From: Halobacillus halophilus DSM 2266
GTDB taxonomy: Bacteria > Bacillota > Bacilli > Bacillales > Halobacillaceae
Length of the DNA: 64,000 nt
Reading direction: 5' to 3'
Assembly (NCBI RefSeq): GCF_000284515.1
Contig: NC_017668.1
Span: forward strand, 2,852,001 to 2,916,000
The notes beneath the pieces were generated by a model. It was given only the letters and a program-made list of their open reading frames with translations, searched no databases and had not been told where the DNA came from. Shown piece by piece: positions 1 through 64,000 of this stretch (position 1 is its first letter; every line of letters begins with the position of its first letter). Position numbers and translations under genes: made by a program.

Positions 1-313
1 CTCCTGTGTGGGCACCATTCGTATTCATTAACCCATGTTCTTTAGCCATTGGATTAAAATGGTTGCCTGCACTCTTAAAATCAGGAGGTTCGCACTCAGG
101 GAATTCATGAATATGAACCGCATGCATGCCAGGCTCGACTCCTTCAACCTTAAGGGCTACTTCTACCCCTTCTGGACGTTCCGTAAAAGTCGCGGTACCA
201 ATTTTATCATTTTCACTATTATAGATAGATATTTCAAGTGGCGATCTCTCTTCTCCAGAACAACCAACCAGCATAATTAAGATAGCAAGAACTGACCATA
301 ACCATTTGTACAT
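1..313 (-). CDS. sodC: Cu/Zn superoxide dismutase-like lipoprotein, 3' part cut by window edge
   Basis: This is the N-terminal 104 residues of an exported SodC/YojM-type protein that would dismutate superoxide outside the membrane. A hydrophobic signal segment ends in the lipobox LVGC, with the lipid-accepting Cys at residue 18. The Cu/Zn-SOD core follows, with the metal-ligand stretch HAVHIHEFPEC and then GNHFNP. The ATG at 311-313 follows a GGAGGG ribosome site. The C-terminal half, including the remaining metal ligands, lies before base 1, so activity cannot be judged. The family call rests on these motifs and is fairly secure. Confidence 0.85.
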   Translation of the reverse strand, partial: MYKWLWSVLAILIMLVGCSGEERSPLEISIYNSENDKIGTATFTERPEGVEVALKVEGVEPGMHAVHIHEFPECEPPDFKSAGNHFNPMAKEHGLMNTNGAHTG

Positions 314-379
314 GATGTCCCTCCATTTCAGACCTCAATGTTATGATTATTGTCCCCCATCATTCAATATTATATAACA

Positions 380-406
380 AAACCACGCCTTGAATCGGCG
401 TGGTTT
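380..406 (-). terminator. Rho-independent terminator after the 71-residue membrane protein
   Basis: A perfect 10-bp stem with a 7-nt loop, followed on the minus strand by a T-rich run. It lies just past the stop codon at 417. Confidence 0.75.
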
Positions 407-416
407 ATTAGAATTA

Positions 417-632
417 TCAGTGTTCGCTCTCTTTATGATCCTTAGGATAAAACGTTTCTTCTGTTTTCTTCTCTTCTTTACGGGAGGCCTTAATGATAAC
501 AACCATCGTTACAGCCGCAGCAACGATAAATAAAATAAGCATAAGTACAGCCGGAATGTACTCGGATTTATCTTCTGGAAAGTATAAAAATTCCATCATA
601 GGACGATCACTTCCTTCCATATCTCCTGTCAT
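417..632 (-). CDS. Small single-pass membrane protein, function unknown
   Basis: A 71-residue protein that I do not recognise. It has a short acidic N terminus, one strongly hydrophobic helix at about residues 26-48, and a charged Lys/Glu-rich tail. A GGAGGAG ribosome site lies about 11 bases before the ATG at 632. A second ATG at 620 has an AGGAG too close in front of it, so the longer start is preferred. The gene has its own terminator and is divergent from kapB. Nothing in the sequence points to a partner or pathway. Confidence 0.6.
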   Translation of the reverse strand: MTGDMEGSDRPMMEFLYFPEDKSEYIPAVLMLILFIVAAAVTMVVIIKASRKEEKKTEETFYPKDHKESEH

Positions 633-724
633 TATATCAAATTCTCCTCCCGTTTTTCACGAGCTTCACTATTTCTTCACAATTTAAATCTTTGGTACAA
701 TGAATGATAAAAGGAGGAATTGCC

Positions 725-1111
725 ATGGCTGAATTTGAAAAAGGAGCTCTTGTGAAAGCTCACTATAAAACAGGAATTTATGTAGGAGAGGTCGTAGAAG
801 ACCGCAACCGCTTCTATCTAGTTAAGATACTTGCCGTAGATAAACACCCGATGCAAGGTGACCTCCATAATCCAGGTCAAACAGAAGATGTGTTTTTCCA
901 TCAACGTAAGGCTCTCAGCTTTAATGAAAAAGCTAATGTCCAAAAAGAAGCGGTCCATCCCTTTGAAGAAGATACGGTTCCAGATTATGAAGCGTCACTA
1001 AAACAGGCTGTTGAAAAGTTAAAGACAAAACTGACTAGAAGAGAAACAGAATTTAATCAAAACGCCAAGCAGCAGCTGGAAGATTTAGAAAGCCAATACT
1101 TCAAGTCATAA
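725..1111 (+). CDS. kapB: Kinase-associated protein KapB
   Basis: A 128-residue KapB-family protein. In B. subtilis KapB helps the sporulation kinase KinB feed the Spo0 phosphorelay. The N-terminal two thirds read as a compact beta-rich domain (GALVKAHYKTGIYVGEVVED). The C terminus is a predicted coiled coil with regular Lys/Glu/Gln spacing. No lipobox is visible despite the family's old name of lipoprotein B. The ATG at 725 is preferred over an in-frame ATG at 704 because AAAGGAGG lies just before it. No kinB is seen in the window. Confidence 0.85.
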   Translation: MAEFEKGALVKAHYKTGIYVGEVVEDRNRFYLVKILAVDKHPMQGDLHNPGQTEDVFFHQRKALSFNEKANVQKEAVHPFEEDTVPDYEASLKQAVEKLKTKLTRRETEFNQNAKQQLEDLESQYFKS

Positions 1112-1124
1112 TTATCTCCCTGAG

Positions 1125-1149
1125 GAGGGGGTGCAGGATCGGCTCCCTC
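1125..1149. terminator. Weak hairpin between convergent kapB and khtU
   Basis: A 7-bp stem with one G-U pair and an 11-nt loop. It lies in the 49-bp convergent gap. The T run is poor on both strands, so its use as a terminator is uncertain. Confidence 0.35.
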
Positions 1150-1160
1150 TTATTGCTTCA

Positions 1161-2339
1161 TTAACCGCCGGGAACTTTTAAATTCTTCTTTTTCTTAACT
1201 GGTTTTCCATACACTTTATTCGTAATCCACGAGGCTTGTTCAAATAAGAGCATTCCTACAAATGCAGCAATGACGATATATAAACCACTGAAAACTTTCA
1301 GGACCCCTACAGCTGTACTTGCAATGACTACGGAAAACTCTCCACGTGCACACATGGATAATCCCGCTCTTAGAGAAACACGCTTGGACAATCCATACAA
1401 CGGACCGCCAAGCACTCCTAATAATATCTTAGAAAATACAGACCACACCAAGATGGAAACAAGCAGGCCAACCATGGGCACCCCGTCTCCAAGCTCAATG
1501 GTCGTCCCAAAGTAGATAAAAAAAGTAGGAAGCATTAAATCTCTAACAGGGTAGACGGTCTGCTCGACTTTTTCAATCTTTCCGATCTCTGCTAGCATCA
1601 TCCCCGCTAAGAATGCACCCAACACTTCAGATAATCCAAGTAACAGCGCGAGTCCCCCAAAGGAAAGGGCAATCCCGACCAACAGCGCTATCTTAAAATC
1701 TTCATCATCAATTCGATCAAGAAACGTTTCGAAACGTTTAAAAAGGGTTTTGCTTAATATAATAGCTAATGCTGCCAACCCTAAAATTTTACCTACTAGC
1801 AGAATAAAAGTGAGAGAAGTAAAGCTTTCTCCTGAACTCACTCCAAATAAGATAGCTACTACTATGGGCGCAACCAGATCTTCAAATATGAGGATAGCCA
1901 GCATAAATTCGGTTTCCGTATTAGCCATACGTCCTCGGTCATCTAACAGCTTGGCTGTAATGGAAGAACTGGTCGCATACGTAATGCCGCCAATCAAGAA
2001 ACTTGAAAATAGATCTAAATTAAATAAAAGAGCAATCCCCGTTGTAACCCCCAGGCTTAAGAAAACGTCGAGAAGCCCGGAAGGCCATATCTTTTTCGCA
2101 ATGCCGCCCAGACGATTCACATTAAACTCGAGTCCTAATATGAAAAAAAGTAATACAATTCCGATTTCACTGGCAAAATGCAGCAATTCGCTGTCGTGGA
2201 GGAAGTCAGCCAATATTATCCCTAATAAAATGTATAAAATGACATTGGGTACTTTTATCTTCAAACTTAAGAAGCCTAAGTAAAAGATGAAGAGTAAAAT
2301 AAGCCCTGCCCCCAGTAAAGCCGGAAAATCAGTAGGCAC
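1161..2339 (-). CDS. khtU: K+/H+ (cation/proton) antiporter, CPA2 family, KhtU-like
   Basis: A 392-residue integral membrane protein with about 12 hydrophobic segments, typical of monovalent cation/proton antiporters of the KefB/CPA2 fold. Motifs include LGLEFNVNRLGG and a late CARGEFSVVIAS stretch. In B. subtilis KhtU exports K+ in exchange for H+ and is gated by the RCK-type subunit KhtT, which is encoded directly upstream here. The start is a GTG at 2339, about 10 bases after AAGGAGAGGA. The C terminus is short and basic. The protein has no RCK domain of its own, which fits its dependence on khtT. It is translated from the same message as khtT. Confidence 0.88.
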   Translation of the reverse strand: MPTDFPALLGAGLILLFIFYLGFLSLKIKVPNVILYILLGIILADFLHDSELLHFASEIGIVLLFFILGLEFNVNRLGGIAKKIWPSGLLDVFLSLGVTTGIALLFNLDLFSSFLIGGITYATSSSITAKLLDDRGRMANTETEFMLAILIFEDLVAPIVVAILFGVSSGESFTSLTFILLVGKILGLAALAIILSKTLFKRFETFLDRIDDEDFKIALLVGIALSFGGLALLLGLSEVLGAFLAGMMLAEIGKIEKVEQTVYPVRDLMLPTFFIYFGTTIELGDGVPMVGLLVSILVWSVFSKILLGVLGGPLYGLSKRVSLRAGLSMCARGEFSVVIASTAVGVLKVFSGLYIVIAAFVGMLLFEQASWITNKVYGKPVKKKKNLKVPGG

Positions 2340-2345
2340 CTATGA

Positions 2346-2834
2346 TCATTCCTCTCCTTTACACAAATCTGACAATGTGTCGATTTGATCCTGTTTACCA
2401 ATTGTCATGATGACGTCTCCGGGTACCAATGTAGTATTCGCCTCAGGAATGGCGATCGTTTCATCCCCTTTGACAATACCAATAATGGTGGCCCCTGTCT
2501 TATTCCTTATTTCGGATTCTTCAATTGTCTGATGAGCAATACTTGAACGCTTCGATAATTCAACCCAGTCAATAACAATCTGATTCTTGAAAATTTTCAA
2601 TTTATCAGCATCTACCGGCTGGTAAGTAGCACCTAATAATTGTGCTCCAAGCTCTCTTGTCTCATCAGATGTAAGATCCATTGCAAAATCAGCCTCTTCA
2701 CTATCTGCTTCTTCGAAAAAATAAAGTTCTCTTTTGCCTGTGTGGTGGACAATTAACACAAGCATGCTGTCTTCACCTGTTTTTAAAGAGATTTTTTGAC
2801 CAATCCCAGGCAGCTGGGATATTGAAATGTTCAT
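2346..2834 (-). CDS. khtT: KhtT, TrkA-C/RCK-C regulatory subunit of the KhtU antiporter
   Basis: A 162-residue cytoplasmic regulator. The N-terminal half resembles the KhtT N domain. Residues of about 78-160 form an RCK-C (TrkA-C) ligand-binding fold, ending in PGDVIMTIGKQDQIDTL, where the family binds nucleotides such as c-di-AMP. The stop is only 6 bases before khtU, so the two genes form one operon. The ATG at 2834 follows AAGGAG. The third member of the B. subtilis khtSTU operon, khtS, is not seen between this gene and deoD. Confidence 0.87.
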   Translation of the reverse strand: MNISISQLPGIGQKISLKTGEDSMLVLIVHHTGKRELYFFEEADSEEADFAMDLTSDETRELGAQLLGATYQPVDADKLKIFKNQIVIDWVELSKRSSIAHQTIEESEIRNKTGATIIGIVKGDETIAIPEANTTLVPGDVIMTIGKQDQIDTLSDLCKGEE

Positions 2835-3051
2835 CTGACCAGCACTCCTTACTTTCTTCTTCCATTTAATTATAACAGAATGCTCCCTATTGATAGGAAT
2901 GATTCTATATGAAAAGGAATTTCTTTATCATTTGAGTAATTATTAATACTTTTCACCGTTCAATTTACTTTGACCCCCCACCTAATTTGTCATCTGAAAT
3001 GGTGTGTGGTAATTTAAAGTAGGTAAAACGATACCTTAGGAGGTTAAAATA

Positions 3052-3762
3052 ATGACAACACATATTGGGGCTGAAAAGGGAGAAATAGCAGAAAAAATCC
3101 TTCTTCCCGGAGACCCTTTACGAGCTAAATATATAGCTGAAAACTTCTTAGACGATCCTGTTTGTTATAACGAGGTCCGCGGAATGTATGGTTATACGGG
3201 GACCTATAAAGGAGAACGGATATCTGTACAAGGTACAGGCATGGGTGTTCCGTCCATTTCAATATACGTAAATGAATTGATCGAAGGCTATGGTGTAAAG
3301 CAATTAATTCGTGTTGGATCTTGCGGAGCCTTGCAAAATGATGTGAAAGTCAGAGATGTTATCCTTGCTTCTACTTCCACAACGGATTCACAAATGAACC
3401 GGATGGTTTTTGGCGGTATCGATTTCGCTCCTGCAGCAGATTTCAATTTATTAAAAAATGCTTATGAAGCCGGTACGGAAAAAGGGTTAAAATTACGGGT
3501 CGGCAATGTATTTACGAGCGACAGTTTTTATCGAGACAATGCGATGGATTTATTTAAACAGCTGGCTGACTATAATGTATTAGCGGTTGAGATGGAAACC
3601 ACAGCTCTTTATACCTTAGCAGCCAAACATGGTTGTCAAGCTCTATCCGTACTAACCGTAAGCGATCATATCCTTACAGGGGAAGAAACGACTTCAGAAG
3701 AGCGCCAGACCACCTTTAATGAAATGATTGAGGTAGCGCTTGAGGCTGCCATTCAAGAGTAA
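3052..3762 (+). CDS. deoD: Purine nucleoside phosphorylase DeoD
   Basis: A 236-residue hexameric-type PNP, which splits purine nucleosides with phosphate for purine salvage. Visible family motifs are the phosphate-loop region [10 protein letters not shown] near the N terminus, [23 protein letters not shown] and VEMETTALY. The catalytic-region Asp lies in LTVSDHI near residue 204. Length and end points match the family. The ATG at 3052 follows TAGGAGG. The gene is monocistronic, with a strong hairpin after the stop. It faces away from khtT, and the 217-bp gap must hold both promoters. Confidence 0.95.
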
Positions 3763-3767
3763 TCAAT

Positions 3768-3792
3768 GACACCCTCTTCAGTAGAGGGTGTC
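3768..3792. terminator. Bidirectional terminator between deoD and the 73-residue gene
   Basis: A perfect 10-bp stem with a 5-nt loop, in the 31-bp convergent gap. A T-rich run follows on the plus strand. Confidence 0.8.
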
Positions 3793-3793
3793 T

Positions 3794-4015
3794 TTAATTT
3801 TGTTTAATTTCAATCAGCTCTTTTAGGTCCAGTTCATAAATTGTATCTCCTGCAATTATCAGGAAAAACTCGGGACGTATCTGTTCAAGTATCCCCCGAA
3901 AGGTAAGTTCCCGGGTATAAACGACTACGCATTTACCTTGGTTTTTATAGATGCTTTTTAATCGATCCGTCTTAAGAATAGATCGAGGGGTGGAATCAGG
4001 TAATTGTAAGGCCAT
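3794..4015 (-). CDS. Small conserved protein, YuzF/DUF2642-like
   Basis: A 73-residue soluble protein. Its middle (KCVVVYTRELTFRGILEQI, then FFLIIAGDTIYELDLKEL) reads as an Sm-like or SH3-like small beta barrel, as expected for DUF2642-type Bacillus proteins. The exact family is a tentative call. The ATG at 4015 follows GGGGG. It is a single gene convergent with deoD. Its role is unknown. Confidence 0.6.
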   Translation of the reverse strand: MALQLPDSTPRSILKTDRLKSIYKNQGKCVVVYTRELTFRGILEQIRPEFFLIIAGDTIYELDLKELIEIKQN

Positions 4016-4221
4016 AGTATTACCCCCTGCATGACAGCTTTCTTTATCTTATACAGTTTCTTTGGTTACGTTTGGGCCCACATCTTCTAATTTCAACCCC
4101 ATTTCTATCGTTTAAGTTTAAAGGTCTTTATTCAAGTATTCCTAATCAAGTTTAAAATTATGACCAGGTAAGTGTTCCCCCTTTACCTGTATGCTTTTTT
4201 AAAACGTTCAACTTGAAATTA

Positions 4222-4230
4222 TGATATAAT
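4222..4230 (+). promoter_or_regulatory. Extended -10 promoter element upstream of yuiD
   Basis: TGATATAAT matches an extended -10 (TG-N-TATAAT). No good -35 is seen at the usual distance. It lies about 80 bases before the yuiD ATG. Confidence 0.5.
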
Positions 4231-4233
4231 TAC

Positions 4234-4264
4234 CATGTTCTGATTTAATAAAAGTCAGAACATG
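4234..4264. repeat. Perfect 10-bp inverted repeat at the yuiD transcription start region
   Basis: Arms CATGTTCTGA and TCAGAACATG are separated by 11 bases and start 4 bases after the putative -10. This could be an operator or a 5'-leader stem. Confidence 0.5.
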
Positions 4265-4310
4265 CAATTTTATATACATACATTTCTTAATTTGTGGAAA
4301 GGATGTCAAC

Positions 4311-4793
4311 ATGTTGTTGGACTTACTGCATAATTTCCCTTTATGGGCTTCAATTGCTTCGATTTTTTTTGCTCAAATAGTGAAAATTCCGATTCAATTT
4401 ATTGCATCTAGAAACTTTAACCCCAGTCTGGCATTCAGCACCGGAGGCATGCCGAGCAGTCATTCAGCTGCCGTAACGGCGCTCGCTACAGGCGTCGGAA
4501 TCCAGCAGGGCTTTAATTCATCGATTTTTGCCGTTGCTTGTGTGTTTACCATCATTGTCATGTTCGATTCAACGGGAGTTCGGAGGCAAACTGGAGAACA
4601 GGCCATTATGCTGAACATTTTAACGAATGATTTTAACCGGTTTGTGAACGAAGCAAGAGATTGGGGTAATAAAGAACAATACCAGAAGAAAGAAGAGCTG
4701 AAAGAATTATTAGGTCATCAGCCTATTGAGGTTTTCTTCGGAGGATTAACAGGAATTTTATTAACCTTTCTGCTCTACGCCTGGATTTACTAA
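4311..4793 (+). CDS. yuiD: Divergent PAP2-family membrane protein YuiD
   Basis: A 160-residue membrane protein of the divergent PAP2 (acid phosphatase/vanadium haloperoxidase-related) family. The phosphatase-like signature is GGMPSSHSAAVTALATGVG, with the Ser-His pair typical of PAP2 motif 2. A downstream DSTGVRRQTGEQA block is also typical of this family. It has about four hydrophobic segments and a charged cytoplasmic loop near residues 105-135. Substrate is unknown; lipid phosphate is the likely class. The ATG at 4311 has GGAAAGGATG in front. It faces yuiC across one shared terminator. Confidence 0.85.
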   Translation: MLLDLLHNFPLWASIASIFFAQIVKIPIQFIASRNFNPSLAFSTGGMPSSHSAAVTALATGVGIQQGFNSSIFAVACVFTIIVMFDSTGVRRQTGEQAIMLNILTNDFNRFVNEARDWGNKEQYQKKEELKELLGHQPIEVFFGGLTGILLTFLLYAWIY

Positions 4794-4821
4794 CCTGCAA
4801 TTTTGAGATCTAAATATAATT

Positions 4822-4870
4822 AACGTTAAAGAAGAAGGGTTCTACGAGAGAACCCTTCTTCTTTAACGTT
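4822..4870. terminator. Long bidirectional terminator shared by yuiD and yuiC
   Basis: A perfect 22-bp stem with a 5-nt loop. It ends both convergent genes. The last codons and stop of yuiC (4863) lie inside the right arm, so the hairpin overlaps coding sequence. Confidence 0.85.
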
Positions 4871-5504
4871 TTAAAATTTGAGATCGGAATACTTGTAAGG
4901 ACTCGTTTTCATTCAGTACATTCAATCGCTCTTCTGAAAGAGTTCCATTACCCTCTTCTATTATATATACATCTAACGTTTTTTTACCCCACTGTTTGTA
5001 AACCTCTTCTACGGTTGGAAAGTATAAATCAAGTTCATTCCCTTGAATAGCAGCACCTTTATCTGCCACTACCCCATAACCATAATCAGGAATAAAGAGT
5101 ACGGTACCTATAGGAAATACATCCAGATCGGCAGCAATCGTTGAATATAAATCTCTTTTTACATTAACCCCCGAAAAAGTAATGCCATAACCAGGGTGAT
5201 CCGGGGTTTTTCCTGTGGATTCCGGACCTGCTGTGTACCCAGTAGCTGTGACAGTGTGAGATTGAAATTGAGATAGATCAAGCGTTTCTACAAGCTTTCG
5301 TTCAGATTCTTCAGCGGCCCTTGAAAGAAGCACAGGCTGAATGGCGGAAGCTTCCAAAATATATTCAGGAGCGTCCTTTTGAAACTTAACAGAGATCCAC
5401 TCATCAAAATCTCCCATTGATAGATTGGACACATTAGCTACTGTATTGTATAAAGCTAAGGCAAACAATGTAATTAGCAACGTTTTTTTCAGGCGCTTGC
5501 TCAT
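4863..5504 (-). CDS. yuiC: 3D-domain muralytic enzyme YuiC
   Basis: A 213-residue exported protein. An N-terminal signal anchor (residues 6-22) leads into a linker and then a C-terminal 3D domain from about residue 85. The domain shows [27 protein letters not shown] and LDLYF, carrying the conserved aspartates that name the family. In B. subtilis YuiC is a peptidoglycan lytic transglycosylase of the stationary-phase Sps group. The ATG at 5504 is chosen because GAGGTG sits 6 bases before it. An in-frame GTG at 5513 would overlap that site. Confidence 0.88.
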
Positions 5505-5639
5505 GAAAATCACCTCTAGGTGTAATCATGTCCAAGCTCGAATAATTTATTCAGAAGTATTCAACGGAAATATGAAAAGCGGACGTCTATAAAGTGATTC
5601 TCATACTTTACTAAAAAGCTCTGTTAACCTTCCGTGTTG

Positions 5640-6322
5640 TTATTAAGGTAAAGCTTCCATTACTTGAAGACTTGATTTCGAGATAAATTGGGTCCGTTAC
5701 TCTATGGGGATGAGGGTTGGTGGGGAAATAACTCGTCTTGTTCCATCACCCAGACACTCGAGACATAAGCCGTTCATCAACAGACGGAAAGACCACCGTC
5801 CTTTTGATGGTCGGCTTATGCTGTTCGTGTCTATCGGGGTGATTCCACATTTGGACACTTTCCTATGGGGGAACGGTGAGCTTCCTCGCTCGTTTCACTC
5901 CCTGCGGGATCTCACCTAGTCCCTTCTCCCATGGTAGTCTCGCCATTTCCCCCCAACCCAGCCACAGGAGAATAACGGGCCCTGCCTGAAGAGAGTGTGC
6001 TCTTTTTCTTAACTGGTCTTAAATGCTCCTATGACAGGCTATTCCCCATCTTTATAGCATGACAAATCCTCATGCTCCCATGCTCATTTTGTGCATCAAG
6101 AAGATATCTCAAATGGTTTCGAGTTTCTGATTCGGCCAGGCCCGGAGGGGGACGATGTAGACTCCTGCGGGATGAACATGATCGGTGAGATCCCGCAGGG
6201 CTGTTAAGCCCGAGGAAGCTCAGCACATGCCCGCGGAAAGCGAAATCGTCCCCCGAAGGACCTTCCTCATAACCAATATCTCGAAATCGAGTCTTCAACA
6301 ATCCGGCCCTATTGCGTAATAA
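5640..6322. repeat. Palindrome-rich intergenic repeat, copy 1 (terminal inverted repeats)
   Basis: A 683-bp non-coding element. Its ends form imperfect inverted repeats of about 46 bp, each containing GAAGACT-y-GATTTCGAGATA and starting with TTATTA. Inside are two palindromic modules: one bounded by GGGGAAAT and ATTTCCCC with a CTCCCTGCGGGATCTCACCT core, and one with GAGATCCCGCAGGGCTGTTAAG. Two more copies lie at 11340-11964 and 17355-17893. Short open frames inside it are by-products of the palindromes. No transposase gene is present. End points are estimates from aligning the three copies by eye. Confidence 0.75.
5736..5856. repeat. Nested hairpin insertion in repeat copy 1
   Basis: About 120 bp present in copy 1 but absent at the matching place in copy 2. 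It forms its own hairpin: CATAAGCCG pairs with CGGCTTATG, and outer arms ATCACCC/GGGTGAT close it. It looks like a palindromic unit inserted into a pre-existing repeat. Confidence 0.55.
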
Positions 6323-6465
6323 GCCTGATGAAAAATCAACAATAACTATAACAGAGCCTACTAAAAAGAAAGTAAACTCATTTTCTTTCCCCTGAGAGAA
6401 GTAAAGAGCTCGCGAGGTGTCACTCCTAGGGGTGCAATCCATTATCCATTAATAGAACTTATAGA

Positions 6466-6499
6466 AAACAGCCTCTTCTCTAAATAGAAGAGGCTGTTT
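6466..6499 (-). terminator. Terminator of yuiB
   Basis: A perfect 14-bp stem with a 6-nt loop directly after the yuiB stop. The T run on the minus strand is short. Confidence 0.75.
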
Positions 6500-6500
6500 A

Positions 6501-6818
6501 TTAAAACATTTGATAGCCATTTTTCCTTAACCAGCGGATAACAAGACCAGCGACAATGGTACCAGCTAAACCGCTCGCCAAAATCAATATATCAACTACT
6601 TGTAAATTTACTAACTTTGCAAATACAGTCGGAAAAGAAGTGGTTGGTTGTGAAAAGTACTCCGTCCAGGGAAAGTCGTCAACGATAAACAGAACGATCA
6701 CTGGATAAACAAATGACATGACCCACGAGGACCGTAAAAGCATGTTCAAAAGGAAAGATATCCCAAAAAACAATACAAAAAACAATAAAATAGAAACAAA
6801 AAACTGTACGATGTTCAA
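6501..6818 (-). CDS. yuiB: YuiB-like membrane protein
   Basis: A 105-residue protein with three hydrophobic segments (about residues 5-25, 32-46 and 77-95). It matches YuiB of B. subtilis in length and in position beside yumB. No function is known. The start is a TTG at 6818 with GGGGGAAC 4-5 bases before it; no upstream or nearby ATG fits. The 47-residue yuiA that precedes yuiB in B. subtilis is not found in the 148-bp gap to yumB. Confidence 0.75.
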   Translation of the reverse strand: MNIVQFFVSILLFFVLFFGISFLLNMLLRSSWVMSFVYPVIVLFIVDDFPWTEYFSQPTTSFPTVFAKLVNLQVVDILILASGLAGTIVAGLVIRWLRKNGYQMF

Positions 6819-6909
6819 TGAAGTTCCCCCTAAACTTACACTTGCCTAATTACCTCCAAAACTCATTCTATAACTGATAATAGTAAAGCGCAAGCGCTCT
6901 ATATAAGCT

Positions 6910-6944
6910 AAGAAAAAAGCAAAGGCAGCGATCTGCCTTTGCTT
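6910..6944 (-). terminator. Terminator of yumB
   Basis: A perfect 12-bp stem with a 4-nt loop, then TTTTTT on the minus strand. It separates yumB from yuiB. Confidence 0.85.
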
Positions 6945-6966
6945 CTTGAACAAGTGATTCACAACA

Positions 6967-8187
6967 TTATTGGAAAAAGTTCAGCTTACCTTTCTTCAAA
7001 ACAAGACCTGGACCGCCAAGTTTAAGAAGATAACGATTATCAATTACCTTCTTCATAGCAGAAGCAGACCAGCCGAAGAGTTTCTTGTCGTTAAACACTA
7101 CACCAATAGCATCTTTGTGACCTAGAGAAGCAACAGTACCTTTAAGGTCTGGAGTGAATGGCTCCAAATGCTTATCTCCTTTTACAAGCTTGGTAAGGTT
7201 GTCTGCTGTCTGCTCAGCCATTTGAATGGCAATTTGAGCTGTAGGCGGATATGGGCGTTCTGTTTCTTCGTTAATAAGCAAAGCACAGTCACCTACGATA
7301 AATACATCGTCATGTCCTGCAGGGCGCAAATCATCACTTACAGGAGTACGTCCCCTGTTAGACTCAAATCCAGCTTGTTCGACCAAGCTGTTTCCGCGTA
7401 CGCCGGCGGCCCAAACAACTGTGTTCGTAGGAATTTCTTCACGCTGTTCATCTTTTTCAAAAACCAGTTTATTTTCAGTAACTTCTTTAATCATAGCCCC
7501 GATCTTGAATTCAACTCCACGGCCTTCTAGAGAGTTCATGGCATATTCAACAAGCTCAGGGTCGAAACCTGGCAAAGCTGACGGAGCAGCTTCCACGTTA
7601 ATAATACGTACCTTTTCACGAGGAATATCATACTCTCGGCATAACTGTGGAACACGGTTCGCAAGCTCACCAACAAATTCAATCCCAGTGAAGCCAGCTC
7701 CGCCTACTACAAGGTTTAAACGCTCTTCTTTTTTATCTGCTTCGTTATTGTATTTAGCAAAGTTGTACTCGATATGCTGACGAATCAGGCGAGCACTGTT
7801 GATGCTTCCAATCGTGAAAGCATGCTCTTTTAAACCTGGAATTCCAAATGTAGCTGCTTCATAACCTAAACCAATGACTAAATAATCGTACATTAAATCG
7901 CCATTTTCGAGCATAACTCGTTTTTCGGATGGCTTAATTTCTGTTACCGTATCCTGCACAAAGTTGATCTTACTTGTATTGATAACGTCTTTAATAGGAA
8001 TACGTGTATGGTCATGGTGAAGTGTACCTGCAGCATTTTCATGTAGCCAGGTGGTTTGGTAATGGTAGCTGTGTTTGTTTACCAATGTAACGTTTGCTTC
8101 ATTTACACCTAAACTTTTTTGAAGTTTAACAGCTGTAATAATACCTCCATATCCTGCACCGAGGATGACTATGTTAGGATTTTTCAT
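6967..8187 (-). CDS. yumB: Type II NADH dehydrogenase-like flavoprotein YumB
   Basis: A 406-residue FAD/NAD(P) oxidoreductase of the NDH-2 family, which passes electrons from NADH to quinone without pumping protons. FAD-binding GAGYGGI is at residues 11-17. The NAD-binding [13 protein letters not shown] is near residue 163. A second FAD motif, [10 protein letters not shown], is near residue 289. The C-terminal amphipathic region is probably membrane-associated. The ATG at 8187 follows GGAAGTGA. It is divergent from yumC across 298 bp, and this pairing is conserved in Bacillus. Confidence 0.88.
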
Positions 8188-8441
8188 GAATAATCACTTC
8201 CATCTCGTAATATTTTATTTATCCGCTGAGTTTTCTTTGTGACTACTTTCACACATAATATTATAAAAAAATTGTCGTTATTCTAATATGTTTGTCACAA
8301 ATTCGTTAACTAGTGTCTAGTCTCATATTAGACTTTTTTATTTTTATTTTCAACCCAAAATCTCTTTATCAAAATAATGGAATTATTACGTGTTATTGTA
8401 AAGGGTTTCAATAGGGCTGTTTCCCATTCAAAAATATTTTG

Positions 8442-8450
8442 TGATAGAAT
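8442..8450 (+). promoter_or_regulatory. Extended -10 element upstream of yumC
   Basis: TGATAGAAT is an extended -10, 35 bases before the yumC ATG. The -35 is not recognisable. Confidence 0.4.
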
Positions 8451-8485
8451 GTACATTAGTGACATTTTTCAACAGGAGGTAAATT

Positions 8486-9472
8486 ATGAGTGATAAGATA
8501 TATGATATAACGGTCATTGGTGCTGGACCCGTTGGCTTATTCACCGCTTTTTACGGTGGTATGCGTCAAGCCAGTGTCAAAATCATCGAGAGTCTTCCTC
8601 ATCTTGGCGGCCAGCTCACTGCATTATATCCTGAAAAATATATTTTCGATGTAGCAGGCTTTCCAAGAGTCCGTGCTCAGGAGCTGGTTGATAACCTTGA
8701 AGAGCAGGCAATGGCGTTTGACCCAACGATTGCATTGGAACAGTCTGTTGAATCAGTCGAGCGTGTAGAAGATGATGTTCTTAAACTAACCACCAACAAG
8801 GAAGTACATTATACGAAAACCCTGATTGTTACAGCAGGAAATGGGGCCTTCCAGCCGCGCAAGCTTAAAATTGAAGGTACTGATAAATATGAAGATACCA
8901 ATTTGCATTATCATGTTAATGATATGAATAAATTTGCCGGTAAGAATGTCATGATCTGTGGTGGCGGCGACTCCGCTGTAGACTGGGCTCTTATGCTCGA
9001 ACCTATTGCAAACCAGGTGACACTGGTCCACAGAAGGGATAAATTCAGAGCTCACGAACATAGTGTAGCCCAATTGGAGAACTCTAATGTGAAATTAATG
9101 ACTCCTTTTGCGCCTGAAAAAATGATTGGTGAAGAACGAATAGAGCAAGTTGAATTACATGAAGTCAAAGGGGATCGTGTAGAGACGATTGATGTTGATG
9201 ATGTTATCGTTAACTACGGATTTATATCGTCCCTGGGTCCCATTAAGGACTGGGAGCTTGAAATTGATAAAAACAGCATTGTTGTGAATTCTAAGATGGA
9301 AACCAATATAAAAGGGATTTATGCAGCCGGTGATATTTGTACGTATCCCGGTAAAGTCAAATTAATTGCCTCCGGTTTTGGAGAAGGACCGACAGCTGTC
9401 AATAATGCAAAAGCTTATATAGATCCGGGCGCACGTGTACAGCCCAAACATTCTACGAGCATGTTTTCGTAA
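8486..9472 (+). CDS. yumC: Ferredoxin/flavodoxin-NADP+ reductase, YumC type
   Basis: A 328-residue thioredoxin-reductase-like ferredoxin-NADP+ oxidoreductase. It lacks the CxxC pair of true thioredoxin reductases, as this family does. FAD-binding [10 protein letters not shown] is at residues 12-21. NADPH-binding [11 protein letters not shown] follows near residue 160, and a second FAD motif [13 protein letters not shown] near residue 275. The C-terminal extension after the FAD domain is typical of YumC. It probably supplies or drains electrons for Fe-S and redox enzymes. The ATG at 8486 follows AGGAGG. Confidence 0.92.
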
Positions 9473-9480
9473 GACATTAA

Positions 9481-9510
9481 AAGGAGGCCCTTCCAGGTCT
9501 CCTTTTTTAT
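9481..9510 (+). terminator. Terminator of yumC
   Basis: Stem AAGGAG/CTCCTT, extended inward by three pairs and followed by TTTTTT. The stop of the convergent gene (9507) lies in the T run. Confidence 0.75.
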
Positions 9511-9770
9511 GGTTCATTTTGAGCTGCTCGGTCTGCTCGGTCTGCTCGATCTTCACGATTCTTGATTGCTATATCTTTGACATGCTGGGAAACCTGAATT
9601 CCTCCGATCACGTAAATAAAGGTTAAAATTAAGTTCTGAACATTCATGTCTATAGTCCCAAGGCGTACATACTGAAACATGGTAACCCCGAGCGTTATAA
9701 AAAAACCAATAATGATGGCACTAATTCTGTATTCATTTATCGACAAACAATCTCGTAATGCCTGCTTCAT
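9507..9770 (-). CDS. Two-helix membrane protein with repeated Arg-Ala-Asp tail
   Basis: An 87-residue protein with two hydrophobic segments (about residues 14-31 and 42-58), holin-like in layout but not recognised. The tail reads RADRADRAAQNEP, encoded by tandem 9-bp units at 9524-9559. The ATG at 9770 is chosen because GGAGAGGAG precedes it. The frame stays open upstream for 59 more codons, but that part has no ribosome site and looks non-coding. Function is unknown. Confidence 0.6.
   Translation of the reverse strand: MKQALRDCLSINEYRISAIIIGFFITLGVTMFQYVRLGTIDMNVQNLILTFIYVIGGIQVSQHVKDIAIKNREDRADRADRAAQNEP
9524..9559. repeat. Tandem 9-bp repeat in coding sequence
   Basis: Two exact CTGCTCGGT units, a CTGCTCGAT unit and a diverged CTTCACGAT unit. 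In frame they encode the repeated Arg-Ala-Asp tail of the minus-strand gene. Confidence 0.7.
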
Positions 9771-9977
9771 TTGAGTGCTCTCCTCTCCAAATAGGTGGTT
9801 TACTATCATATATATGGAGAGAGGAACAGAAAAATTATCACATAAAAGAACCTGGCTTTTAGGAGTACAGCTATCGCTCGAGAAGAGCTTTTTGACGAAA
9901 TTAAAATGGAACATAATTAAAAACATGGGGCATTTAATTAGAAGCAAAACAACAGTTACCCCTCAGGACATAAAAAT

Positions 9978-10013
9978 AGCTTGTAGAAAAGCCAGTTGGT
10001 TTCTCTACAAGCT
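9978..10013 (-). terminator. Terminator of the HesB/IscA gene
   Basis: A perfect 10-bp stem AGCTTGTAGA/TCTACAAGCT with a 16-nt loop, then ATTTTTA on the minus strand, 39 bases after the stop. Confidence 0.7.
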
Positions 10014-10051
10014 GTGAACTTCCTTATAAGGAAAGTTTCCATTTTTGTTCC

Positions 10052-10414
10052 TTAGCAGTTAGGGTCAGGGCTTCCTGCATTTGACGCTGTCTTAAAGGAA
10101 GAACCGCACCCACAGGATACAATGGCATTCGGATTATCAATTGTAAATCCTCCGCCCATCATGTTCTGTTTAAAATCTATCGTTGTACCTTCTATAATAG
10201 CAGCATCTTGTCGGTTAATGACAACAGGAATCCCGTTTGATTCTTCTGTAAGATCCAGTTCTTCATTAATTTCATCTTCGAAGCCCATGGCATATGATAA
10301 TCCACTGCAGCCTCCACCTTTTACACCAAAACGAAGACGCACATCACTAGAACCTTCTTCTTTCAACATTTCTTTTATCTGGTGACTTGCCGCTTCTGTA
10401 ATATTTAGAATCAT
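10052..10414 (-). CDS. yutM: HesB/IscA-type iron-sulfur carrier YutM
   Basis: A 120-residue A-type carrier that takes assembled Fe-S clusters from the Suf scaffold to target enzymes. The three conserved cysteines are present: one in KGGGCSGLSY (residue 36) and two in the C-terminal SCGCGSSF. The ATG at 10414 follows AAAGGAG. The B. subtilis homologue YutM sits in the same yum/yut neighbourhood. It should act with SufBCDSU (29403-34599) and YutI (12832) in this window. Confidence 0.93.
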   Translation of the reverse strand: MILNITEAASHQIKEMLKEEGSSDVRLRFGVKGGGCSGLSYAMGFEDEINEELDLTEESNGIPVVINRQDAAIIEGTTIDFKQNMMGGGFTIDNPNAIVSCGCGSSFKTASNAGSPDPNC

Positions 10415-10571
10415 CCTGAGCCACTCCTTTCTTTCTTAATGCTAGTATACTAACCACTGTCATAATTATCAAATGGATGAAATGTCAGTCGTTCACATTC
10501 CAAATAATGTTTGAATAGTGTTTTCACGGAGAATAAGCATTAGAAATATTGAATTAGAAAGTAGGACGACT

Positions 10572-11267
10572 ATGGCTTCCACCTTAATTACCCATGTTCC
10601 ATCTACAAGTTTACATCTGCTTGCAGGTGCTTTTATTATGTTTGCTTTTTTTGGTAAAAAAGAATATTCAATTAAACAGCGCGCTCTAGTTATGAGTCTG
10701 GGATTTATTGTTCTAATCCCGGATGTACCTAAGTTTCTTGGCACTACAGCCTTCCATTCGCTGATCAGCCTGCCTTTTTTATCCTTATTACTGGCTATTT
10801 TTATTCAAAAATGGACTAAAACAAAATACTGGTATAGTTTATTAGCAACGTTTACTACTTTTATGGGAGGCGCGCTGCTCATCGATTGGATTGGAAATGG
10901 CTCCCGCCTTCTTTCTCCTCTTTCAAATAAAAATTATGCATTCACACTGCTCAAACACGAGCTACTATTAATACTAATTATGACTGCTGTGTTACTTATT
11001 GTATTAAAGACAAACAATAAATTGATTCTTACGGCCGGGTTGCTTGTTACCCTGAGTTTCTTATCCTTAAAAGCTTATGGAAAATTAGAGTTACAAAGCT
11101 ATTTACGAAATCAGGTTCAGGCCGCGCCTATCGAGTGGATAGACGTTGAACCACATGGGATTTTGGGAAAAGAGTGGGAATTCGTTGTAATGGCTCACGA
11201 TAAAAAGATCCGCGGCACAGCCTCTTTGCTTGGAAGCGATGTAAAAATCACAAGCCGGCTCCAATGA
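10572..11267 (+). CDS. YdjM/DUF457-like membrane-bound hydrolase
   Basis: A 231-residue multi-pass membrane protein resembling YdjM-type metal-dependent hydrolases. The N terminus shows the family's THVPSTSLHLLAG region, although the first residues differ from the usual THxxxG motif. PDVPKFLG and THAF-like TTAFHSL follow. Four to six hydrophobic segments precede a soluble C-terminal domain from about residue 180. The ATG at 10572 is chosen over a GTG at 10518 on likeness to family N termini, although its ribosome site (GTAGGA) is weak. Substrate unknown. Confidence 0.65.
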   Translation: MASTLITHVPSTSLHLLAGAFIMFAFFGKKEYSIKQRALVMSLGFIVLIPDVPKFLGTTAFHSLISLPFLSLLLAIFIQKWTKTKYWYSLLATFTTFMGGALLIDWIGNGSRLLSPLSNKNYAFTLLKHELLLILIMTAVLLIVLKTNNKLILTAGLLVTLSFLSLKAYGKLELQSYLRNQVQAAPIEWIDVEPHGILGKEWEFVVMAHDKKIRGTASLLGSDVKITSRLQ

Positions 11268-11339
11268 TCCTCGTTCTTCTAGATGCTCGGCTAGGTTATA
11301 AGCCACAAACTCTGTTAAACATTGTTGTTTCATAAAGGC

Positions 11340-11964
11340 TTATTAAGCTATAGGGCCGGGTTGTATAAGACTCGATCTCGAGACAATCCGGGTCCGTTAC
11401 GATATGAGGAGCGGGCTGGCGGGGAAATAAATCGCTTTCCTATGGGGAAACGGTGAGCTTCCTCGCTCGTTTCACTCCCTGCGGGATCTCACCTAGTTCC
11501 TTCTCCCATGGGAGTCTCGCCATTTCCCCACCAGCCCAGCCACGGGAGAATAACGGACTCTTTTATAAGAAGTAATGATCTTCTTCTTAAACGGTCCTAA
11601 ATGCTTCTATAACAGGCAGTTGGACGTCGTTATAGTATGAAAATAGCCTTATGATCGGCATGTTTGTCTCATCAAGAAGACGATATCTTAATTAGTTTCG
11701 AATTTCTGATTCTGTTAGGTCCGTAGGCGGACGATGGAGACTCCTGCGGGATGAACATGATCGGTTGAGATCCCGCAGGGCTGTTAAGCCCGAGGAAGCT
11801 CACCTCATATAAGAAGTTCGACTAAGACCGCCACGTCGTGTGGCAACGTCGAACGACCCTACGTCGTGCAGGGCCGGAAAGCGAAATCGTCCCTCGGAGG
11901 ACCTTCCGCTCAACAAATATCTCGAAATCAAGTCTTCAACAAACGGGAGCTTTTCTGTGATAAG
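11340..11964. repeat. Palindrome-rich intergenic repeat, copy 2
   Basis: Same family and same orientation as copy 1 (5640-6322). The left end has CTATAGGGCCGGG; the right end has AACGGGAGCTTTT, whose reverse complement matches the left end of copy 3. Both palindromic modules are present. Copy 2 lacks the 120-bp insertion of copy 1 but carries its own insertion at about 11803-11873. No gene lies inside. Confidence 0.75.
11803..11873. repeat. Nested double mini-hairpin insertion in repeat copy 2
   Basis: About 70 bp absent from copy 1. It holds two small hairpins with related loops: CCACGTCGTGTGG and CCCTACGTCGTGCAGGG, both containing ACGTCGTG. Confidence 0.5.
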
Positions 11965-11981
11965 TATCATGTAGGTAAACT

Positions 11982-12012
11982 AAAAGAAGGCATCTGAGCG
12001 ATGCCTTCTTTT
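11982..12012 (-). terminator. Terminator of yuzB
   Basis: A perfect 12-bp stem AAAAGAAGGCAT/ATGCCTTCTTTT with a 7-nt loop, 12 bases after the yuzB stop. Confidence 0.85.
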
Positions 12013-12024
12013 ACGTAGCAAGTT

Positions 12025-12255
12025 TTATAGGGTCTCTTCCAAGTGTTCATATATTTTATCGACAAGTTCCTTCGGTGTATCAGCAATTACCCTGTCTCCT
12101 TCGACTATTGCATAAAGACTTTGAGAACAAAGTCCGCAATTACTTAAACAGCCATATTCTATAACATCCAGATCGGGATCTTTTTCAAGAATCTCTCTGG
12201 CTTCCTGTGCACCACTGGCCAAATTATTAATACAAAATTCTATCAATGGATTCAT
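12025..12255 (-). CDS. yuzB: YuzB-family (DUF1450) small protein
   Basis: A 76-residue DUF1450 protein with cysteines at FCINN and CLSNCGLC, a thioredoxin-fold-like ferredoxin pattern that might bind a metal or cluster. The role is unknown. The ATG at 12255 is preferred over the ATG at 12261 because GAGGTGA lies exactly 6 bases before it and would abut the other. It lies near yuzD, yutI and yutM, which suggests redox or Fe-S work, but this is only context. Confidence 0.8.
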   Translation of the reverse strand: MNPLIEFCINNLASGAQEAREILEKDPDLDVIEYGCLSNCGLCSQSLYAIVEGDRVIADTPKELVDKIYEHLEETL

Positions 12256-12348
12256 CCACATTCACCTCTTTTTTATACGGATGAAACCCTATGTCGTTCA
12301 CATTTTAACACATGGCATAAATAAACAACAGGCGTACTTCCTTTTATC

Positions 12349-12672
12349 TTAAGCTTCAAGCCCTCTCGATTCAAGAGCTTGATAAATGGATTTTAATCTA
12401 GGGTTACCTTCTCCCACAATCTCATCTTCTACGAGCACAAGCGGATAGAAAAGTTCTTCCTCAAGTAGACGGTCGACCAGTTGCTCATCCACGCCTGGCT
12501 GGTTTTCTTCATGGAGATCATAATAGTGATAAGAAACCTTATTTTCTCCATACTTTCTTGTTATAGCCGCTTGCAGCCACTCAAAGGTTTCTTTTGATCC
12601 AGGTGCATTCACACAGCTTGCGCACTTCACTTCTGCTCCATAAACGGTCAGGTTAATTTTCTTTTCACTCAT
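12349..12672 (-). CDS. yuzD: YuzD-like thioredoxin-fold protein
   Basis: A 107-residue YuzD/DUF1462 protein. The N-terminal strand is followed by GAEVKCASCVNAPGSKETF, placing a CxxC pair where thioredoxin-fold oxidoreductases have it. YPLVLVEDEIVGEG near residue 80 is the usual cis-Pro region. The start at 12672 follows GGAGAGAG. It is divergent from yutI, as in B. subtilis. It could serve in thiol or cluster chemistry with its neighbours. Substrate unknown. Confidence 0.82.
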   Translation of the reverse strand: MSEKKINLTVYGAEVKCASCVNAPGSKETFEWLQAAITRKYGENKVSYHYYDLHEENQPGVDEQLVDRLLEEELFYPLVLVEDEIVGEGNPRLKSIYQALESRGLEA

Positions 12673-12831
12673 TACTCTCTCCACCTTCATCAAATTCATA
12701 TATTTTCATTTTACAAAACTGAGAAAAAAAGATAAAATGAAAATGGTTCTCAATCCATAAACCATCAGACCACAATAGATTTTTTGCCGATTTCGTTTTA
12801 TAATGGAATTATAGAAAGGGGAAGATTGAAC

Positions 12832-13053
12832 ATGAATGAACAAGTTCAAGAAGTACTGAATAAACTTCGCCCATTTTTACTCCGTGACGGTGGAGATGTG
12901 GAACTCGTAGATGTGGAAGACGGTATCGTGCGCCTGCGTCTTATGGGGGCTTGCGGTAACTGCCCTAGTTCTACAATCACACTAAAAGCCGGCATCGAAC
13001 GTGCCCTGGCTCAGGAAGTACCTGGCATATATGAAGTAGAGCAAGTATTTTAA
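12832..13053 (+). CDS. yutI: NifU-like scaffold/carrier protein YutI
   Basis: A 73-residue NifU C-terminal-domain protein that can carry a 4Fe-4S cluster. The cluster-binding CGNC pair is in [16 protein letters not shown] (residues 40-55). The fold is complete in this short form, as in B. subtilis YutI and staphylococcal Nfu. The ATG at 12832 follows GAAAGGGGAAG; the frame is open 48 bases upstream without a better start. It works alongside YutM and the SUF machinery. Confidence 0.93.
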
Positions 13054-13068
13054 TACATGGTTTTAAAT

Positions 13069-13093
13069 AGCCGGCACCTAATAGGTGCCGGCT
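13069..13093. terminator. Bidirectional terminator between yutI and the hydroxyacid dehydrogenase
   Basis: A GC-rich 10-bp stem AGCCGGCACC/GGTGCCGGCT with a 5-nt loop, in a 50-bp convergent gap. Confidence 0.8.
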
Positions 13094-13103
13094 TCTTTGT
13101 AAT

Positions 13104-14069
13104 TTACTTAACGGGAGTTAATACGTTTTTACCATTAAAAAATCGGCATATGTTATCTAAGCATAATTCCATCATGTTGATGCGAGTTTCTCTTGTGGCT
13201 GAACCTATATGGGGAAGACAAACAACTTGATTAAGTTGAAGAAGCGGATGATCTGCTCCTATTGGTTCTTTTTCAAATACGTCCAGCCCAGCTCCTGCTA
13301 TCTCGTTGTTCACCAATGCTTCGTACAAAGACTGCTCATCAACCACCGCTCCTCTGGAAGCATTAATAAAAATGGCTTCAGACTTCATTCGTTGGAAAGC
13401 TGCCTGATCAAACATGTGATGCGTTTCAGGCGTCAGTGGTACCATACTAACGACAAAGTCTGATTGCTCAATCAGTTCATGAAACTCCGTAAAGCTAGCC
13501 TCTAATTTTTCTTCCGTTTCTTTATTCCTTGACCGATTATGGTAAAGAATGTTCATATCAAACCCTTTTGCTCTTTTAGCCACTGCTTCACCAATACGTC
13601 CCATTCCCACAATGCCTATGTTCTTATGGTGAATGTCTGAACCAGCTAGAAGTAGAGGTGACCAAGGTCCCCACTCCCCTCTTTTAACGAACTCACTGGC
13701 TTCAACAATTCTTCTGGCTGCAGCCATTAGTAATCCGAAGGTAAGATCAGCTGTTGTATCCGTAAGTACATCTGGAGTGTTCGTAACCACTACCTGTTTT
13801 TCTTCTGCATAGGTAATATCAATGTTGTCATAACCAACAGCCAGATTGGCTACAATATTCAAGGTATTGGTCTGCTTCAGCAGTTCTTGATCGATGTCAT
13901 CTGTCAGCATCGTCAATAACCCGTCAACTTGAGCACTCTTCTCTAACAAAACTTCACGCGGCACAGGTTTTTCTTCTTCCGGCCACATTTCAATGTTCAG
14001 CTGTTTGCGGTATGGTGCAATAACAGACTCTGGTAATGCTCTCGTTATAAAAACATATGGTTTTTGCAA
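13104..14069 (-). CDS. D-2-hydroxyacid dehydrogenase (glyoxylate/hydroxypyruvate reductase type)
   Basis: A 321-residue D-isomer-specific 2-hydroxyacid dehydrogenase. The NAD(P)-binding GMGRIGEAVAKRA starts near residue 156. The catalytic set is visible: Arg in NASRGAVVDE, Glu in DVFEKEP and His in CLPHIGSAT near residue 289. The overall pattern is closest to glyoxylate/hydroxypyruvate reductases, but substrate cannot be fixed from sequence. The ATG at 14069 has AGGGAAGAAC-like purines upstream. Single gene, convergent with yutI. Confidence 0.88.
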   Translation of the reverse strand: MQKPYVFITRALPESVIAPYRKQLNIEMWPEEEKPVPREVLLEKSAQVDGLLTMLTDDIDQELLKQTNTLNIVANLAVGYDNIDITYAEEKQVVVTNTPDVLTDTTADLTFGLLMAAARRIVEASEFVKRGEWGPWSPLLLAGSDIHHKNIGIVGMGRIGEAVAKRAKGFDMNILYHNRSRNKETEEKLEASFTEFHELIEQSDFVVSMVPLTPETHHMFDQAAFQRMKSEAIFINASRGAVVDEQSLYEALVNNEIAGAGLDVFEKEPIGADHPLLQLNQVVCLPHIGSATRETRINMMELCLDNICRFFNGKNVLTPVK

Positions 14070-14249
14070 GTTCTTCCCTCCATTTAACCTATTTTCAAGA
14101 ACATTTTAACATATACTAATCCAACTGCACTCAAATGAAGAAGACGGATATCTGAAAGTTCTGATATAATTAGACATAAGCCATGGCGTTTGTTAAAGAA
14201 GGCACACGGGTATTGATAGTGGGGAAAACCGGAGAAAGGGTGTGAGAAA

Positions 14250-14765
14250 GTGGCAAAAGACAAAAAAGTAACTGAACTTGAAACGACAGCTCGAGACTGG
14301 CTCGCTGAACGAGGGGTAACCATTGATGATATGGCTGAGCTTGTCCATTATTTACAATCTCAATATCACGATGAATTATCTATGGAAGAATGCAGGTTCA
14401 ATGTAAATCGGGTTTTAAAGAAACGCGAGGTACAGAATGCGATCATCACCGGAATTCAAATGGATCGACTCGCTGAAAAGAAGATGCTCGAGGAACCTTT
14501 ACAGACCACTATAGAAATCGATGAAGGCCTCTATGGAATAGACGAAATCATAGCCTTTTCTATCGTGAATGTCTATGGGTCCATCGGATTTACGAACTAT
14601 GGTTATATTGATAAACAAAAGCCTGGCATACTTAAGAAGTTAAATGATAAATCATCCGGGCAATGCCATACATTTTTAGATGACATTGTAGGTGCTATTG
14701 CAGCAGCAGCTTCCAGTCGCTTAGCCCATAGCATTGCTGGAGATACTGACACAGAAGAAGATTAA
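14250..14765 (+). CDS. yutG: Phosphatidylglycerophosphatase A-like protein YutG
   Basis: A 171-residue PgpA-family protein, soluble in this Gram-positive branch, thought to remove phosphate from phosphatidylglycerophosphate or a related substrate. Family features are the helical N terminus and FLDDIVGAIAAA near the C terminus, with the paired aspartates. The start is a GTG at 14250 seven bases after AAAGGGTG. The terminator follows at once, so it is monocistronic. Confidence 0.82.
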   Translation: MAKDKKVTELETTARDWLAERGVTIDDMAELVHYLQSQYHDELSMEECRFNVNRVLKKREVQNAIITGIQMDRLAEKKMLEEPLQTTIEIDEGLYGIDEIIAFSIVNVYGSIGFTNYGYIDKQKPGILKKLNDKSSGQCHTFLDDIVGAIAAAASSRLAHSIAGDTDTEED

Positions 14766-14774
14766 TACGATATT

Positions 14775-14805
14775 AAAAATACCGCGTTTAAATCGCGGTA
14801 TTTTT
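14775..14805 (+). terminator. Terminator of yutG
   Basis: A perfect 12-bp stem AAAAATACCGCG/CGCGGTATTTTT with a 7-nt loop and T-rich tail. Confidence 0.9.
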
Positions 14806-14883
14806 AATTTTCTGAAACCATATTCTCATGCCCAACGTAATACATACGAATAGATATTTATTACATATATGGAAAGGTTGTGC

Positions 14884-16452
14884 ATGAAATTGCTGAAGAA
14901 AAGCTTAGTGTGGGCGGCTCCTGTTATTATCTCAATCGCGGCAGTACTCCTATTATTTTGGGAAAACTACTCAGATGTTACAGAACCGCCTACAGAAGGT
15001 TGGAGTCAGGGAATTGAACTAGGTCTCACTCCTGCTGTATCAGAGCCTAATGTAAAATTATTAGAAGAAGAAAAACTTGAAGTTTCTTATCTCACAGAAG
15101 AAGGTGTGAAAAAGGATACATTTGATCAGAACTTTGAACTTGTTTCAGAAGAAACCTTCCCCATTCCAGTAGATAAGTTTACAAAGTTTTCATGGAGCGG
15201 TAAGCACCTTATTTATTCGGATTATCAATCGATATTTTCAGGAGAAAGCGGGGAAAAGATATCGGATATTTCTGGTTTCTTCCCCTTGAAAAACCGAACT
15301 CTATACAGTAAAGATCAGGAGCTTTTCCAGTTAGATACCGATACTCTAGAGTCAATTTCCCTAATGCAAATCGAGAATAAAAATACCGAAATAGCTGTTA
15401 CAGAAACTGATGAGGCCGCTTATATCATGACTAAGACTACTGATACGAATGGAAATCACTTAAATTTCTATGAACTAGATGGCCAACAAGTAACTGAATT
15501 AGGAAAAGCTGATTTTCTCGTCCAAGGGACGGAAGAAATTAGCAACATTCAATTCTCAGTCAAAGATCAAGATTATTCCCTTTTAGTCAGCACTCTTCAA
15601 AAGCAAAGTGCAGGGGGCGAGCGTACAAACTTCTATTACTTCTCCCAATCATCATTCGGGGAAGATCCACAACTTCAAAAAGTAAACTTTCCTGACCCTC
15701 ACTCAAGTTCGGAATTGAAAGAAATTTCTGATATTGAAATGTCTATGGAAGATAAGTCCATCAATCTCTTATTTAAAGGTTTTGGAGCTACAAAAACGAC
15801 GTATGCTGATACTCCAGAGTTTAACATCTATAGATCAGCCTTATCCTCCGAGGGAGAAAATAAAGTCTCTAGATTAAGTAATACTCCAAACCCCTCAGCT
15901 GAACCTGTGTGGTTGGAAGGAGCAAATACAGCGCTATGGGTCGATCAGGGCAGTGACAATAAAAATAAGCTTATGCTCTCCTCAGCAAAACCTTCAATCG
16001 TTGAGCAGGCGGATCGGATGACCCAGGAAGCATTCATTCAAAGCTTAGGAAAAACCGTGGGAATGCTTGCCACAGGAATGTTCTCTATTGTTATTGGTGG
16101 TTTATGGTTTATCTGGCCCCTCTTTTTTATTGTCGTGATCATGTTTGCCAACAGTCGTGCCATGGATCATAACCGCTCTTGGATATTTTACGCAGGGATG
16201 ATGATTTACTTAGCAGCCACTCTCCTCTTTAAAGATATTATGTTCACGAACCGCCTAATGGCAAAAGCACCAGAATATTTAAGCTTTCAGGGAAGTTCAA
16301 TTATTTACCTGTTTGGATTTGCTTTACTTACTTATTTAATCCTCTCCTATGGTGTTAAAGAAAGAGACTGGTCTGTTTTTATCCGATTAACTTACTTTAT
16401 AGGGATCCATATTATCCTGATTACCGTATTCTTCGGCCCTTACCTATTGTAA
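14884..16452 (+). CDS. Unknown large membrane protein with extracytoplasmic domain
   Basis: A 522-residue protein that I do not recognise. One signal-anchor helix lies at residues 8-25. A long soluble stretch of about 360 residues follows, rich in short beta-like segments, such as KFSWSGKHLIYSDYQSIFSG and then DTDTLESISLMQIENKN, suggesting a propeller-like fold outside the membrane. Four hydrophobic helices occupy roughly residues 395-520. The ATG at 14884 is favoured over one at 14869 because GGAAAGG precedes it. It is a single gene between two terminators, convergent with yutF. Confidence 0.75.
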   Translation: MKLLKKSLVWAAPVIISIAAVLLLFWENYSDVTEPPTEGWSQGIELGLTPAVSEPNVKLLEEEKLEVSYLTEEGVKKDTFDQNFELVSEETFPIPVDKFTKFSWSGKHLIYSDYQSIFSGESGEKISDISGFFPLKNRTLYSKDQELFQLDTDTLESISLMQIENKNTEIAVTETDEAAYIMTKTTDTNGNHLNFYELDGQQVTELGKADFLVQGTEEISNIQFSVKDQDYSLLVSTLQKQSAGGERTNFYYFSQSSFGEDPQLQKVNFPDPHSSSELKEISDIEMSMEDKSINLLFKGFGATKTTYADTPEFNIYRSALSSEGENKVSRLSNTPNPSAEPVWLEGANTALWVDQGSDNKNKLMLSSAKPSIVEQADRMTQEAFIQSLGKTVGMLATGMFSIVIGGLWFIWPLFFIVVIMFANSRAMDHNRSWIFYAGMMIYLAATLLFKDIMFTNRLMAKAPEYLSFQGSSIIYLFGFALLTYLILSYGVKERDWSVFIRLTYFIGIHIILITVFFGPYLL

Positions 16453-16463
16453 AAGTTTATACA

Positions 16464-16501
16464 AAAAGAAGCAGATGGGCTTTAGTCCTTCTGCTTCTTT
16501 T
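16464..16501. terminator. Bidirectional terminator; overlaps the end of yutF
   Basis: A 12-bp stem AAAAGAAGCAGA/TCTGCTTCTTTT with a 14-nt loop. The yutF stop codon lies in the loop and its last codons in the right arm. Confidence 0.75.
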
Positions 16502-17264
16502 CAATCATCCAATCGATTAAATTTTTATACTTATAAGTTGGTTGTTTCTCATAACTCTTAACTTCTTGAAATGAGCTGACTCCTGTTTCCACCATTAGTG
16601 TATCCATACCAGCATTAATGCCAGCAGAAATGTCAGTATGGTAATTGTCACCGATCATAAGAACCCGATCCCGGTCGTATCCAAGACGAGCCAGGGCCTG
16701 ATCCATGATGATCGATTCTGGCTTTCCAATAAATAATGGTTCGGTTCCCGTGCTTACGCTGATGACAGAAGTTAAGGCTCCATTCCCAGGCACCATTCCC
16801 CTCTCAGTAGGAATCGCCCGGTCTGCATTTGTACTGATAAGAGCCGCTCCATTCCTTACATGCAGACATGCTTTTGTCAGTTTTTCGTAATTTATATTAT
16901 GATCGATTCCAATTACTACAAAATCGGGATTGTCATCCACCAGTTCATGCCCTTCCTTGAACATGGCGTCCCTCAGTCCTTGTTCTCCAATGACATAAAC
17001 CTTGGAAGGTCCTTGTTGCTGACTAATATAAATAGCTGTAGCCATACTGCTTGTCATGATTTGTTCATAATGAGCGGGAATTCCCAGATCATTCAGTTTA
17101 TCAGCAACTTGAACGGCTGTTTTTGAGGAGTTATTCGTTAAAAACATAAATGGAAGATGTTTTGTTTCCAGGTATTTGACAAACTCCGAAGCTCCTTCCA
17201 CTGGTTTGGCACCTCGATACATCGTTCCATCCAAATCAATTAAGTAAGCTTTATAATGGCTCAT
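16482..17264 (-). CDS. yutF: HAD-family sugar phosphatase YutF (NagD-like)
   Basis: A 260-residue class IIA HAD hydrolase, a p-nitrophenyl phosphatase/NagD type that dephosphorylates small sugar or nucleotide phosphates. Motif I DLDGTMYRG begins at residue 10 with the nucleophile Asp and the general acid Asp. Motif II is the Thr in FLTNNSSK, motif III a Lys in IGKPESI, and motif IV MIGDNYHTDI. The ATG at 17264 follows GAAGGTG. Actual substrate unknown. Confidence 0.9.
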   Translation of the reverse strand: MSHYKAYLIDLDGTMYRGAKPVEGASEFVKYLETKHLPFMFLTNNSSKTAVQVADKLNDLGIPAHYEQIMTSSMATAIYISQQQGPSKVYVIGEQGLRDAMFKEGHELVDDNPDFVVIGIDHNINYEKLTKACLHVRNGAALISTNADRAIPTERGMVPGNGALTSVISVSTGTEPLFIGKPESIIMDQALARLGYDRDRVLMIGDNYHTDISAGINAGMDTLMVETGVSSFQEVKSYEKQPTYKYKNLIDWMIEKKQKD

Positions 17265-17354
17265 TCAAGCACCTTCTTCCTTTAAATTTTAGTTACAAAT
17301 ATCACTGTTATTCCTTTGTTTATTAACGCATTGGCTTTATTTAATTTAATTGAA

Positions 17355-17893
17355 TTGACAGTAAAGCTCCCGTTTTTGCAAGACTCAGTTTCGAGATATC
17401 TAGTGAGAGAGTTAGGTCCTGCGGGGAACGACTCGCTTTCCGTGGGCATGTGCTGAGCCTCCTCAAGCTAAAGCTTTCCGGGGTCTCACCGAACATGTTG
17501 ATCCCACAGGAGTCTCCCCGTTCCCCTCCGGACCTGGCCGAATCAGAAACTCGAAACCATTTAAGACATCGACGGATTGATGAGCTATTTTTATGCTATA
17601 ACGATGTGAAATGGCTTGTCATAAAAGCATTTAGGACCGATTTAGAAGGAGAGCATTCTCTCTTATAAAAGCGTCCGTTATTCTCACTCGGCTGGGTTGG
17701 TGGGGAAATGGCGAGACTCCCATGGGAGAAGGGACTAGGTGAGATCCCGCAGGGAGTGAAACGAGTGAGGAAGCTCACCGTTCCCCCATAGGAAAGCGAG
17801 TTATTTCCCCACCAGCCTGCTATCATCTAACGGAACTGACCAAAGATATCTCGAAGCTGAGTCTTACACAATCCGGCCCTATTCTTTAATAAG
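17355..17893. repeat. Palindrome-rich intergenic repeat, copy 3 (inverted)
   Basis: Same family as copies 1 and 2 but in the opposite orientation: the GGGGAAAT/ATTTCCCC module now lies on the right (about 17700-17810). Terminal inverted repeats contain AAGACTCAG-TTTCGAGATA on the left and TATCTCGAAGCTGAGTCTT on the right. The right end shares CAATCCGGCCCTATT with copy 1. No insertion of either type is seen, so at 539 bp it is the shortest. Open frames inside are artefacts of the palindromes. Confidence 0.75.
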
Positions 17894-17971
17894 TCTCTTA
17901 TGCACTATCCCCTCGATCGTTTACATAGAAGCTATCCATTAATACAATCGACTAACAGTCATTCAAATAAA

Positions 17972-17992
17972 AAAATCGCGTTATACACGCGA
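17972..17992 (-). terminator. Terminator of yutE
   Basis: Stem TCGCGT/ACGCGA with a 5-nt loop, then TTTTTTT on the minus strand, 30 bases after the stop. Confidence 0.75.
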
Positions 17993-18021
17993 CTATTTTA
18001 TCATGAGTATTAATCTTATGA

Positions 18022-18465
18022 CTATTTATTGTCGTTGGAAAATGCCGATACAGGCCCAAGTTCGTGATTTAAGTAATAGCGAACGCGTTCCGGGAATTTT
18101 TGGATAGTTTTTATTTGGAGATTCCATATTTCCCTAATGGTATTATGTTCAACCGCCGTATAATGCTGGACAATCATTTTTCTTAAACTGATTAATTGTT
18201 TGTACCCTTCCTCTTCTTCTTCTGGCAGTACTTTTTCATCAGTTAGAATATCAATAATATCCTCATAACTCCCTGGATCACGCATAATAAATCCGTCAAT
18301 CATCATGTTTCCTACATCGATAATAGCTTCAATACTAATATGCGTGAGACGTTCAAGCACAAGCTGGTCTGTAAATGACTGAAACGAAGACTTTGAATAT
18401 TCATCTAAGATCTTTTCCATATAAGTTAAAATCTCTTCAATCTTCTCACGATTTACAAAATACAT
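18022..18465 (-). CDS. yutE: HepT/DUF86-family protein YutE
   Basis: A 147-residue, fully helical DUF86 protein related to HepT toxins of MNT-HepT systems. The start at 18465 sits behind a good GGAGGT. The family's catalytic R-x4-H-x-Y motif would fall at RKMIVQHY (about residue 96), but the position of the active His reads Gln. No nucleotidyltransferase (MNT) partner lies beside it. This matches the solitary chromosomal yutE of B. subtilis rather than a working toxin pair. Confidence 0.82.
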   Translation of the reverse strand: MYFVNREKIEEILTYMEKILDEYSKSSFQSFTDQLVLERLTHISIEAIIDVGNMMIDGFIMRDPGSYEDIIDILTDEKVLPEEEEEGYKQLISLRKMIVQHYTAVEHNTIREIWNLQIKTIQKFPERVRYYLNHELGPVSAFSNDNK

Positions 18466-18570
18466 CCTAATACCTCCGTACAAAAACTTTTTTCACATAA
18501 ATCTCTTAAATATGATAACATAATTCATGGTTTTAAATAAAAAAAGGCAATATTACTTATACCGCCTATT

Positions 18571-18586
18571 ATTAGTGTACACTAAT
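18571..18586. promoter_or_regulatory. 16-bp perfect palindrome upstream of glpX
   Basis: ATTAGTGTACACTAAT, centred about 33 bases before the glpX ATG. The perfect dyad suggests a dimeric repressor site overlapping the promoter or start region. The regulator is unknown. Confidence 0.5.
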
Positions 18587-18611
18587 TTTAACATGAATCG
18601 GAGGAGAATAT

Positions 18612-19586
18612 ATGGATAGAGAATTAGCACTGGAATTGGTGAGAGTAACGGAAGCTGCAGCTATTGCTTCAGCTCAATGGATGGGGAGAGGCGATAAAAT
18701 GAGCGCTGATGATGCAGCAACTACTGCCATGAGAACGATGTTTGATTCCGTGTCAATGGAAGGTGTCGTTGTAATTGGTGAAGGTGAACTAGACGAGGCC
18801 CCTATGCTTTATATCGGCGAAGAATTGGGAAATAAGACCGGACCTTCCGTGGATATTGCAGTTGATCCTTTAGAAGGTACTAATATTGTGTCAAAAGGGC
18901 ATAATAATGCTGTTGCTGTTATAGCTGCCGCAGAACGTGGGGCGTTGCTACATGCGCCCGATATGTATATGGACAAGATTGCTGTAGGAAAGTACGCTAA
19001 AGGTCTCATCCATATTGATGATCCTATTGAACGCACGATTGATATTGTGGCCCGCGCGAATAATAAACGTGTCAGGGATTTAACGGTTATCATTCAAGAA
19101 CGCGATCGCCATCAGGATATTATTGATCGTGTTATCAAAAAGGGAGCTCGCGTAAAATTGTTTGGTGACGGAGATGTAGGAGCTTCCATTGCTACCTGCC
19201 TTCCAGAAACAGGGGTAGATCTTTTTGTAGGAAGAGGCGGTGCCCCTGAAGGTGTCATCTCAGCTGCAGCTATTAAAAGTTTAGGCGGAGATATGCAGGC
19301 CAGGCTTGCTCCGCAAGATGAGGAAGAAATGGAACGTTGTCGCCAAATGGGACTAGAAGACCCGTTACAACATTTGACTCTTGATCATCTGGTAAAAAGT
19401 GATGATGCTATCTTTGCTGCAACCGGTGTGACCGAAGGAGAACTGTTGGATGGAGTAAAATTCTTAGGTGGAGATCTGGCCCAAACAGATTCAATTGTCA
19501 TGCGGGCTAAAACTAGAACCGTGCGATTTATCAAAGCTCACCATCATTTGGATTACAAGCCCCATTTAGTAAAGAATGAAGAATAG
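18612..19586 (+). CDS. glpX: Fructose-1,6-bisphosphatase class II (GlpX)
   Basis: A 324-residue GlpX-type FBPase, which removes the 1-phosphate from fructose 1,6-bisphosphate in gluconeogenesis. Metal and substrate residues are visible in VVIGEGELDEAP (residues 56-67) and VDPLEGTNIVSKGHNN (residues 85-100). Length matches the family. The ATG follows CGGAGG. In B. subtilis glpX (ywjI) lies elsewhere, so its place between yutE and yutD here is a rearrangement. The DUF3055 gene follows 12 bases after the stop and is probably co-transcribed. Confidence 0.95.
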   Translation: MDRELALELVRVTEAAAIASAQWMGRGDKMSADDAATTAMRTMFDSVSMEGVVVIGEGELDEAPMLYIGEELGNKTGPSVDIAVDPLEGTNIVSKGHNNAVAVIAAAERGALLHAPDMYMDKIAVGKYAKGLIHIDDPIERTIDIVARANNKRVRDLTVIIQERDRHQDIIDRVIKKGARVKLFGDGDVGASIATCLPETGVDLFVGRGGAPEGVISAAAIKSLGGDMQARLAPQDEEEMERCRQMGLEDPLQHLTLDHLVKSDDAIFAATGVTEGELLDGVKFLGGDLAQTDSIVMRAKTRTVRFIKAHHHLDYKPHLVKNEE

Positions 19587-19598
19587 GAGTTGAAATTC

Positions 19599-19865
19599 AT
19601 GGCTGAAAGACCTTTCCTTGAGGACTTTACTCAGGAGACGAGCACCCGTTTTGTATGCTTTACAGCCGGGAGCCATCGTTTCGAGCTTGCCTTAATGAAA
19701 GCTGATCACTTTAATAACCAGACGATGGTTATTAATCTTCACAAAAACCGTCAGGCCTTGTTGGATCATGAAACCATTAGCAAAGACGGTCATCTGGAGC
19801 ACTTGTTCCAATTAAGTGCTATTGAAGCCGAAGAGTTGAGAAACTATCTGCCCGATCTCCTTTGA
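19599..19865 (+). CDS. DUF3055-like small protein
   Basis: An 88-residue protein that appears to belong to the DUF3055 family: TSTRFVCFTAGSHRFELAL is followed by a second strand pair and a C-terminal EAEELRNYLPDLL helix. No function is known. The ATG at 19599 has GGAG nine bases before it. It lies 12 bases behind glpX and its 3' hairpin overlaps the translation start of the next gene. Confidence 0.75.
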   Translation: MAERPFLEDFTQETSTRFVCFTAGSHRFELALMKADHFNNQTMVINLHKNRQALLDHETISKDGHLEHLFQLSAIEAEELRNYLPDLL

Positions 19866-19871
19866 ATAAAG

Positions 19872-19913
19872 AAACCTCCCCTGGAAAAACTAACAGCCAA
19901 GGGAGGTTTTTTT
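19872..19913 (+). terminator. Terminator-like hairpin whose right arm is the next gene's ribosome site
   Basis: Stem AAACCTCCC/GGGAGGTTT plus three inner pairs, followed by TTTTTTT that runs straight into the ATG at 19914. The GGGAGG arm is also the ribosome site of the 97-residue gene, so folding would both end the message and hide that site. Confidence 0.7.
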
Positions 19914-20207
19914 ATGAGCAGAAAAGATAAAAAGCTTTATTCTGATTTCGCTAATGTAGAGGCGCAGCGTAATTATTTGACGCCTGAGCAGCTACCTGAG
20001 GGACCTTATGGATCACCAAGAAATAAAGATAAACCTGTTTCCAATGAGAAGAGTGCTCCCTGGACAGAACAACAGCGTTACTACAGCGCATTCAACTATG
20101 AATATAAGGCATTGCACCAGGACCTTCAACGTCAGGAGGATGGCGCTCACCCTATTCACGACGAGAAAAACCGGGATATAAAACCTTCGGAAGAAGAATC
20201 TGAATAA
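19914..20207 (+). CDS. Conserved Bacillaceae cytosolic protein
   Basis: A 97-residue, very hydrophilic protein with no membrane segment. The pattern YLTPEQLPEGPYGSPR, then APWTEQQRYYSAFNYEYKAL, matches a conserved but uncharacterised cytosolic family in Bacillus relatives. The charged tail looks disordered. Its only ribosome site is the right arm of the hairpin at 19872-19909, so it may be translated mainly when that hairpin is open or from a promoter inside it. Role unknown. Confidence 0.7.
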   Translation: MSRKDKKLYSDFANVEAQRNYLTPEQLPEGPYGSPRNKDKPVSNEKSAPWTEQQRYYSAFNYEYKALHQDLQRQEDGAHPIHDEKNRDIKPSEEESE

Positions 20208-20227
20208 GTAACTTTTTCTAACCACAA

Positions 20228-20259
20228 AAAACCGACGGGCTTGAAAGCCCGTCGGTTTT
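20228..20259. terminator. Bidirectional terminator between the cytosolic-protein gene and yutD
   Basis: A GC-rich stem AAAACCGACGGGCT with a perfect partner arm and a small loop, followed by T-rich sequence on both strands. Confidence 0.85.
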
Positions 20260-20533
20260 ACTGATGTACACGCTTCAACACAAAATAGGCACAGCCAAAG
20301 TTACAGTACTCATACAAATAATCTTCAAGCGTACTGATTTTTGTATCGAATGTGGCTTTAGGGTTTTGATCATCAAAAAAACCTTTAAGACGAAGCTGAC
20401 CATATCCCCAGTCCCCCACTATAAAATCATATTTACTTAATATATCGCTAAATCTTCCTTCTATATCTTCCTGTTGAAAGGCATCTCGATGATTCTCTAC
20501 GATTTCATAGCTCTTACCTGAAATTTCTACCAC
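20258..20533 (-). CDS. yutD: YutD-family (DUF1027) protein
   Basis: A 91-residue soluble DUF1027 protein, matching YutD of B. subtilis in length and place. Conserved-looking blocks are DILSKYDFIVGDWGYGQLRL and the Cys-containing YCNFGCAYFVLKR tail. The start is taken as GTG at 20533, six bases after GAGGTG; a GTG at 20542 would overlap that ribosome site. Function unknown. Confidence 0.82.
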   Translation of the reverse strand: MVEISGKSYEIVENHRDAFQQEDIEGRFSDILSKYDFIVGDWGYGQLRLKGFFDDQNPKATFDTKISTLEDYLYEYCNFGCAYFVLKRVHQ

Positions 20534-20665
20534 GTCTATCACCTCTATCCTGACATAAGTGTATCATATTTCCCGAATAACGCGGAAATACAACTTTACA
20601 AAATAAGTATGATTCATAAAAAAAAGTTCAACCTAAGTGAAACCGATTAATAAGGAGGAAATGAA

Positions 20666-21289
20666 GTGAAAAAGCTAACCATTTTACCTATTTTATTAGC
20701 CTGTCTGTTTATGATCACAGGCTGTAACGAAACAACAGACCGAGAAGAAGAAACACGTGATGGAGATACTCTAAACGGAAACGCTATGGATAATTACAAT
20801 GATCAGCCTCTTGAAGGGCAAGTGGGATATGTAAGATTTAAGAAAGACCAATTGGACCAGGAAGCTGAAAAAAATCGAGATATTAAAGTTAACCGTGAAC
20901 AAATGGCTGACATGATTACAAGAATGATTCTTCGGTATGATGGATTTGAAGATGTTGCTACTTTAGTTACAGATAACGAAATTCTCGTTGCTTATCAGCC
21001 TCCCAATAATCACGACCGAGAGCAAGCAGCTGATATGGTTCAAAAGACTGCTTATTCATTAGTACCAAGCTTTTACCACGTGTTTGTATCCGATAACCCT
21101 GCTTCATTTGGAGACATCCAAAGTGTAAGTACTTCCACTGTATATGATGAACAATATACGGAAGTGATCGACAGTATTATTAAGAAAATGAAGAAATCTC
21201 CGCAAGGTAAAGTACCTGAAAATGACAGTGACCAACCAAATGAAGGTCCAAATATGGGGTCTGATGATAGACCTGGCACAGAGACTTGA
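20666..21289 (+). CDS. yutC: YhcN/YlaJ-family sporulation lipoprotein YutC
   Basis: A 207-residue lipoprotein. The signal peptide ends at ITGC, with the lipidated Cys at residue 20. A YhcN/YlaJ domain spans about residues 60-175, and the C terminus is an Asp/Pro-rich disordered tail. Related proteins are deposited in the spore inner membrane or cortex region. The start is GTG at 20666 behind AAGGAGG. It is followed 82 bases later by lytH in the same direction, as in B. subtilis, so both probably serve spore formation or germination. Confidence 0.87.
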   Translation: MKKLTILPILLACLFMITGCNETTDREEETRDGDTLNGNAMDNYNDQPLEGQVGYVRFKKDQLDQEAEKNRDIKVNREQMADMITRMILRYDGFEDVATLVTDNEILVAYQPPNNHDREQAADMVQKTAYSLVPSFYHVFVSDNPASFGDIQSVSTSTVYDEQYTEVIDSIIKKMKKSPQGKVPENDSDQPNEGPNMGSDDRPGTET

Positions 21290-21371
21290 TAAGCTGCCTT
21301 TCATTTCCAAACATAACATGAAGCATGTAGTTCATGCTAACAGTATCAAAAACCATCGTAGGTGAATATTA

Positions 21372-22304
21372 ATGAAATGTTTAGGTATATCGCTTATCTT
21401 TTTTGTATTGATGAGCTTTGGAAGTGAACATATATACGCAGATCAGGAAAGTCAGGCAAGAATGGCCTTGTATAAAAAAACAGCAGCTCTTACAAATATT
21501 CCATGGGAGTACCTTGCCGCTGTTGATCAATATGAACGCCAAGTCCATGATGATCCTAAAGAAGGACGGGTCACAGCTATTAAACCTGAACCCTTCTTTT
21601 GGACAGGAAGCGCAGGCGAGATGCCTGTAGATTTCTTTCCCAACGGGTGGGGCTCTGACGGAAATGGCGATAACAAAGCAGAGATTGAAAATGATGAAGA
21701 TGTCCTTTGGACCATCGGCCAATACATTCAATCTTATGGTACCACAGAAGATGATATTAAAATTGCTTTATTCAACTACTATAAGCGTGATTTAACCGTC
21801 CAAACCATTATGAATACTGCGGAAGTATTCAAAAAATTCCAGACAGTCTCCTTGACAAAAAGAGACTTCCCCGTACCCACAGAAGCCAATTACAGTTATA
21901 GGAGCACCTGGGGTGATGCCCGTGGTTTTGGGGGACGACGCATTCATGAAGGCACAGATATTTTTGCTAATTATGGAGTGCCTGTCAAGTCCACCACTTA
22001 TGGAGTAATTGAAATGAAGGGCTGGAACAAATTTGGAGGCTGGCGAGTGGGTATTCGTGATATTTACAACATTTATCACTATTATGCACATCTTAACGGA
22101 TTTGCAGATAATATCGAAGTGGGAGACGTGGTTCAGCCAGGAGACGTAATAGGATCCGTCGGCGCTTCCGGTTACGGTCCTCCAGGAACTTCCGGAAAAT
22201 TCCCTCCACACTTACACTACGGTATGTACCAAGATAACGGAAAAAATGAGTGGGCTTTCGATCCATATCCATTTCTTAAAAAATGGGAACGCATGGTTCA
22301 TTAA
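21372..22304 (+). CDS. lytH: LytH, M23-family L-Ala-D-Glu endopeptidase of spore cortex
   Basis: A 310-residue exported peptidase. A signal peptide covers residues 1-23, an uncharacterised helical region extends to about 165, and a C-terminal M23/LytM domain follows. Zinc ligands are visible as His192 and Asp196 in HEGTD, and His282 in HLHYG, with His240 in YYAHL as the catalytic partner. In B. subtilis LytH trims stem peptides so that cortex peptidoglycan keeps single L-Ala side chains. The gene lies between yutC and the transporter operon, and a strong terminator follows. Confidence 0.9.
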   Translation: MKCLGISLIFFVLMSFGSEHIYADQESQARMALYKKTAALTNIPWEYLAAVDQYERQVHDDPKEGRVTAIKPEPFFWTGSAGEMPVDFFPNGWGSDGNGDNKAEIENDEDVLWTIGQYIQSYGTTEDDIKIALFNYYKRDLTVQTIMNTAEVFKKFQTVSLTKRDFPVPTEANYSYRSTWGDARGFGGRRIHEGTDIFANYGVPVKSTTYGVIEMKGWNKFGGWRVGIRDIYNIYHYYAHLNGFADNIEVGDVVQPGDVIGSVGASGYGPPGTSGKFPPHLHYGMYQDNGKNEWAFDPYPFLKKWERMVH

Positions 22305-22346
22305 AAAAAACCGGAAAGGTGAATTTAATCACCTTTCCGGTTTTTT
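22305..22346. terminator. Bidirectional terminator between lytH and metS
   Basis: An 18-bp stem with a 6-nt loop and T/A-rich flanks on both sides. Confidence 0.9.
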
Positions 22347-22352
22347 ATTATT

Positions 22353-22445
22353 TTAACCTTTAGCTTTACGGACTGCATTGGTAATACTGAGCGCAAGTCC
22401 TCCCCATATAATTGTTACGGTAATAATAAACATGATAATCGCCAT
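22353..22445 (-). CDS. metS: MetS-type small subunit of an NSS transporter
   Basis: A 30-residue protein: a short N terminus, one hydrophobic helix (IMFIITVTIIWGGLALSI) and a basic end NAVRKAKG. It overlaps the upstream transporter's stop by one base (TAATG), a coupling typical of a subunit. In Corynebacterium, MetP needs the tiny MetS for sodium-coupled methionine and alanine uptake, and this protein fits the MetS family in size, position and sequence pattern. It is too short for most gene finders and is easily missed. Confidence 0.8.
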   Translation of the reverse strand: MAIIMFIITVTIIWGGLALSITNAVRKAKG

Positions 22446-23974
22446 TATCTAGCAGCCCCTTTCGAGTCTTCATCTTCGTTGAATTCTAACTCATTGTTCG
22501 GCCATTTCTTCATTGAGAAAAGAACGCCTACAACAATAGCTGCAATAGCCACTAACCAGCCACCAACAACTAATAAAGTAACAGGGTAGCCTTCATACGC
22601 AGATGACAACTCAAGAATAAGATTCTGAACCATCATGTATCCAAGGACAATAGGGGTAATAACCTGTAGACAAACTACCCACCAGTTGCCCAGCATAATA
22701 TCAGAAGTCTGGTTCGCATGTTCTTTCAGACCTTTAATACTGCGTGCCAACCATGCAAGCGCCACAATCTCTACTAGCCCCGATAATGCCACCCCAAACG
22801 TGTTGATGAAATGGTCGACCGTATCCAGGATGCTTAGCCCGCCTCTTGTAGCGTAAAGAAGGGAAATAACTCCTGCCAGACCGCCTCCTAAGAGTACAGC
22901 TTTAATACGGGACACATTAAATTTCTCCGATACAGCCGCTACATACGTTTCTGTAATGGAAATTAAGGAAGAGAGACCGGCAAGAACAAGGGAAGCAAAG
23001 AATAGGAACCCGAACAGTCCAGGTATTCCCGGGATTTGGCTAACAATTTCAGGGAATACCATAAATGCTAGTCCAATCCCCCCGACTCCACGTTCAGCAG
23101 CCAGTTGACCTACAGATGTATCATATTGAAATGCCATAAATCCAACAGCTGCAAACACACCAATACCAGCTAAAATTTCAAATGAAGAGTTAGCAAAACC
23201 GGTTATAAAGGCATTGTTCGTAATGTCTGACTTCTTCGGCAGATAAGAAGAATAAGTTACCATGATGGCAAAGGCAATTGATAAACTGAAGAAGATTTGT
23301 CCGTAGGCTGCCACCCATACGTTAGGATCTGCAATCCGGTTCCATTCCGGCGTAAAGAATGCCGATAGACCATCAGCAGCTCCTTCAAGCGTCACTGCTC
23401 TGACGACTATAATTAAGAATAAGACAACAAGTAGCGGAATGAAGATTTTATTAGCTACTTCAATCCCTTTTTTAACTCCTCGTGCTAAAAACCCTAACGT
23501 GATAACCCAAACGGCAAGCAACGGCAGCAGTACTTTGGGAACAAGTCCGCCAATCGCCCCCGCATCGGCCAGCTCTAGAAAATCTCCTACGAAAAATGCA
23601 GTTGGATCATCGCCCCAAGTTAAGTTGAAAGAATAAAAAGCATACATAATTGCCCAGGCAATAATAACGGCATAATAAGTAGAAATAACAAAGGATATGG
23701 CAACTTGCCACCATCCCAGCCATTCAAAGCCTTTTTTAATTCTCCCAAAAGACTTTGGTGCAGACCCACGGTATTTATGACCGATAGTATATTCCATGAT
23801 TAAAAGCGGAATACCTGCTGTAAGTAAAGCAAATAGATAAGGTACGATAAATGCTCCTCCGCCGCTGTCGTAAGCAGTGGCAGGAAAACGCCAAATGTTA
23901 CCAAGCCCGATAGCTGACCCCATAGCAGCTAGCAGGAAACCCACTCGCGTCCCCCATTGTGCACGATTTTCCAT
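22445..23974 (-). CDS. metP: Sodium-dependent amino acid transporter, NSS/SNF family (MetP-like)
   Basis: A 509-residue neurotransmitter:sodium symporter homologue with 12 predicted helices. The TM1 signature GSAIGLGNIWRFPATAYDSGG (two glycine-rich turns and Trp-Arg-Phe-Pro) carries Na+ and substrate contacts. The presence of a MetS subunit gene behind it points to methionine or alanine import, but the substrate is not proven. The ATG at 23974 follows AAAGGAGG; earlier in-frame codons lack a ribosome site. A strong hairpin lies in the leader at 24003-24035. Confidence 0.87.
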   Translation of the reverse strand: MENRAQWGTRVGFLLAAMGSAIGLGNIWRFPATAYDSGGGAFIVPYLFALLTAGIPLLIMEYTIGHKYRGSAPKSFGRIKKGFEWLGWWQVAISFVISTYYAVIIAWAIMYAFYSFNLTWGDDPTAFFVGDFLELADAGAIGGLVPKVLLPLLAVWVITLGFLARGVKKGIEVANKIFIPLLVVLFLIIVVRAVTLEGAADGLSAFFTPEWNRIADPNVWVAAYGQIFFSLSIAFAIMVTYSSYLPKKSDITNNAFITGFANSSFEILAGIGVFAAVGFMAFQYDTSVGQLAAERGVGGIGLAFMVFPEIVSQIPGIPGLFGFLFFASLVLAGLSSLISITETYVAAVSEKFNVSRIKAVLLGGGLAGVISLLYATRGGLSILDTVDHFINTFGVALSGLVEIVALAWLARSIKGLKEHANQTSDIMLGNWWVVCLQVITPIVLGYMMVQNLILELSSAYEGYPVTLLVVGGWLVAIAAIVVGVLFSMKKWPNNELEFNEDEDSKGAAR

Positions 23975-24002
23975 GTGAAAGGCCTCCTTTTTATTTATAT
24001 AA

Positions 24003-24035
24003 CCCCTCATTTTACCCTAAATCAGGGATGAGGGG
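24003..24035 (-). promoter_or_regulatory. Leader hairpin upstream of the MetP/MetS operon
   Basis: CCCCTCAT pairs with ATGAGGGG, and an inner CCCT/AGGG extends it. No T run follows on the minus strand, so it does not look like a terminator. It lies 15-20 bases before the ribosome site and could affect leader stability or translation. Confidence 0.4.
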
Positions 24036-24148
24036 ATGTTTCGAAATTTTTATTTTTTTCTGATTATTTCTGCTTAAATTATAACCATCCGTTTAGGGGT
24101 TGTCAAAGTTATTTTAAAATATTTAGAATTTAACAAAAATAACAAAAA

Positions 24149-24180
24149 AAGGATAGAGACTTAGAAAAGTCTCTATCCTT
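24149..24180 (-). terminator. Terminator of the lysine-riboswitch transporter gene
   Basis: A perfect 13-bp stem with a 6-nt loop, then TTTTT on the minus strand, 17 bases after the stop. Confidence 0.9.
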
Positions 24181-24196
24181 AGGATAATTTTAGCAT

Positions 24197-25750
24197 TTAT
24201 TTCTTCTCAACTGAGGATGTAAAGGAATGAATCAATATACCTATAAGCACCACAACAGCGAGAGTTGCTAACAATGGAATCCATACTTGCCCTGTTAAGC
24301 CAAGAAGGATATATCCAATAGAGGCCGCTACCGCAGCAATGCCTGCATAAGGAAGCTGGGTGAGCACGTGGTCAATATGGTTTGCACCTGCCCCCGTAGA
24401 GGATAATATGGTTGTATCTGAAATAGGCGAACAATGGTCTCCAAATACAGAACCAGCCAGTACAGCTGATAGAGCAGGCAGAATCATAGCCGGCTCCGTA
24501 ACAGCCGCTATTTCCCCGGCTATCGGAAGCATGATTCCAAATGTTCCCCAGGAAGTTCCCGTGGAAAGTGCCATGAATCCAGAAATGATAAAAATAAGCA
24601 AGGGCAGATAAGCAACATTAATATCCGCCTGGCGGAACTGCTGAGCTAAATATTCACCTGTTTGCAACTGACTGATAATATCTCCAATCATCCAGGCAAA
24701 AACTAATATATAAATGGCGGGCAGCATGGCTTTAATTCCTTCCCAGAAGACAAGCGGTGCTCCCGACTTCGGTCCAGCCTGTCCTGCATATAAAACACCT
24801 GCTGTAACTACGGCTGCCAGTCCTCCTATAAATAAGGAAATATTCACATTGGTATTTGCGAAAATAGCGAGCAGATCCACGGCACCCTCCGTGTTTCGAA
24901 TACCTGTGATAACCATAGCCGCTACTGTCCCCGCTATAAGCGCTCCAATGGGCAGTATTAGATGAGCAATTTTGCCGTTGTTGTGCTGCTTAAACTCATC
25001 GTTTAAATCCCCTGGAACATCTCCATCGGGATTAGTTAGCTGACCAGTATCTAAAGCTCTTTTCTCATGCGTCCGCATAGCCCCAACGTCTAGTTTCAAG
25101 AAGATAGTGAGAAAGACAAGAAGCAGCGCAGCGAACACATAGTAATTGGCAGGAATCATTAGGATAAATGCTTCCAATGCCTGATAATTAGAAATTTCAT
25201 TAGCTGCTAAAATACTTCCGATCGTGCCAATGATATAAGCTCCCCAGCTCGATATCGGAGAAATAACGGTAATGGGAGCAGATGTAGAATCAATGTAATA
25301 GGCAAGCTTAGCCCTTGATATTTTATAACGGTCTGTTACGGGTCTGGCCACCTGACCAACAGCTAACGCGTTAAAGTAGTCATCAATAAAAATGATAATC
25401 CCTAAAACAGCCGGAAGCAGTTTTGCCCCTTTACGTGTGCGAATTTTTTCAACAGCCCATTTCCCGAAGGCCTTACTTCCCCCTGAGGCTGTCATAAAGG
25501 CTGTAGTGATACCTAATAAAAATAAGAATGATAACAGATAAAGGTTCCCTGTATTGAGAGCTCCTTCACTCACGAAAATAGTCGAAAATAACGACCAGAT
25601 TAATACAAAACCTTCTTTGAGATCAAACCCCGTAAGCATAAATGCTCCGATAATAATCCCTATACCCAGTGATAAAATCACTCTTCTTGTTACCAACACA
25701 AGGACCAGCATTAATACTGCCGGGATTAATGAATAAATCGTTCCTTCCAT
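24197..25750 (-). CDS. lysW: NhaC-family transporter, probable lysine transporter LysW
   Basis: A 517-residue NhaC/ArcD-superfamily membrane protein with about 12-13 hydrophobic segments. The family signature is clear in IIIFIDDYFNALAVG (residues 116-130), with acidic residues in a helix, plus SPISSWGAYIIGT and SGTSWGTFGIMLPIA. Sequence alone would say Na+/H+ antiporter. The lysine riboswitch directly upstream makes lysine import far more likely; this is the class named LysW in comparative work on lysine-box genes. The ATG at 25750 follows GGAGGG. It is monocistronic, with its own promoter and terminator. Confidence 0.83.
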   Translation of the reverse strand: MEGTIYSLIPAVLMLVLVLVTRRVILSLGIGIIIGAFMLTGFDLKEGFVLIWSLFSTIFVSEGALNTGNLYLLSFLFLLGITTAFMTASGGSKAFGKWAVEKIRTRKGAKLLPAVLGIIIFIDDYFNALAVGQVARPVTDRYKISRAKLAYYIDSTSAPITVISPISSWGAYIIGTIGSILAANEISNYQALEAFILMIPANYYVFAALLLVFLTIFLKLDVGAMRTHEKRALDTGQLTNPDGDVPGDLNDEFKQHNNGKIAHLILPIGALIAGTVAAMVITGIRNTEGAVDLLAIFANTNVNISLFIGGLAAVVTAGVLYAGQAGPKSGAPLVFWEGIKAMLPAIYILVFAWMIGDIISQLQTGEYLAQQFRQADINVAYLPLLIFIISGFMALSTGTSWGTFGIMLPIAGEIAAVTEPAMILPALSAVLAGSVFGDHCSPISDTTILSSTGAGANHIDHVLTQLPYAGIAAVAASIGYILLGLTGQVWIPLLATLAVVVLIGILIHSFTSSVEKK

Positions 25751-25825
25751 GATATTCCCTCCGTAAAGCTATTAATGTAAACGGGAGTAGGAAGGCTACT
25801 GCCTATAAAAATGAGGAATAAAAAA

Positions 25826-26093
25826 AGACAATGATAGTAGAAAATAACCTATCATTGCCTGTAGCAACTTGATTATCCTCCATTTCGATCAGTAGCGCCC
25901 CATGCACCCAAAAGAGCATGCATGACAGTGTGTCTCTTCTTCAGATATACACCAGCATAGGATAGTCTGACAACACTATCGTACACTTCGGCAGAAACTC
26001 ATCCCTTTCCTCAATGATCCTAGCTTGCCTGGCTCCCATTGATTACTAATGACGTCTGCACCTCTACCTCACCGATCTGATAAGGTCACGCAT
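25826..26093 (-). ncRNA. Lysine riboswitch (L-box) with terminator
   Basis: On the minus strand the leader holds the L-box hallmarks in order: GAGGTAGAGGTGC near the 5' end, GCCGAAG after an AAAGGG block, and a closing segment GGGGCGCTACTGATCG. A 12-bp terminator stem with one mismatch at 25826-25860 follows, with a T run ending near 25819. In this class, lysine binding favours the terminator, so the downstream gene is off when lysine is plentiful. A promoter lies at 26109-26137. End points are estimates. Confidence 0.88.
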
Positions 26094-26108
26094 ATTTATT
26101 TCCATGCA

Positions 26109-26137
26109 ATTCTATCAGTATCGTTACATTATTGCAA
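26109..26137 (-). promoter_or_regulatory. Promoter of the lysine riboswitch transcript
   Basis: TTGCAA, 17-base spacer, TAGAAT on the minus strand. It overlaps the last codons of yunB. Confidence 0.65.
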
Positions 26138-26905
26138 GGCATCCATCGGAAAGGAAAAAGATGGTGATTTGTCTGGAGCTTCTCCCTCACCACCATAGAA
26201 GTCAGGAACTTCTCCTAAAATAGTAGCTGTGTCTATAGGAATATCTGTAGCGACGGTTGTTGTTTCAGTGGAGAAAGGAATCACAATCCTTACGTTTACC
26301 TCAATATGAATAGATAATTGAAATAATGCTGCATTAATACCATACTCTGTAATTTCACTTTGGAAGTTTGACTGTACATCCCCAATCACACGTAATTGAA
26401 CCGGTACTTTAGGTCCCAGGTTAGCGAGAAGCGAATTATTCGTCGCCTGTCCGACTGGAATTTCAATTAATGTTGCGGGCTGTTCACCTAGTTCCTCCTG
26501 GGTCATATTAGGATCAATATCAGGCTCAAGTGTTGTATCCTCCATTGGTAATTCGTTTAGTTCCATTCTTTTAAGGAAGTTTTGAACCCGGTATGTTGTG
26601 TTTCTCAGCACCCTGTTCACAACAACGGAATTCCAGCCCATATAAACGATATTTCCCTTATCATCTTTTTCCATTTTAACTAAGTCATTAAATTGTAGGT
26701 CTTCCGCTATTTGTTTATTAACGGCTTCATTGATTGCATCTCTTGCAAGTTGTTGGGTTTTTGTTTCAGCTATACCAATGAGTGCCGGAGTAATACCCCG
26801 GTTGATTAGCCAGAGGCTCAAAGCGGTGAATAGTAAAAAAAACATAAAAGTCAAAACGATTCTTTTCCCAATTGAGGGCCCATTTGTAACTTTACTTTTC
26901 CCCAT
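26129..26905 (-). CDS. yunB: Sporulation protein YunB
   Basis: A 258-residue membrane-anchored protein. One helix at residues 17-35 is followed by a long extracytoplasmic domain with TKTQQLARDAINEAVNKQI, the usual YunB block, and IEIPVGQATNNSLLANLGP. In B. subtilis yunB is transcribed by sigma E in the mother cell and is needed for efficient sporulation; the mechanism is unclear. The ATG follows AGGAGGGG. Its 3' end overlaps the promoter of the riboswitch transporter. Confidence 0.88.
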   Translation of the reverse strand: MGKSKVTNGPSIGKRIVLTFMFFLLFTALSLWLINRGITPALIGIAETKTQQLARDAINEAVNKQIAEDLQFNDLVKMEKDDKGNIVYMGWNSVVVNRVLRNTTYRVQNFLKRMELNELPMEDTTLEPDIDPNMTQEELGEQPATLIEIPVGQATNNSLLANLGPKVPVQLRVIGDVQSNFQSEITEYGINAALFQLSIHIEVNVRIVIPFSTETTTVATDIPIDTATILGEVPDFYGGEGEAPDKSPSFSFPMDALQ

Positions 26906-27008
26906 TAAAACAACCCCTCCTGAACTAACTATATGTAGTACAGAAGAGGTTTAGGCATAGAATTAATGATATCTTTGGACTTTGGATACCAACCTTTAGG
27001 AAAACCTT

Positions 27009-28400
27009 TTATTCATATGTTTTTAGCGCTTCCGATAGTAAATCACGGAGTAACTCAGGCATATAATAAGCCTTATTGGGTGCATAAGCAATTTCAGGAA
27101 ACAGCCTGCCGAATGTAAATGTATCAGCGGTTGAAAGAGTATAGGACTTATCCTGATCAATAGGAACGCCATTTTTTGTTACGCGTACTACACGTTCTTC
27201 ACCGTCCTGCGATTCTTTCGTTTCAATTTCCACGCCGGCAAAAACCATCTTCCCAATCACTTCTCCACGAAAGCCAAATCCTTTCAAGCGGATTTCAGTT
27301 AACTTTCTTGTATGAGCTACCCGAATGACTTCCAGTAGTTCATCCCCTTTCAATTCTACTTTACAGGGGTTCATGGGGTGAGGACAGATCCTGTGCACAT
27401 CTTGATAAGTCACTTCCCCTTCTCCTAAATGATCTAATAAAATACCTGCATTCAGCATCGCCACGTCTGAATTTGTCCAATTCTGAAGTTCGATGGTAAG
27501 CCTGGACATTAAAGAAGTCTCTTGAAACCAACCTATATACAAGGGCTTAGTTAACTTCGTTATGGGAGTTTGTAAAAGGTCTATGGCCCTTTCCCTCATC
27601 ACCTGTACATCCTGTGTGACTTTCTCATCTTTACGTAAATTCTCAGTAGGAATCGCATAGGCTTCTTTTTTCATTAATTTTTGTTGTTCAGTATCCCATT
27701 CCAATATAATTTCTCCCAGATGAGTACCGTGTTTTCCGGCAGCTGTTAGAAGTGAATGCTCGGTATATTCACCATTCTGGAATAAGTGGTGGGTATGGCC
27801 CCCAATAATGACATCTATCCCTTCATACCGACGTGCAATTTCTTCATCATCATTAATACCTAAATGAGAAAGAAGGATCACAATATCCGATTGTGCACGG
27901 ACCTCATTTAACAATTCGTCCAAAGAATCATAAGGGGATTCGACATCCCAGCCAAGCTGTTTATAAAATGTTTTAAAGGGAGCCGTCAACCCAATCAGCC
28001 CAATCTTCGTACCCTTATTGGAAGTCAGAATTTCGTGTGACTTCAGCCATTTAGGCTGGTCTCCTCCACCGTAACTGAGGTTCGCACAGATCACTTCAAA
28101 ATTCGCCTTATCATAAAGGGTGTATAGATCCTCACTGGAAAGCGTGATCCCTTCGTTATTCCCTAAATTCGCAAGATGATAGCCAGCTTGATTCAAAAGT
28201 TCCACGTTACCTTTTCCCATTAATCCTTCCGCTATCGGATGAAATCGATCCACATGGTCTCCGTTGTCCATTAACCAGAAATTTTCACCTTTCCGGTTGT
28301 GCTGATCTTTTTTCCTTTTAAAGTAGCCGACGATTTGGGGCCAATTCTCAAAATGACTATGTAAATCACTTGTGTAATAAAAAAATAATTTTTCCTTCAT
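27009..28400 (-). CDS. yunD: Metallophosphoesterase / 5'-nucleotidase-like protein YunD
   Basis: A 463-residue two-domain enzyme. The N-terminal calcineurin-like metallophosphatase domain shows YTSDLHSHFENWP, DNGDHVDR, LGNNEG and, further on, GGHTHHLF, which together provide the metal ligands. A C-terminal 5'-nucleotidase domain starts near residue 320. No signal peptide is seen, unlike secreted 5'-nucleotidases, so it is probably cytoplasmic. The stop of yunE is 11 bases upstream, and AAGGAG there serves two adjacent ATGs at 28403 and 28400. The second has the better spacing. Confidence 0.85.
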   Translation of the reverse strand: MKEKLFFYYTSDLHSHFENWPQIVGYFKRKKDQHNRKGENFWLMDNGDHVDRFHPIAEGLMGKGNVELLNQAGYHLANLGNNEGITLSSEDLYTLYDKANFEVICANLSYGGGDQPKWLKSHEILTSNKGTKIGLIGLTAPFKTFYKQLGWDVESPYDSLDELLNEVRAQSDIVILLSHLGINDDEEIARRYEGIDVIIGGHTHHLFQNGEYTEHSLLTAAGKHGTHLGEIILEWDTEQQKLMKKEAYAIPTENLRKDEKVTQDVQVMRERAIDLLQTPITKLTKPLYIGWFQETSLMSRLTIELQNWTNSDVAMLNAGILLDHLGEGEVTYQDVHRICPHPMNPCKVELKGDELLEVIRVAHTRKLTEIRLKGFGFRGEVIGKMVFAGVEIETKESQDGEERVVRVTKNGVPIDQDKSYTLSTADTFTFGRLFPEIAYAPNKAYYMPELLRDLLSEALKTYE

Positions 28401-28411
28401 CATCAGTCTCC

Positions 28412-29224
28412 TTATCCAATTCCTTGCCATATTAAACGGATACCGATTAAGATTAATAATACTCTTAAAAACCACTCAACAGCTTGTCCTTTTAAATGCC
28501 GGTTAACACGAGCTCCGAGCGTTCCCCCTAAGTATGCCCCTGGAATAAAGTAGAGTGTATAAGCCCATTCGACGTGACCTAGAAAGATGTGAGTAGCCGA
28601 GCTTGAGATGCTCGCAAAGAAGATCATGAACATCGAGGTAGCCGTTGCAATGTGTGCGGGCATATTAAATAATAAAATCATGGCAGGCACCATTAGAGAG
28701 CCTCCGCCAATGCCAAGCAATCCCGACAGCATTCCCACTCCAAGGGATAGAATAAGTCCGAAAACAATCGGCATCTGATACGTATAAGTTGTTCCTTCAA
28801 TAACCTTCTCTCTTTTGAGGCCTTTATTAAATAAGTAAGTACCTGGAGTTTTCCTCGGTATAAAAAATAGCAAAGAAACTAAAATCATAATACACCCGAA
28901 CAATAAAGAAAACATATCCGTTTTAAAAAATTGATTTAACCAGGAGCCTATAATTCCCCCAGGAACACTTCCTATTAAAAATACATATCCGATTTTTTTA
29001 TCTACGCGGTCATGTCTCAAATATGAAAGAGCAGAGGACATTCCCGTAAATATCATGACCACCAGGGAAATCCCAACAATTGACTGCGGAGTCACCCAGT
29101 CGAAAGCACTTAGCTGATCTCCCAAAAATAGTAAAACAGGGACTAAAATAACACCGCCACCTAATCCAGCGATGCTTCCAACTAATGCTGTCACTAAACC
29201 GATTATAAACATGAGGATGACCAT
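28412..29224 (-). CDS. yunE: TSUP (TauE/SafE) family anion exporter YunE
   Basis: A 270-residue membrane protein with about eight hydrophobic segments arranged as the two repeats typical of the TSUP family. The paired glycine-rich motifs are GSIAGLGGGVILVP near residue 16 and GLLGIGGGSLMVPAMIL near residue 165. Members move sulfite, sulfoacetate or other small anions. The ATG at 29224 follows AAAGGATG. It forms an operon with yunD, which starts 11 bases after its stop. Confidence 0.87.
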   Translation of the reverse strand: MVILMFIIGLVTALVGSIAGLGGGVILVPVLLFLGDQLSAFDWVTPQSIVGISLVVMIFTGMSSALSYLRHDRVDKKIGYVFLIGSVPGGIIGSWLNQFFKTDMFSLLFGCIMILVSLLFFIPRKTPGTYLFNKGLKREKVIEGTTYTYQMPIVFGLILSLGVGMLSGLLGIGGGSLMVPAMILLFNMPAHIATATSMFMIFFASISSSATHIFLGHVEWAYTLYFIPGAYLGGTLGARVNRHLKGQAVEWFLRVLLILIGIRLIWQGIG

Positions 29225-29346
29225 TTTAAAACATCCTTTATCTCTATAGATAATATTATAGTATCATGTTTTCTATTCTTAAAACATCCAGCCTATGTTA
29301 AGAATTAAAAATACCAGTCATGATTAAACGCATGAATAGTATTTCA

Positions 29347-29378
29347 TAAAAAAGTACAGGTGGGAAAACCACCTGTAC
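29347..29378 (-). terminator. Terminator of the suf operon
   Basis: A perfect 10-bp stem GTACAGGTGG/CCACCTGTAC with a 5-nt loop, then TTTTTT on the minus strand, 25 bases after sufB. Confidence 0.9.
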
Positions 29379-29402
29379 CATCAGTGTAAAATTTGAATTG
29401 AA

Positions 29403-30800
29403 TTAACCGATAGAACCTTCCATTTCGAATTTAATTAAACGGTTCATTTCTACGGCATATTCCATTGGAAGTTCTTTCGTGAATGGTTCAATGAAGCCCA
29501 TTACAATCATTTCTGTTGCTTCTTCTTCAGAAATACCGCGGCTCATAAGATAGAATAATTGTTCTTCAGATACTTTAGAAACTTTGGCTTCGTGTTCCAA
29601 AGAGATATTTTCGTTCATGATCTCATTATAAGGAATGGTATCTGAAGTAGATTCGTTATCCATAATTAATGTGTCACATTCTACGTTCGAACGTGCTCCT
29701 TCAGCTTTACGGCCAAATTGCACAATTCCGCGATACGTAACTTTACCTCCATGTTTCGAAATGGATTTCGAAACAATAGTTGAAGACGTATTAGGTGCGA
29801 GGTGGTGCATTTTCGCGCCTGCATCCTGGTGCTGTCCTTTTCCGGCAAGTGCGATGGAAAGAGTCATTCCACGTGCACCTTCTCCTTTAAGGATAACAGA
29901 TGGATATTTCATAGTCAGCTTAGAACCAAGGTTACCGTCTACCCATTCCATCGTTGCATTTGCGTCGGCAACTGCACGCTTCGTAACCAGGTTATATACG
30001 TTATTCGCCCAGTTTTGAATGGTGGTATAACGGCAATAAGCATTATCTTTAACGAAGATTTCAACCACTGCACTGTGAAGAGAGCTAGAAGAATAGGTAG
30101 GTGCTGTACATCCTTCTACATAGTGTACAGAAGAACCTTCATCTGCAATAATCAACGTCCGCTCGAATTGACCCATATTTTCTGAGTTAATTCGGAAATA
30201 AGCCTGCAATGGCGTCTCTACTTTTGTATCTTTAGGAACATAAATGAATGATCCGCCAGACCAAACCGCAGAGTTTAATGCAGAGAACTTATTATCAGAT
30301 GGTGGAATCACTTTACCGAAATATTCTCTGAAAAGATCTTCGTTCTCTTTAAGAGCTGAGTCCGTATCTTTAAATATGACACCCAGATCTTCAAGATCTT
30401 TTTCCATATTATGATAAACCACTTCTGATTCATACTGAGCGGATACACCTGCAAGATATTTCTGCTCAGCTTCAGGGATACCTAAACGATCAAACGTATT
30501 TTTAATTTCTTCTGGTACTTCGTCCCAGGAACGTTCAGAACGTTCGGAAGGTTTCACGTAGTAAGTGATATCATCGAAGTTCAGTTCTGATAGATCTCCG
30601 CCCCATTGCGGCATAGGCATTTTATAAAACTGCTCTAAAGATTTCAGACGGAAATCAAGCATCCATTGAGGCTCTTCTTTATAATTGGAGATTTGTTCCA
30701 CGACTTCCTTCGTTAAACCTTTTTGGGTACGGAAAATAGAAATGTCTTTTTCATGGAATCCATATTGATACTCTCCAACTTCTGGTGCTTCTTTAGCCAT
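29403..30800 (-). CDS. sufB: Fe-S scaffold component SufB
   Basis: A 465-residue SufB, the scaffold subunit on which Fe-S clusters are built in the SufBC(2)D complex. The SufB beta-helix core is recognisable with [20 protein letters not shown] (residues 227-246), GGKVTYRG and [20 protein letters not shown]. The C-terminal [19 protein letters not shown] motif is shared with SufD. It is the last gene of sufCDSUB, the usual Bacillus order, 33 bases after sufU. The ATG follows AAAGGAGG. Confidence 0.97.
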
Positions 30801-30833
30801 GATTATATACCTCCTTTTGGTATTGACAAAAGC

Positions 30834-33794
<2,961 letters not shown>

Positions 33795-33813
33795 GTTAAC
33801 CCTCCTATCTTAG

Positions 33814-34599
33814 TTACGCTTTTTGACCGATTGTTTCGTCTTCGATTCCCAATTCTTGCTTAATCCAGTCGTAACCTTCTTCTTCAAGACGTTGGGAAAG
33901 CTCAGGTCCGCCAGATTTAACTACACGGCCTTGCATCATTACGTGTACTTTATCAGGAGTAATGTAGTTTAGAAGACGCTGATAGTGAGTAATGATTAAG
34001 CAGCCAAATGCATCGTTACGCATTTCATTGATACCCTTAGCTACAACTTTAAGAGCGTCGATGTCGAGACCAGAATCGATTTCATCAAGAATCGCAATAG
34101 CTGGCTGAATCATCATTAACTGAAGGATTTCGTTACGTTTTTTCTCGCCACCTGAGAATCCTTCGTTCAGATAACGCTGAGCCATGTTTTTATCCATATC
34201 CAAAGTTTCCATCTTAGAGTCCATGTCTTTAATGAACTTCATAAGAGAAATTTCGTCGCCTTCCTCACGCTGAGCATTAATAGAAGAACGCAGGAAATCG
34301 GAATTAGTTACACCGCTGATTTCACTAGGATACTGCATAGCAAGGAAAAGTCCTGCCTGCGCACGCTCATCCACTTCCATTTCAAGTACGTTTTCACCGT
34401 CTAATAAGATTTCACCTTGAGTTACTTCATATTTAGGGTGTCCCATAACAGCGGAGGCTAGAGTAGATTTACCTGTTCCGTTTGGTCCCATAACCGCGTG
34501 GAATTCACCACCGTTAATTGTAAGATTTACACCTTTAAGTATTTCTAGACCTTCGATTTCCACGTGAAGATCTTTAATTTCTAAAGTTGATCTTGCCAT
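33814..34599 (-). CDS. sufC: Suf ATPase SufC
   Basis: A 261-residue ABC-type ATPase that powers SufB-SufD rearrangement in cluster assembly; it is cytoplasmic and not a transporter. Walker A is GPNGTGKST (residues 38-46), the signature is FSGGEKKRNEI, and Walker B is AILDEIDSGLD with His in LIITHYQRLL. It is the first gene of the operon, behind the promoter at 34684-34712. The ATG follows TGGAGG. Confidence 0.97.
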   Translation of the reverse strand: MARSTLEIKDLHVEIEGLEILKGVNLTINGGEFHAVMGPNGTGKSTLASAVMGHPKYEVTQGEILLDGENVLEMEVDERAQAGLFLAMQYPSEISGVTNSDFLRSSINAQREEGDEISLMKFIKDMDSKMETLDMDKNMAQRYLNEGFSGGEKKRNEILQLMMIQPAIAILDEIDSGLDIDALKVVAKGINEMRNDAFGCLIITHYQRLLNYITPDKVHVMMQGRVVKSGGPELSQRLEEEGYDWIKQELGIEDETIGQKA

Positions 34600-34683
34600 A
34601 ATTAATACCTCCAGTATCTATAGTAATGGAATGGGTTTATTTATTGTAGATAGTAGAACCATTCTCAATTTATTCTCATTATA

Positions 34684-34712
34684 ATCTTATATCATTTAGA
34701 AAGTGATATCAA
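34684..34712 (-). promoter_or_regulatory. Promoter of the suf operon
   Basis: TTGATA, 17-base spacer, TAAGAT on the minus strand, about 85 bases before the sufC start. It fits a sigma-A promoter. Confidence 0.65.
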
Positions 34713-34789
34713 CTTTTTCCTTCCAGTGGAAATGAGCCGATTTTTCAACAATTTATGAGTGAAATTTTTTTGTTTCTACATTATTATAA

Positions 34790-34824
34790 CACGAAAAAAT
34801 CAGGTGACTAAAGATCACCTGATT
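34790..34824 (-). terminator. Terminator upstream of the suf promoter
   Basis: A perfect 10-bp stem AATCAGGTGA/TCACCTGATT with a 7-nt loop, then TTTTTT on the minus strand. It ends the small gene at 34836. Confidence 0.85.
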
Positions 34825-34835
34825 CCTTGCTTAAG

Positions 34836-34988
34836 TTATCTATGCAATTGACGATCTAGTTGAGCAAACATCTTCTGGCCTTGTTCAAATTCTTTCTGGC
34901 GTTTTTCTTCTACTTTCAAACGTGTATCCAACTTGCTGCTGTACTCGGCATAACTCAGATTATGAGCCTGATGCATGGCTTTTTCCAT
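34836..34988 (-). CDS. Small helical charged protein; start uncertain, possibly ATT
   Basis: A 50-residue, strongly helical protein rich in Lys, Glu and Gln (DTRLKVEEKRQKEFEQGQK). The first ATG in frame (34988) has no ribosome site. The frame stays open to 35024, where an ATT follows AAAGGG by 10 bases and would add the plausible N terminus SDQLNLNYTAE. A rare ATT start is therefore possible. The frame ends just before a strong terminator, which supports a real gene. Family and role are unknown. Confidence 0.5.
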   Translation of the reverse strand: MEKAMHQAHNLSYAEYSSKLDTRLKVEEKRQKEFEQGQKMFAQLDRQLHR

Positions 34989-35203
34989 TTCAGCAGTGTA
35001 ATTTAAATTCAGTTGGTCACTAATAACGAATCAACCCTTTCAGATTATTTACACAATTCAGAGTACCATAGATCTTTACCCCTGCACAAACAGGGATAAA
35101 CCCTGAAATATCTGATTCTACTTGATTCATTTCGATGAAAGCGCTTGATTCGACCAGTACGTATGAATACATCAGTTTTCCTTTAATTTTCTAACTATTC
35201 AAA

Positions 35204-35569
35204 CTAATTAACACTGGAATTTAAATCCATATACGCATCCTGAACCAACGTTACAGCCTGACTTAAAGCCGCGCCTCCGCCGAAAGCAGCTGCTACCCCA
35301 CAAGCCTCCAGTATTTCCTTTTCTGTTGCACCCTGATCGACACAACCTTTTGTGTGATAAATCATACAATATTCATCTTGAGCTACTATACTTATTCCAA
35401 GTGCCATCAATTGTTTCTGCTTTTTAGAAAGCTCACCTTCTTTGAAACACGCTTCTGTGAATTCACTGAATTGATGAGCGACTTCTGGCATTTTCTCAGT
35501 AAAATCACCCATACCTTCTTTATAATCATGTAAATAAGTCTGTGTCCAATTCATTTGTTGTTCTTGCAT
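35204..35569 (-). CDS. yurZ: AhpD/carboxymuconolactone decarboxylase-like protein YurZ
   Basis: A 121-residue CMD/AhpD-fold protein, all helical. The redox-like region is DEYCMIYHTKGCVDQGATEK, with cysteines six residues apart rather than the CxxC of classic AhpD, plus the conserved His. In B. subtilis yurZ lies in the same place between the suf operon and metQ. It may act as a small peroxidase or disulfide reductase, but the substrate is unknown. The ATG follows GGGAGG. Confidence 0.85.
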   Translation of the reverse strand: MQEQQMNWTQTYLHDYKEGMGDFTEKMPEVAHQFSEFTEACFKEGELSKKQKQLMALGISIVAQDEYCMIYHTKGCVDQGATEKEILEACGVAAAFGGGAALSQAVTLVQDAYMDLNSSVN

Positions 35570-35585
35570 CGCATTCTAACCTCCC

Positions 35586-35630
35586 AATAAAAATAAGTGA
35601 CTGCGGTTAGTATAAACCGCAGTCACTTAT
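35586..35630 (-). terminator. Terminator of the metNIQ operon
   Basis: A perfect 16-bp stem with a 6-nt loop, then TTTTATT on the minus strand. It starts 9 bases after metQ. Confidence 0.9.
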
Positions 35631-35638
35631 CTTATCCG

Positions 35639-36508
35639 TTATTCAGAGCTGCCATCTACAGGCACTACAGCTCCATTATATTCTTCTTTCATAAATGTTT
35701 GAATTTCTTCTGAACGTAATACTTCCACTAATGTTTGCAATGCTTCAGAATCTTCATCTTTACTCTGAGCTGCAATCACATTTACATAAGGGGATTCAGA
35801 ACCTTCAAGAATCAATGAATCCTCACTTGGATTCAAGTCAGCTTCAATAGCGTAGTTCGTGTTAATCGCTACTAGAGCATCTTCTTCACGTTTGTAGATC
35901 TCAGGTAATGTCGCTGCATCTACACCGGAGTCAAACTCAAGATTTTTTGGATTTTCAACAATATCGTCGACTGTAGCATCTACTTTATCTACGCTTTCAT
36001 CCAATTTGACCAGGCCTTCGCGTTCAAGTAACGAAAGAATTCTTCCATGGTCAGCTACTGAACGGCTCATCACCAGGGTAGTACCTTCTGGAACTTCATC
36101 GACGCTTGAAATGTTTTGAGAGTAGATTCCCATAGGTTCAATATGAATACCGCCAAGATTTACAAAATCATAATCATTTTCTTGCATTTGTGTTTCTAGA
36201 TAAGGAATGTGCTGGAAATAGTTTGCATCAATTCGACCCTCTGCTAAGTCCTGGTTAGGCAGCACATAATCTTGATATTCTTCAATAGTAAGGGTAATTC
36301 CTTGCTCTTCAAGCAATGGTTTAGCTTCTTGAAGTACTTCTGCGTGAGGAACACTTGTAGCTCCTACAGCTATTTCAGTGGTTCCTTCTTCAGAACTGCC
36401 ATCACCGCTGTTTTCTTCCGAGCCTGAGTTTCCTTCGTCTGATGAACCGCATGCTGACAAAAGAATGATTAATAATAAAGTAAAAATACCGAATGTAATT
36501 TTTTTCAT
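35639..36508 (-). CDS. metQ: Methionine ABC transporter substrate-binding lipoprotein MetQ
   Basis: A 289-residue NlpA-family lipoprotein that captures methionine outside the membrane for MetNI. The lipobox LLSAC places the lipidated Cys at residue 20, followed by an acidic Gly/Ser/Glu linker to about residue 44. The binding core shows IAVGATSVPHAEVLQ, then FQHIPYLETQM and AINTNYAIEA. It is the last gene of metNIQ and is followed by a strong terminator. Confidence 0.95.
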   Translation of the reverse strand: MKKITFGIFTLLLIILLSACGSSDEGNSGSEENSGDGSSEEGTTEIAVGATSVPHAEVLQEAKPLLEEQGITLTIEEYQDYVLPNQDLAEGRIDANYFQHIPYLETQMQENDYDFVNLGGIHIEPMGIYSQNISSVDEVPEGTTLVMSRSVADHGRILSLLEREGLVKLDESVDKVDATVDDIVENPKNLEFDSGVDAATLPEIYKREEDALVAINTNYAIEADLNPSEDSLILEGSESPYVNVIAAQSKDEDSEALQTLVEVLRSEEIQTFMKEEYNGAVVPVDGSSE

Positions 36509-36544
36509 AAATACTCTCTCCCTTTAATATAATGTAGGATTTTT

Positions 36545-37213
36545 TTATCTTTTATCCAATTTTCTCGAAACGAAGTCCCCGATAAATTGGAAAATGAAAA
36601 CAATAATCACAATGAGAATCGTACAAATAAAGACAACATCAAAGTCGCTGCGCTGAAATCCGTAGAAATAGGCAAAGTCACCTAAACCACCGGCACCGAT
36701 CGCTCCCGCCACCGCAGTATAGCCAATTAATGCTATAGCTGTAACGGTAATCCCAGAAACCAGGGCAGGCATTGACTCAGGAAGCAGCACCTTAAAAATC
36801 AAAGTAGAAGATTTAGAACCCATCGATTTTGCAGCTTCAATGACACCTTTATCTACTTCTTTCAATGCAATCTCGACAAGCCGTGCATAGAATGGTGCGC
36901 CACCTATAATTAAGGCAGGGAGTGCCGCTTTAGGACCTCGAATAGTGCCAATGAGAAAATCAGTAAATGGGAATAATAACAAAATTAAAATGATAAAAGG
37001 TATAGCCCTGAAGATATTAACGACTGAAGCAGTTATCCAGTTTAATATCTTGTTCTGCCACAGGCCTCCTGGACCTGACAAGTACAGAAGTAAACCTAAC
37101 AGTAAACCTAAAATAAACGTACCTGCTACAGAGATAAGTGTCATGTAGAGTGTTTCATTAGTAGCTGTTATCAAATCATCCATAGTGACGTTAGGAAAAA
37201 ATTGATTAATCAT
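36545..37213 (-). CDS. metI: Methionine ABC transporter permease MetI
   Basis: A 222-residue permease with five predicted helices. The ABC-permease EAA-type loop reads EAAKSMGSKSSTLIFKVLLPES (short segment near residues 140-160), which contacts MetN. The ATG at 37213 overlaps the metN end by 8 bases, so translation is coupled. It forms the membrane channel of the methionine importer. Confidence 0.95.
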   Translation of the reverse strand: MINQFFPNVTMDDLITATNETLYMTLISVAGTFILGLLLGLLLYLSGPGGLWQNKILNWITASVVNIFRAIPFIILILLLFPFTDFLIGTIRGPKAALPALIIGGAPFYARLVEIALKEVDKGVIEAAKSMGSKSSTLIFKVLLPESMPALVSGITVTAIALIGYTAVAGAIGAGGLGDFAYFYGFQRSDFDVVFICTILIVIIVFIFQFIGDFVSRKLDKR

Positions 37214-38231
37214 CTGGACTCACCTCCACTTCTACAGAGGTGGATTGAATATATTCAATCGCACGCGTGATTTCTTCTTTATCACCCAGAAATTGAACAA
37301 ACATTGTTCCATACGCACCCTTTTGGGTTTGGGTGATCTTTCCGTGCAATATGTTTACATCCAGCACAAACTTTCTGGAAATTTCACTGATTAAAGCCTG
37401 ATTGGTGCTCTCCCCTACAAAATGCAGACGAAGGATTTCACCAGTTTTATAGGTATCCTTTATGAGCTGAAGAGAATGTTCGCGTTCAGGGTCTCCCATT
37501 ACCTGATCGACAAACTTCTTGGTAACCTGTTCTTTTGGATAAAGGAAAACATCGAGCACGTCTCCCTGTTCCACAATTTTACCTTGCTCCATAACGGCTA
37601 CCTGATGGCAGATCTTTCGGATCACATGCATTTCATGGGTGATGAGAACAATTGTCAGTCCAAGCTTCTCGTTAATATCTACTAATAGATCAAGAATGGA
37701 ATCCGTTGTCTCTGGGTCAAGAGCTGACGTCGCTTCATCACAAAGAAGAACTTTCGGTTTATTTGCTAACGCACGAGCTATTCCTACTCTTTGTTTCTGT
37801 CCGCCGCTTAACTGAGAGGGGTATGAATTACCTCGTCCACTAAGACCTACCAGGTCTATTAATTCATTAACACGTTTAGTTCTTTCGCTTTTTGGTACGC
37901 CAGCTATTTCAAGTGGAAAAGCGATATTATCGTGAACGGTTCGAGACCACAAAAGATTAAAATGCTGAAAAATCATACCAATCTCCTGCCGGGCCTCCCG
38001 CAGCTTCCCTTTGTTTAAAGAAGTCAATTCTTGATCATCAATGGTGACCTTGCCGTCCGTTGGATCTTCCAGGCGATTTAGCAGCCTTATGAAAGTACTT
38101 TTTCCAGCACCGCTATAACCGATGACCCCGTAAATCTCTCCCTTTTTTATCTGTAAACTAAGGTCGTCGACGGCACGGACCTCCTGATGTTTCGTGCGAA
38201 AGACTTTGGATAAGCCTTTAATTGAAATCAT
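37206..38231 (-). CDS. metN: Methionine ABC transporter ATPase MetN
   Basis: A 341-residue ATPase. Walker A GYSGAGKST is at residues 38-46, the signature LSGGQKQR near 140, and Walker B VLLCDEATSALD near 162, with ITHEMHVI after it. The C-terminal NIL (ACT-like) domain from about residue 265 is the site where methionine inhibits transport in the E. coli protein. The gene is first in the operon and sits behind two SAM riboswitches. Confidence 0.96.
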   Translation of the reverse strand: MISIKGLSKVFRTKHQEVRAVDDLSLQIKKGEIYGVIGYSGAGKSTFIRLLNRLEDPTDGKVTIDDQELTSLNKGKLREARQEIGMIFQHFNLLWSRTVHDNIAFPLEIAGVPKSERTKRVNELIDLVGLSGRGNSYPSQLSGGQKQRVGIARALANKPKVLLCDEATSALDPETTDSILDLLVDINEKLGLTIVLITHEMHVIRKICHQVAVMEQGKIVEQGDVLDVFLYPKEQVTKKFVDQVMGDPEREHSLQLIKDTYKTGEILRLHFVGESTNQALISEISRKFVLDVNILHGKITQTQKGAYGTMFVQFLGDKEEITRAIEYIQSTSVEVEVSPDD

Positions 38232-38249
38232 GTCGTCTTCCCTCCAATA

Positions 38250-38281
38250 AAAAAACCTCTCTGCTTGAGAACAGAAAGGTT
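38250..38281 (-). terminator. Riboswitch terminator directly before metN
   Basis: A 10-bp stem with one mismatch, then TTTTTTT on the minus strand, immediately after the proximal SAM aptamer. Confidence 0.8.
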
Positions 38282-38303
38282 AGCGTATCAATCTTTATCT
38301 GTT

Positions 38304-38413
38304 CTCTCATCTTCACAAGGATTACCCCTTGCAGGAATTGGCACCTTGCCAAGTCTTAGCTTGCCGGTTGCCGGGCATCAAAGGGCCAGTCCCTCCGCCT
38401 CTCTGGATAAGAG
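38304..38413 (-). ncRNA. SAM-I riboswitch (S-box), proximal copy
   Basis: The minus strand carries the S-box core: CTTATCCAGAGAGG, GGAGGGACTGGCCC, ATGCCCGGCAACC and the closing GATGAGAG. It is followed by the terminator at 38250-38281. SAM binding should promote termination before metNIQ. It has its own promoter at 38468-38496. Confidence 0.95.
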
Positions 38414-38467
38414 ATTTTACTATATTAATTTATTATCACTTTAATACGTGTACGTACTATAAAGAGG

Positions 38468-38496
38468 ATTCTAGCATTGTTAGAATTTCGTGTCAA
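38468..38496 (-). promoter_or_regulatory. Promoter between the two SAM riboswitches
   Basis: TTGACA, 17-base spacer, TAGAAT on the minus strand: a near-consensus sigma-A promoter about 55 bases before the proximal aptamer. Confidence 0.8.
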
Positions 38497-38520
38497 CTTG
38501 ATAATATTCCTATAAATTCG

Positions 38521-38556
38521 ACAAAATAAAAACTCTTCCTTAAAGTTAGAAGAGTT
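38521..38556 (-). terminator. Terminator of the distal SAM riboswitch
   Basis: An 8-bp stem AACTCTTC/GAAGAGTT with a 10-nt loop, then TTTTTATTTT on the minus strand. Confidence 0.8.
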
Positions 38557-38565
38557 CGTTTAAAA

Positions 38566-38681
38566 CACTCTTCTCATCTACCAAAGTAAAGTACTTTGCA
38601 GGAATTAGCACCGTATTCATTTGCATGAACCGGTTGCCGGGCATCAAAGGGCCAGTCCCTCCGCCTCTCTGGATAAGTGAA
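38566..38681 (-). ncRNA. SAM-I riboswitch (S-box), distal copy
   Basis: A second full S-box on the same strand. Its 5' half is identical to the proximal copy over 48 bases (38630-38677 against 38364-38411). The P3 arm and loop differ. It has its own promoter (38706-38735) and terminator (38521-38556), so it could also be made as a free short RNA. Confidence 0.93.
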
Positions 38682-38705
38682 GATGTCGCTATTAAATTAA
38701 TGATT

Positions 38706-38735
38706 ATGTTAGCATGGGGCTATAAATTAAGTCAA
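38706..38735 (-). promoter_or_regulatory. Promoter of the distal SAM riboswitch
   Basis: TTGACT, 18-base spacer, TAACAT on the minus strand, about 25 bases before the distal aptamer. It lies just upstream of the divergent redoxin gene. Confidence 0.65.
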
Positions 38736-38754
38736 CAATTAAGGAGTGATCACG

Positions 38755-39171
38755 TTGAGGAATGCGCCAATTTTTGAACTTCCGTATATAAACAAAGAAG
38801 GAACCTATAGTAATAAAGAGGATCTGGGAAAAGTAATTGTTCTTACTTTTTGGACCTCATGGTGTCCCGACAGTGGTAAAGATTTACCTAAAAAAGAACA
38901 ACTCTATAAAACAATGGATCATGAGAAAGTAAAAATGATAACTATAAATGTAGAAGGACGTGAACGAAGCGAAGCTGAGGCAGAAGAATATGCTGAAAAG
39001 TTTTTATCTCAGCCAGCCCTTAAAGACCAAGGACGAACAATTTACGATTTGTATAACAGCGACGGGGTGCCCACCACTGTTATCATTAATAAGGATGGTT
39101 TTATTCATTCACAATTCGGGGATAAAGCAGAGTTCTTATCCGTTGTAGAATCTCTCGGTGAACTTATCTAG
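38755..39171 (+). CDS. TlpA/ResA-like redoxin with single active-site cysteine
   Basis: A 138-residue thioredoxin-fold protein of the AhpC/TSA-TlpA group, without a signal peptide. The active site reads FWTSWCPDSGKDLP: the first Cys is present, but the resolving Cys is Ser (CPDS instead of CxxC). The cis-Pro region DGVPTTVIINKDG and the rest of the fold are intact. The start is TTG at 38755, eight bases after AAGGAG; a GTG at 38746 would overlap that site. Its end overlaps convergent yusD by 8 bases. Confidence 0.8.
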   Translation: MRNAPIFELPYINKEGTYSNKEDLGKVIVLTFWTSWCPDSGKDLPKKEQLYKTMDHEKVKMITINVEGRERSEAEAEEYAEKFLSQPALKDQGRTIYDLYNSDGVPTTVIINKDGFIHSQFGDKAEFLSVVESLGELI

Positions 39172-39490
39172 CCAATAGTAGAAGTGATTCTATAAATAAT
39201 ATATTCCGGTACGCCCCTTGAACTTTAATGGTGGTTTGGGGAAGAGAAGTTAACTTTTGTTCTCCCGCAAATAAAGTTTTCATTATACTACTGGAAGATT
39301 GCAGGCGAATATCATTATGCTCATTATCCTGTTTATCTGTTTTAAGATGTACACCTGACTGGTCTATATACAGGTAAACTTTAAGACTGCCGACCAGTAG
39401 AATTACGTTCAGCGTGCGTTCCCGCCAAGTGGGCAAAAGATCTGTTCTCTGGTTCACTTGTTTAACCCAATCTTGTATGAATTCCAACAT
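39164..39490 (-). CDS. yusD: YusD-like small protein
   Basis: A 108-residue soluble protein in the place of B. subtilis yusD, beside yusE and yusF. Alternating strands (LNVILLVGSLKVYLYI, then a hydrophilic loop, then IMKTLFAG) and a long C-terminal helix recall SCP-2-type lipid-carrier folds, but the likeness is weak. The ATG at 39490 follows AAAGGAGGAG. Function unknown. Confidence 0.65.
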   Translation of the reverse strand: MLEFIQDWVKQVNQRTDLLPTWRERTLNVILLVGSLKVYLYIDQSGVHLKTDKQDNEHNDIRLQSSSSIMKTLFAGEQKLTSLPQTTIKVQGAYRNILFIESLLLLAR

Positions 39491-39589
39491 TGTTAACTCC
39501 TCCTTTATTTGTTAAATAAATTCTTGATAAGGAGGAGTCATCCCTTCTAAAATAACGAAGAATCGTTCGTCATTTACCGGGTGATTCAT

Positions 39590-39904
39590 TTATTTTTTTA
39601 CATATTCAGAAAGTTTATCGTACATAAAAGGAACTGAATGAAATGCATAAATCTTCTCTACAATTTCTCCGTGATGGGTTACAAGAAGACAGGGCACGCT
39701 TTTAATTTGATACGTTTTCATTAAGTCAGGATGCAGCGAAGCATTGCACTCTTTAAATAACTCCCTGTTATACATGACCTCAATGGTCGTAAGCATTTTT
39801 CTGGCCAAGTGGCAGGTTCCACAAAAAGGAGTATGGATGTATGTTAATCCAATGTTTTGCTCTTCTAACTCATGACCTGCTGACTTGTTATCTATTTCCT
39901 GCAC
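39590..39904 (-). CDS. yusE: Thioredoxin-like protein YusE
   Basis: A 104-residue thioredoxin-fold protein. The active site is FCGTCHLARKML (CxxC at residues 28-31), with a cis-Pro at SVPCLLVTHHGE. The N-terminal 17 residues are an acidic extension. The start is GTG at 39904, six bases after AGGAGG, and that ribosome site overlaps the yusF stop, so the two genes are coupled. It likely reduces cytoplasmic disulfides. No partner reductase is adjacent. Confidence 0.87.
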   Translation of the reverse strand: MQEIDNKSAGHELEEQNIGLTYIHTPFCGTCHLARKMLTTIEVMYNRELFKECNASLHPDLMKTYQIKSVPCLLVTHHGEIVEKIYAFHSVPFMYDKLSEYVKK

Positions 39905-39914
39905 TATGATCCTC

Positions 39915-40262
39915 CTAAATGAGATAAATGGACTTTACTTTAAAGTGCCTATTTAATAAGGCTCTAGCTAATTCGGGTTCCGGAGTGGCTGCCACTTCCC
40001 GAAATGCTTTATCAATGTAAATGTGTACGGCATGAGGCAGTTCTGCTGTCAGTTGTTTTCTTAATTTATAGCCGGAGTCGTCTTCATCCACAAGAATATA
40101 CACCCTGCGCTCGTCGAGATTGTAATCAAGAATCAGTTCCTCCATCCGTTCGATGCCAAGTGTTCCATGTGTACAAATGATTTCTATATCTTCTGCAAGA
40201 ATTTTCTTGATTTTTCGCTTATCCGTTATTCCCTCAACAATTACGATTCTTTCTCCATCCAT
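39915..40262 (-). CDS. yusF: Toprim-domain protein YusF
   Basis: A 115-residue stand-alone Toprim protein, the catalytic fold of RNase M5 and primases. The key acidic groups are visible: Glu in IVIVEGITDKRK (residue 10) and the DEDDSG box near residue 59. No other domain is attached. It might act on nucleic acids or be a nuclease, but nothing more specific can be read. It is co-transcribed with yusE, as in B. subtilis. Confidence 0.87.
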   Translation of the reverse strand: MDGERIVIVEGITDKRKIKKILAEDIEIICTHGTLGIERMEELILDYNLDERRVYILVDEDDSGYKLRKQLTAELPHAVHIYIDKAFREVAATPEPELARALLNRHFKVKSIYLI

Positions 40263-40287
40263 TTTCTATCACCCACTATATAGAAAC

Positions 40288-40312
40288 AGACCATGCCAAA
40301 GGGGCATGGTCT
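40288..40312 (-). terminator. Hairpin after gcvH
   Basis: A perfect 10-bp stem AGACCATGCC/GGCATGGTCT with a 5-nt loop. T's after it are few, so it may be a weak terminator. Confidence 0.5.
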
Positions 40313-40399
40313 GAACATGATTAATATGGTACACGATCATGTCAGACAAGGATCATATGTAGCCCTGCCTGTACAATTGCTCATGGTAATTGCTGGATT

Positions 40400-40783
40400 T
40401 TAATCTTCATTAATCATTTCTTCATATTGATCAGATGACATTAATTCATCCATTTCAGAAGAATCACCTGGTTCCACAATAACCATCCACGCTTTATCAT
40501 ACGGGGATTCATTTACGAATTCCGGGCTGTCTTCAAGCTCTTCATTCACTTCAACAACTTTACCGCTTAATGGAGCGTACAATTCTGAAACAGTTTTCAC
40601 AGATTCTACACTGCCAAACGGTTCATCTGCTTCAAGTTCGTCCCCTACTTCAGGAAGCTCTACAAACACAATATCACCCAGTTCAGATTGAGCGAAATCT
40701 GTAATGCCGATACGGACTTTACCGCCTTCTTCTTTAACCCATTCGTGTTCTTCAGAGTAACGCAGATCTTTTGGTACACTCAT
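40400..40783 (-). CDS. gcvH: Glycine cleavage system H protein
   Basis: A 127-residue lipoyl carrier of the glycine cleavage system; in B. subtilis it also serves as the entry point for lipoate on the way to other complexes. The lipoyl-attachment Lys63 lies in [15 protein letters not shown]. The glycine-cleavage P, T and L genes are not in the window, as expected from the usual Bacillus arrangement. The ATG follows GGAGGG. Confidence 0.96.
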
Positions 40784-40836
40784 TGAAATCCCTCCACTAA
40801 ATTAAATATAATTTATAACCATTACAAACATAAAAG

Positions 40837-41223
40837 CTAGCTGCTTTTATTTCCAATGTTCTGCTCACTGCCCCACGCTTCCTGAAAATTCTCAGGCTTG
40901 AAACCAACAGTGACCTTATTTCCATCCGTGAGAATAGGCCTTTTAATTAACATGCCATCTGAAGCAAGCCATTCGATCATTTCTTCCTGAGTAGCATCCT
41001 TCAGTTTTTCCTTCATATTCAATTCTCTATACTTTTTACCACTCGTATTAAAAAACTTACGAGCAGGAAGACCACTTCGATCGATTAGTTTGACCAGCTC
41101 ATCAGAAGTCGGTGGTTCTTCCACGATATGTATGGAGGTATAATTTATCCCTTGTTCATCCAGCCATTGTTTAGCTTTTTTGCAAGTCCCGCATTTGGGG
41201 TACCAATAAAAGGTTACCGGCAT
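40837..41223 (-). CDS. yusI: ArsC/Spx-family protein YusI
   Basis: A 128-residue thioredoxin-fold protein of the ArsC/Spx group. The N-terminal FYWYPKCGTCKKAKQWL gives a CxxC pair, and RPILTDGNKVTVGFKPENF is the C-terminal family block with the substrate-binding-like Arg. It may be a reductase or a Spx-like regulator; B. subtilis YusI is uncharacterised. The ATG at 41223 has AAGGAG eight bases upstream, whereas a GTG at 41232 would overlap it. Confidence 0.87.
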   Translation of the reverse strand: MPVTFYWYPKCGTCKKAKQWLDEQGINYTSIHIVEEPPTSDELVKLIDRSGLPARKFFNTSGKKYRELNMKEKLKDATQEEMIEWLASDGMLIKRPILTDGNKVTVGFKPENFQEAWGSEQNIGNKSS

Positions 41224-41322
41224 AACTATCACTCCTTACAGTTGATATATTATATTTTACCATAATGAAGATATTTATTTCATCGGTTAATCTAATTTAA
41301 TGACAATCCAAATGTTTGACAG

Positions 41323-41359
41323 AAAAAATCCCTGCTTTGAACAATCAAAGCAGGGATTT
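41323..41359 (-). terminator. Terminator of the fad operon
   Basis: A perfect 15-bp stem AAATCCCTGCTTTGA with its partner arm, a 4-nt loop, then TTTTTT on the minus strand. Confidence 0.9.
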
Positions 41360-41366
41360 AATGAAT

Positions 41367-43148
41367 TTATACTACAAATTTTTCTGCTTGGATGAGTGCG
41401 GATGCTATTTCCCGTTTCTTCGCAATCACATTAATTGGCGTGTGTCGAGTTAGCTTACGCAGTGCACCGAGCATCATTCGAAGGGAGTCACCTGATTCAG
41501 CAGCGATCAACGTCTCCTTCGCATGAGCTTCGATTCGATTAAATGCTTCTTGAGTATAAACTTGCGTGTAAAGAAGTTTCAATTCGTTTTTGCTTTCCCC
41601 GTTTTTCTGCAGGGCTTTATCCGTACGAAGAATAGCAGACTCCATGTTATATATCTCACCTGTAATGTCCGCTATATTAACGAGCACTTCCTGTTCATTT
41701 TCAATTTTTTCACCATATTTCTGAGCAGCTAAACCGGCTGCAAGTAAAGCAATTTTCTTAGCGTTCTTTAATAAATATTTCTCTTGCTCCAAAGGTTCAA
41801 TACCTGGTTCTTCTGGCATAAGCGTCATAATTTCCTCTTGAAGGGACTGTGCTTTTTGAAGCAATGGAAGTTCGCCCTTCATGGCTTTTTTAAGAAGCGT
41901 ACCTGGTACAATCATCCGGTTAATCTCATTTGTTCCTTCAAATATACGGTTAATCCGGGAATCTCTATACAATCTTTCAACTTCATATTCGGCCATAAAT
42001 CCATATCCACCGTGGATTTGTACAGCTTCATCGACAGCGAAATCCAGTAACTCTGTTCCAAACACCTTGTTTAATGAACATTCGATTGCGTACTCAGCAA
42101 TGACTTTAGCCACAGCTGCACCATCTTTAAGTTCTTCTTCAGACAGCTTACCCATACTCTGCTCAAACAAGCCTACAGTTCGATATACTGCGCTTTCATT
42201 GGCATAGGTGTTTGAAGCCACGGAAGCAATTTTCTCTTGAATAAGTGGGAAGCTCGCGATCGGAGTCTTAAACTGTTTGCGCTCTTTCGCATACTTAACA
42301 GAAAGTTCTACAGCCCGCTTCGCTCCTCCGACTCCTCCGATAGCCAATTTGTATCGGCCCACGTTTAGAATATTAAAAGCAATGACATGCCCGCGTCCTA
42401 TCTCTCCAAGAACATTTTCAACAGGAACTTCGGCGTCTTCAAGAACGAGCGTACGTGTAGAGGAACTTTTAATTCCCATTTTTTTCTCTTCAGGTCCTGT
42501 AGAAACACCTGGATACTCTCTTTCTACGATAAAGGCCGTGAATTTATCTCCATCTATTTTAGCGTAAACGACGAATACGTCAGCAAATGCAGAGTTTGTA
42601 ATCCATTGTTTTTCACCGTTTAAAACATAGTGAGTGCCTGCTTCGTTAAGTTTCGCTGTCGTTTTAGCTCCCAAAGCATCTGATCCAGACCCTGGCTCTG
42701 TCAGAGCATAAGCTGCGATTTTTTCACCTGTGGCCAGTACGGGAAGATATTTTTGCTTTTGTTCTTCATTACCGAAAAACACGATAGGCAGTGAACCAAT
42801 ACCTACATGTGCTCCATGAGTAACAGAAAATCCTCCACCGCGGGAAAATTTCTCTGTAATTAAAGAGGAACTGATTTTGTCTAATTGAAGCCCGCCGTAC
42901 TCTTCCGGCACATCTGCTCCTAATAAACCAAGCTCACCTGCTTGCTTCAGCAATTTAACAGAGTGCTCAAATTCGTGGTTTTCCAGATTATCAATTTTAG
43001 GAACGACCTCACCTAACACAAAATCTTCAGCGGTTTTAGCAATCATCAAATGTTCATCTGTAAAATCTTCAGGTGTAATCACATCCTCAGCCGATAAATC
43101 TTCCACCATGAATCCGCCGCCCTTAATCATTTCTTTTAATTCACTCAT
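41367..43148 (-). CDS. fadE: Acyl-CoA dehydrogenase FadE
   Basis: A 593-residue FAD acyl-CoA dehydrogenase for the first step of beta-oxidation. Motifs include YALTEPGSGSDALGAKT and KQWITNS, which line FAD and substrate. The catalytic Glu is probably in RIFEGTNEINR near residue 390, within the VERLYRDSRINRIFEGTNE block. A C-terminal extension of about 180 residues beyond the usual fold fits the long Bacillus FadE form. It is third in fadN-fadA-fadE, 15 bases after fadA, and shares their FadR control. Confidence 0.93.
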   Translation of the reverse strand: MSELKEMIKGGGFMVEDLSAEDVITPEDFTDEHLMIAKTAEDFVLGEVVPKIDNLENHEFEHSVKLLKQAGELGLLGADVPEEYGGLQLDKISSSLITEKFSRGGGFSVTHGAHVGIGSLPIVFFGNEEQKQKYLPVLATGEKIAAYALTEPGSGSDALGAKTTAKLNEAGTHYVLNGEKQWITNSAFADVFVVYAKIDGDKFTAFIVEREYPGVSTGPEEKKMGIKSSSTRTLVLEDAEVPVENVLGEIGRGHVIAFNILNVGRYKLAIGGVGGAKRAVELSVKYAKERKQFKTPIASFPLIQEKIASVASNTYANESAVYRTVGLFEQSMGKLSEEELKDGAAVAKVIAEYAIECSLNKVFGTELLDFAVDEAVQIHGGYGFMAEYEVERLYRDSRINRIFEGTNEINRMIVPGTLLKKAMKGELPLLQKAQSLQEEIMTLMPEEPGIEPLEQEKYLLKNAKKIALLAAGLAAQKYGEKIENEQEVLVNIADITGEIYNMESAILRTDKALQKNGESKNELKLLYTQVYTQEAFNRIEAHAKETLIAAESGDSLRMMLGALRKLTRHTPINVIAKKREIASALIQAEKFVV

Positions 43149-43163
43149 TTATTTTTCCTCCTC

Positions 43164-44339
43164 TTATAGTAACTCAAAAACTCCGGCTGCTCCCATACCG
43201 CCGCCAATACACATCGTTACGACACCGAACTGCTCGTTACGCCTTTTCATCTCGTGAATTAATCCTAATGTAAGCTTAGTACCCGTACATCCCAGTGGAT
43301 GGCCTAGAGCAATCGCTCCCCCATTAACATTCACTTTGTTCACATCAAGTCCAAGTTCACGTATAACACGGAGGGATTGTGAGGCAAACGCTTCATTTAA
43401 TTCAAATAAGCCAATATCTTGAATACTCAAACCTGCCATTTTCAGTGCTTTCGGTACAGCTTCAATTGGTCCTACCCCCATGATTTCAGGTTCCACTCCT
43501 GCTACAGCAAAGGAACGGAACTTCACTAGAGGCTTTAAGCCCTCTGCTTCTGCTTTTTCGCGATCCATTACTAGAACAGAGGCTGCTCCATCACTCATTT
43601 GCGAAGAATTGCCTGCAGTGACCGACCCTTTTGTCGAGAAGGCAGGCTTCAGTTTAGCAAGGACTTCCTTGGTAGTACCAGGTCGTACACCTTCATCCAT
43701 AGATACCGTTATTTTACTTTCTTTTACTTTATTATCAGCGCCTAGAACTCTATCTTCTACTTCCACCGGAACGATTTCATCATTGAATTTCCCTTCTTGA
43801 ATCGCTTTGGCTGCACGCTCATGACTTTGGACAGCAAAGGCGTCCTGATCGTCTCTTGATATCTCGAAGCGCCTTGCTACTTCCTCTGCCGTATGTCCCA
43901 TCGACATATAATATTCTGGAGCATTCTTGACCAAATCAATATTCGGCTTGATCACATGACCTCCCATAGGAATTAAACTCATAGACTCTGCACCGCCGGC
44001 GATGGCGGTATCGTTGTGCCCGAGCATAATCTTCTCCGCAGCGTAGGCGATACTTTGAAGTCCTGAAGAACAATAGCGGTTAATAGTAATGGCGGGAACC
44101 TTATGGTGGAGCCCAGCAAGCCCCGCTATATTACGTGCCATATTCATACCTTGTTCTGCTTCAGGCATAGCACACCCAATAATGACATCATCAATGCTTC
44201 CTTCGTAGTTACCAGCTCTTTTTAATGTTTCTTTTATGGTTAGTGCGGCAAGATCATCAGGACGCGTGTGAGCAAACGCTCCTTTTTTGGCGCGGCCCAC
44301 AGGTGTCCGTGCTCCTGCAACAATGACTGCTTCCTTCAC
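43164..44339 (-). CDS. fadA: Acetyl-CoA acyltransferase (3-ketoacyl-CoA thiolase) FadA
   Basis: A 391-residue thiolase that splits 3-ketoacyl-CoA in the last step of beta-oxidation. The nucleophile Cys90 is in [14 protein letters not shown]. The late motifs [17 protein letters not shown] and CIGGGMG carry the second His/Cys pair. Full length. It follows fadN by 21 bases in one operon. Confidence 0.95.
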
Positions 44340-44360
44340 GGTTCTTCCCCCTTTGAATAA

Positions 44361-46760
44361 TTAGTTGCGAAGCGGCTTTCCTTTCATCAGCATGTGCTGC
44401 ATCCGTGCTTGTGTTTTTGGTTCACCGATTAAACTTAGGAATGCTTCGCGTTCCAGGTCTAATAAGTATTGTTCATCTACAAGCGAACCTTCTTTTAACC
44501 GGCCACCTGCAAGAACGAATGCCAGTTTTTCAGCGATTTTCAAGTCATGTTCACTTGCATATCCACTTAGCAATAGTGATTTGGCACCTAACAGCATGGT
44601 GGCATATCCCTGTTCTCCAACTACTGGGACTTTTGTTCTTTTCGGTGCTGTGTAACCCGAATCAGCCAGACCGATCACCTTCTGTTTAGCATCATGCAGC
44701 AAGTGATCACCATTTGCGCTAATAGCATCCAGCTGATCAAGAAAACCGTTTTCTCTGGCTTCTTCAGCCGAAGTAGAAACCTTAGCCATCGCAATTTTCT
44801 CAAATACATTGTTGGCTACTTTTTGAAGATCAAAGTCGACTCCTTCAGGAATATTTCTAAGATGCTTCATGTAAAGCTCTTTATTGCCTCCGCCTCCAGG
44901 AATGAGTCCTACTCCTGGTTCTACCAGCCCCATATAAGTTTCAGGCGATGCCTGCACAGCATCGGATGGAAGACAGACTTCTGCGCCTCCACCTAGCGTC
45001 ATACCAAAAGGTGCTGTTACAACTGGTTTGTCGGAGTACTTCACTTTCATAAGTGCATCCTGGAAGTTTTTAACGACCATTTCAATTTCGAAAAAGTTAT
45101 AATCCTGAGCTTCCATAAGCATCATTCCAAGATTTGCACCTACACAGAAGTTTTTACCTTGATTTCCTATGACGAGCCCTTTGTAGTGCTGATCAACGTA
45201 ATCTATTGAAAAGTTAATCATTTGGATAATATCTAGCCCGATCGCATTACTTTGGGAATGGAATTCTAGACAGGCCACATCGTCTCCTATATCTATTAAG
45301 CTTGCTCCCGCATTCTTTTTGATCACTTCTTTAGTTTCTTTAACTCTTTTTAAATTGATATTTTTCTTATTGAACACCTGCTGTTTATAGTCAGTATGGT
45401 GGTAAAAGTAAACGTTTCCATTTTCAGCTTTATAAAACGAACCAAAACCTTCATTAAGCATCTCTTCTATCCAGGCAGGGATGTTTTCCCCATCCTCTTT
45501 CATCCGGTTCACGGAAGCTTGAACTCCGATAGCATCCCACATTTCAAATGGTCCCATTTCCCATCCGAAGCCCCAGCGCATCGCTTCGTCGATAGATGGA
45601 ACATCATCGGCTATTTCTCCATACAATTCAGCGGAATAAAGAAGCACAGGTTTGACTATAGACCAAATCAAATCTCCTGCCGGATCGTCTTTAGCATTAA
45701 CTAATGCTTTAAGTTTGCGTCCGGGTCCTTTTTCTTGTTTAGCCATTTCTGTCGCTTTTGTTTTTAGTTTCCCACGAGATTCGTATTCCATGGTTTCAGG
45801 ATTTAACTGCAGAATTTCACTACCATCTTTACTCCTTTGTTTCAGAAAAAAACCTTGACCGCTTTTTGAACCCAACCAGCCTTTTTCCAGCATCTGCTTC
45901 ATAAATTCTGGAATTTCAAAAGCTTTTTTCTCTTCTCCTTCTACTTGATCGTGAACATTATTGGCTACATGAATAAAGGTATCCAAGCCAACTACATCCA
46001 ATGTTCGGAAAGTCGCACTTTTGGGCCGGCCGATCATGGGGCCAGTGACAGAATCAACTTCTCCGACGCTATATCCTTTCTCAAGCATTTTCTGTACGGT
46101 TACAAGTAACCCATATGTCCCAATTCGGTTCGCTATAAAATTCGGTGTATCTTTAGCTTCTACTACCCCTTTACCAAGTACGTCCTCCCCAAAAGTTTTT
46201 ATAAACTCAAGAACTTCAGGATCCGTAGCTTCGGTAGGAATTACTTCAAGCAGCTTCAGATAACGCGGCGGATTAAAGAAATGAGTGCCGAGGAAATGCT
46301 TTCGAAAATCTTCACTGCAATCAGCTGACATGGCTTCAATGGATATTCCTGACGTATTTGAACTAACGATAGCTCCCTGCTTTCTATACTGATCCACGCT
46401 AGCTAACACTTTCTTTTTAACTTCTAAATTTTCTACGACTACTTCGATAACCCAGTCGACTTCACTAAGTCTCTCCATATCATCACTCATGTTACCGGTT
46501 TCAATTAAATTCAAGCTTTCTTTACTAGTAAGCGGAGAAGGCTTTTGTTTCTTTAAGGCCTCTTTATTCACCGAAGATATTCGGTTTCTCACCGCTTTAT
46601 CATCAAGTGTTAATCCCTGCTTTTTCTCACGATCGTTCAGTTCGCGAGGAGTAACATCGAGCATAAGTACTGGAATTCCGATATTTGCTAAGTGCGCTGC
46701 TATCCCGGCCCCCATGACACCAGACCCCAAAACAGCTGCACGCTTTATTTTACGATTCAT
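44361..46760 (-). CDS. fadN: FadN, 3-hydroxyacyl-CoA dehydrogenase / enoyl-CoA hydratase
   Basis: A 799-residue two-activity beta-oxidation enzyme. The N-terminal 3-hydroxyacyl-CoA dehydrogenase has the NAD loop GSGVMGAGIAAHLAN (residues 11-25), HFFNPPRYLKLLEVI and a C-terminal helical domain. The enoyl-CoA hydratase domain follows from about residue 500, with the oxyanion-hole region GKNFCVGANLGMM. The order (dehydrogenase first) matches Bacillus FadN rather than E. coli FadB. The ATG at 46760 follows AGGGGG. A FadR-like operator lies 21 bases upstream. Confidence 0.94.
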   Translation of the reverse strand: MNRKIKRAAVLGSGVMGAGIAAHLANIGIPVLMLDVTPRELNDREKKQGLTLDDKAVRNRISSVNKEALKKQKPSPLTSKESLNLIETGNMSDDMERLSEVDWVIEVVVENLEVKKKVLASVDQYRKQGAIVSSNTSGISIEAMSADCSEDFRKHFLGTHFFNPPRYLKLLEVIPTEATDPEVLEFIKTFGEDVLGKGVVEAKDTPNFIANRIGTYGLLVTVQKMLEKGYSVGEVDSVTGPMIGRPKSATFRTLDVVGLDTFIHVANNVHDQVEGEEKKAFEIPEFMKQMLEKGWLGSKSGQGFFLKQRSKDGSEILQLNPETMEYESRGKLKTKATEMAKQEKGPGRKLKALVNAKDDPAGDLIWSIVKPVLLYSAELYGEIADDVPSIDEAMRWGFGWEMGPFEMWDAIGVQASVNRMKEDGENIPAWIEEMLNEGFGSFYKAENGNVYFYHHTDYKQQVFNKKNINLKRVKETKEVIKKNAGASLIDIGDDVACLEFHSQSNAIGLDIIQMINFSIDYVDQHYKGLVIGNQGKNFCVGANLGMMLMEAQDYNFFEIEMVVKNFQDALMKVKYSDKPVVTAPFGMTLGGGAEVCLPSDAVQASPETYMGLVEPGVGLIPGGGGNKELYMKHLRNIPEGVDFDLQKVANNVFEKIAMAKVSTSAEEARENGFLDQLDAISANGDHLLHDAKQKVIGLADSGYTAPKRTKVPVVGEQGYATMLLGAKSLLLSGYASEHDLKIAEKLAFVLAGGRLKEGSLVDEQYLLDLEREAFLSLIGEPKTQARMQHMLMKGKPLRN

Positions 46761-46780
46761 ACTATGTCCCCCTATCCATT

Positions 46781-46798
46781 TGAATGAATACTCATTCA
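46781..46798. promoter_or_regulatory. FadR-type operator upstream of fadN
   Basis: TGAATGAATACTCATTCA is an 18-bp near-perfect palindrome that fits the B. subtilis FadR (YsiA) box TGAATGAMTANTCATTCA. It lies between the promoter at 46845-46873 and the ribosome site, so bound FadR would act as a roadblock until long-chain acyl-CoA releases it. Confidence 0.85.
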
Positions 46799-46844
46799 TT
46801 TTGTAACCAAAAAAATAAATGTTGCTGAGTTCGTATCTAATACT

Positions 46845-46873
46845 AATATAAATTATTTTCTGACATTTCGCAA
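46845..46873 (-). promoter_or_regulatory. Probable promoter of fadNAE
   Basis: TTGCGA, 17-base spacer, TATATT on the minus strand, about 47 bases upstream of the FadR box. Confidence 0.5.
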
Positions 46874-47067
46874 TCCTTTTTTCTACAATATGCTGGAAAT
46901 ATTTCGTTTAGAAAAGGAAGAGTGGTAAAAATTATGACTCAGTCAGAACCAGTAAAAAACAGCCTATACTCTTCGCGACTCCCTCCACTATAACTGTTAG
47001 ATCAGCATTCTCAACGACTACCTTATAACCAACACCTGTGAGGAGGTTCCTATAGTTTATTATAATC

Positions 47068-47109
47068 AAAAAAAAAGATCGTGTCACAGCAAATTTTGTC
47101 ATGACACGA
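47068..47109 (-). terminator. Terminator of the proline dehydrogenase gene
   Basis: An 8-bp stem TCGTGTCA/TGACACGA with a 15-nt loop and nine T's on the minus strand. Confidence 0.85.
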
Positions 47110-47118
47110 CGGCGCTCC

Positions 47119-48036
47119 TTATTTTCCTAGTACACCTTTCAGAACAAAGGCTACGTTCGCTGGACGTTCAGCTAAGCGTCGCATAAAATAACCATACCAA
47201 TCATTACCATAAGGGACATAAACTCTCATTTTATACCCCTCTTTCACAAGTTCCTCCTGCCTTTCAACACGGATCCCATATAGCATTTGAAATTCGAACT
47301 GGTCATTAGATATATTATTTTCTTCCACTAACCGTTTCGTGTATTCAATAATTGCATCATCGTGGGTCGCAACAGCTGTATAGTTTCCATTTAAAAGGTG
47401 CATTTTGATAATCTTTTTATAGTTCTCATCTACATCTTTCTTTTCGGGAAACGCAACTTTGGGAGACTCTTTATAAGCTCCCTTCACTAGGCGGAGGTTC
47501 GGGTCATATTGATTGAGATCTTCCACATCTTCCGCCACTCGATAAAGGTAGGCTTGCAGGACAGTACCAATGTGAGTGTAATCAGCTCGCAGCTTTTTAA
47601 AAATTTCAAGCGTTTTTTCACAGCGATCATGGTCTTCCATATCAATCGTTACAAATACGTCTTCTTTCTCAGCCACATCCAGAATGCGCCGCATATTCTC
47701 CATTACGAGTTCTTCTGATATATCCAGCCCCATAGATGTAAGCTTTAATGAAAGTTGTGAATCCAGGTGATGCTCACCTATCGCTTTAATAGCTTCGATG
47801 CACCCATCGGCTGCTTCCCGAGCTTCTTTTTTACTATCAATAAATTCTCCCAGGTGGTCGATGGTTACTGACATTCCTTTATCATTAAGCTTTTGAATGG
47901 TATCAACTGCATTTGGAATCGTTTCACCTGCTACAAATCGACCAGCGCCAAATCGGAGACCGTATTTTTTAGCTAACTTTGTAAAGAAACGATTTTTGGA
48001 GAGAAACAAAAAGAAATTTCGCAATATTTGTTCCAT
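47119..48036 (-). CDS. fadM: Proline dehydrogenase (FadM/YusM-type)
   Basis: A 305-residue FAD proline dehydrogenase with a TIM-barrel fold, oxidising proline to pyrroline-5-carboxylate. Family blocks are IDHLGEFIDS, SLKLTSMGLDIS, DMEDHDRCEKTLEIF, YDPNLRLVKGAYKE and VPYGNDWYGYFMRRLAERP, which carry the substrate-binding arginines. The ATG at 48036 follows GGGGG; a GTG at 48039 is also possible. It lies next to the fad operon as yusM does in B. subtilis but has its own promoter region and terminator. Proline is also a common compatible solute in salt-adapted relatives. Confidence 0.93.
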   Translation of the reverse strand: MEQILRNFFLFLSKNRFFTKLAKKYGLRFGAGRFVAGETIPNAVDTIQKLNDKGMSVTIDHLGEFIDSKKEAREAADGCIEAIKAIGEHHLDSQLSLKLTSMGLDISEELVMENMRRILDVAEKEDVFVTIDMEDHDRCEKTLEIFKKLRADYTHIGTVLQAYLYRVAEDVEDLNQYDPNLRLVKGAYKESPKVAFPEKKDVDENYKKIIKMHLLNGNYTAVATHDDAIIEYTKRLVEENNISNDQFEFQMLYGIRVERQEELVKEGYKMRVYVPYGNDWYGYFMRRLAERPANVAFVLKGVLGK

Positions 48037-48271
48037 CACACATCCCCCTACTACCCATTTTATCTCTTTTTTTGTTCAATAAATGTAAGAAAATTAAGTT
48101 TTGTAAACGAAAACACACTCTTATTTTATCATCTTTTAAGATAAATGGGTAAAAAATTGAAGATCCACGCTTCGAATTTTGCATGTTTTTCCATAATTAT
48201 AGGGTTATTTATGATAGAAAGTTATCTTTTTGGAATACTACAAATGACTTTTAAAAGGAGGTAGTTATATC

Positions 48272-48538
48272 ATGCAACAACAACAAAACCAACCGTCTTC
48301 TATGCAGCAGGCTCAACCAATGGCGCAAGTCCCTGAAGTGGTAAGTACGAAAGACCAGCTTTACATTACGGATATGCTTTCATGGAATTTGAACGCCTGC
48401 AAAAAAGCTCACTTTTTTGCTCAGAACTGTCAAACTCCGGAAATCCAATCAGCTTTAGAAGAAGCGGGACAGATGCATCAACGACATTACAATAAAATCC
48501 TGACTCACCTGGATACTCAAACACAAAAACCTAATTAA
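48272..48538 (+). CDS. yusN: YusN-like spore-coat-associated protein
   Basis: An 88-residue helical protein with a Gln-rich N terminus, then YITDMLSWNLNACKKAHFFA and a C-terminal helix with QMHQRHYNKILTHL. It matches YusN of B. subtilis in size, position and the CotF-like helical pattern. The ATG at 48272 follows AAAGGAGG. It forms a pair with the CotF-like gene 18 bases downstream. Confidence 0.82.
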   Translation: MQQQQNQPSSMQQAQPMAQVPEVVSTKDQLYITDMLSWNLNACKKAHFFAQNCQTPEIQSALEEAGQMHQRHYNKILTHLDTQTQKPN

Positions 48539-48556
48539 TGAATGGAGGTCCTTCAA

Positions 48557-48889
48557 TTGAATCAAACATCAAGCAAGATTCAAAATCCCGAGACAGCTGT
48601 ACCTAAAACACCTCAGATGAATGAGCGTGACTTTTTAAATGACCAATTAACGACGGAAAAATACATGACCGCTTCTTATAACATTGCTTTAAATGAAGCG
48701 AGTAATCAGGCGCTTTATCAGGATCTTGCAACTATTTTTAAAGAAACTCAAGATTGTCAGCGTAACTTATACAATCTCATGTTCAAAAACGGCTGGTATG
48801 CTGTTGAACAGGAGCAGCAGCAAAAGGTTCAGCAATCGTTTCAGCAATTCAGCGGCTATAAATCGCAGCTTCCTTACACCGTGCAATAA
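48557..48889 (+). CDS. CotF-like spore coat protein
   Basis: A 110-residue coat F-family helical protein: FLNDQLTTEKYMTASYNIAL is followed by ALYQDLATIFKETQDCQRNL, the paired-helix pattern of CotF, and a Gln-rich tail. The start is TTG at 48557, eight bases after GGAGG; an ATG at 48542 would overlap that site. It is translated right behind yusN, so both probably enter the coat together. Confidence 0.85.
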   Translation: MNQTSSKIQNPETAVPKTPQMNERDFLNDQLTTEKYMTASYNIALNEASNQALYQDLATIFKETQDCQRNLYNLMFKNGWYAVEQEQQQKVQQSFQQFSGYKSQLPYTVQ

Positions 48890-49135
48890 CCTTATCATTT
48901 TAAGCTAGCGTTTAATCACGTATAGAACTGACGTTTCTGAAAGAGAGAAGTGGGTATAGGTACCACATCTTAGTTTTTTTCAAGACCCTTCGATTAACGT
49001 AATTATACCGATTGACTGTAAACACGAAGCATTAGCTTAGCACCTTAAGAGCAGGACTAGTCATGTATAATTAAGTAATCAAATCAAAGCGTTGCATATT
49101 TTAAAAAACTCAACATAGAATCCCCCAAGCCAATA

Positions 49136-49174
49136 ACAAAAATGAGACACCCGGCTTTCAATAGCCGGGTGTCT
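49136..49174 (-). terminator. Terminator of copZ
   Basis: A perfect 12-bp GC-rich stem AGACACCCGGCT/AGCCGGGTGTCT with a 6-nt loop, then a T-rich run on the minus strand. Confidence 0.85.
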
Positions 49175-49178
49175 GCGA

Positions 49179-49385
49179 TTAACCTACTGCTTCATATCCT
49201 TGTGCTTCGATTGCTTCCTTCATCATTCCTTTAGATACATAAGCTTCGTCATACATAACGTCTACTTTACCACTGCTTAAATGTACCTCTACTCCGTGAA
49301 CCCCTTCTAATTTTTCAAGAGATTCCTTTACTGTTTTTTCACAGTGTTCACAACTCATACCGTTTACTTCTAATGTTAGATCCAT
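49179..49385 (-). CDS. copZ: Copper chaperone CopZ-like (HMA domain)
   Basis: A 68-residue single heavy-metal-associated domain. The metal-binding MSCEHC is at residues 10-15, and the beta-alpha-beta-beta-alpha-beta pattern is complete. CopZ hands Cu(I) to a CopA P-type ATPase, but no copA, csoR or copper operator is adjacent, so this copy stands alone. A GTG at 49394, three codons upstream, is an alternative start; the ribosome site AAAGG is awkward for both. Confidence 0.9.
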   Translation of the reverse strand: MDLTLEVNGMSCEHCEKTVKESLEKLEGVHGVEVHLSSGKVDVMYDEAYVSKGMMKEAIEAQGYEAVG

Positions 49386-49654
49386 TTTTTTCACAACCTT
49401 TCTATTTCATTTAATAATTGGAATATATGCTGAGTAATGAGTTAAACTCTCTTCTTTTATCGTTTAACTCCTCTTAGATTTACTATTCCACAATTTCGCG
49501 ATGGAATAACATCTGAGGATTGAATTTTTCAAAAGCTTCTATTATAAAGGCTGACACAAAGCATATTTAAATATAAACTGAAGGAAGTTGGAAAGATCTG
49601 TTTAAGCTAATTAATACTGTTTTTTCCTTTTTACTACAGTTAGGAGATTTCATT

Positions 49655-50032
49655 ATGAGAAAGTACATATATTTAGGTATCGCTTGCGGGGGCGGAACGG
49701 GCGCAAGTTTACGGTATATTATTTCGAATCTATTTCCTTCCCATGGAGGCTTTCCTTACGGGACATTCATAGTAAATATGCTCGGTTGTTTTCTTTTAAG
49801 CTTTATGTATCAATTTTTTTCAAAATTTTTCACAAAATCTCGTGTTTTACAGAAGACTTTGACGACCGGATTTATTGGATCTTTTACTACATTTTCAGCC
49901 TTCACTTCTGAATTTGTGCAAATTATTTTTACGAACACTTTTTTAGCATTATTCTACATAATGGGGACATTTCTGCTTGGAGGTATTATGACCATTCTTG
50001 GGTCCCAGTGGGGAAAGAAGTGGTTTATATGA
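49655..50032 (+). CDS. crcB1: Fluoride exporter subunit CrcB/FluC (first copy)
   Basis: A 125-residue CrcB/FluC protein with four hydrophobic helices. It shows the channel motifs GGGTGASLRYIIS near the N terminus, GTFIVNMLGCFLLSF and TTFSAFTSEF, including the fluoride-contacting Phe/Thr stretch. Small fluoride channels work as dual-topology dimers; here two unlike genes overlap and probably form a heterodimer. No fluoride riboswitch was recognised upstream. The ATG at 49655 follows TTAGGAG. Confidence 0.92.
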   Translation: MRKYIYLGIACGGGTGASLRYIISNLFPSHGGFPYGTFIVNMLGCFLLSFMYQFFSKFFTKSRVLQKTLTTGFIGSFTTFSAFTSEFVQIIFTNTFLALFYIMGTFLLGGIMTILGSQWGKKWFI

Positions 50033-50379
50033 GTATTTTGCTCGTGTTTTTGGGTGGAATGATTGGTGCCGTAGCTCGATTTGAAGTAAGTCATCTCTTG
50101 AACGGTAAAAGTGATTATCCTTTAGGTACAGCAGCAGCTAATATTTCAGGAGGATTATTACTGGGGATTCTTATTCGCTTACAGGAAATAGTTGGTCTGG
50201 AAGATTGGCTTTGGCTGCTATTGGCTGCTGGATTCTGCGGAGGTTATACTACCTATTCTACTTTCAGCTACGAGGTTCTTCATTTAATTGAACAAGGCCA
50301 ATGGAAGAAAGGACTAGTTTATGCTGGAACCTCGCTTATATTAACGGTGGCTGGCCTCTTTTTCATTCTCTATATCTGA
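50029..50379 (+). CDS. crcB2: Fluoride exporter subunit CrcB/FluC (second copy)
   Basis: A 116-residue CrcB paralogue with four helices and the motifs GGMIGAVARFEVSH, GTAAANISGGLLLG and GGYTTYSTFSYEV. The ATG at 50029 overlaps the TGA of crcB1 (ATGA), so translation is coupled. The GGYTTYSTFSYE motif is the classic pore box; in crcB1 the corresponding stretch is GSFTTFSAFTSE. The Asn in AANISGG matches the conserved Asn in other FluC proteins. Confidence 0.92.
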   Translation: MSILLVFLGGMIGAVARFEVSHLLNGKSDYPLGTAAANISGGLLLGILIRLQEIVGLEDWLWLLLAAGFCGGYTTYSTFSYEVLHLIEQGQWKKGLVYAGTSLILTVAGLFFILYI

Positions 50380-50481
50380 ATCCATAGAGCCTTAGAATAG
50401 AATTGGTATTACACAAGTCACTTTAGCCAGTTTTACCATCCGTTTAAGAACTTTACGCTCATAATAGTAGAACCTATATAT

Positions 50482-50519
50482 AACCCCTCGATTTCTCTTA
50501 TTTTAGAAATCGAGGGGTT
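50482..50519. terminator. Terminator between crcB2 and the STAS gene
   Basis: A perfect 15-bp stem AACCCCTCGATTTCT with its partner arm and an 8-nt loop, directly after the STAS stop. T's on the minus strand are weak. Confidence 0.7.
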
Positions 50520-51283
50520 CATTGTGCACAGTATTTAGCTACAGCCTGCTGCAGGGAGTGCATATAATTTATTTCCAGCGGGAGCTTTAAGTCATTCAAC
50601 TGTTTTGCCTGGCGGGGCTGGATGCCTATCATAATTATTTCAGCTCCCATATAAAACATAGACTTCATCATATCTGTTAGAACATGGAGCCCATCCCTGT
50701 TAAATTCACCTACTCCTGTGAAATCAAATAGCAGTCGATCAATCTCTTCCCTCTGCGAATACTTCAGTAAACTATCTTCTACAGCTTGCATTTTCTCTGT
50801 GGTAATATCTCCAAACAAAGGGATCATTGCTGTGTCCGACGAAAGCACAATAAATGGAGCAGATAAACGATTGCTTTGCTCTATCGCTTCTTCTAATTTC
50901 TCTTTCTCTTCAAGAAGTTCAAAATTTGTGTCATTTAAACGACTTCGAAGCTGGGTTAATGTATGGGTAACCTTAGAGAGTCGCTCGTCTTTCACGTGTA
51001 ATAGAACTTCAGCATATAAATCATTCTCCCATGAGACGTACATATCAGCCGTTTTTATAGAATCCTGCTTATTCAAAGGTTTTAAATGCACTTCCAGGGA
51101 GGCTTTGTGAACCTCTGGTTTCACCGTTTCTTTTATTTTTATGAGGCTCTCTTCATCAAAAATATCAAGCAAATGTTCTTTTATCCCGTGCAAATCACAA
51201 GCTTCTTTAGAATAAGCATATATATGGAAGTTTTTATTGATACGATAGTAAGGCAGGGGAAAAACGCGTTCAACTTGTTTCAT
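50519..51283 (-). CDS. RsbR-like STAS-domain protein with PAS-like N terminus
   Basis: A 254-residue protein. Residues 10-110 look like a PAS-type sensor fold (YYRINKNFHIYAYSKEACDL), followed by a coiled coil at about 105-140. A C-terminal STAS domain of the RsbR type follows: SAPFIVLSSDTAMIPLFGDI, then DFTGVGEFNRDGLHVLTDMM and GAEIIMIGIQPRQAKQL. RsbR proteins form stressosomes with RsbS and RsbT and release sigma-B control; a phospho-acceptor Thr may be in DFTG. Its start overlaps the B12 gene by 14 bases. It is the last gene of a four-gene operon. Confidence 0.82.
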   Translation of the reverse strand: MKQVERVFPLPYYRINKNFHIYAYSKEACDLHGIKEHLLDIFDEESLIKIKETVKPEVHKASLEVHLKPLNKQDSIKTADMYVSWENDLYAEVLLHVKDERLSKVTHTLTQLRSRLNDTNFELLEEKEKLEEAIEQSNRLSAPFIVLSSDTAMIPLFGDITTEKMQAVEDSLLKYSQREEIDRLLFDFTGVGEFNRDGLHVLTDMMKSMFYMGAEIIMIGIQPRQAKQLNDLKLPLEINYMHSLQQAVAKYCAQ

Positions 51284-51929
51284 TTATTGCGCCTTCCCTT
51301 CCTTCATTAAACCACTGATATAAATGATTTAAATCTTTAACCACCATAACCTGTGCGGATTCGAATTCATCCAACTGAAACTTCTTAGCCATACGCCCGC
51401 CAATCATAACGAGAGGCTTCCACTCCAATTCCATGAAACGGTGGATGACTTTTTTCAGCACCGGCAGACGATAGGACAAAGCAGCTGATAATCCAATGAC
51501 ATCAGGACGGAATTTTTCAATTTGACTCATAGAATGCTCCATTGATAAATTCGGACCAAGGTACCTTACTCTCCACCCTTGCTCTTTAAAGGTGTCCGCA
51601 ACCATCTTCAGACCAATGTAATGCTGCTCGTCTTCAACTCCGAACAACAGAGCTTTATAATTCTTTTGGTGCTTGCCTCTAATCGGTTTGAGTTCGGACT
51701 CTAATCTGGACAAAGAAAAATCACAAATAGCCGTTGCCAGGTGCTCGTCAGCTACAGTTATTTTGTTTTGTTCCCATAGTTCTCCAATATAATACATAGC
51801 TGGGGTAATGATTTCTTCATAAAGGAACGCTTTCGAATGAACCTTCATGAGCTCTTCCATATAGTCTAACGCCCCATCTTCATCCCCACTTAAGAAGTAC
51901 TGGGCTAGTTGTTTATGTTGTACATTCAC
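51270..51929 (-). CDS. Cobalamin-binding protein with CarH-type photosensor signature
   Basis: A 219-residue, two-domain B12 protein. The N-terminal helical cap (residues 1-85) contains W52 followed after nine residues by E62-H63 (GELWEQNKITVADEH), the W-x9-EH signature of adenosylcobalamin light sensors of the CarH group. The C-terminal Rossmann-like domain has E-x-H-x2-G (E101-H103-G106) for the lower axial ligand, then GLSAALS and IGGRM. Unlike CarH, no DNA-binding MerR domain is attached, so output must pass through a partner, probably the STAS protein next to it. The start is a GTG at 51929. Confidence 0.85.
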   Translation of the reverse strand: MNVQHKQLAQYFLSGDEDGALDYMEELMKVHSKAFLYEEIITPAMYYIGELWEQNKITVADEHLATAICDFSLSRLESELKPIRGKHQKNYKALLFGVEDEQHYIGLKMVADTFKEQGWRVRYLGPNLSMEHSMSQIEKFRPDVIGLSAALSYRLPVLKKVIHRFMELEWKPLVMIGGRMAKKFQLDEFESAQVMVVKDLNHLYQWFNEGREGAINETS

Positions 51930-51943
51930 ACCTGTTCACCTCT

Positions 51944-52309
51944 TTATTCTGAACGAGTACGTAAATAATCTAAGGCTTGCTGCAAAAACTCTATATATAC
52001 TTTCTTTTCAGTTGAATCCTCGAGATCTGAATGTTCCAACAATCTTAGTAACCGTTCGTAGTTATCAATGATTAAAGCCGTACCTACGTCTCTTGCCGTC
52101 AATACAGTATTCAGCCAATCTGTATAATCTATGAAAAATGTAACACTACCCATTTCATAAGCGGTCTTTAAATGGTCAAGGTGATGATAATTGTCCTCTT
52201 CCGTTCGATCTCTACCATGCTGACCAAATTTCTCCCAAAGATATGGATATTCATGATAAATCTCTGTAACTACCTGGTTTACCAAAAACTCTTGCTCCAC
52301 TTTCTTCAC
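51944..52309 (-). CDS. Small helical protein of the B12/STAS operon, function unknown
   Basis: A 121-residue, fully helical protein without membrane segments. The middle (EEDNYHHLDHLKTAYEMGS) is rich in His and acidic residues, and TVLTARDVGTALIIDNYERLLRLLE resembles helices of globin-like sensor domains at the N terminus of RsbR relatives. That likeness is weak. The start is GTG at 52309, overlapping the stop of the ABM gene (GTGA). Its place between the ABM gene and the B12 gene suggests a part of the same sensing device. Confidence 0.65.
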   Translation of the reverse strand: MKKVEQEFLVNQVVTEIYHEYPYLWEKFGQHGRDRTEEDNYHHLDHLKTAYEMGSVTFFIDYTDWLNTVLTARDVGTALIIDNYERLLRLLEHSDLEDSTEKKVYIEFLQQALDYLRTRSE

Positions 52310-52611
52310 TGAGCGACCACCGCATATTTGGAAACTTTCGGTACAATGCCCTGTAATTCCTGGTCTGGATATTGGCGTTCCAACTCATGAATTTTCTTAA
52401 ATTGGTCGCTCCTTGCCCATTTCAAGTACGCACTTTTAGATTCCCATTCCAAATGTACAGTTAACTCTCCAGGTTTTCGCTCTTTTTGAAGTAGTTGAAA
52501 AGAAATAAACCCCTCGGCCTGATCAACCAGACGAGATCGCTTTATATATATATTAATTAACTCCTCAGCTTTATGCTCTGGCACTTCTACAGTCGAGTCA
52601 ACTACAAACAT
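52306..52611 (-). CDS. ABM-family monooxygenase-like protein (HmoA/HmoB-like)
   Basis: A 101-residue ferredoxin-like-fold protein of the antibiotic biosynthesis monooxygenase group, which includes heme-degrading HmoA/IsdG. The fold is visible as FVVDSTVEVPEHKAEELI and then EGFISFQLLQKE, with HLEWESKSAYLKWARSDQFKKIH as the C-terminal block. The usual heme-ligand His is not clear, so heme degradation is not proven. It is first in the four-gene operon, overlapping the next gene by 4 bases. Confidence 0.75.
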   Translation of the reverse strand: MFVVDSTVEVPEHKAEELINIYIKRSRLVDQAEGFISFQLLQKERKPGELTVHLEWESKSAYLKWARSDQFKKIHELERQYPDQELQGIVPKVSKYAVVAQ

Positions 52612-52825
52612 TTAAAAATCCCCAATCTTTGCTCGTTATCGATAAATACTATTTTATCATACTAATGAAATGTATGTATAATAGATCACCCTAAGCTTAG
52701 ACTTCTATCGTCTTGAACGACTTAATCTGACAATAAGTAAGAAAAGAAATCAAAATACATCGAAGGGTTTAACCTTAGGATCAGCGAAGGCGTAGTATAG
52801 TACACTTTTCGAGGGGGCAAAGCTG

Positions 52826-53131
52826 TTGAAAGAATTTATTCTGAATAATCTTAGCAGGGTTAAAGCTGAAATACTTTACTCAGAAGCATGCAGGAACCAA
52901 TCAAGAATCAGTCAAAAATCTCGTCTGGCAGGTATGGAGCTCGCCTATTCAAATATGTTGTTTGTATTAACGGGAAATCAAACATTTATAGATTTTAAGG
53001 ATAGAGACCAGGCAAAGAAATTTGTAGATCAATCTGTGAAACAGCATGTACGGAAAGGATTTCGTGTTGGTAATGAGTCATTAGATAAATTGCTGATTAT
53101 GGAGTACGTGACCGATAAAACAAGATGTTAA
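52826..53131 (+). CDS. Hypothetical basic protein
   Basis: A 101-residue soluble protein that I do not recognise. It is rich in Lys and Arg, with helices at both ends and a YSNMLFVLTGNQTFIDFKD centre. The start is TTG at 52826 after GAGGGGG. It is divergent from the B12/STAS operon and convergent with the aeRF1-like gene. Confidence 0.55.
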   Translation: MKEFILNNLSRVKAEILYSEACRNQSRISQKSRLAGMELAYSNMLFVLTGNQTFIDFKDRDQAKKFVDQSVKQHVRKGFRVGNESLDKLLIMEYVTDKTRC

Positions 53132-53134
53132 AAA

Positions 53135-53160
53135 AGACACCAGGGCAGTGCCCGGTGTCT
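53135..53160. terminator. Bidirectional terminator
   Basis: Stem AGACACC/GGTGTCT extended by GGG/CCC across a single bulged A, with a 5-nt loop, then TTTTT on the minus strand. Confidence 0.8.
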
Positions 53161-53173
53161 TCATACATCTAAC

Positions 53174-53983
53174 TTAGTATTTGATGACTTCATCGATCAC
53201 ATGCATTTCTTCATGATCGAGCAGGTTTTTGTTAACCATATCTTCAGCTTCTTTGTTCATATTATCTTGTAGGTCTTTAAGTTCTTCTTTATCACCGACA
53301 AGATAAAATCTTTCCCATTCGTATTTCTTAGCCAGCTTATCAATCTTAGGAGCAACGCTCTTATACCAACGGTAACGGTTATGCTCAAAGCGTTCTTTAT
53401 ACTCATCTCCCTGGGAAGATTTTGCTCCGCCGGATCCCATAGATGGCTGGGCACGGTGAGGACCCTGGTGTTGTCTCCAGTCTTCTGTATTCAAATCAAG
53501 TTCAAAGATTTGAGTATCATTCAACATGCCTAGTTCGGCATCAATAACTTTAATTTGTTGTTTTTGCGTTAATACAATTCCCGTTTTAGGGAAGGATTGA
53601 CGCATTTCTTTTAGTTGATCGAGTACAGGAGTTTCCTCCCAATAAAATTCCGTTTTAACAGGCATTTGGAAGCGTTCGGCAAACCAGACAGTATCATCCG
53701 CTGTAGCGAACAGAACCACACTTTTGGCAAAGTGCTGTTCGTTTTCCTCAATGAACTGTTCTACTTTTTCCTTCACAGCCCAATAATTTCGTTTTTCCTC
53801 TGAATCTCCATCTTCCTGAAGATAAGATTCAAAGTTATTTAATCCATTTTTCAAGTGTATCTTCCATTCCCCGCCTTGTTGCTCCGGGTCAGAAGGGTCG
53901 GTGTTTAAATACATTGAAAATACTTTTTGTGGTTTCTCTAAATGAATTTGCTCTAATTTCTTAATTTCTTTGTTTAAATCCAT
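53174..53983 (-). CDS. VLRF1 / bacterial aeRF1-like protein
   Basis: A 269-residue protein of the bacterial archaeo-eukaryotic release factor-like (baeRF) group. The N domain shows VFSMYLNTDPSDPEQQGGEW; the middle carries a Gly/Ser/Gln loop, PSMGSGGAKSSQGDEYKER, where aeRF1 proteins place GGQ; and the C-terminal half has the helical HNRYRWYKSVAPKIDKLA block. Such proteins are thought to bind ribosomes and may rescue or silence them. No canonical GGQ is present, so peptide release is doubtful. Single gene with its own terminator. Confidence 0.72.
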   Translation of the reverse strand: MDLNKEIKKLEQIHLEKPQKVFSMYLNTDPSDPEQQGGEWKIHLKNGLNNFESYLQEDGDSEEKRNYWAVKEKVEQFIEENEQHFAKSVVLFATADDTVWFAERFQMPVKTEFYWEETPVLDQLKEMRQSFPKTGIVLTQKQQIKVIDAELGMLNDTQIFELDLNTEDWRQHQGPHRAQPSMGSGGAKSSQGDEYKERFEHNRYRWYKSVAPKIDKLAKKYEWERFYLVGDKEELKDLQDNMNKEAEDMVNKNLLDHEEMHVIDEVIKY

Positions 53984-54077
53984 AAAACAGCGACTCCTTT
54001 CAAGTGCTAAATTAACTTCTAGGAAGTATGTTTCCTGAAATAGGAGCGCTTAAACTCTATTCATATAATTTTAGTTG

Positions 54078-55298
54078 TTATTTTTTATTTTCTTTGGAAG
54101 CCAATTGTTTTTCCAATTCTCTGATTTCGTTATAAAAAAGGGATTCCTCTTCTTTTGACAGCTGTTCATTTCCATAGCGGACTTTTTGATATAAATGGAT
54201 ATTATTTGCCGTAATCCCAATCCGGTCAAACCATTTTTGGATGGGCTCATTATATTTACGGCCAAGCCCGCATTTTTGAGCATAGCGCTCAAATTGCAAG
54301 AAATGTTTTCTTACTGGACCGTCAGCAGGGCTTCGTTTAAATCTCCAAGCTGCTTCATGATCCTCGTCGCCATACTGAAGACCATAGCTCTTATAAGTTA
54401 ACATTTGTCGATCTACTCGGTCAGTTCTTTTCTTGTTTCTTAAACGATACATAATATACAAAATGAGAATAATACCAACGATTAGCAAAATAACTGTTCC
54501 CGCCTGCGCAGCGTCAGCTAATTGCTGCGAGGGTTCACCGGCTTCTGAAGAAGGAGGTTCATTAGAATCACGAAACATTTCACTGCTATCCTGGTCTTGA
54601 TTTAATTTCGCTAAAGGCTCAATTTCAGATACCTCAAATCCCGTAAGCTCTACTATAAAGAAAAACCCCTGTACTCCTTTTAAAAACACGATGGAAACTG
54701 CCTGCCATGAACTTGTAATTAATAACCTCAAAGGTTGGAATAAAGCTGCTAACGTAGATGCACCGGCGGCAAACCCAAATATCAGAAACACTATTTTCTT
54801 CTTTCCTTTTTTTCGATCACTTTTGGAGACCTCTATGTAATGAGAGAAAAAATAACCAAGAATAATCACACCGTACTGCAAGGCCAAAATTATGATAATC
54901 TCTATCTGGGCAAAGAAGAGCATACATACAAAAGCCATGATCGTTGTTAAAAAAAGCATAAATCTTTCGTTTTCCCGATCAGGTTCCTGCTCATGCAACA
55001 GATAACGCCAAACAAGAAAGCCGGAAAGCATGAGGCTAAACACCAGTGGAACTCCCATAACTACACCTATCCCAGCTAATAAAGCAGCTACAATAATGAA
55101 GGGAAGGAAGCTGGAAGATAGCTTGGACGCCCCGAGGAAGAATAAAAGTGACAAGATGACGACTGTTATAAAGGAGATAAGAGGTAGCTGAAGAGAAACC
55201 CAGCTCCATCTCCCCATAAGAAATAGAAAAAAGAAAAAAGCCAGACCTTCACTTACAAATTGATAGGACATGACAGTTAATTTATTACCACTAATCAT
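54078..55298 (-). CDS. Multi-pass membrane protein of the MoxR/DUF58 operon
   Basis: A 406-residue protein with about eight hydrophobic segments in the first 225 residues. An acidic, probably disordered, extracytoplasmic loop at about 230-265 follows, then one more helix (TVILLIVGIILILYIMYRL) and a cytoplasmic tail of about 110 residues resembling DUF4129. In many Bacillus MoxR operons this slot holds a larger transglutaminase-domain protein; here no such domain is seen. It overlaps the DUF58 gene by 4 bases. A role in envelope assembly or protein maturation is likely but unproven. Confidence 0.78.
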   Translation of the reverse strand: MISGNKLTVMSYQFVSEGLAFFFFLFLMGRWSWVSLQLPLISFITVVILSLLFFLGASKLSSSFLPFIIVAALLAGIGVVMGVPLVFSLMLSGFLVWRYLLHEQEPDRENERFMLFLTTIMAFVCMLFFAQIEIIIILALQYGVIILGYFFSHYIEVSKSDRKKGKKKIVFLIFGFAAGASTLAALFQPLRLLITSSWQAVSIVFLKGVQGFFFIVELTGFEVSEIEPLAKLNQDQDSSEMFRDSNEPPSSEAGEPSQQLADAAQAGTVILLIVGIILILYIMYRLRNKKRTDRVDRQMLTYKSYGLQYGDEDHEAAWRFKRSPADGPVRKHFLQFERYAQKCGLGRKYNEPIQKWFDRIGITANNIHLYQKVRYGNEQLSKEEESLFYNEIRELEKQLASKENKK

Positions 55299-56509
55299 AC
55301 AGATGCTCCCCTATAAGAAAAAGGCACCAAGAAAGCTTGGCCGTCTTCTACTTGGACTTGGAATACTTTCATACCTTTCCGGCTCCATTTTCTAATGTAT
55401 CGATAGGTATGTTCAGGTATATCCCCAACTATAATAATGGTTTTCTTCTTGTAGAGCTCATGATGTAATCGGTGCATTAGCTCTTCCACTGGCATAAATA
55501 ACTGGTTAACTTGAATCCTCGCCAGTAACTCCAAAGAATCTTTCAATTGTTGATTTCCACTGCCTTCTGGCTGAAAAAAGAATGGTCTGTCATGCGGTCT
55601 CCTCATATTAATTAGCATTTCCAAATCGTAGTTATTCTGTGCAGCAAAATGACAAAGGTAACTGGCATAAGATAATAAGTTTTCTAAGTTTCTTGATATG
55701 TGTTCATTCCCAAGCCGGGTTTGCTGCGTTACATTTACAACGATTGTCCAGCTTATATCTACTTGGCGTTCAAAAACTTTAGTTTGCAGCGTGCCTGTTT
55801 TAGCACTTGCTTTCCAGTGGATACGATGAAACGGATCAGAAGATACATAATCCCTGGTTCCTACAGGAGTAAGTAAATCCTCAAACGGGGAAAATGAAGA
55901 CCGTTGTTCACCAGGCGCTACTTGAAATACTTCTTCTATTCCATACACCGGCTTTTGAATAGGGTAAATCACGATCTCCGTCTCATAAAGCGGCAGGAAA
56001 TCCATAGATATTGGAGAAAATTTAATTAAATGCGGAAAACGATACTGAATATCTGTAATCTTAGTAACCCCACGCTGCTCAGCTTTAATAGGAACTCTCA
56101 CTTCCTTTTCCCCTTCGCTCATTAATGAAAGAGGGATTGAAAATAAATATCCTTTCGCACTCTCTCGAATAAAAGATTCATCAGCTTTAATGTTTGAGTT
56201 GCTTTGAAAAGATAACCGGCCGTTTAAAACAGGGGCTTTTGAATTATTTCTAAATCGAAAACGAAGCGATGTATCTTCTCCAGGAAATAACCTAATGGAA
56301 GTTCTATGATTAAACAGTTTCAGTGATGACCCGCTGTATCTGTCATACCATTTACTTGAAAGAGCAATAACTACAAGCAAACTTGTAGGTATCAGAAGGA
56401 TGGATTGATCGAGAAAAAGACTTAATACTCCCGTCAATAAGATCATCGCTAAAAGAAAATCATAATACTTATGATTTTCATACCCAAGATCTTTCTTCCA
56501 CTGTTTCAC
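55295..56509 (-). CDS. DUF58-domain protein (vWA-like)
   Basis: A 404-residue protein. Two N-terminal membrane helices (residues 19-51) are followed by a beta-rich segment, and then the DUF58 motif DYVSSDPFHRIHWKASAKTG near residue 215. DUF58 resembles a von Willebrand A fold and works with MoxR ATPases as a chaperone-like pair. The start overlaps the MoxR stop by 4 bases (GTGA). It corresponds to YeaD of B. subtilis. Confidence 0.88.
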   Translation of the reverse strand: MKQWKKDLGYENHKYYDFLLAMILLTGVLSLFLDQSILLIPTSLLVVIALSSKWYDRYSGSSLKLFNHRTSIRLFPGEDTSLRFRFRNNSKAPVLNGRLSFQSNSNIKADESFIRESAKGYLFSIPLSLMSEGEKEVRVPIKAEQRGVTKITDIQYRFPHLIKFSPISMDFLPLYETEIVIYPIQKPVYGIEEVFQVAPGEQRSSFSPFEDLLTPVGTRDYVSSDPFHRIHWKASAKTGTLQTKVFERQVDISWTIVVNVTQQTRLGNEHISRNLENLLSYASYLCHFAAQNNYDLEMLINMRRPHDRPFFFQPEGSGNQQLKDSLELLARIQVNQLFMPVEELMHRLHHELYKKKTIIIVGDIPEHTYRYIRKWSRKGMKVFQVQVEDGQAFLVPFSYRGASV

Positions 56510-57459
56510 CGTGTATCTCCCGCTTCCACAGGTACGGGTACTTGTTCTATAATTTCACTTACCACTTGAGAATTCGTTTTACGAATTGAACCCTCCATTG
56601 AAAGGACAATGCGATGTTCAAAGACATAAGGAGCCAGTTCTTTAACATCCTCAGGAGTTACATAACTTCTCCCATTGAGTAATGCTTTTGCCTGACAGGC
56701 TCTCATAAAAACTAAGGCTCCACGAGTGCTTACTCCTAATTCAATATCGTGATTATGCCTGGTTAAACGTACAAGGTCCAATAAATAATTCATCGTATCC
56801 TCAGCAATCGTCATTTTTTTTACTTCTTCCCGCAAAGTCAGAATATCCTCAATATGAAGATCAGCCATTAACGTATGCATAGGTTCATCCATTTGGTAGG
56901 TACGCAGAATGTTTCTTTCTTCTTCGGCTGAGGGATAGCCCATATCTATCTTAAACATGAATCGATCGAGTTGGGCTTCTGGTAAAGGGAAGGTCCCCTG
57001 ACTGCTCTCGATTGGGTTCTGAGTAGCGATTACAAATAATGGAGGAGTGATTTGTAACGTTTCTCCATCTACTGTCGTCTGTTTTTCTTCCATAACCTCC
57101 AAAAGACTGGACTGAGTTTTAGGCGTGGCACGATTTATTTCATCAGCCAATAGAATGTTCGTCATAACAGGGCCTTCTCGTAATTCAAATTCCTGAGTTT
57201 TCGGATTAAAAAATTGAATCCCTGTCACGTCACTGGGAAGCACATCCGGTGTAAATTGGACACGGCTGAACTTACCATCCATGATCTTCGCAAAACTCTT
57301 GGCCAGCTTTGTCTTACCTGACCCTGGAACACTTTCCAGCAGCACATGGCCATCTGCAAGTATTGCTGTAAATAACAACTCTATAACATCTCCCTTTCCT
57401 AATATCACCTGGTTAATGGATTCGTGCGCTTTCTTTACAGCCTCTGCTTTTATACCCAA
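56506..57459 (-). CDS. MoxR-type AAA+ ATPase
   Basis: A 317-residue MoxR-family AAA+ ATPase. Walker A is SVPGSGKT (residues 43-50), Walker B is ILLADEINRA, sensor 1 is FVIATQNPIE, and the late ARG box lies in STRGALVFMRACQA. It is the first gene of a three-gene operon with DUF58 and membrane proteins. It probably remodels or activates a membrane or cell-wall client. The ATG follows GGGGGAAAT. Confidence 0.93.
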   Translation of the reverse strand: MGIKAEAVKKAHESINQVILGKGDVIELLFTAILADGHVLLESVPGSGKTKLAKSFAKIMDGKFSRVQFTPDVLPSDVTGIQFFNPKTQEFELREGPVMTNILLADEINRATPKTQSSLLEVMEEKQTTVDGETLQITPPLFVIATQNPIESSQGTFPLPEAQLDRFMFKIDMGYPSAEEERNILRTYQMDEPMHTLMADLHIEDILTLREEVKKMTIAEDTMNYLLDLVRLTRHNHDIELGVSTRGALVFMRACQAKALLNGRSYVTPEDVKELAPYVFEHRIVLSMEGSIRKTNSQVVSEIIEQVPVPVEAGDTR

Positions 57460-57532
57460 TCTTCATTTCCCCCTTATGTATATATACCTACCTAATCGTA
57501 ACACATTTCTGATAATTCTATATGTGAACAAA

Positions 57533-57564
57533 AAACAACCTGTTCTCTAAAGAACAGGTTGTTT
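57533..57564 (-). terminator. Terminator of the glycine betaine-binding protein gene
   Basis: A perfect 14-bp stem AAACAACCTGTTCT with its partner arm, a 4-nt loop, then a T-rich run on the minus strand. Confidence 0.88.
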
Positions 57565-57576
57565 GTAAAGGGATCG

Positions 57577-58494
57577 TTATTCAGCTGTCCATTCATCAAT
57601 GACATCCTGGTGTTCATCGATCCAGTTTTGGGCACCCTCTTCAGGTGTGTCTGCTTCGTTTAAAGCAGCCATCAGACTACCCAGCTGCTGGTCATCCATC
57701 TTAAAGTTGTCAAACCATTTTACAACTGTAGGGTTGTCTTCTTCCAAACCTTTACGGGCAGCATATGAAATATTTTCTGATTCACCATATACACCTTTTG
57801 TATCTTCAAGGAACTTAAGATCCATTTCTGCAAATACCCAGTGAGGTTTCCAAAGTGTTACCACAATTGGTTCTTCATCTTCAATGGCACCTTTAAGTTC
57901 TGTTGTCATTGTTGGGCCAGATGAAGCGGCCAGTGAATAGTCCAAGTCGTATTCATTAATGGCATCTTCCGTTAAGGACATCAGACTTGCACCGGCGTCA
58001 ATTCCCACAATTTGTTTCTCATCTAATGCATCTGTCGTTTTTAAATCTTCTATCGTATTAATGTCTTCCATGTATGTTGGTACTACAAGGCCTAATTCTG
58101 TACCTTCATACCATGTTTCGCGCCAGTCAATATCTTCTTCATACTTATCATAGAAAGCTTTGTCTGTATTTGGGAGCCAGATTTCCATCCCAATGTCTAG
58201 ATCTCCAGAAGAAAGGGCTTCATATAGGAATCCTTTTTCTACTTGTTTAAGCTCCACGTCATACCCTTTTTCTTCTAAAACAATTTTCCACATATTTGAT
58301 ACGGCTACGTTTTCAGCCCAGTTGTTCATACCAATACTGATAGAACCTTTTTCTTCAGTAGATTCACCGTTATCTGATCCACCATCACCATTTCCACCTT
58401 CAGCGTTCTCGGAGTCGTCTCCTCCACCACAAGCGGCAAGTACAAGCACGATACCTAAGAATAATGCAGGTAGCCATTTACGTAAATTACTCAT
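57577..58494 (-). CDS. Glycine betaine ABC transporter binding lipoprotein (OpuAC-like)
   Basis: A 305-residue lipoprotein that would bind glycine betaine or a related solute. The lipobox LAAC has the lipidated Cys at residue 22, followed by a Gly/Asp/Glu linker. The OpuAC fold shows SIGMNNWAENVAVSNMWK and the aromatic ligands near LWKPHWVFAEMDLK. No permease or ATPase gene is adjacent, so it must work with a transporter elsewhere. Osmolyte uptake fits a salt-adapted host. Confidence 0.9.
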   Translation of the reverse strand: MSNLRKWLPALFLGIVLVLAACGGGDDSENAEGGNGDGGSDNGESTEEKGSISIGMNNWAENVAVSNMWKIVLEEKGYDVELKQVEKGFLYEALSSGDLDIGMEIWLPNTDKAFYDKYEEDIDWRETWYEGTELGLVVPTYMEDINTIEDLKTTDALDEKQIVGIDAGASLMSLTEDAINEYDLDYSLAASSGPTMTTELKGAIEDEEPIVVTLWKPHWVFAEMDLKFLEDTKGVYGESENISYAARKGLEEDNPTVVKWFDNFKMDDQQLGSLMAALNEADTPEEGAQNWIDEHQDVIDEWTAE

Positions 58495-58640
58495 TAAAAT
58501 CCTCCTTTAGTATATTCCCTGATGACTTTAGTCTTGATTATATTTTCGTATTATAGCATAAACAATCTCAAGTTTAAACAATTTTAACTGTACAAATATT
58601 CTTTTCAGTTTTTACTAAATTAGTTTTAAAAGCTTGATAT

Positions 58641-58679
58641 TTACCTCAGGACATCCAACATTTGGATGTCCTGAGGTAA
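58641..58679 (-). terminator. Hairpin after the yfhD gene
   Basis: A perfect 18-bp stem TTACCTCAGGACATCCAA with its partner arm and a 3-nt loop. Its arms closely resemble the MFS terminator at 58973-59006 (see findings). Confidence 0.75.
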
Positions 58680-58692
58680 CAGTATATGGCAT

Positions 58693-58881
58693 TTAATTAT
58701 TTGATTTTTTGTGAGCGCGACGGTCAGCTGCTTTACTTCTTTCTAGAGCTTCCATATCTTCGCGATCGGCAATCTCTTCAGAAAATTCAACGTCAATACC
58801 CGGGTGCTTCTGATCTGTAGGTGTTTGAGGAAGTCGTTGTTTTCTCTTCCCTTTTCCACTGTTGTGTTCATCTCTTCCCAT
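58693..58881 (-). CDS. yfhD: YfhD-family small protein
   Basis: A 62-residue, very hydrophilic YfhD-like protein: KRKQRLPQTPTD, then GIDVEFSEEIADREDMEALERSK and a basic tail. It is probably intrinsically disordered. The ATG at 58881 follows GGAGGG by nine bases; an upstream TTG is less likely. Function unknown. It is flanked on both sides by near-identical hairpins. Confidence 0.8.
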   Translation of the reverse strand: MGRDEHNSGKGKRKQRLPQTPTDQKHPGIDVEFSEEIADREDMEALERSKAADRRAHKKSNN

Positions 58882-58966
58882 TAGCAATAACCCTCCTTTT
58901 GGTTGATCATTTCTATTATTTACAACTAAAATCTTTACTATTCTCTGGTCATATTAAAATGAAATA

Positions 58967-59006
58967 AAAAAACCCCAGGACCATCCATTTTCTGGATGAC
59001 CTGAGG
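58967..59006 (-). terminator. Terminator of the MFS transporter gene
   Basis: Imperfect stem with CCTGGGG/CCCCAGG and CATCCA/TGGATG arms, then TTTTTTT on the minus strand. Confidence 0.8.
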
Positions 59007-59023
59007 TGCTATTTCTTTCCATA

Positions 59024-60190
59024 TTAATGCTGCTGGATAGTCTGTGTTTTCGAAATGCCTCTAGTAATTGAGAAACAGCTTGAAGCTAGAGCAAGAAGAA
59101 TAAACAGTCCACCAACTGTAGCGTTATGAATAACTGAACTCTGCTCAATTACGATACCGCCTATAGTTGAACCTAAAGCAATTCCTAAATGAAGAGCAGA
59201 GTTGTTCAAACTTTGCTGGATATCAGAGGTTTCAGGAGCAGTGACTACTAGGTAGCTTTGCTGGGCCGGTGTGATTGCCCAGCTTAGGGAACTCCAGAAG
59301 ACCATGACAATCAAGAATAAAGGTAATGAAAAAGTAACATAAGGAATGATAAAGATTGCTATAGCAAATAAAACAATAATACCTATAATGCTCTTTTCCG
59401 ATCCCCATTTGTCTGCGGCCATACCGCCTATACCGCCACCGGACACTGCTGCCACACCAAAAATAAAGTAAGCAATACTTACCCACGCTGGATCCAGCCC
59501 TAAAGTCGTTTTTAAAAAAGGTGTCAGATACGCATATAAGGTCAGATGACCTGTTAAAAACAAGAAGGAGGTCATCTGGGCAGAAAAAATTTTCTTATCT
59601 TTCAAAGAGTGGATCTGTTCCTTAATTGAAATCACGGGCTTAGGCTTAATTCGTTCCAAAGAAAATGCCACAGCAATCATAGAGACTAATGTAAGGATCG
59701 AAATAAGTAAGAAAGGAACTCGCCATCCAAACGCATTACCAATGGTTAGACCTATTGGCACGCCCAAAACCAGTGATCCGCTAATTCCCATAAAAATAAT
59801 ACCGATAGCACGTCCCCGGTATTGATGCTCACTAATAGCAGACGCAATCGTGACTCCCAGAACTACTAACAAGGAACCGCTTGCTGCTGTCAGCACTCTT
59901 GCCGCCATAAGAATACCGTAAGAAGGACTCCAAAAAGCTATCATATTTCCTGTAAAAAAGATGAATAATGTCCATAACATTAACTTTTTTCTTTCTATTT
60001 TGGCTGTCGCTGTTAAGAGTATGGGGGAAGCCAAGGCAAAAACTAGCGAAAAGATTGTAATTAGTAATCCGGCCTGTCCCAAAGAAATACGTAAATCAGC
60101 AGCAACCAGGTCCAAGGTGCCGCCTATAATCAATTCAACCGTACCGACTACAAAAGCAACGATAGCCAGCATATAAACTTTTTTATTCAT
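59024..60190 (-). CDS. MFS (DHA1-type) multidrug or sugar efflux transporter
   Basis: A 388-residue major facilitator protein with 12 predicted helices. DHA1-type motifs include the TM2-3 loop TATAKIERKKLMLW and the TM4-5 antiporter motif GIIFMGISGSLVLGVPIG. Substrate is not readable from sequence. It is divergent from a TrmB-type regulator, which probably controls it; the paired inverted repeat at 60214-60235 overlaps its -10. The ATG follows GAGAGGG. Confidence 0.87.
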   Translation of the reverse strand: MNKKVYMLAIVAFVVGTVELIIGGTLDLVAADLRISLGQAGLLITIFSLVFALASPILLTATAKIERKKLMLWTLFIFFTGNMIAFWSPSYGILMAARVLTAASGSLLVVLGVTIASAISEHQYRGRAIGIIFMGISGSLVLGVPIGLTIGNAFGWRVPFLLISILTLVSMIAVAFSLERIKPKPVISIKEQIHSLKDKKIFSAQMTSFLFLTGHLTLYAYLTPFLKTTLGLDPAWVSIAYFIFGVAAVSGGGIGGMAADKWGSEKSIIGIIVLFAIAIFIIPYVTFSLPLFLIVMVFWSSLSWAITPAQQSYLVVTAPETSDIQQSLNNSALHLGIALGSTIGGIVIEQSSVIHNATVGGLFILLALASSCFSITRGISKTQTIQQH

Positions 60191-60213
60191 TCTTCTAAAA
60201 CCCTCTCTAATTA

Positions 60214-60235
60214 GGTTACCACTACAATAGTAACC
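60214..60235. promoter_or_regulatory. Candidate TrmB-regulator operator in the MFS promoter
   Basis: GGTTAC and GTAACC are inverted repeats separated by 10 bases, overlapping the -10 of the MFS promoter. Confidence 0.5.
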
Positions 60236-60255
60236 ACTTACCTTTACAAAAACAA
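60227..60255 (-). promoter_or_regulatory. Probable promoter of the MFS gene
   Basis: TTGTTT, 17-base spacer, TACTAT on the minus strand. Confidence 0.45.
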
Positions 60256-60338
60256 GAGAAAATATGCTAGTATATTTTACGCAACAACTTATTCCATGTA
60301 TTCTTTAAGCAAGAAGGTATGGACAAGGGGAATCTATT

Positions 60339-61097
60339 ATGTTACAAAAATTCGGTTTTACTCAATACGAAAGCCAAGTTTTTGAAGTATTATCCGCAAG
60401 TCATCAGCCCATGGACGCAAGCACGATTGTTAGATTTTCTCAAGTTCCCAAGTCAAAAGTTTATGAAGTGCTAAATCGAATGGTTGAAAAAGGACTCATT
60501 CTAAGTTCTTCCACGGATCGAAAAAAACTTTATAATGCTGTTCCGCTTGAAACAATTATTGAAAACCTGACAACTGAATTTGAAGCTAATGTGGAAGATC
60601 TTAGAAATAAGGAATACACCCACACTCCGATAGACGATCGTGTATGGACAGTCAAAAACAGCAGAACAATCTCGTCTCTAACAAAAGAATTAACGGAGAA
60701 TGCGAACTCCAGCATTTACATATCAGGTTGGAATGAGCATTTAAAGGCTCTCACTCCACTGCTTGAACAGAAAAAAAATGAGGGTGTTACAGTAGAAATG
60801 CTGTCTGTAGGTGAACTGGAGAGTTCCATTCCACAAACTCATGTGTTAATACCGAATGAAGGACATGAAGCTCTTGAGAGATATCAATTATTGATAGTTG
60901 ATGAGAAGGAGATATTGTTCGCAGGGATTGAGCAGGGGGAGTGGCAGGGGATCCAAACACTATCCAGATCTCTTGTTAAATTTTTCACTGAATTCTTTTA
61001 CCACGACGTAGCCCTTACCGAAATTACAAAAAAATATGAAAACACTCTTATGGAGGATGAAAGTATCAAAAAAATCCTTATGAAACTGAGGTATTAA
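60339..61097 (+). CDS. TrmB-family transcriptional regulator
   Basis: A 252-residue TrmB-type regulator. The N-terminal winged helix (residues 1-70; LQKFGFTQYESQVFEVLSAS then QVPKSKVYEVLNRMVEKGL) leads into a short coiled coil and a C-terminal effector domain from about residue 100, related to the sugar-binding fold of archaeal TrmB. It is divergent from the MFS exporter and probably represses or activates it in response to that exporter's substrate. The ATG follows AAGGGG. Confidence 0.88.
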   Translation: MLQKFGFTQYESQVFEVLSASHQPMDASTIVRFSQVPKSKVYEVLNRMVEKGLILSSSTDRKKLYNAVPLETIIENLTTEFEANVEDLRNKEYTHTPIDDRVWTVKNSRTISSLTKELTENANSSIYISGWNEHLKALTPLLEQKKNEGVTVEMLSVGELESSIPQTHVLIPNEGHEALERYQLLIVDEKEILFAGIEQGEWQGIQTLSRSLVKFFTEFFYHDVALTEITKKYENTLMEDESIKKILMKLRY

Positions 61098-61099
61098 AA

Positions 61100-61138
61100 A
61101 CACCTCCGGCCTCCTATCTTCAGGAGTACCCGAGGTGT
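61100..61138. terminator. Compound bidirectional terminator
   Basis: Outer stem ACACCTC/GAGGTGT and inner stem CTCCT/AGGAG, with T-rich sequence on the minus strand. Confidence 0.7.
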
Positions 61139-61143
61139 AATCA

Positions 61144-61383
61144 TTATACCTTTTCAACTATATAAGCTTTTTTCTCACGGAAATATTTTTCTCCGTCCTC
61201 AGCAGAATGTTCAAAGAACCCTTCAAATACGTCTACAACTTTATATTGGCGCTCAGGATCAGTAAACAATTGTGATTCATTGTTTGACAGAACAACCACA
61301 TCGGTTGTAGAAACAAAGCTGTCTAATTCTTTTGCTAAATAGTTTTGACCTACTTCTACATTACTTAAACGATGTTGTGTCAT
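61144..61383 (-). CDS. Hypothetical acidic small protein
   Basis: A 79-residue soluble protein that I do not recognise. NVEVGQNYLAKELDSFV is followed by DVVVLSNNESQLF and a C-terminal YREKKAYIVEK-like stretch (FREKKAYIVEKV). The ATG at 61383 follows AAAGGTGG. It is convergent with the TrmB gene. Confidence 0.6.
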   Translation of the reverse strand: MTQHRLSNVEVGQNYLAKELDSFVSTTDVVVLSNNESQLFTDPERQYKVVDVFEGFFEHSAEDGEKYFREKKAYIVEKV

Positions 61384-62027
61384 TTCTTTATTCCACCTTT
61401 CATATATGGACGGTTTCCCCTTAAGTTGAGCTGTAAAACATAAGAAAGCTAATGAATACAGAATGATAATTAGAAAAGAAATTGCAGGCTGTATCTTATA
61501 TTAAAATAATGCGAAGTTATCAAAGGGAGAGTTTTTCAAGATGTTCTTCCGGTTAGGTGCGGAAGATGACGCCATTACCTCTACTTTCAAACCATGGCAA
61601 ACTAAGGCTGGCAAAATCAACAAATAACACTATTCGAACGTTCAGTTTGTAAAAGTCAAGCCGAAACTAAGACAGGGCAAGCTCCCTTTTATACCTAAGG
61701 AACTACGGGAATGTTCAATACGCTGAATTTAATAGAAGAGAAGCGGGTATATGTGTTAAGAAAGTAAAGGATTCATTACCTTCACAGCCTGACGTTTAAT
61801 CCAGAAATGGATATCAACATTGCCTAGTTTGATCAGCAAACGAGGTGTAAAAGTATGAAAAGAGATTGAAAATGAAGGAATCTCTTGAAGATCATTTTCA
61901 ATCCAAATAAAAAAAGAATGGAAAGCAAAGACCGGTCTCATGGTGTAACCTGTGATTATGATATAAAGAAGTCATATCAACTGTCTTTTATTACGACTTA
62001 GTCTTTTTAACAAATAGAGGTGTAAAC
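61384..62027. other. Gene-poor stretch of about 640 bp
   Basis: No well-supported gene was found. A 27-codon frame at 61541 (ATG after a distant GGGAG) and a 61-codon minus-strand frame at 61756-61941 both lack convincing start signals and any recognisable family. The stretch may hold decayed genes or the promoter of the hydrolase gene that follows. Confidence 0.5.
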
Positions 62028-62837
62028 TTGTTAGAATATAAAGTATTTAGTGAAGAACATACAAAACCATATGTACTTCTACTTCATGGAATAGGTGGAA
62101 GTGCCAATATCTTTTTCCCTCAAATTAAAGAATATAAAAAACATTTTAATGTCATCGCTATACATCTGCGAGGACACAAGGGGTCACCAAGTGTTTATTC
62201 AAACTCAAGCGCATTTTCTTTTAAAGAAGCGGCGAACGACGTTATTGAGGTTATGGATCAATTACGAATTAAGAAAGCGCATTTCGTTGGGGTGTCTCTT
62301 GGAACGGTTATCATTCACCAGTTGTTATCCATGGCCCCTAACCGCGTAGAAACTGCCGTAATGGGGGGAGCCATAACAAAAATGAACCTTATATCCAGGC
62401 TCCTTCTCTCTTTCGGAAAGCTAGCCAAGAATGTGATGCCATATTTATGGCTGTATTCTTTATTTGCACGAGTGCTGATGCCTAGAAAAAACCACAAAGA
62501 ATCAAGGAATGCTTTCATAAAAGAAGCTTCCCAAATGAAACGAGCAGAGTTTTTAGGTTGGTATGATATAGCTCCTACGGTAGACACTACCTTTATGGAT
62601 GTAGAAAAAACTGCTGGATCCATTCCTAAACTTTACCTCATGGGCAGCGGAGACCGTATGTTTAAAAAAGATACATGGAAAAATGTAAAGAATATGCCTA
62701 ATACAACATGCCTTTTCATTCCTAATTCCGGACATGTCGTAAACTTGGACACCCCAGAGATTTTCAATAACTGTTCAATCTCCTATATGAAAACTAAAGG
62801 AAACATTCATGGCTCCCTATTAGAAGAAAAGACTTGA
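62028..62837 (+). CDS. Alpha/beta hydrolase
   Basis: A 269-residue alpha/beta-hydrolase-fold enzyme. The oxyanion region is LLLHGIGGSANIF. The nucleophile Ser94 is in GVSLGT (a GxSxG-type elbow), and the catalytic His is in NSGHVVNLDTPE near residue 239. A helical lid lies between about residues 125 and 185. The start is TTG at 62028 after GAGGTG. Substrate unknown; a lipase or esterase role is most likely. Confidence 0.87.
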   Translation: MLEYKVFSEEHTKPYVLLLHGIGGSANIFFPQIKEYKKHFNVIAIHLRGHKGSPSVYSNSSAFSFKEAANDVIEVMDQLRIKKAHFVGVSLGTVIIHQLLSMAPNRVETAVMGGAITKMNLISRLLLSFGKLAKNVMPYLWLYSLFARVLMPRKNHKESRNAFIKEASQMKRAEFLGWYDIAPTVDTTFMDVEKTAGSIPKLYLMGSGDRMFKKDTWKNVKNMPNTTCLFIPNSGHVVNLDTPEIFNNCSISYMKTKGNIHGSLLEEKT

Positions 62838-62854
62838 ATTATTAGTTCACTAAA

Positions 62855-62888
62855 GGAGAAAGAGGTCCGGCAAAGCGGCTCTTTCTCC
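62855..62888 (+). terminator. Probable terminator of the hydrolase gene
   Basis: A 10-bp stem GGAGAAAGAG/CTCTTTCTCC with inner CCG/CGG pairs. The T run is poor. Confidence 0.55.
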
Positions 62889-62973
62889 AATAAAAAGGTC
62901 ATCCTGTGAATAAAATCAATTAAACTGAAACTATGTTACCTTTAAGGATATTACTCTTCCTCCCTAAAGCTTT

Positions 62974-63570
62974 TTAAATAGATAACAAACGTTTCCGATA
63001 CAGCAGTATTATTAATTCTATTAATAATTTAGGAAATCGCTTAGGGAAAAACTTTCTCAAGTAAAACTTATAGTACGCTTTCTTCAAATCAGGCCAGTAC
63101 TGACATTCATTAGGTTGAGTGAACCTTACCACATCAATTAGTACTACTTCGTTATTTCTAGTTAGCATAATATTTCTCAGATGTATATCACTCGGTGTTA
63201 AGCCCCGACTCCTCACATATGTTAATACTTCATCAACTTTACGTACCATCTCTGGAGTAATTCGTTTTCCAGTTCTAAGACAGTCATAAAAAGTTATACC
63301 TTCCACATACTCCATAATTAAATAGCCATCTCCAACTTCTTTTAAATGTGGAAAAAATACTCGGTTGGATAAACGATTATAGACCTCTGCTTCTCTGAAT
63401 GCTAAATGCTGATGAGAAGGATAAAAGACTTTGATCACCTGATTGATGTTCTTCATTTTAAAAACGGCCGCACTGCGCCCCTGACCTACACACTCTAGTT
63501 CAACCGGAAAACTTACAATACGGTTATCTTTAAAAACAATTTCCTCGACCAGATCTTCTATCTTTTTCAT
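62974..63570 (-). CDS. RIO/Ser-Thr kinase-like protein
   Basis: A 198-residue small kinase fold resembling YrzF/RIO-type proteins. An ATP-site Lys is in VIKVFYPSHQHL, the hinge region in YLIMEYVEGIT, and the catalytic Asp and Asn in SDIHLRNIM (HRD-like). The metal-binding DFG position reads DVV, in LIDVVRF. The short length and lack of an activation segment fit an atypical kinase; partners are unknown. The ATG follows AGGGGA. Confidence 0.8.
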   Translation of the reverse strand: MKKIEDLVEEIVFKDNRIVSFPVELECVGQGRSAAVFKMKNINQVIKVFYPSHQHLAFREAEVYNRLSNRVFFPHLKEVGDGYLIMEYVEGITFYDCLRTGKRITPEMVRKVDEVLTYVRSRGLTPSDIHLRNIMLTRNNEVVLIDVVRFTQPNECQYWPDLKKAYYKFYLRKFFPKRFPKLLIELIILLYRKRLLSI

Positions 63571-63633
63571 AGTATCCCCTCTATGGAAAAACGTTTATTT
63601 ATTACTCCCTATTATACCGGAGTTCACAAAAAA

Positions 63634-63658
63634 AGAATGAACTTTGCTTGTTCATTCT
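63634..63658 (-). terminator. Terminator-like hairpin downstream of the SASP gene
   Basis: A perfect 9-bp stem AGAATGAAC/GTTCATTCT with a 7-nt loop, then TTTTTTT on the minus strand. It follows the hairpin at 63685-63736 and precedes the kinase gene. Confidence 0.8.
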
Positions 63659-63684
63659 AAATTTACGCCACTATATCATTTTAG

Positions 63685-63736
63685 TGCTCAAATAAGAAAG
63701 CAGGAAGTCTTTTCTTCCTGCTTTCTTATTTGAGCA
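63685..63736 (-). terminator. Long hairpin after the SASP gene
   Basis: A perfect 23-bp stem with a 6-nt loop, starting directly after the SASP stop. T's after it are few; the second hairpin at 63634 probably finishes termination. Confidence 0.7.
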
Positions 63737-63994
63737 TTATTTATTTTTTTCCATAAGTTCCTTCTGGGCTTGTCTAACTAATTCTTTTACCATTTGTCCC
63801 CCGATTGGTCCGCCGATCCCGCCAGCGTCCCGTGCACTTAAGTTTCCGTTATCATATCGGTTTAATGGTATGCCTTTTTCTTCTGCGACTTCAAACTTTG
63901 CATTTTCAGGAGTCTGGCTTTTCACCAGTCTTTGTTTCAAATCATCGAGGCCTTTTTGTGCCTCTGGAACTAATATCTTATTTTTTCTTGCCAT
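63737..63994 (-). CDS. Alpha/beta-type small acid-soluble spore protein
   Basis: An 85-residue SASP that coats and protects spore DNA. It shows the family DNA-binding and germination-protease block KFEVAEEKGIPLNRYDNGNLSARDAGGIGGPIGGQMVKELV; the protease site is expected near FEVAEE (residues 39-44). The ATG at 63994 is close to the window end, so its ribosome site and promoter lie outside. It marks the organism as a spore former. Confidence 0.92.
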   Translation of the reverse strand: MARKNKILVPEAQKGLDDLKQRLVKSQTPENAKFEVAEEKGIPLNRYDNGNLSARDAGGIGGPIGGQMVKELVRQAQKELMEKNK

Positions 63995-64000
63995 ATAAAT

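Follow-up and report, generated by a model that had tools for sequence, protein, structure and literature searches.

Photoglobins, reportedly named by Schneider et al. in 2022, are said to occur together with B12 domains in signalling settings and to be predicted light sensors. Parts of the locus described here also resemble CarH, a light-dependent repressor of MerR-B12 architecture, and YtvA, a LOV-STAS protein that provides a blue-light input to sigma-B (PDB 2mwg). The nearest described systems are the photocobilins, which were characterised in 2024 (PMC10979010). There, sensing by photoglobin and B12 together is already proposed, and the stand-alone SasPcob targets a cyclase in trans, its predicted partners including STAS and SpoIIE-type proteins (PMC10979010). 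The BBAG-2 globin, which binds biliverdin, clusters with B12-binding proteins and pre-PcyA (PMC10151467).

The stretch analysed here (the window) comprises 64,000 nucleotides of Halobacillus halophilus, whose genome assembly measures 4.17 Mb. ORF coordinates bear out the four minus-strand genes of the original prediction and their spacing: the order is ABM, photoglobin, B12 and STAS, with an overlap of 4 bases, a gap of 14 and an overlap of 14 (Table 1). The same order was found in 44 of 46 loci (L005-L050, in which some genomes are counted twice owing to two overlapping collections), the exceptions being L018 and L019, so the arrangement is not a chance one. A consensus scan for sigma-A or other promoters returned 7 sites compared to 7.1 in shuffled sequences, i.e. 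no excess, and a terminator scan gave the inverted repeat at the end of the operon no terminator score.

On balance, the operon appears to encode a light sensor of photocobilin type that is split over separate proteins, with an output to the sigma-B stressosome. Like SasPcob and AbDPcob (PDB 8j2w, 8j2x and 8j2y), it has the residues of the B12 pocket and the Asp and Trp of the globin, and, like the stand-alone photocobilin as presented in PMC10979010, it would be a sensor acting on partners in trans. Unlike the photocobilins, it consists of separate genes, with an ABM protein attached and a PAS-STAS protein as the output. The BBAG-2 clusters of PMC10151467 likewise bring separate globin and B12 genes together and are tied to bilin making. 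However, they carry an FDBR reductase or a canonical heme oxygenase, whereas the window operon has an ABM protein of the IsdG type together with a PAS-STAS output, and no PF01126 protein was found in the genome. In the literature searched, no operon of ABM, photoglobin, B12 and STAS genes is described, nor were the ABM link, the PAS partner or the sigma-B wiring found for Bacillales; the 2022 photoglobin paper, which lay outside this search, may already show Bacillales operons of this kind.

Table 1. Coordinates of the operon and of its main sequence features within the window.
Feature	Position	Strand	Basis
ABM-fold protein, 101 aa, IsdG/MhuD-like	52306..52611	-	ORF; Pfam ABM 58.4 bits
Predicted stand-alone photoglobin (bilin-type globin), 121 aa, with five helices	51944..52309	-	profile, AF2, Foldseek
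B12-binding protein, 219 aa: four-helix cap and Rossmann domain	51270..51929	-	Pfam, PDB profile matches
PAS-helix-STAS protein, 254 aa: PAS ~1-98, helix 100-139, STAS 150-246	50519..51283	-	AF2, Foldseek, Pfam
15-bp perfect inverted repeat, possible terminator	50482..50519	-	directly 3' of the STAS stop codon
Photoglobin Thr36	52202..52204	-	place of the phycobiliprotein bilin-binding Cys (C-x-x-D)
Photoglobin Asp39	52193..52195	-	aligns with SasPcob Asp270 (bilin pyrrole contact); invariant 78/78
Photoglobin Trp65	52115..52117	-	aligns with SasPcob Trp296; invariant 78/78 distinct rows
B12 protein Trp52, light-sensor pocket (SasPcob Trp61, CarH Trp131)	51774..51776	-	W 119/119
B12 protein Glu62-His63 motif	51741..51746	-	E and H 119/119
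B12 protein His103, predicted lower cobalt ligand (SasPcob His108, CarH His177)	51621..51623	-	H 119/119
B12 protein His132, aligns with SasPcob His137	51534..51536	-	H 56/119, Y 41/119

The helical protein and its predicted bilin pocket

The product of the second gene had been described as an unrecognised helical protein, and no Pfam family matches it above cut-off. Profile searches, a structural model and conserved contacts replace that description: the protein is almost certainly a photoglobin of the bilin type. When a profile built from 63 relatives was compared with PDB sequences, phycocyanin alpha was matched at E 8.5e-4, the bilin domain of SasPcob (8j2x, 8j2w) at E 0.003 and AbDPcob at E 0.08, unrelated chains appearing from E 0.4 onwards amid further phycocyanins. 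The AlphaFold2 model, computed from 13 input sequences, has five helices and a pLDDT of 94.7. Foldseek placed phycocyanins and photocobilins on top, with a TM-score of 0.74 (query length) to both. The best of these matches reach a probability of 1.00 but an E-value of 0.015 or weaker, and the identity to the photocobilin is 21%. In two relatives, the Pfam Phycobilisome family gave matches below its cut-off.

The bilin contacts Asp270 and Trp296 of SasPcob are named in PMC10979010. The profile alignment places Asp39 and Trp65 of the window photoglobin at these positions, so that the protein has the Asp and Trp contacts that characterise a photocobilin globin; the SasPcob numbering offset was set from the B12 alignment, where Trp61 is chain position 55. 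In phycocyanin, the counterpart of Asp39 is presumably Asp87. Three residues before this Asp, the distinct relatives carry Thr (47/78), Cys (29/78) or Ala (2/78). The CXRD and CXQD motifs described at the bilin-Cys place in PMC10151467 are absent from the window photoglobin, which has Thr36 instead. Conservation of the pocket suggests that the protein may bind a bilin. If so, the family would offer a test case for the origin of bilin binding in globins and possibly a step from globin to phycobiliprotein, the covalent-type Cys being present in some relatives and absent from others.

The predicted AdoCbl pocket of the B12 protein

Pfam recognises only the B12-binding and B12-binding_2 domains in the third gene product, both above cut-off, in agreement with the stand-alone B12 protein without a DNA-binding domain that had been predicted. 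The motifs W52-x9-E62-H63 and E101-x-H103-xx-G106 are present exactly as first read. The claim of a CarH-like AdoCbl pocket also stands, its Trp, Glu-His pair and His ligand being found in all 119 distinct relatives. Gly49 and Gly106 are likewise invariant in this set, which omits the MerR-B12 paralogue of the same genome (L004). The best PDB matches are the photocobilin SasPcob (8j2w/8j2x, 57 bits), followed by 8jbs (54 bits) and CarH (36 bits), and the NCBIfam CarH model gave 60.1 bits, under the 400 required.

The comparison with CarH made in the original prediction stands for the AdoCbl pocket but not for the kind of sensor: the helical neighbour is a bilin-type photoglobin, which makes photocobilins, not CarH, the nearest kind. 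A CarH that has lost its DNA-binding domain was accordingly rejected as the main reading, since the B12 protein is closer to photocobilins and its neighbour is a photoglobin. Unlike CarH, the window protein has no MerR domain, and its Glu53 takes the position of His132 in CarH, where the relatives have Glu in 105 of 119 cases and His in 1. A bis-His light state is thus not expected. SasPcob too forms no such state in the light (PMC10979010).

The photocobilin motif W-x9-EH plus E/DxH, given in PMC10979010, is present in the window protein. SignatureFinder defines light-responsive B12 proteins by four elements, GxxW, EH, GxxH and GxxxP (PMC11796333); the window protein has GxxW and EH, and the other two are broken by Asp100 and Ser129. 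All four occur in 38 of the 119 relatives, so that a strict four-element signature would miss most of the family.

These observations bear on whether the operon senses light at all. According to one alternative, AdoCbl and a tetrapyrrole would be sensed without light, B12 supply and a heme breakdown product tuning the stress response. All the sequence evidence fits such ligand sensing too; the ABM protein connects the globin with heme metabolism, and two of the four light-signature elements are missing. We nevertheless consider it improbable, because the W-x9-EH pocket is invariant (119/119) and the nearest solved relatives are the light-active photocobilins of PMC10979010. The B12 protein is likely to respond to light.

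The position of His132 may connect the B12 protein with the globin. It aligns with SasPcob His137, which is salt-bridged to a propionate of the bilin in the partner monomer (PMC10979010). Among STAS-type rows, His is present in 48 of the 70 whose locus has a photoglobin and in 4 of the 20 whose locus has none, yet it is present in 0 of 5 kinase-type rows with a photoglobin. The evidence for a link between this residue and the neighbouring photoglobin is thus mixed. AdoCbl mutase-like genes are also present in the genome (L001, L003).

Gene neighbourhoods, fused relatives and proposed bilin supply

Among 397 genomes of the order, the B12 protein occurs in 174, the photoglobin in 161 and both in 150, leaving 24 with B12 alone and 11 with photoglobin alone. 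The PAS partner occurs in 176, of which 170 have B12 as well; four genomes have only B12 and six only the partner domain. These counts, and that of RsbS given below, rest on differing thresholds (1e-15, 1e-5, 1e-6 and 1e-20) and ignore kinship. The B12 surroundings were viewed in 80 stretches (L078-L157), picked for spread from the listed order-wide B12 matches and two rows of another listing. In 75 of the 80, the next gene downstream of B12 encodes the PAS partner, and the two genes overlap in 65 of those 75. The test attached to the original prediction, whether the B12 and STAS genes are kept together in conserved neighbourhoods, was thus carried out and did not refute it. The partner is a STAS protein in 52 loci, plus one where it is split, a short protein without recognised output in 14 and a kinase in 8; it is missing in 5.

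A photoglobin lies beside B12 or the partner in 41 of the 80 loci, and 40 of these 41 have an ABM gene. In 39 of the 40, ABM and photoglobin overlap or are 1 or 4 bases apart. Loci of the STAS form have the ABM-photoglobin pair upstream of the B12-PAS pair; those of the kinase form have it downstream. Of 20 extra stretches, chosen because their photoglobin or B12 gene stood by itself (one contained neither gene), 11 contain the ABM-photoglobin pair without a B12 gene and three a photoglobin without ABM or B12; PAS-GGDEF partners occur in two. In a plasmid collection, B12 matches were mostly Thermus CarH annotations, and the photoglobin matches were two Skermanella cobalamin-dependent proteins (25%).

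When the photoglobin profile was run across the phylum, it matched 9 of 299 genomes, seven of them outside the order. Six of these seven distant loci encode a fusion of 358-363 aa with the photoglobin N-terminal and the B12 domain C-terminal; SasPcob has its globin last. At the seventh (L195/L202), a group II intron interrupts and the B12 piece follows the intron. The bilin-contact Asp and Trp are retained in all seven alignments. One polypeptide, as in a photocobilin, is therefore what most distant Bacillota have, and we describe the window arrangement, with its separate genes, as a split photocobilin for that reason. The B12 protein and the photoglobin probably contact each other here.

The fusions also weigh on a reading close to the original prediction, namely a CarH-like photosensor working alone, with the helical and ABM proteins as passengers. 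This would suit the 39 of 80 B12 loci without a photoglobin nearby and the B12-positive genomes that lack the globin (24/174). Against it stand the fused genes, the invariant bilin-pocket residues and the co-occurrence of both families in 150 of 397 genomes, and it seems to us very improbable.

The distant genes are followed by hybrid kinases at three loci (L197, L198, L199) and by GGDEF proteins at two (L200, L201). A search of L197-L202 for the PAS partner domain beside these genes gave no match with an E-value of 1 or lower, and the nearby kinases and GGDEF proteins are for that reason not taken to share it. An ABM ortholog (141 bits) lies just upstream of one fused gene (L191/L198), i.e. 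at one of the seven distant loci.

The assignment of the first gene product to the ABM fold holds, as Pfam ABM scores above cut-off, and its profile matches 8avh, IsdI, IsdG and MhuD in the PDB. Heme oxygenases of the IsdG type depend on Asn, Trp and His. The ABM protein keeps the Trp (Trp65, 72/76 distinct rows) and the His (His75, 76/76) of these heme-degrading enzymes, and their Asn is replaced by Ser6. Heme cleavage by the ABM protein is doubtful because this Ser occupies the Asn place in 73 of 76 rows. The protein also scored under every NCBIfam equivalog or heme-oxygenase cut-off, no canonical heme oxygenase (PF01126) was found in the genome, and two further ABM proteins are encoded besides that of the operon, three in all. 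We therefore put forward bilin supply by the ABM protein as a proposal: the case that it supplies or handles the bilin is evenly balanced.

The PAS-STAS protein and its probable output

The fourth protein has a STAS domain above the Pfam cut-off, and its profile matches YtvA, RsbR and RsbS, the RsbR chains at E 5e-12 to 8e-10. The AlphaFold2 model, of moderate confidence (pLDDT 76.6, pTM 0.45), shows a PAS domain, a long helix and the STAS domain. Its best Foldseek match is full-length YtvA (2mwg, E 1.7e-11), with STAS and PAS structures below. The RsbR-type STAS protein originally predicted was thus right as to the STAS domain, which is of the RsbR/YtvA type, but the domain in front is a predicted PAS and not the globin that RsbR carries on the N-terminal side of its STAS domain (PMC10151467). 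Like YtvA, the protein has a PAS-helix-STAS arrangement and a non-phosphorylatable RsbR-type STAS. Unlike YtvA, it would have its chromophores in partner proteins. The LOV flavin motif is NCRFLQ; it was not found in the PAS-STAS sequence. The NCBIfam YtvA model, which requires 250 bits, gave 63.4 bits, its match being confined to the STAS part.

RsbT phosphorylates RsbR at Thr171 and Thr205. The corresponding residues in the window protein are Thr and Arg, and these places vary among relatives (Thr in 3/90 and 2/90 rows, respectively); the genome's own RsbR has both. The genome also contains a row encoding RsbR, RsbS, RsbT, RsbU-like, RsbV, RsbW, sigma-B and RsbX-like proteins, the gene names, including the U and X labels, having been assigned by inspection. 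The sigma-B output put forward originally is compatible with this complete operon, but it does not hold as the general rule, as the partner elsewhere ends in a histidine kinase or a GGDEF domain. Stressosome input is therefore one of several outputs. In the window operon, the stressosome is probably the output.

Another possibility is that light is sensed as proposed and that the PAS-STAS protein, instead of joining stressosomes, targets a different anti-sigma factor or some other partner. The variation of outputs between genomes (STAS, kinase, GGDEF, short proteins), the lack of the phosphorylation site Thr205 and the 17 STAS matches in the genome could be read in this way. However, YtvA, RsbR and RsbS are the closest matches of the STAS domain, YtvA works without those phosphorylation sites, and the examined STAS-type loci lie in RsbS-positive genomes. 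An output other than sigma-B is therefore unlikely, though it is to be taken somewhat more seriously than sensing without light.

In the mechanism that we favour for the split photocobilin, AdoCbl would be held base-off by His103 of the B12 protein, while Trp52 and Glu62-His63 keep its adenosyl group in place. Light would break the Co-C bond and change the B12 pocket. Beside the B12 protein, the photoglobin would carry a linear tetrapyrrole and thereby add sensitivity to red light, the bilin being made from heme, or handed over, by the ABM protein. This B12-photoglobin unit may then signal through direct protein contact with the PAS domain of the PAS-STAS protein. The signalling helix and the RsbR/YtvA-type STAS of the latter would sit in stressosomes and alter RsbT release, and with it sigma-B activity. 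A fuller version, which we hold only tentatively, is a self-supplied split photocobilin. In it, a non-canonical IsdG-type enzyme would make or deliver an unusual bilin for the free photoglobin docked on the AdoCbl protein, and the two-colour unit would drive interchangeable PAS-linked outputs across Bacillales, with the stressosome and sigma-B as the output in Halobacillus and in the majority of those sampled loci whose output is recognised.

If the favoured mechanism is correct, many non-photosynthetic Bacillales possess a sensor for green and red light that combines B12 with a bilin. The general stress response would receive a second, flavin-free light input by a route other than YtvA, two non-heme globin lines, that of the photoglobin and that of the stressosome, would be joined in one pathway, and small separate parts would become available for optogenetics in Firmicutes.

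A quickly built tree with 91 B12 proteins (distinct rows of >=190 aa, with long branches and one row of odd composition flagged) places the kinase form on one branch (98) and needs 7 changes of output label. Many independent output swaps were considered and are unsupported by this tree. RsbS was found in 310 of the 397 genomes of the order and in 170 of the 174 B12-positive ones. The four B12 genomes without RsbS belong to one family and all carry the kinase form, which occurs in RsbS-positive genomes as well.

Short PAS-domain partners

In 14 of the 80 B12-centred loci, the PAS-domain protein encoded directly downstream of the B12 gene is short and carries no recognised output domain. These partners (loci L121, L127, L143, L145, L147-L150 and L154, among others) are about 180-220 aa long, with one cut piece of 56 aa, and possibly represent an adaptor or a decayed form.

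Photoglobin genes apart from the operon

At three of the loci picked for photoglobin or B12 lying apart (L169, L170 and L182), the photoglobin gene is present with no ABM or B12 gene in its vicinity, and a B12 search of the genomes holding them gave no match. In a distant Bacillota locus, a photoglobin-B12 gene of the fused kind is interrupted by a group II intron, recognised by an Rfam group-II D1D4 match and by Pfam RVT_1 and GIIM matches in its maturase ORF.

Flanking genes and a second B12 sensor

The upstream position of the baeRF_family5 gene is kept in the Halobacillus loci compared. The convergent arrangement of the tandem membrane-protein pair, which we take to be CrcB-like, is found in the window and in some relatives. 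Elsewhere, the window genome encodes a second B12 sensor, of CarH/LitR type, composed of MerR and two B12 domains.

Coordinates of the flanking and additional features
Feature	Location	Strand	Remark
baeRF_family5 protein	window 53174-53983		upstream of operon; Pfam
Two tandem membrane proteins	window 49655-50379	+	convergent to operon
CarH/LitR-type B12 sensor	L004:1405-2304 (C1, ~2.29 Mb)		window genome
Intron-interrupted fused photoglobin-B12 gene	L202:3595-6543		genome G512
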